Source of the DNA: Deltaproteobacteria bacterium | Lineage (GTDB): Bacteria; Desulfobacterota_C; Deferrisomatia; Deferrisomatales; JACRMM01 | Length of the DNA stretch: 9,310 nucleotides | Direction of reading: 5' to 3' | NCBI GenBank assembly: GCA_016218905.1 | Contig: JACRCS010000642.1 | Coordinates: 1-9,310, forward strand | Part shown: one piece after another, positions 1 to 9,310 of the stretch | Numbering within the stretch: the stretch's first letter is position 1 | Layout of the letters: the number at the start of each line of letters is the position of its first letter | Program-made: the position numbers and the translations under genes | The notes under the pieces: generated by a model | What the model saw: only the letters and a program-made list of their open reading frames with translations | What the model was told of the DNA's origin: nothing | Databases searched by the model: none

Positions 1-15
1 GCGGAGCGGCCGTGA
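1..15 (+). CDS. Possible 3' tail of an upstream plus-strand gene (last four codons and TGA)
   Basis: The first fifteen bases read as four GC-rich codons (Ala-Glu-Arg-Pro) followed by TGA, and a heptamer repeat array begins five bases later. Repeat arrays starting at a stop codon recur elsewhere in this window, so this may be the end of a plus-strand gene upstream of the molybdenum-cofactor pair. Four codons cannot identify a product and the frame could be accidental. Confidence 0.25.
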   Translation, partial: AERP

Positions 16-19
16 ATAG

Positions 20-61
20 TTATCAGTTGTCAGTCATCAGTCATCAGTTGTCAGTCAAAGA
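20..61. repeat. Heptamer tandem array, six units (TTATCAG/TTGTCAG/TCATCAG type)
   Basis: Six consecutive 7-bp units are visible at 20-26, 27-33, 34-40, 41-47, 48-54 and 55-61. The first five match T(T/C)RTCAG-like sequence and the last is degenerate. The array is inverted relative to the one at 90-131, with a 28-base spacer, so the two could pair as a large imperfect stem. This resembles the short tandemly repeated repetitive (STRR) heptamers described in other bacteria. There are no unique spacers, so it is not a CRISPR. Confidence 0.85.
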
Positions 62-89
62 CTGGATCGAGGAACTGGAAGGTGACCAT

Positions 90-131
90 TGATAACCGAC
101 AACCGACAACTGATAACTGATAACTGAGAAC
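90..131. repeat. Heptamer tandem array, six units (TGATAAC/CGACAAC type), inverted to the array at 20-61
   Basis: Six 7-bp units lie at 90-96, 97-103, 104-110, 111-117, 118-124 and 125-131, with the forms TGATAAC, CGACAAC and TGAGAAC. Reverse-complemented, they match the family at 20-61 (GTTATCA, GTTGTCG). The same CGACAAC heptamer recurs at 223-310 and, as two units, between serA and the DUF89 gene. Confidence 0.85.
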
Positions 132-147
132 TATCTAGCGAGGCAAT

Positions 148-208
148 CGTAGGGTGGGCTTGGCCCACCAATACCCGGCCGAAGTTGGTGGGCCGAGCCC
201 ACCCTACG
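148..208. repeat. Long palindromic element: 24-bp arms, one mismatch, 13-base loop
   Basis: The left arm (148-171) and right arm (185-208) are reverse complements at 23 of 24 positions. The single difference (T versus C) would still pair as G-U in RNA. The loop is 172-184. The core GTAGGGTGGGC...GCCCACCCTAC is a palindromic type seen scattered in many bacterial genomes, comparable to REP or MITE-like elements. It could act as a terminator for an upstream gene, but no T-run follows, so a repeat element is the safer call. Confidence 0.9.
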
Positions 209-222
209 GGTACTGAAAAGGT

Positions 223-310
223 GATCACCGATCACCGATCACCGATAGCCGATAGCCGATAGCCGACAACGAACCGACAACCGACAACCGATAACCGACA
301 ACCGATAACT
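223..310. repeat. Heptamer array (GATCACC, GATAGCC, GACAACC, GATAACC), about twelve units
   Basis: Three GATCACC units (223-243), three GATAGCC (244-264), one irregular 11-base unit (265-275), then GACAACC, GACAACC, GATAACC, GACAACC and a final GATAACT (276-310). The blocks of identical neighbours suggest local expansion by slippage. The array ends nine bases before the ATG of the MOSC gene and so occupies the position where its ribosome binding site and promoter would normally lie. Confidence 0.9.
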
Positions 311-319
311 GGGACACAC

Positions 320-751
320 ATGGCAACGCTTATATCCATCAATCTGAGTGAAGCGAAGGGCACCCGGAAGAAGCCCGTGGAGTGCGTGCAGGTGGGCACC
401 GAGGGGCTCGTGGGCGACGCCCACGCGGGACCCTGGCACCGGATGGTGAGCCTTCTCGCCGAGGAGAGCATCGACAAGATGCGGGCGATGGGCCTCGACG
501 TGAACGCGGGGGACTTCGCCGAGAACCTGACCACCCGCGGCATCGACCTGCTGAAGCTCCCCCTGGGCACCCGTTTCCGAGTGGGGAGCGGGCTCGTGCT
601 GGAAGTGACGCAGCATGGAAAGGAGTGCCACTCGCGGTGCGCGATCTACTACCAGGCGGGCGACTGCGTCATGCCGAGGGAGGGGATCTTCGCGCAGGTC
701 ATCGAGCCGGGAGAGATCCGGGCGGGTGACGAGATCGAGGTCTTGGGGTAA
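320..751 (+). CDS. MOSC-domain protein, molybdenum-cofactor associated
   Basis: The 143-residue protein is a stand-alone MOSC domain, the module found at the C-terminus of eukaryotic molybdenum-cofactor sulfurases and in bacterial YiiM/YuaD-type proteins, thought to carry sulfur or bind the cofactor. The diagnostic stretch is at residues 99-124: HGKECHSRC, then GDCVMPREGIF, with cysteines 103, 107 and 116 and a downstream GDEIEV ending. The N-terminal VGTEGLVGDAHAG segment is also typical. The length is normal for the compact form. The ATG at 320 is the natural start, but there is no Shine-Dalgarno before it: the nine bases separating it from a heptamer array are GGGACACAC. The stop codon overlaps the ribosome binding site of the following mogA-like gene, so the two are almost certainly co-transcribed. 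The exact sulfur-transfer substrate is unknown. Confidence 0.92.
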   Translation: MATLISINLSEAKGTRKKPVECVQVGTEGLVGDAHAGPWHRMVSLLAEESIDKMRAMGLDVNAGDFAENLTTRGIDLLKLPLGTRFRVGSGLVLEVTQHGKECHSRCAIYYQAGDCVMPREGIFAQVIEPGEIRAGDEIEVLG

Positions 752-755
752 GGAG
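750..755 (+). promoter_or_regulatory. Shine-Dalgarno AAGGAG of the mogA-like gene, overlapping the upstream stop codon
   Basis: AAGGAG lies six bases before the ATG at 762 and shares its first two bases with the TAA of the MOSC gene (749-751). This fixes the start and implies translational coupling of the two cofactor genes. Confidence 0.85.
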
Positions 756-761
756 TTTTAC

Positions 762-1256
762 ATGCCCCTTTGGAAAGTCGGAATCCTGACGCTCTCCGAC
801 AAAGGTTCTCGTGGCGAGCGGGAAGACCTCTCGGGTCCCGCGCTCCGGGAACTCCTGCCCTCCTCCGGCTACGAGATCGTCGAGTATGGGATCATCCCGG
901 ATGAGCGGGACGAGATCGTGGAGAAGCTCGTGGAGTGGGCGGACGAGAAGTGCCTCGCCCTGATCCTGACGACGGGCGGCACCGGCGTCTCTCCGCGGGA
1001 CGTGACGCCGGAGGCGACGCTCTCGGTCGTGGAGCGGGAGGTGCCGGGCATGGCTGAGGCTATGCGCCGCGCGAGCTCACAGAAGACGCCCCACGCGATG
1101 ATCTCGCGGGCCGTCGTCGGCATCCGCCGCCGCACCCTCATCGTGAACCTTCCGGGCAGCCCCCGGGGCGCTCGGGAGAACCTCGAGGTCCTCCTCCCGG
1201 CGCTTCCCCACGCCCTGGAGAAGATCCACGGAGATCCTTCCGACTGCGCGGTTTAA
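762..1256 (+). CDS. mogA: Molybdopterin adenylyltransferase, MogA/MoaB family
   Basis: This 164-residue cytosolic protein belongs to the MogA/MoaB family, which adenylates molybdopterin with Mg-ATP before molybdenum insertion. Visible signatures are SDKGSRGEREDLSG near the N-terminus (residues 12-25), the invariant TTGGTG (70-75) followed by SPRDVTPEA with Asp80, and NLPGSPRGARENL (129-141) of the substrate pocket. Length and motif order are those of a complete single-domain MogA or MoaB. These two cannot be separated by motifs alone, and the symbol is given on family grounds. The start is set by a strong AAGGAG six bases upstream. It sits ten bases behind the MOSC gene in the same operon, and a hairpin terminator follows the stop. 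Confidence 0.93.
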   Translation: MPLWKVGILTLSDKGSRGEREDLSGPALRELLPSSGYEIVEYGIIPDERDEIVEKLVEWADEKCLALILTTGGTGVSPRDVTPEATLSVVEREVPGMAEAMRRASSQKTPHAMISRAVVGIRRRTLIVNLPGSPRGARENLEVLLPALPHALEKIHGDPSDCAV

Positions 1257-1268
1257 GGTTCAAGAAAT

Positions 1269-1293
1269 AGCCGCCACCCTAGGGGTAGCGGCT
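1269..1293. terminator. Bidirectional hairpin between the convergent mogA-like and repeat-protein genes
   Basis: AGCCGC pairs with GCGGCT and, after one mismatch, ACCC pairs with GGGT around a TAG loop. It lies 12 bases after the mogA-like stop and 28 bases beyond the end of the minus-strand gene. The flank is CTCTCTT on the plus strand and ATTTCTT on the minus strand, so both sides have weak U-rich tails, stronger for the minus-strand transcript. Confidence 0.7.
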
Positions 1294-1321
1294 CTCTTCC
1301 GCCGGTGGGATCGGTTTCGCG

Positions 1322-2200
1322 CTACTGCTCCGCGCCGCTCCCCGCGGCCGCGCCTCCCATGCTCCCCGAGGGACCGAAGCTGCTCGTCCCGCCGGGACTC
1401 TGATCGGCGCCGGGCGAAGCGCCTTCCTGCTCTTCCGTCTCGGCTCCACGGAAGCTCTCACCGGTCCCGAACTCGTCGCCTTCCGTCGCGCCGTGCTCCC
1501 GGTGCTGATCGGCCTTCTCCTCGGCTCGGAACTCGAGATCCTGATCGGCCTTCTCCTCGGCTCGGAACTCGAGATCCTGATCGGCCTTCTCCTCCGTTCG
1601 GAAGCTACCCTCGTGCTGATCGGCCTTCTCCTCGGCTCGGAACTCGAGGTCCTGATCGGCCTTCTCCTCTGCTCGGAAGCTACCCTCGTGCTGATCGGCC
1701 TTCTTCTCGGCTCGGAACTCGAGGTCCTGATCGGCCTTCTCCTCCGCTCGGAAAGTGCCCTCGGAAGAGCCGGGCGGGCAGACGCACATTTTGCCCTGCT
1801 CACGGTGACCCATGGTCCCTTCTTCGTGCTCCCTGTCCTTCATCTCCTCGGAGCCACGGAAGCTGCCCTCCGCCGATCCCCGGAACCTTCCCTGGGCCTC
1901 GGCCGCGCCGCCGGTCTCCATGTCGCGTTCCATCGTTCCGTGCTCTTCTTCGCGTCCCTGAGCCGTGCCCGATACGGCGCCTTGCTCCGCTCCCTGGCCC
2001 GTCACGGTGCCGCTGCCGGTGGCCCCGAAGGAGTCCGTTTGCCTATCCGCCGCGTCACTTTGCTGAGAGGGGGCGGCCTCCGAGCTGCCCATCTGCGTTT
2101 CCACCACTCGCTGTACGCCGAACCCGGTATCCCCGGCCTGGACCAGCAGCGGAAATGCGAGCTGGCTGGCGACGGCGAAGTATGTTGTGGCTCTCGTCAT
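1322..2200 (-). CDS. Secreted, highly charged tandem-repeat protein of unknown function
   Basis: I do not recognise this 292-residue protein. Residues 1-22 look like a Sec signal peptide: MTRATTYF, a hydrophobic AVASQLAFPLLV core, and probable cleavage after VQA. The mature part is hydrophilic and predicted disordered, rich in Glu, Gln, Gly, Ala and Ser. Residues 150-232 hold seven tandem units alternating 12-residue FRAEEKADQDLE and 13-residue FRAEEKADQHEGS forms. Degenerate FRGSAEGS and FRGSEE copies precede them, and SFRGAETEE follows. A lone CVCPPG motif (Cys139, Cys141) separates the two zones. The Gly/Ala/Ser-rich tail ends in GSGAEQ. The strand is decided by GGAAGGAG seven bases before the ATG and by the signal peptide; open frames in other registers exist because all repeat units are multiples of three. 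Cell-surface, periplasmic or extracellular location is inferred. Confidence 0.75.
   Translation of the reverse strand: MTRATTYFAVASQLAFPLLVQAGDTGFGVQRVVETQMGSSEAAPSQQSDAADRQTDSFGATGSGTVTGQGAEQGAVSGTAQGREEEHGTMERDMETGGAAEAQGRFRGSAEGSFRGSEEMKDREHEEGTMGHREQGKMCVCPPGSSEGTFRAEEKADQDLEFRAEKKADQHEGSFRAEEKADQDLEFRAEEKADQHEGSFRTEEKADQDLEFRAEEKADQDLEFRAEEKADQHREHGATEGDEFGTGESFRGAETEEQEGASPGADQSPGGTSSFGPSGSMGGAAAGSGAEQ
1505..1753 (-). repeat. 36/39-bp coding minisatellite, seven units
   Basis: On the plus strand the sequence CTGATCGGCCTTCT recurs at 1505, 1541, 1577, 1616, 1652, 1691 and 1727, giving unit lengths of 36, 36, 39, 36, 39 and 36. One unit (1691) has CTTCTTCTC in place of CTTCTCCTC, which changes Glu to Lys. 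Units are nearly identical at the DNA level, including synonymous positions, which points to recent expansion or ongoing gene conversion. Every unit keeps the reading frame. Confidence 0.95.
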
Positions 2201-2207
2201 CTCACAA

Positions 2208-2215
2208 CTCCTTCC
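2208..2215 (-). promoter_or_regulatory. Shine-Dalgarno GGAAGGAG of the repeat-protein gene
   Basis: Reverse complement of 2208-2215 is GGAAGGAG, seven bases before the ATG at 2200. It is among the strongest ribosome binding sites in the window and is the main evidence that the minus-strand frame is the real one. Confidence 0.8.
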
Positions 2216-2238
2216 CGGTCGGACCGAGGTCCGCCCGT

Positions 2239-2244
2239 TGTATA
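2239..2244 (-). promoter_or_regulatory. Candidate -10 box (TATACA) for the repeat-protein gene
   Basis: Minus-strand TATACA stands out in a GC-rich spacer and would start a transcript with a short leader of about 30 bases carrying the Shine-Dalgarno. A convincing -35 element at the usual spacing is not visible. This is a guess from composition and position. Confidence 0.25.
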
Positions 2245-2367
2245 GATCGACGGTTCCCCCCTTCGACCATCTCCCAAGCTAGGGACCCGACTTCGCCCTG
2301 ACAACGGTCCGGAAGGGTAAGGTAGGCACACGGACGAGCGCGGATGGACACGATCCGGTCCGGTGAC

Positions 2368-2397
2368 ACTCCGTGGAAGTCCGTGGCAGTCCGTGCT
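2368..2397. repeat. Degenerate AGTCCGTG-type repeats upstream of the thioesterase gene
   Basis: ACTCCGTGGA, AGTCCGTGGC and AGTCCGTGCT follow each other with a 10-base period. The same 10-bp family reappears beyond the 3' end of the thioesterase gene (2991-3030), so the gene is bracketed by it. The rest of 2201-2475 holds no gene that I can support. Confidence 0.7.
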
Positions 2398-2475
2398 CCC
2401 CAGGGGGCCTTTGCATTGCCCTGCCGGCTCGCGCTGTGGTAGAGGTGAGCGTCCCGTTCCCGCGAAGGAGAGAAG

Positions 2476-2922
2476 ATGAGCATCCCTGCCTCCGAAGAAG
2501 TCCGAGACGCCATCCGGAGGGACGACCTCCAGGTTCTCCGGCAGGCCCTCGACGCCTCGCCGCTCGCCAAGGCTCTGGGGATTTCCTTTACCGACCTCCA
2601 ACCCGGCCGTGCCTCCGCGACCCTCCAGGCGATCGCGCTCCTGCCGAACTTTCTCGGCTATGCCCACACGGGCGCGATCTTCGCGCTGGCCGAACAGGTC
2701 ATGGCGGCCGCGGCCAACTCCCTCGGGCACGTCGGGCTGCCGCTGAGCTGCGAGATCCACTTCCTGAAGGGGGCCGCGCCCGACGCTCCGCTCTCGGCGG
2801 AAGCCCGCGTCGTGGACACGCAGGGAAGGATCGCCCGAGTACTCGTGGAGGTCTCCCAGGGCGGCGCCCAGGTGGTGCGCCTGACGGAGATGGTCTTCCT
2901 GCGGTCGGCGTCGAAGCCCTGA
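2476..2922 (+). CDS. PaaI-like hotdog-fold thioesterase (DUF4442/YiiD-like)
   Basis: The 148-residue protein has the compact length and motif layout of a single hotdog domain, the fold that hydrolyses acyl-CoA thioesters in PaaI and YiiD/DUF4442 proteins. The core is at residues 63-81: AHTGAIFALAEQVMAAAAN, matching the family pattern HGGxxFxLAD...AAN. The second Gly is kept, but the first is Thr65 and the usual Asp is Glu73, which can serve as the catalytic carboxylate in related 4-hydroxybenzoyl-CoA thioesterases. A later SCEIHFLKGA strand and GRIARVLVEV, MVFLR strands complete the sheet. The start is set by AAGGAG five bases before the ATG. The gene stands alone, divergent from the repeat-protein gene and convergent with the selenoprotein gene. 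The acyl-CoA substrate cannot be predicted. Confidence 0.85.
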   Translation: MSIPASEEVRDAIRRDDLQVLRQALDASPLAKALGISFTDLQPGRASATLQAIALLPNFLGYAHTGAIFALAEQVMAAAANSLGHVGLPLSCEIHFLKGAAPDAPLSAEARVVDTQGRIARVLVEVSQGGAQVVRLTEMVFLRSASKP

Positions 2923-2932
2923 GTTGCCGCGG

Positions 2933-2949
2933 CGGGGCGCCTCGCCCCG
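2933..2949. terminator. GC-rich hairpin after the thioesterase gene
   Basis: CGGGGCG and CGCCCCG pair perfectly (7 bp) around a CCT loop, ten bases past the stop. No T-run follows, so termination would be weak or factor-assisted. It lies in the 76-base gap between two convergent genes and would face both transcripts. Confidence 0.5.
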
Positions 2950-2954
2950 GCCGA

Positions 2955-3000
2955 GACACGGACGAGACGGACGGAAGGTCCGGGCCGGCTGGTCCGTGTC
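2955..3000. repeat. 9-bp inverted repeat (GACACGGAC / GTCCGTGTC) at the convergent gene ends
   Basis: GACACGGAC (2955-2963) is an exact reverse complement of GTCCGTGTC (2992-3000) with a 28-base loop. The right arm covers two bases of the selenoprotein stop codon (2999-3001). It could fold in either transcript and help to separate them. Confidence 0.6.
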
Positions 3001-3030
3001 AGTCCGTATCAGTCCGTGTCAGTCCCTGCC
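2991..3030. repeat. 10-bp tandem repeat (AGTCCGTRTC) encoding the selenoprotein C-terminal tail
   Basis: Four consecutive 10-bp units: GGTCCGTGTC, AGTCCGTATC, AGTCCGTGTC and AGTCCCTGCC. Read on the minus strand they encode the last residues (QGLTRTDTD) and supply the stop codon of the selenoprotein gene, which suggests that the repeat invaded or replaced the original gene end. Confidence 0.85.
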
Positions 3031-3871
3031 ATTCCGTCTCACTCCGAGCGCTCCCCGGTCCCAGCCCCCGGAAGAAGTCCCAATCCGGCTCCGGGTACGT
3101 CTCCCGCTTCCAGCGAAAGCCCGCGTCGGCGACGGTCCCGGGGCGTTGTGCCTCGAACAGGAGGTTGAGGGCGAGGGCGAGCACGGCGAAGTGTTCGTTC
3201 CGGTCTCCGGGCTTTCCGAGGGCGTGCCCGAAGGGGAAGCGCACGAAGAGCGCCCGCGGGGGCGGGATCTTCTCGGCCACCTCCCGGAGGAGGGAGAGGG
3301 CCACCGTGGCCAGCCCCGCCTGCTCAACCGCCCGCGCGACCAGCCCCACGGACCGGTTGCAGAGGCCTCAGGCCGGGACGAGGAGGGCGTAGTCCGCACC
3401 GGCCTCGGCCAAGCGAGCCGCCACCTCCGGCGCCGTCCGCGCCCGCAGCGTCTCGACGTGCTCCCCGTCGATGTGGCCCATGAAGCTGTAGGCGGTCGGG
3501 TGGAGGCGCAGAGCGCCGGCCCTCTCGAGCTCCCGCAGCCGCTCCAGGGGCAGGACGAGGTTCAGGTCGCGGTCGGCGTCCTCGTGGTGGTAGTAATCGT
3601 GGGTGATCGTGAGCGCGTCCGGACTGACATCCGCCGGAAAGGCGCGATAGCTCGGGTCCCCTCGGGGATCCTCCATGTCGAAGGGGACCTGCTCCTTGAG
3701 GTGCACGCCTCCCGTGGTGATGACCGCGACCACCGCCTCGCGGAGCCTCTTCCGGGGCTGCGTCCAGCCGACCTCCCCGCGGTCCGCGGCCACGGTACGG
3801 CTCCAGAGCCGGCCGAGCGCGGGGAGGCGCTCGAAGACTCGCGCCAGCAGCCGGTTCCTTTCGCGGTACAC
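2999..3871 (-). CDS. Selenoprotein of the glycine/sarcosine/betaine reductase GrdB family (PF07355-like), Sec at an in-frame TGA
   Basis: Read through the TGA at 3368-3370 this frame gives a 290-residue protein. GrdB is the selenocysteine subunit of clostridial glycine reductase; this shorter stand-alone branch has no settled role, and a thiol/selenol redox function is inferred. Family landmarks run in order: VAVITTGGVHLKEQVPFD, GDPSYRAFP, ITHDYYHHEDADRDLN, LPLERLRELERAGAL, YSFMGHI, then ADYALLVPA-U-GLCNRSVGLVARAVEQAG and PPRALFVRFPFGHALG. The TGA falls exactly where relatives, as I recall them, have Cys or Sec in a (C/U)xxC motif. Homology continues beyond it with no frameshift, and a SECIS-like hairpin follows. 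A GTG start at 3871 lies five bases after the upstream DUF89 stop, suggesting reinitiation; no good Shine-Dalgarno is seen, and an ATG at 3961 would add an Arg-rich stretch overlapping that gene. A nonsense mutation is the alternative. Confidence 0.82.
3325..3359 (-). promoter_or_regulatory. Candidate bacterial SECIS element downstream of the Sec codon
   Basis: In the minus-strand RNA, CAACCG (3359-3354) pairs with CGGUUG (3330-3325). After a single bulged G (3353), UCCGUG (3352-3347) pairs with CGCGGG (3336-3331), with two G-U pairs. The 10-base apical loop is GGGCUGGUCG and contains GGUC, as in the E. coli fdhF SECIS loop. The hairpin begins eight bases after the UGA, and 26 bases separate the UGA from GGUC, within the spacing usually accepted for bacterial SECIS. 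A smaller alternative (GCCUC 3366-3362 with GGGGC 3347-3343, one bulged U) is possible but places the loop nearer the UGA. Confidence 0.6.
3368..3370 (-). other. In-frame UGA, predicted selenocysteine codon (UGLC motif)
   Basis: The TGA lies after LLVPA and before GLCNRS. The downstream Cys three residues on gives the UxxC pair typical of redox selenoproteins of this family. Standard gene callers would break the gene here into two pieces. Confidence 0.8.
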
Positions 3872-3876
3872 GGAGC

Positions 3877-4758
3877 TTACGCCGGCCGGCCGGCCGGCGG
3901 ATCGAGGCAGACGACGACGGTCCCGGACTCGCTCCCGGTCTCCCTCGCGATGGGTCGGCACTTGACCTTCAGGAGGAAGGCGGAGGCCTTGCCGACCACC
4001 TCTCCACGCAAGGCCTCGTAGGCACCCGTCCCCTTGGCGATGACGAGGTCCGCATCGTCGAAGGCCCGGGCGACGGCGGGGGAGGCCTCGGACGGGACGA
4101 GGAAGCCCGGGGAGGTGAGGATCTCGTCGGCGAGCCGGTCGAACCCGAAGAAGGTCGCGTCCTCTCGCCTCGCGTCCTCGAAGAAGGGCAGGTCCTTCAC
4201 GACCAGCGTTACCCGGGCCCCTGCGCCCTTGAGGAGCCGGACCACGAGCGTGTCGAACCCGATCTCGCCGGCGTTATCGACCACGTAGAGGATCCGGCGG
4301 GCCTTCGCGGCGGCCCCGTGGAGGTCCCCGAGGAAGCGCGCGTTTCGCTTCCCCTCCAGGATCTCGGTCGCCTCCGGGAAGGAGAACGTCGCCGAGGGAG
4401 CGCCTAGCGGCGCTACGTTGGCGGCGGCGGCCACGGCGCAGGCACGCTCGAGGCGCGCCCGTTCGCCGCCGGCCGCCTCGGCGTAGGCCGTCGCCGCCGG
4501 AAGGAGCTCCGCCGCGCGCCGGTTGCTGCGCTCCTTGAACGGGTCGTAGAAGGAGCGGGCGGCGGAGACGAGCTCGCCCACCGAGGCGAGGACCCGGTTG
4601 CAGAGCCCGCCGACGTTCGACTCGTCCGTGAGCTCGCGAAAGAGGTAGTCGGAGATCCGCTCGGCCAACTCGGCCCTCCGGCCCTCCTGGACGTACGGAG
4701 CCGTCCGCTGATAGGCCCAGTGGAAGATGCAGGTACCGCATTCGGGCGCTGGACGCAT
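3877..4758 (-). CDS. DUF89 / ARMT1-like metal-dependent phosphatase (first copy)
   Basis: The 293-residue protein belongs to the DUF89 (ARMT1-like) family, whose characterised members are metal-dependent damage-control phosphatases acting on sugar phosphates or related metabolites. Visible features are an N-terminal CGTC pair (Cys7, Cys10), YDPFKERSNR (71-80), the metal and phosphate site VVDNAGEIGFD (159-169), AKGTGAYEAL (241-250) and FLLKVKCRPIA (261-271). Length is normal for the prokaryotic branch. The ATG at 4758 has an AAGGG-type ribosome binding site and follows the serA stop by 31 bases. The stop precedes the selenoprotein GTG by five bases, so serA, this gene and the selenoprotein gene form one probable operon. 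A damaged phospho-metabolite from serine synthesis is a conceivable substrate, but only by neighbourhood. The last residues (PAGRPA) are encoded by a GCCG tetranucleotide run. Confidence 0.88.
   Translation of the reverse strand: MRPAPECGTCIFHWAYQRTAPYVQEGRRAELAERISDYLFRELTDESNVGGLCNRVLASVGELVSAARSFYDPFKERSNRRAAELLPAATAYAEAAGGERARLERACAVAAAANVAPLGAPSATFSFPEATEILEGKRNARFLGDLHGAAAKARRILYVVDNAGEIGFDTLVVRLLKGAGARVTLVVKDLPFFEDARREDATFFGFDRLADEILTSPGFLVPSEASPAVARAFDDADLVIAKGTGAYEALRGEVVGKASAFLLKVKCRPIARETGSESGTVVVCLDPPAGRPA
3881..3898. repeat. GCCG tetranucleotide run (4.5 units) at the DUF89 / selenoprotein junction
   Basis: GCCGGCCGGCCGGCCGGC is self-complementary and made of 4-bp units, lying just before the DUF89 stop (3877-3879). 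Slippage by one unit would shift the frame. A one-unit gain would place the DUF89 frame into the selenoprotein frame, which is open here. Confidence 0.8.
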
Positions 4759-4774
4759 GGGGTTCCCTTCGGGA

Positions 4775-4788
4775 GTTGTCGGTTGTCG
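4775..4788. repeat. Two heptamer units (GTTGTCG) just after the serA stop
   Basis: Two exact GTTGTCG units (CGACAAC on the minus strand) occupy half of the gap between serA and the DUF89 gene. They are the same heptamer family as the arrays at the left edge of the window, here starting two bases after the serA stop codon. Confidence 0.75.
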
Positions 4789-4789
4789 A

Positions 4790-6382
4790 TTACAAGATGA
4801 TCTGTTTCACGCTCTGGATGTGGGGCAGGGCGGCCAACGCGTCCAGGACCTCGGGCGTCGGCGGGCTGTCGACGTTTACGAGGGTGATGGCGCGGCCGCC
4901 TTCCCGGGCCCGGCCGTTGTACATGCCGGCGATGTTGACGTGGTGGGCGCCGAGGCAGGTGCCGATGTCGCCGATGACGCCCGGGACGTCGTCGTTGTAG
5001 ATCAGGATCAGGTTTCCCTCCGGCAGCGCGTCGAGGCGGTACTCGTCGAAGCGGACGAGCCGGGGCTCCCGCTTGCCGAAGAGCGTGCCCTCCAGCACGT
5101 GCCGCCCCCAAGGCCCCTCGACCCGGACGGAGATCAGGTCCGAGAAGTCCTGGGTCTCGAGGCTCGTCGTGGTCGCCACCCGGACTCCGCGTTCCCGCGC
5201 GACGGCGGCGGCGTTGACGAGGTTGACCCGCACCGAGAGGGCCGGCGAGAGGAGCCCCTTTAGGAAGGACGCGGTCACGAGCTCCGGGCCCTGGTCGGCC
5301 GCCTCCCCGAGGACCGACACCTGCGACGACGCGACCGGTCCGGGCACGAGCTGGCCGAGGAAGCGGCCCAGGCGCTCGGCCAGGTCCAGGTAGGGCTCCA
5401 GGCGGCGAAGCGCCTCCCCCGCCGCGGCGGGCGCGTTGACGCTGTTCGGCGCGGCGCCGGTCGTGAGGTAGGCGATCACGTTCTCCGCGACTTCGACGGC
5501 GACGCCGGCCTGGGCCTCGACCGTGGACGCGCCGAGGTGGGGCGTGAGGATCACGTCCGGTCGCTGGTAGAGAGCCTTCGGGGGAGGCGGCTCGGACTCG
5601 AAGACGTCCAGGGCGGCGCCGCCGACGCGCCCGCTCTCGAGCGCCTCCTCCAGGGCCTCCTCGTCCACGATCCCGCCACGGGCGCAGTTCACGACAAGGA
5701 CGCCGGGCTTCATCTTGGAGAACGCCTCCCTCCCGAGGAGACCCCGCGTCTCCGGCGTGAGGGGCGTGTGGACCGTGAGGAAGTCCGCCTGGGCGAGGAG
5801 GGCGTCGAGGCTGCAGAGCTCCACTCCCAGCCGGGAAGCCTTCTCCTGCGAGAGGTACGGGTCGGCCGCGAGGACCCGCAGGCGAAAACACTGGGCGATC
5901 TCGGCCACCACGGACCCCACTCGGCCGACGCCGATGATGCCGAGCGTCTTCCCGCGGAGCTCCCGCCCCATGAACTTCTTCTTCTCCCACCGGCCGGCCC
6001 TCACCGAGGCGGTGGCCTGGGGGATGCGGCGCGCAAGGCTGAGCAGCATGGCTACGGCGTGCTCGCCGGTCGTGACGATGTTCCCCCCCGGGGCGTTGAC
6101 GACGGCCACTCCCACGCGGGTCGCGGCCTCGACGTCGATGTTGTCCACGCCCACGCCGGCGCGTCCGACCACCAGGAGATCGGAGCCGGCGGCGATGGCG
6201 CGCGCGGTCACCTCCACGTTGGAGCGGACGATGACCGCCTGGTAGCCGGGGATGGCCCGGACGAGCTCGTCCTCCCGCCGGACGTCGTGCACGTCGACCG
6301 AGAACCCGGGCCGCGCCGAGAACCGCTCGAGTGCCTCGCGGCCGAGATCGCAGGTGACGAGTACTCTCCAAAGGTCAGGCAT
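4790..6382 (-). CDS. serA: D-3-phosphoglycerate dehydrogenase, long ACT-domain form
   Basis: This 530-residue enzyme oxidises 3-phosphoglycerate to 3-phosphohydroxypyruvate with NAD+, the committed step of serine biosynthesis. The NAD-binding motif is LGIIGVGRVGS (147-157) with Asp174 closing the ribose pocket. Catalytic residues are Arg235 (NCARGG), Glu264 (FESEP) and His282 (PHLGAST). The hydroxyacid signature at 75-110 (GVGVDNID, APGGNIVTTGEHA) is intact. After about residue 317 come an intervening allosteric-substrate-binding-type domain and a C-terminal ACT domain (about 457-530, DVPGVIGDIGTCLG), typical of the long form seen in Mycobacterium and Bacillus. The ACT domain suggests feedback by serine. 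The start is supported by AAGGGG six bases upstream. It is the first gene of the probable operon with the DUF89 and selenoprotein genes. Confidence 0.96.
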   Translation of the reverse strand: MPDLWRVLVTCDLGREALERFSARPGFSVDVHDVRREDELVRAIPGYQAVIVRSNVEVTARAIAAGSDLLVVGRAGVGVDNIDVEAATRVGVAVVNAPGGNIVTTGEHAVAMLLSLARRIPQATASVRAGRWEKKKFMGRELRGKTLGIIGVGRVGSVVAEIAQCFRLRVLAADPYLSQEKASRLGVELCSLDALLAQADFLTVHTPLTPETRGLLGREAFSKMKPGVLVVNCARGGIVDEEALEEALESGRVGGAALDVFESEPPPPKALYQRPDVILTPHLGASTVEAQAGVAVEVAENVIAYLTTGAAPNSVNAPAAAGEALRRLEPYLDLAERLGRFLGQLVPGPVASSQVSVLGEAADQGPELVTASFLKGLLSPALSVRVNLVNAAAVARERGVRVATTTSLETQDFSDLISVRVEGPWGRHVLEGTLFGKREPRLVRFDEYRLDALPEGNLILIYNDDVPGVIGDIGTCLGAHHVNIAGMYNGRAREGGRAITLVNVDSPPTPEVLDALAALPHIQSVKQIIL

Positions 6383-6401
6383 GAAGAACCCCTTAAAGAC
6401 T

Positions 6402-6428
6402 GTGACGAGTCATAAGGGCCGTGACGCG
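6402..6428 (-). repeat. Left copy of a degenerate inverted repeat upstream of serA
   Basis: GTGACGAGT..ATAAGGGCCGTGACGCG on the plus strand matches the reverse complement of 6755-6783 (GTGACGAGTGAGATAAGAGC and onward) with small insertions. The pair brackets the intergenic REP elements and sits 20 bases upstream of the serA start, close to where its promoter should be. Confidence 0.65.
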
Positions 6429-6452
6429 TAAGGCGCAAAAGGACCGGCACCC

Positions 6453-6532
6453 TGTGGGAGTGGTCTCCAGACCACGATCTCGGCCCGAAGGCCGACCGGG
6501 GCGAGCATCGCGGCTTGGAAGCCGCTCCCACG
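6453..6532. repeat. REP-like palindromic element, copy 1
   Basis: An 80-bp unit with terminal inverted repeats: TGTGGGAGTGG at the left and CCGCTCCCACG at the right. Each end carries its own small palindrome, TGGTCTCCAGACCA and GCGGCTTGGAAGCCGC. The arrangement is that of a pair of REP sequences in opposite orientation. Copy 2 follows after a linker of about 30 bases. Confidence 0.88.
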
Positions 6533-6563
6533 GACGGGGGCAGTTGCCCCGGGCTCGGTCCCC

Positions 6564-6637
6564 TGTGGGAGTGGTCTCCAGGCCACGATCTGGCCGCAGG
6601 CCGATCCGGCCAAGACCATCGCGGCTCGACCCTGTGC
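6564..6637. repeat. REP-like palindromic element, copy 2 (right end degraded)
   Basis: The left half (TGTGGGAGTGGTCTCCAG) is intact and slightly diverged (GGCCACG). The right half keeps ATCGCGGCT and then breaks down, lacking the CCGCTCCCAC end. The rest of this spacer (6638-6754) has no gene that I can support; on the minus strand it is a purine-rich degenerate sequence with GACGAGTA and GGCCGTGA fragments. Confidence 0.8.
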
Positions 6638-6754
6638 CCCCGTAACTCTACCCCGAAATCCCTACCTCGTAAGGCCTCGGCTCCCGCCGGTACCCCTATC
6701 TCCCGTCGACGGCCTTCAACTCACGTCTTCACGGCCTCCGGCCTTTACTCGTCC

Positions 6755-6783
6755 CGCGTCACGGCTCTTATCTCACTCGTCAC
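6755..6783 (-). repeat. Right copy of the degenerate inverted repeat, containing the rluA-type stop codon
   Basis: On the minus strand this reads GTGACGAGTGAGATAAGAGC and continues CGTGACGCG. The TGA that ends the pseudouridine synthase gene (6773-6775) and its last two or three codons (Cys-Asp-Glu) are part of the repeat, so the gene end has probably been supplied by it. Confidence 0.65.
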
Positions 6784-7756
6784 ACGGAGCGAAGCTCCGC
6801 AGCACCGCCTCGAGATCCTCGGGCAGGGGTGTGGTGAGCTCGAGGGCCTCGCCGCTCGTGGGGTGGTTCAGGCGGACGCGGTGGGCGTGGAGGAAGAGTC
6901 GCCCGAGCCCCGTCGTCTCCCGGAGGAGCCGGTTGAGCTCCGCGTCGCCGTAGCGGCGGTCCGCCGCCACCGGATGGCCCGCTTGGGAGAGGTGGAGCCG
7001 GATCTGGTGGGTGCGTCCCGTGAGGAGCTCGATCTCCAGCAGGGTGCAGCGGAGGGGGTGTTCGTACCGGGCGATCGTGCGGTAGCGCGTGAGCGCCGAC
7101 TGGAGCTTCACCCGCCTTCGTTCGGGCCCGGTCCTCGAGTCCGGCCGGCGCAACAGGGGGACGGCGATCTCTCCGGAAGACTGCGTCCAGCCGCCCACGA
7201 GGGCAAGGTAGCGCTTCTCGAGCTGGCCTCGCTGGAGGCTCCGGCCCAACCGCCCTCGAGCCGCCCTGTTCTTTCCGACGAGGACGATCCCGGAGGTCTC
7301 TAGGTCGAGGCGGTTCGCGAGCGCCGGCTGAAACGCGTGCTCCGGCCGCGCTCCCAGGTAGTGCCGCACACGGTCGATCAGGGTATCGCCCGAGTGGCGT
7401 AGGGCCGGGTGGCTCGCGCAGCCGGCCGGCTTCGAGACCGCGAGGAGGTCCTCGTCCTCCCGGACGATGCGAAAGGGACCCGCCGGGGTCTCCACGACGA
7501 CGTCCAGCCGCTGGGCAGGCCGGGAAGGCGGCAGGGGCGGCCGGGGGAGCACGACCGTGACCACGTCCCCCTGGCGCACCCGCCCGAGGGGCACGCACGC
7601 CTTCCCGTTGACGAAGAGCTCCCGCTGGCGGGCCTTCCGGAAGACGTCGCGAGGAGTGACGTCGGGGAACGCCCTGCGCACGGCGTCGAAGACGGTGAGC
7701 CCCTCCCAGGCGGGTCCGATCCTCACGTGCTTCGGGATGGAGACGAGCTCGCTCAT
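6773..7756 (-). CDS. RluA-family ribosomal RNA pseudouridine synthase with N-terminal S4-like domain
   Basis: The 327-residue protein isomerises uridine to pseudouridine in structured RNA, most likely 23S rRNA as in RluC/RluD. An S4-like RNA-binding region covers about residues 20-70 (TVFDAVRRAF...RELFVNGKACVPLGRVRQGDVVTVVLP). The catalytic domain has LAVSKPAGCASHPA (105-118), the active-site NRLDLETSG with Asp151 (148-156), EKRYLALVGG and TGRTHQIRLHL (246-256). Asn148 replaces the more common His before RLD. The ATG at 7756 overlaps the upstream DUF89 stop as ATGA, so translation is probably coupled; the frame stays open far upstream, but only this start begins the S4 homology. The C-terminal end (PCDE) is encoded by an intergenic repeat. 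The exact target uridine cannot be assigned. Confidence 0.92.
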   Translation of the reverse strand: MSELVSIPKHVRIGPAWEGLTVFDAVRRAFPDVTPRDVFRKARQRELFVNGKACVPLGRVRQGDVVTVVLPRPPLPPSRPAQRLDVVVETPAGPFRIVREDEDLLAVSKPAGCASHPALRHSGDTLIDRVRHYLGARPEHAFQPALANRLDLETSGIVLVGKNRAARGRLGRSLQRGQLEKRYLALVGGWTQSSGEIAVPLLRRPDSRTGPERRRVKLQSALTRYRTIARYEHPLRCTLLEIELLTGRTHQIRLHLSQAGHPVAADRRYGDAELNRLLRETTGLGRLFLHAHRVRLNHPTSGEALELTTPLPEDLEAVLRSFAPCDE

Positions 7757-8637
7757 GCCGGCGCCCCGACCCTTGCGACGCGTCGCGCGTTCGCGAGGAC
7801 CATGCTCCCCTTCTCCACGCCGAGTGAGGCGGCCACGGGCTCGCACTTCGCGCAGAGGAGGAAGAAGACGGCCTTGCCGCGGAGCGCGTCCGGATATTCC
7901 GTGAGGGTCTCCCAGTTCGCCATGCCTTTGGCGAGGACAGTCCCCGCTCGCTCCCAGGCGCGGGCGAGGTCCTCCCCCGCTTCGCGGAGCTCGCACCCCA
8001 CGGCGTCGCTCCCGGTGTCGATCAGACCCGGGAGCCGCAGGCCCAGGCGCTCCGCGTCGGCCCGGGTGACGTCGTTCTGGGAGGGGCCGCCCTTGACGGC
8101 GTAGAGGACCCGCTTGCCGCCGCGCTCCAACGCCGCCAGGAGCGGAAGGTCGAAGGGGACCTCTCCGGCGTTGTCGGCCAGGAAGAGCACGTCTCCCGGC
8201 CTTGCCAAGGCGGCCCGGAGCTTCGCCCCGTCGTCGAGCGCGAGCGCCGGCAGACCGAGCTCCCAGAGGCGTTCCACTTCCTCCCGGTTTCGGAAGAAGT
8301 CGATCTGATTGCCCGCCCCGCTCAGCCGGAGGAGCCCTTCCAAGCTCTCTCCCGCCTGCGGCCGGAGGCGCGCGGCGGCCTCCCGTCCGGAGGCGTACTC
8401 CGCCGCCTTGACCTCCCGGAACGGGTCGTCGGTCCCCGAGCTTCGGCGGACGCTCCGCAGGAGGGCCGACGAGAGCCGCGTCGGGACCGACACCCCCGCT
8501 CGGAAGTCTCGCTCGAGGGCGGAGAGGCATTCCGCTTCGGCGCGGCGCGCGAGCGCCGGATCGCCGGCGGCGGCCAGGCGGACCGCGCGGCGGGCGAGGG
8601 CGCGCAAGCAGGGGAGACAGGCGGTTTCGGCTCTCAC
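7753..8637 (-). CDS. DUF89 / ARMT1-like metal-dependent phosphatase (second, divergent copy)
   Basis: The 294-residue protein is a second DUF89 member, clearly divergent from the copy at 3877-4758. Landmarks are CLPC (Cys7, Cys10), TDDPFREVK (69-77), SGAGNQIDFF (106-115), LADNAGEVPFD (153-163), VLAKGMANWETL (234-245) and FFLLCAKCEPVA (258-269). The DPFREVK and GNQIDF motifs recall the AF1104-like archaeal and bacterial branch of metal-dependent phosphatases. The start is GTG at 8637 (MRAETACLPC); no upstream in-frame ATG exists close by, and the Shine-Dalgarno is weak (GAG five to seven bases back). It overlaps the RluA-type gene by four bases. An AT-rich stretch just upstream (8661-8708) probably holds the promoter of this two-gene operon. 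Confidence 0.85.
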   Translation of the reverse strand: MRAETACLPCLRALARRAVRLAAAGDPALARRAEAECLSALERDFRAGVSVPTRLSSALLRSVRRSSGTDDPFREVKAAEYASGREAAARLRPQAGESLEGLLRLSGAGNQIDFFRNREEVERLWELGLPALALDDGAKLRAALARPGDVLFLADNAGEVPFDLPLLAALERGGKRVLYAVKGGPSQNDVTRADAERLGLRLPGLIDTGSDAVGCELREAGEDLARAWERAGTVLAKGMANWETLTEYPDALRGKAVFFLLCAKCEPVAASLGVEKGSMVLANARRVARVGAPA

Positions 8638-8660
8638 GTTCGGCTCGTCGGGCTCGGGGA

Positions 8661-8708
8661 CGGCATACGATAACGAATTTCTCTTCGTGAGCCTACTATG
8701 CTATAAGT
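8661..8708 (-). promoter_or_regulatory. AT-rich probable promoter region of the DUF89-RluA operon
   Basis: This island is much richer in A/T than its surroundings and lies 24 to 71 bases upstream of the GTG start. On the minus strand it holds TTATAGCATAGT and TTATCGTAT, either of which could supply a -10 box, and a small hairpin ACGAA-TTTCTC-TTCGT. The exact -35/-10 pair cannot be chosen by eye. Confidence 0.35.
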
Positions 8709-8752
8709 CGGCCACCTTTCGGGCTTTTTCTCTCGAGGCCGGTCCGGCATCC

Positions 8753-8832
8753 TATGGGAGTGGTCTCCAGACCACGCTCTCGCCGTGGGCCGGCCGGAAA
8801 GAGCATCGCGGCTTGGGAAGCCGCTCCCACGG
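8753..8832. repeat. REP-like palindromic element, copy 3
   Basis: Same architecture as copy 1: left end TATGGGAGTGGTCTCCAG, right end CGGCTTGGGAAGCCGCTCCC, with one extra G in the right palindrome. It is followed by a linker nearly identical to the one between copies 1 and 2. Confidence 0.88.
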
Positions 8833-8862
8833 ACCGGGGCACTTGCCGAGGGCTCGATCTCC

Positions 8863-8944
8863 TGTGGGAGTGGTCTCCAGACCACGATCTCGGCCGGAAG
8901 GCCGACCGGGGAACGGCATCGCGGCTTGGAAGCCGCTCCCACAG
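8863..8944. repeat. REP-like palindromic element, copy 4
   Basis: The most complete copy: begins TGTGGGAGTGG and ends CCGCTCCCACA, giving matched terminal inverted repeats, with central GGCCGGAAGGCC. It lies 43 bases upstream of the rmlB start, so it may bound or influence that gene's promoter region. Confidence 0.9.
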
Positions 8945-8987
8945 GACTGACCCTGAACTCGGATTGACTACTCTCGATGGGACGGGG

Positions 8988-9310
8988 ATGAGAAGCATAC
9001 TGGTCACCGGCGGCTGCGGCTTCATCGGCTCCAACTTCGTCCGCCTCGCGCTCCGGCGCCTGCCCGACGCCCGCCTCTTCAACCTGGACAAGATCACGTA
9101 CGCGGGAAACCTCGCGAACCTCTCGGAGCTGGAGGGCGAGCCCCGCTACCGGTTCGTCCGAGGGGACATCTGCGACGCCGCTCTCCTGGAGCGTCTCTTC
9201 CGGGAGGAGGAGATCGACTCGGTGGTGCACTTCGCGGCCGAGTCCCACGTGGACCGTAGCATCGAGGGCCCCGGCGAGTTCATCCGCACGAACGTCGTCG
9301 GGACCTTCAC
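8988..9310 (+). CDS. rmlB: dTDP-glucose 4,6-dehydratase, N-terminal part (runs off the window)
   Basis: The 107 visible residues are the start of a short-chain dehydrogenase/reductase of the extended type. The N-terminus [17 protein letters not shown] carries the GGxGxxG NAD+ motif. [14 protein letters not shown] follows, with the ribose-binding Asp, and the family-specific TYAGN; then FVRGDICD and [14 protein letters not shown]. This combination is diagnostic of RmlB, which converts dTDP-glucose to dTDP-4-keto-6-deoxyglucose for rhamnose and other deoxysugars of the cell surface. The catalytic Tyr and Lys lie beyond the edge. The ATG at 8988 is chosen because homology begins there; GGGACGGGG lies directly before it, a close-set ribosome binding site. 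Other rml genes may follow to the right. Confidence 0.94.

Follow-up and report, generated by a model that had tools for sequence, protein, structure and literature searches.

The Interrupted Frame and Its Surroundings

The locus studied here raised the question of whether a TGA lying inside an otherwise open frame is a stop or a selenocysteine (Sec) codon, and what kind of enzyme the joined gene would encode. It was analyzed within a window of 9,310 nucleotides, the whole stretch of DNA considered. The first-pass annotation had described two frames in the same register split only by a TGA, and this was confirmed: a single frame of 290 codons was found on the minus strand (3871-2999), with a GTG start at 3871-3869, a TGA stop at 3001-2999 and, as its sole interruption, a TGA at 3370-3368. 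The gene was that of the minus strand, and the plus-strand translation of the region belonged to another frame. The redox motif of the product was U168-G-L-C171, in the context PAUGLC. The features were as follows.

2999..3871, minus strand: complete selenoprotein gene, PrdB/GrdB-like, 290 codons plus stop, GTG start
3368..3370, minus strand: predicted Sec168 codon, in-frame TGA, from the frame reading and the alignment of relatives
3359..3361, minus strand: codon of Cys171, which is presumed to be the resolving cysteine of UxxC and does not vary across the 34 rows of alignment A3
3339..3357, minus strand: predicted bacterial SECIS hairpin, 8-bp stem and 3-base loop, lying 11-29 bases downstream of the UGA
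2992..3046, no strand: 10-bp tandem array that takes in the final 15 codons of the selenoprotein ORF and its stop
3877..4758, minus strand: ARMT1-like (PF01937) phosphatase gene, with 5 bases between its stop and the selenoprotein start
4790..6382, minus strand: serA, phosphoglycerate dehydrogenase, SerA profile 622.8 bits against a cut-off of 454

Because its last 15 codons (3002-3046) sit inside the 10-bp tandem array, the C-terminal tail of the selenoprotein is probably not conserved. At the other end (3770-3871, minus strand), 34 N-terminal residues preceded the match to the PrdB model and were predicted to be mostly helical; it is possible that this modeled segment serves as a membrane-attachment element.

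Several repeats were observed elsewhere in the window. A tandem array of 36/75-bp units lay at 1501-1753, where both strands are open (minus-strand ORF 1322-2200, plus-strand ORF 1493-2245), and degenerate, GATAACC-like 7-bp arrays lay at 18-132 and 223-309. Dispersed repeats of 27-75 nt with a palindrome-like GCGGCTTGGAAGCCGC stretch were found at 6406-6591 and 8741-8942, and are perhaps a REP-like element. In addition, the window carried two ARMT1-like (PF01937) phosphatase genes less than 5 kb apart, at 3877-4758 and 7753-8637.

Reading of the In-Frame UGA

The TGA at 3370-3368 is predicted with high confidence to encode Sec168. When genome contigs were scanned, 235 relatives came up, of which the best 80 were kept as loci; the aligned codon was TGA in 79 of the 80 and GGA in one (L022), and a second gene copy in L015 also had TGA. 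Such conservation of a UGA at a redox-type UxxC site is what is expected of a bacterial selenoprotein. Furthermore, 297 genomes from the phylum of one relative were searched with the family alignment (E ≤ 1e-20). Sixty-six genomes matched, and TGA was present in 83 of the 86 matching rows, the other three being partial matches. The 64 loci fetched from this search, L081-L144, in which some genes occur twice, were checked at the motif and each read U there, and the TGA-bearing members of the family spanned several phyla.

Two protein searches (best 120 of 162 and best 120 of 721 matches) gave 205 different homologous proteins. Among these listed matches, 198 stopped one residue before the Sec site, in agreement with the earlier prediction that annotation would yield truncated proteins; the UxxC half is thus missing from most of these entries. 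The public collection entry for the contig's own protein was a 167-residue fragment (P0003) that ended before the TGA. The other seven of the 205 listed proteins ran through the site with Gly (four), Ser (two) or Trp (one), and in the Trp protein, whose contig spans 912 bases, a TGA may have been translated with a different code. No Cys form was seen at the Sec site among the best 80 of 235 loci or among the 205 proteins listed. The expectation that relatives would have Sec or Cys at this position therefore held for 79 loci, but not for the single GGA and these rare Gly, Ser and Trp proteins.

The GGA of L022 (8508-8510) was followed by an intact hairpin, and represents a recent Sec-to-Gly change or an assembly error. 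The JGI relatives P0004, P0005, P0244 and P0245 were full-length apart from the missing N-terminus of P0005; they had Gly in place of Sec and retained C171. Gly176, present in each of the 34 rows of A3, was Ala in P0004 and P0244.

Conservation of the protein continued past the TGA, as C171, R206, H216 and W254 were the same in all 34 rows of A3. A real stop, in a pseudogene, in a deliberately truncated 167-residue protein or through a sequencing error, would agree with the public database versions of 160-205 residues that end at the TGA, and with the seven listed proteins carrying other residues there. However, the same TGA was common to genomes of several phyla, and the region behind it was kept both as protein and as hairpin, which makes a stop extremely improbable. 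The reading as Sec168 is accordingly preferred.

Hairpin Behind the UGA

A hairpin just downstream of the UGA is predicted, from the alignment, to direct Sec insertion as a SECIS element. In the alignment after the TGA, columns 14-21 paired with columns 25-32 around a three-base loop. Across 82 sequences, 96.5% of 656 cells were paired, and sliding one strand of the stem dropped the pairing to 8-55%. Compared with column shuffles, doubly changed cells were in excess (42 observed vs. 9.3) and the covariation score was higher (0.300 vs. 0.167), whereas the stem pairs with any double change (3 vs. 2.8) and the further pair types (9 vs. 9.1) showed no excess. Because the stem lies in coding sequence, a synonymous-codon shuffle was used, in which codons were exchanged among sequences sharing the amino acid at the same column. 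There were 633 paired cells against 589.3 ± 3.0 expected, with 0 of 2000 shuffles as high, and 60 rows with all eight pairs against 34.3, although the relatedness of the sequences can inflate these and the column shuffles. The compensatory changes in the stem of the 82 sequences go beyond the coding constraint.

Among 22 more divergent loci picked by hand, 19 kept at least seven of the eight pairs; the weaker stems were those of L128 (five pairs), L135 and L120 (six pairs each). In L088 and L090, the flanking residues changed from Q...L to V...H while the stem stayed, and four GrdB genes (L140-L143) had a 7-of-8 stem at the same place with quite different sequence. The window's own stem formed all eight pairs, two of them G-U. 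Folded as a single sequence of 60 bases, the window hairpin was no better than shuffles (z −0.68), and RNAalifold on the alignment recovered six of the eight pairs. At the family level, the SECIS hairpin expected of bacterial selenoproteins was thus found, and the covarying stem, together with the conserved TGA, upheld the proposal that the codon at the redox (C/U)xxC position encodes Sec.

Sec Machinery in Relatives

The genes for Sec insertion were searched in 25 genomes of the 80 relatives: those of the 11 closest and of 14 others spread over the list. SelB exceeded the cut-off in 24 of the 25 and in 2 of 14 controls. The tRNA-Sec exceeded it in 24 of the 25 (one at 47.9 bits) and in 5 of 14 controls, and scored at least 62 bits in 23 of the relatives' genomes. 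In the phylum sample, SelA was over the cut-off in 269 of 297 genomes. Twenty-six phylum genomes had the closest family members, defined by at least 279 bits, and SelA was among the matches in 23 of them; in this set G005 and G074 had no match and G294 was absent from the matches listed, which could be due to incomplete assemblies.

Family Placement and Partner Subunit

The protein had been described as a stand-alone member of the GrdB family. The superfamily stood, since PF07355 matched residues 33-164, ahead of the TGA, with 29.4 bits over a cut-off of 22. By sequence, though, the selenoprotein is nearer to PrdB than to GrdB. The best NCBIfam match was PrdB (TIGR04483; 149.5 bits against a cut-off of 300, E 1e-43), and it crossed the TGA, aligning residues 35-248 with model positions 19-228. 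All 34 alignment members matched the same model (best E 1.2e-60). The GrdB model TIGR01917 gave 33 bits against a cut-off of 602.2, and the STUGTC motif was absent, with PAUGLC instead.

The motif classes in the fetched loci were UGxCN (that of the window), UPxC, UPxD (without the Cys), UPxCT and the STUGTC of GrdB. In a tree of 80 rows, GrdB was set off by a long, fully supported branch, and the window selenoprotein grouped broadly with Deferrisomatales and Geobacteraceae rows. The UGxCN label needed two changes on the tree, with one row, L121 (UTLCN), placed outside a group of 55 whose support was only moderate (85/66). A UPLD motif was observed in L128, L129, L131 and L132, where Sec was kept and the Cys of UxxC was replaced by Asp.

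The partner subunit was sought with PF09338, the family covering GrdE and PrdA. None of the 25 relatives' genomes gave a match. The same model matched 12 of the 297 phylum genomes, showing that it works, and was present in two (G057 and G250) of the 26 with the closest members; many of the genomes are MAGs and may be incomplete. Nine window proteins were scanned as well, and no PrdA or PrdC family matched any of them. Since TIGR04483 was far under its cut-off and PF09338 was found in none of the 25 relatives' genomes, 'D-proline reductase' is probably the wrong function for this selenoprotein.

A true PrdB subunit, with its pyruvoyl partner PrdA encoded elsewhere, would account for TIGR04483 being the best curated match and matching all alignment members, and 'D-proline reductase (dithiol) PrdB' is the JGI name of many homologues among those listed. 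This is very unlikely in view of the score at half the cut-off, the window scan and the scarcity of PF09338, even with many MAGs among the genomes. We see about an even chance that the UGxC-N-[RQ]-S-V-G-L proteins form a partner-free selenoenzyme family of their own, spread over several phyla and misfiled as D-proline reductase, in which Sec is kept almost always, the exceptions have mostly Gly or Ser, and some other reduction is carried out, perhaps on a compound of sulfur, selenium or arsenic. If a separate family of this kind exists, a 'PrdB' selenoprotein that is among the commoner ones in oceans and sediments may bear the wrong function. The name attached to many of the listed homologues predicts an activity needing a subunit that the search of the relatives' genomes did not find. 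Correcting the truncation and the name would make a common selenoenzyme testable in cultured relatives such as Geomonas or Chloroflexus (L009, L010, L044).

Gene Neighborhood

In the window, serA, the ARMT1-like phosphatase gene and the selenoprotein gene followed one another on the minus strand, the last beginning 5 bases past the ARMT1-like stop. Among named relatives, those nearest to the SerA protein were Deferrisomatales, at 68-69% identity, and two further matches reached 79-80%. The adjoining genes agreed with the serine-biosynthesis neighborhood that had been reported, but the arrangement is not conserved in relatives. At E ≤ 1e-6, 0 of 124 loci had an ARMT1-like neighbor and one had a weak SerA match (E 2e-19, 39%), 44 of these loci being only 2.5-4.3 kb long and several others short contigs. 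A functional tie of the selenoprotein to serine synthesis or metabolite repair would fit the shared strand, the 5-base gap and serA ahead, but is unlikely given this lack of recurrence. The serA context therefore says little about function.

Other neighbors varied. In the best 80 of 235 loci, rhodanese-like genes were found in 14, metal P-type ATPases in 10, ArsM-like genes in 9 and an ArsS cluster, upstream and on the same strand, in 5 (L030, L043, L067, L068 and L072). The loci with the ArsS-type radical SAM cluster were of Methylomirabilota/Methylomirabilis and Nitrospirae, and the cluster was checked in L067 and L068. Such neighbors (sulfurtransferase, arsenosugar enzymes, metal ATPase) recur without being general, and hint at a role in sulfur or metalloid detoxification.

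Structure and Proposed Mechanism

The AlphaFold model was confident (pLDDT 92.4), and a search for a solved relative gave none by sequence and none by fold at E ≤ 0.001. Across the 34 rows of A3, the invariant residues included T53, G55, H91, Y93, Y94, H96, D102, M131-G-H133, U/C168, C171, R206, H216 and W254.

A one-subunit selenolate mechanism is put forward tentatively, as a scheme held with limited confidence as a whole. The enzyme would work without the pyruvoyl partner subunit of the PrdB and GrdB enzymes. The selenolate of residue 168 would attack or reduce a small substrate near H91, Y93, Y94, H96, M131-G-H133, R206, H216 and W254; C171 would then resolve the selenium bond by forming a selenenyl sulfide, from which the selenol would be regenerated by a thioredoxin-like protein. 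Pyruvoyl partner subunits activate the substrate through a Schiff base. An enzyme having no pyruvoyl group should not open D-proline in this way, so its substrate would need to carry its own activated bond, to S, Se, As or halogen, or a disulfide. Schiff-base activation by pyruvoyl partners is discussed in the available part of PMC10838667.

Comparison with Known Systems

Among known systems, PrdB (TIGR04483) is similar in aligning over residues 35-248 and in having Sec in UxxC, and UxxC is listed as a PrdB motif class in the accessible text of PMC13188914. The window protein differs in reaching half the curated cut-off, in having 34 residues before the match with the model's first 18 positions unmatched, and in that no PF09338 was found in 25 genomes of its relatives. 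GrdB (PF07355, TIGR01917/01918) shares the Sec at the homologous site and the hairpin in the same register, but has the STUGTCTRCG motif, genes adjoining PF09338 genes and a long, fully supported branch. In the fluoroacetate reductase FarB/FarE, a GrdB-like Sec was proposed to attack an activated C-X bond, which resembles the scheme above; FarB/FarE differs in having two components, one of them GrdE-like, as described in the portion at hand of PMC10838667.

The closest precedents are the catalogued 'proline reductase PrdB' selenoproteins. As far as the consulted sections of these surveys extend, 42 Sec proteins from the Sargasso Sea were called PrdB (PMC1088965), as were 235 Sec and 110 Cys proteins of the GOS (PMC2398784), and a 'proline reductase' selenoprotein was listed in 2006 for Geobacter uraniumreducens and Anaeromyxobacter dehalogenans (PMC1794560). 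According to the parts available, the PrdB-named family also ranks with the most widespread selenoprotein families of bacteria (PMC9312934; PMC5029168). Since Sec members of the broad family were catalogued in 2005-2008, it is already known as a selenoprotein family, and what is new is this member. The catalogued proteins share pfam07355 and UxxC with the window protein, but they were filed as proline reductase, and a partner-subunit test was not found in the consulted sections of the three surveys that catalogued them (PMC1088965, PMC2398784 and PMC1794560). The window protein and the catalogued 'proline reductase PrdB' selenoproteins very likely belong to the same broad family.
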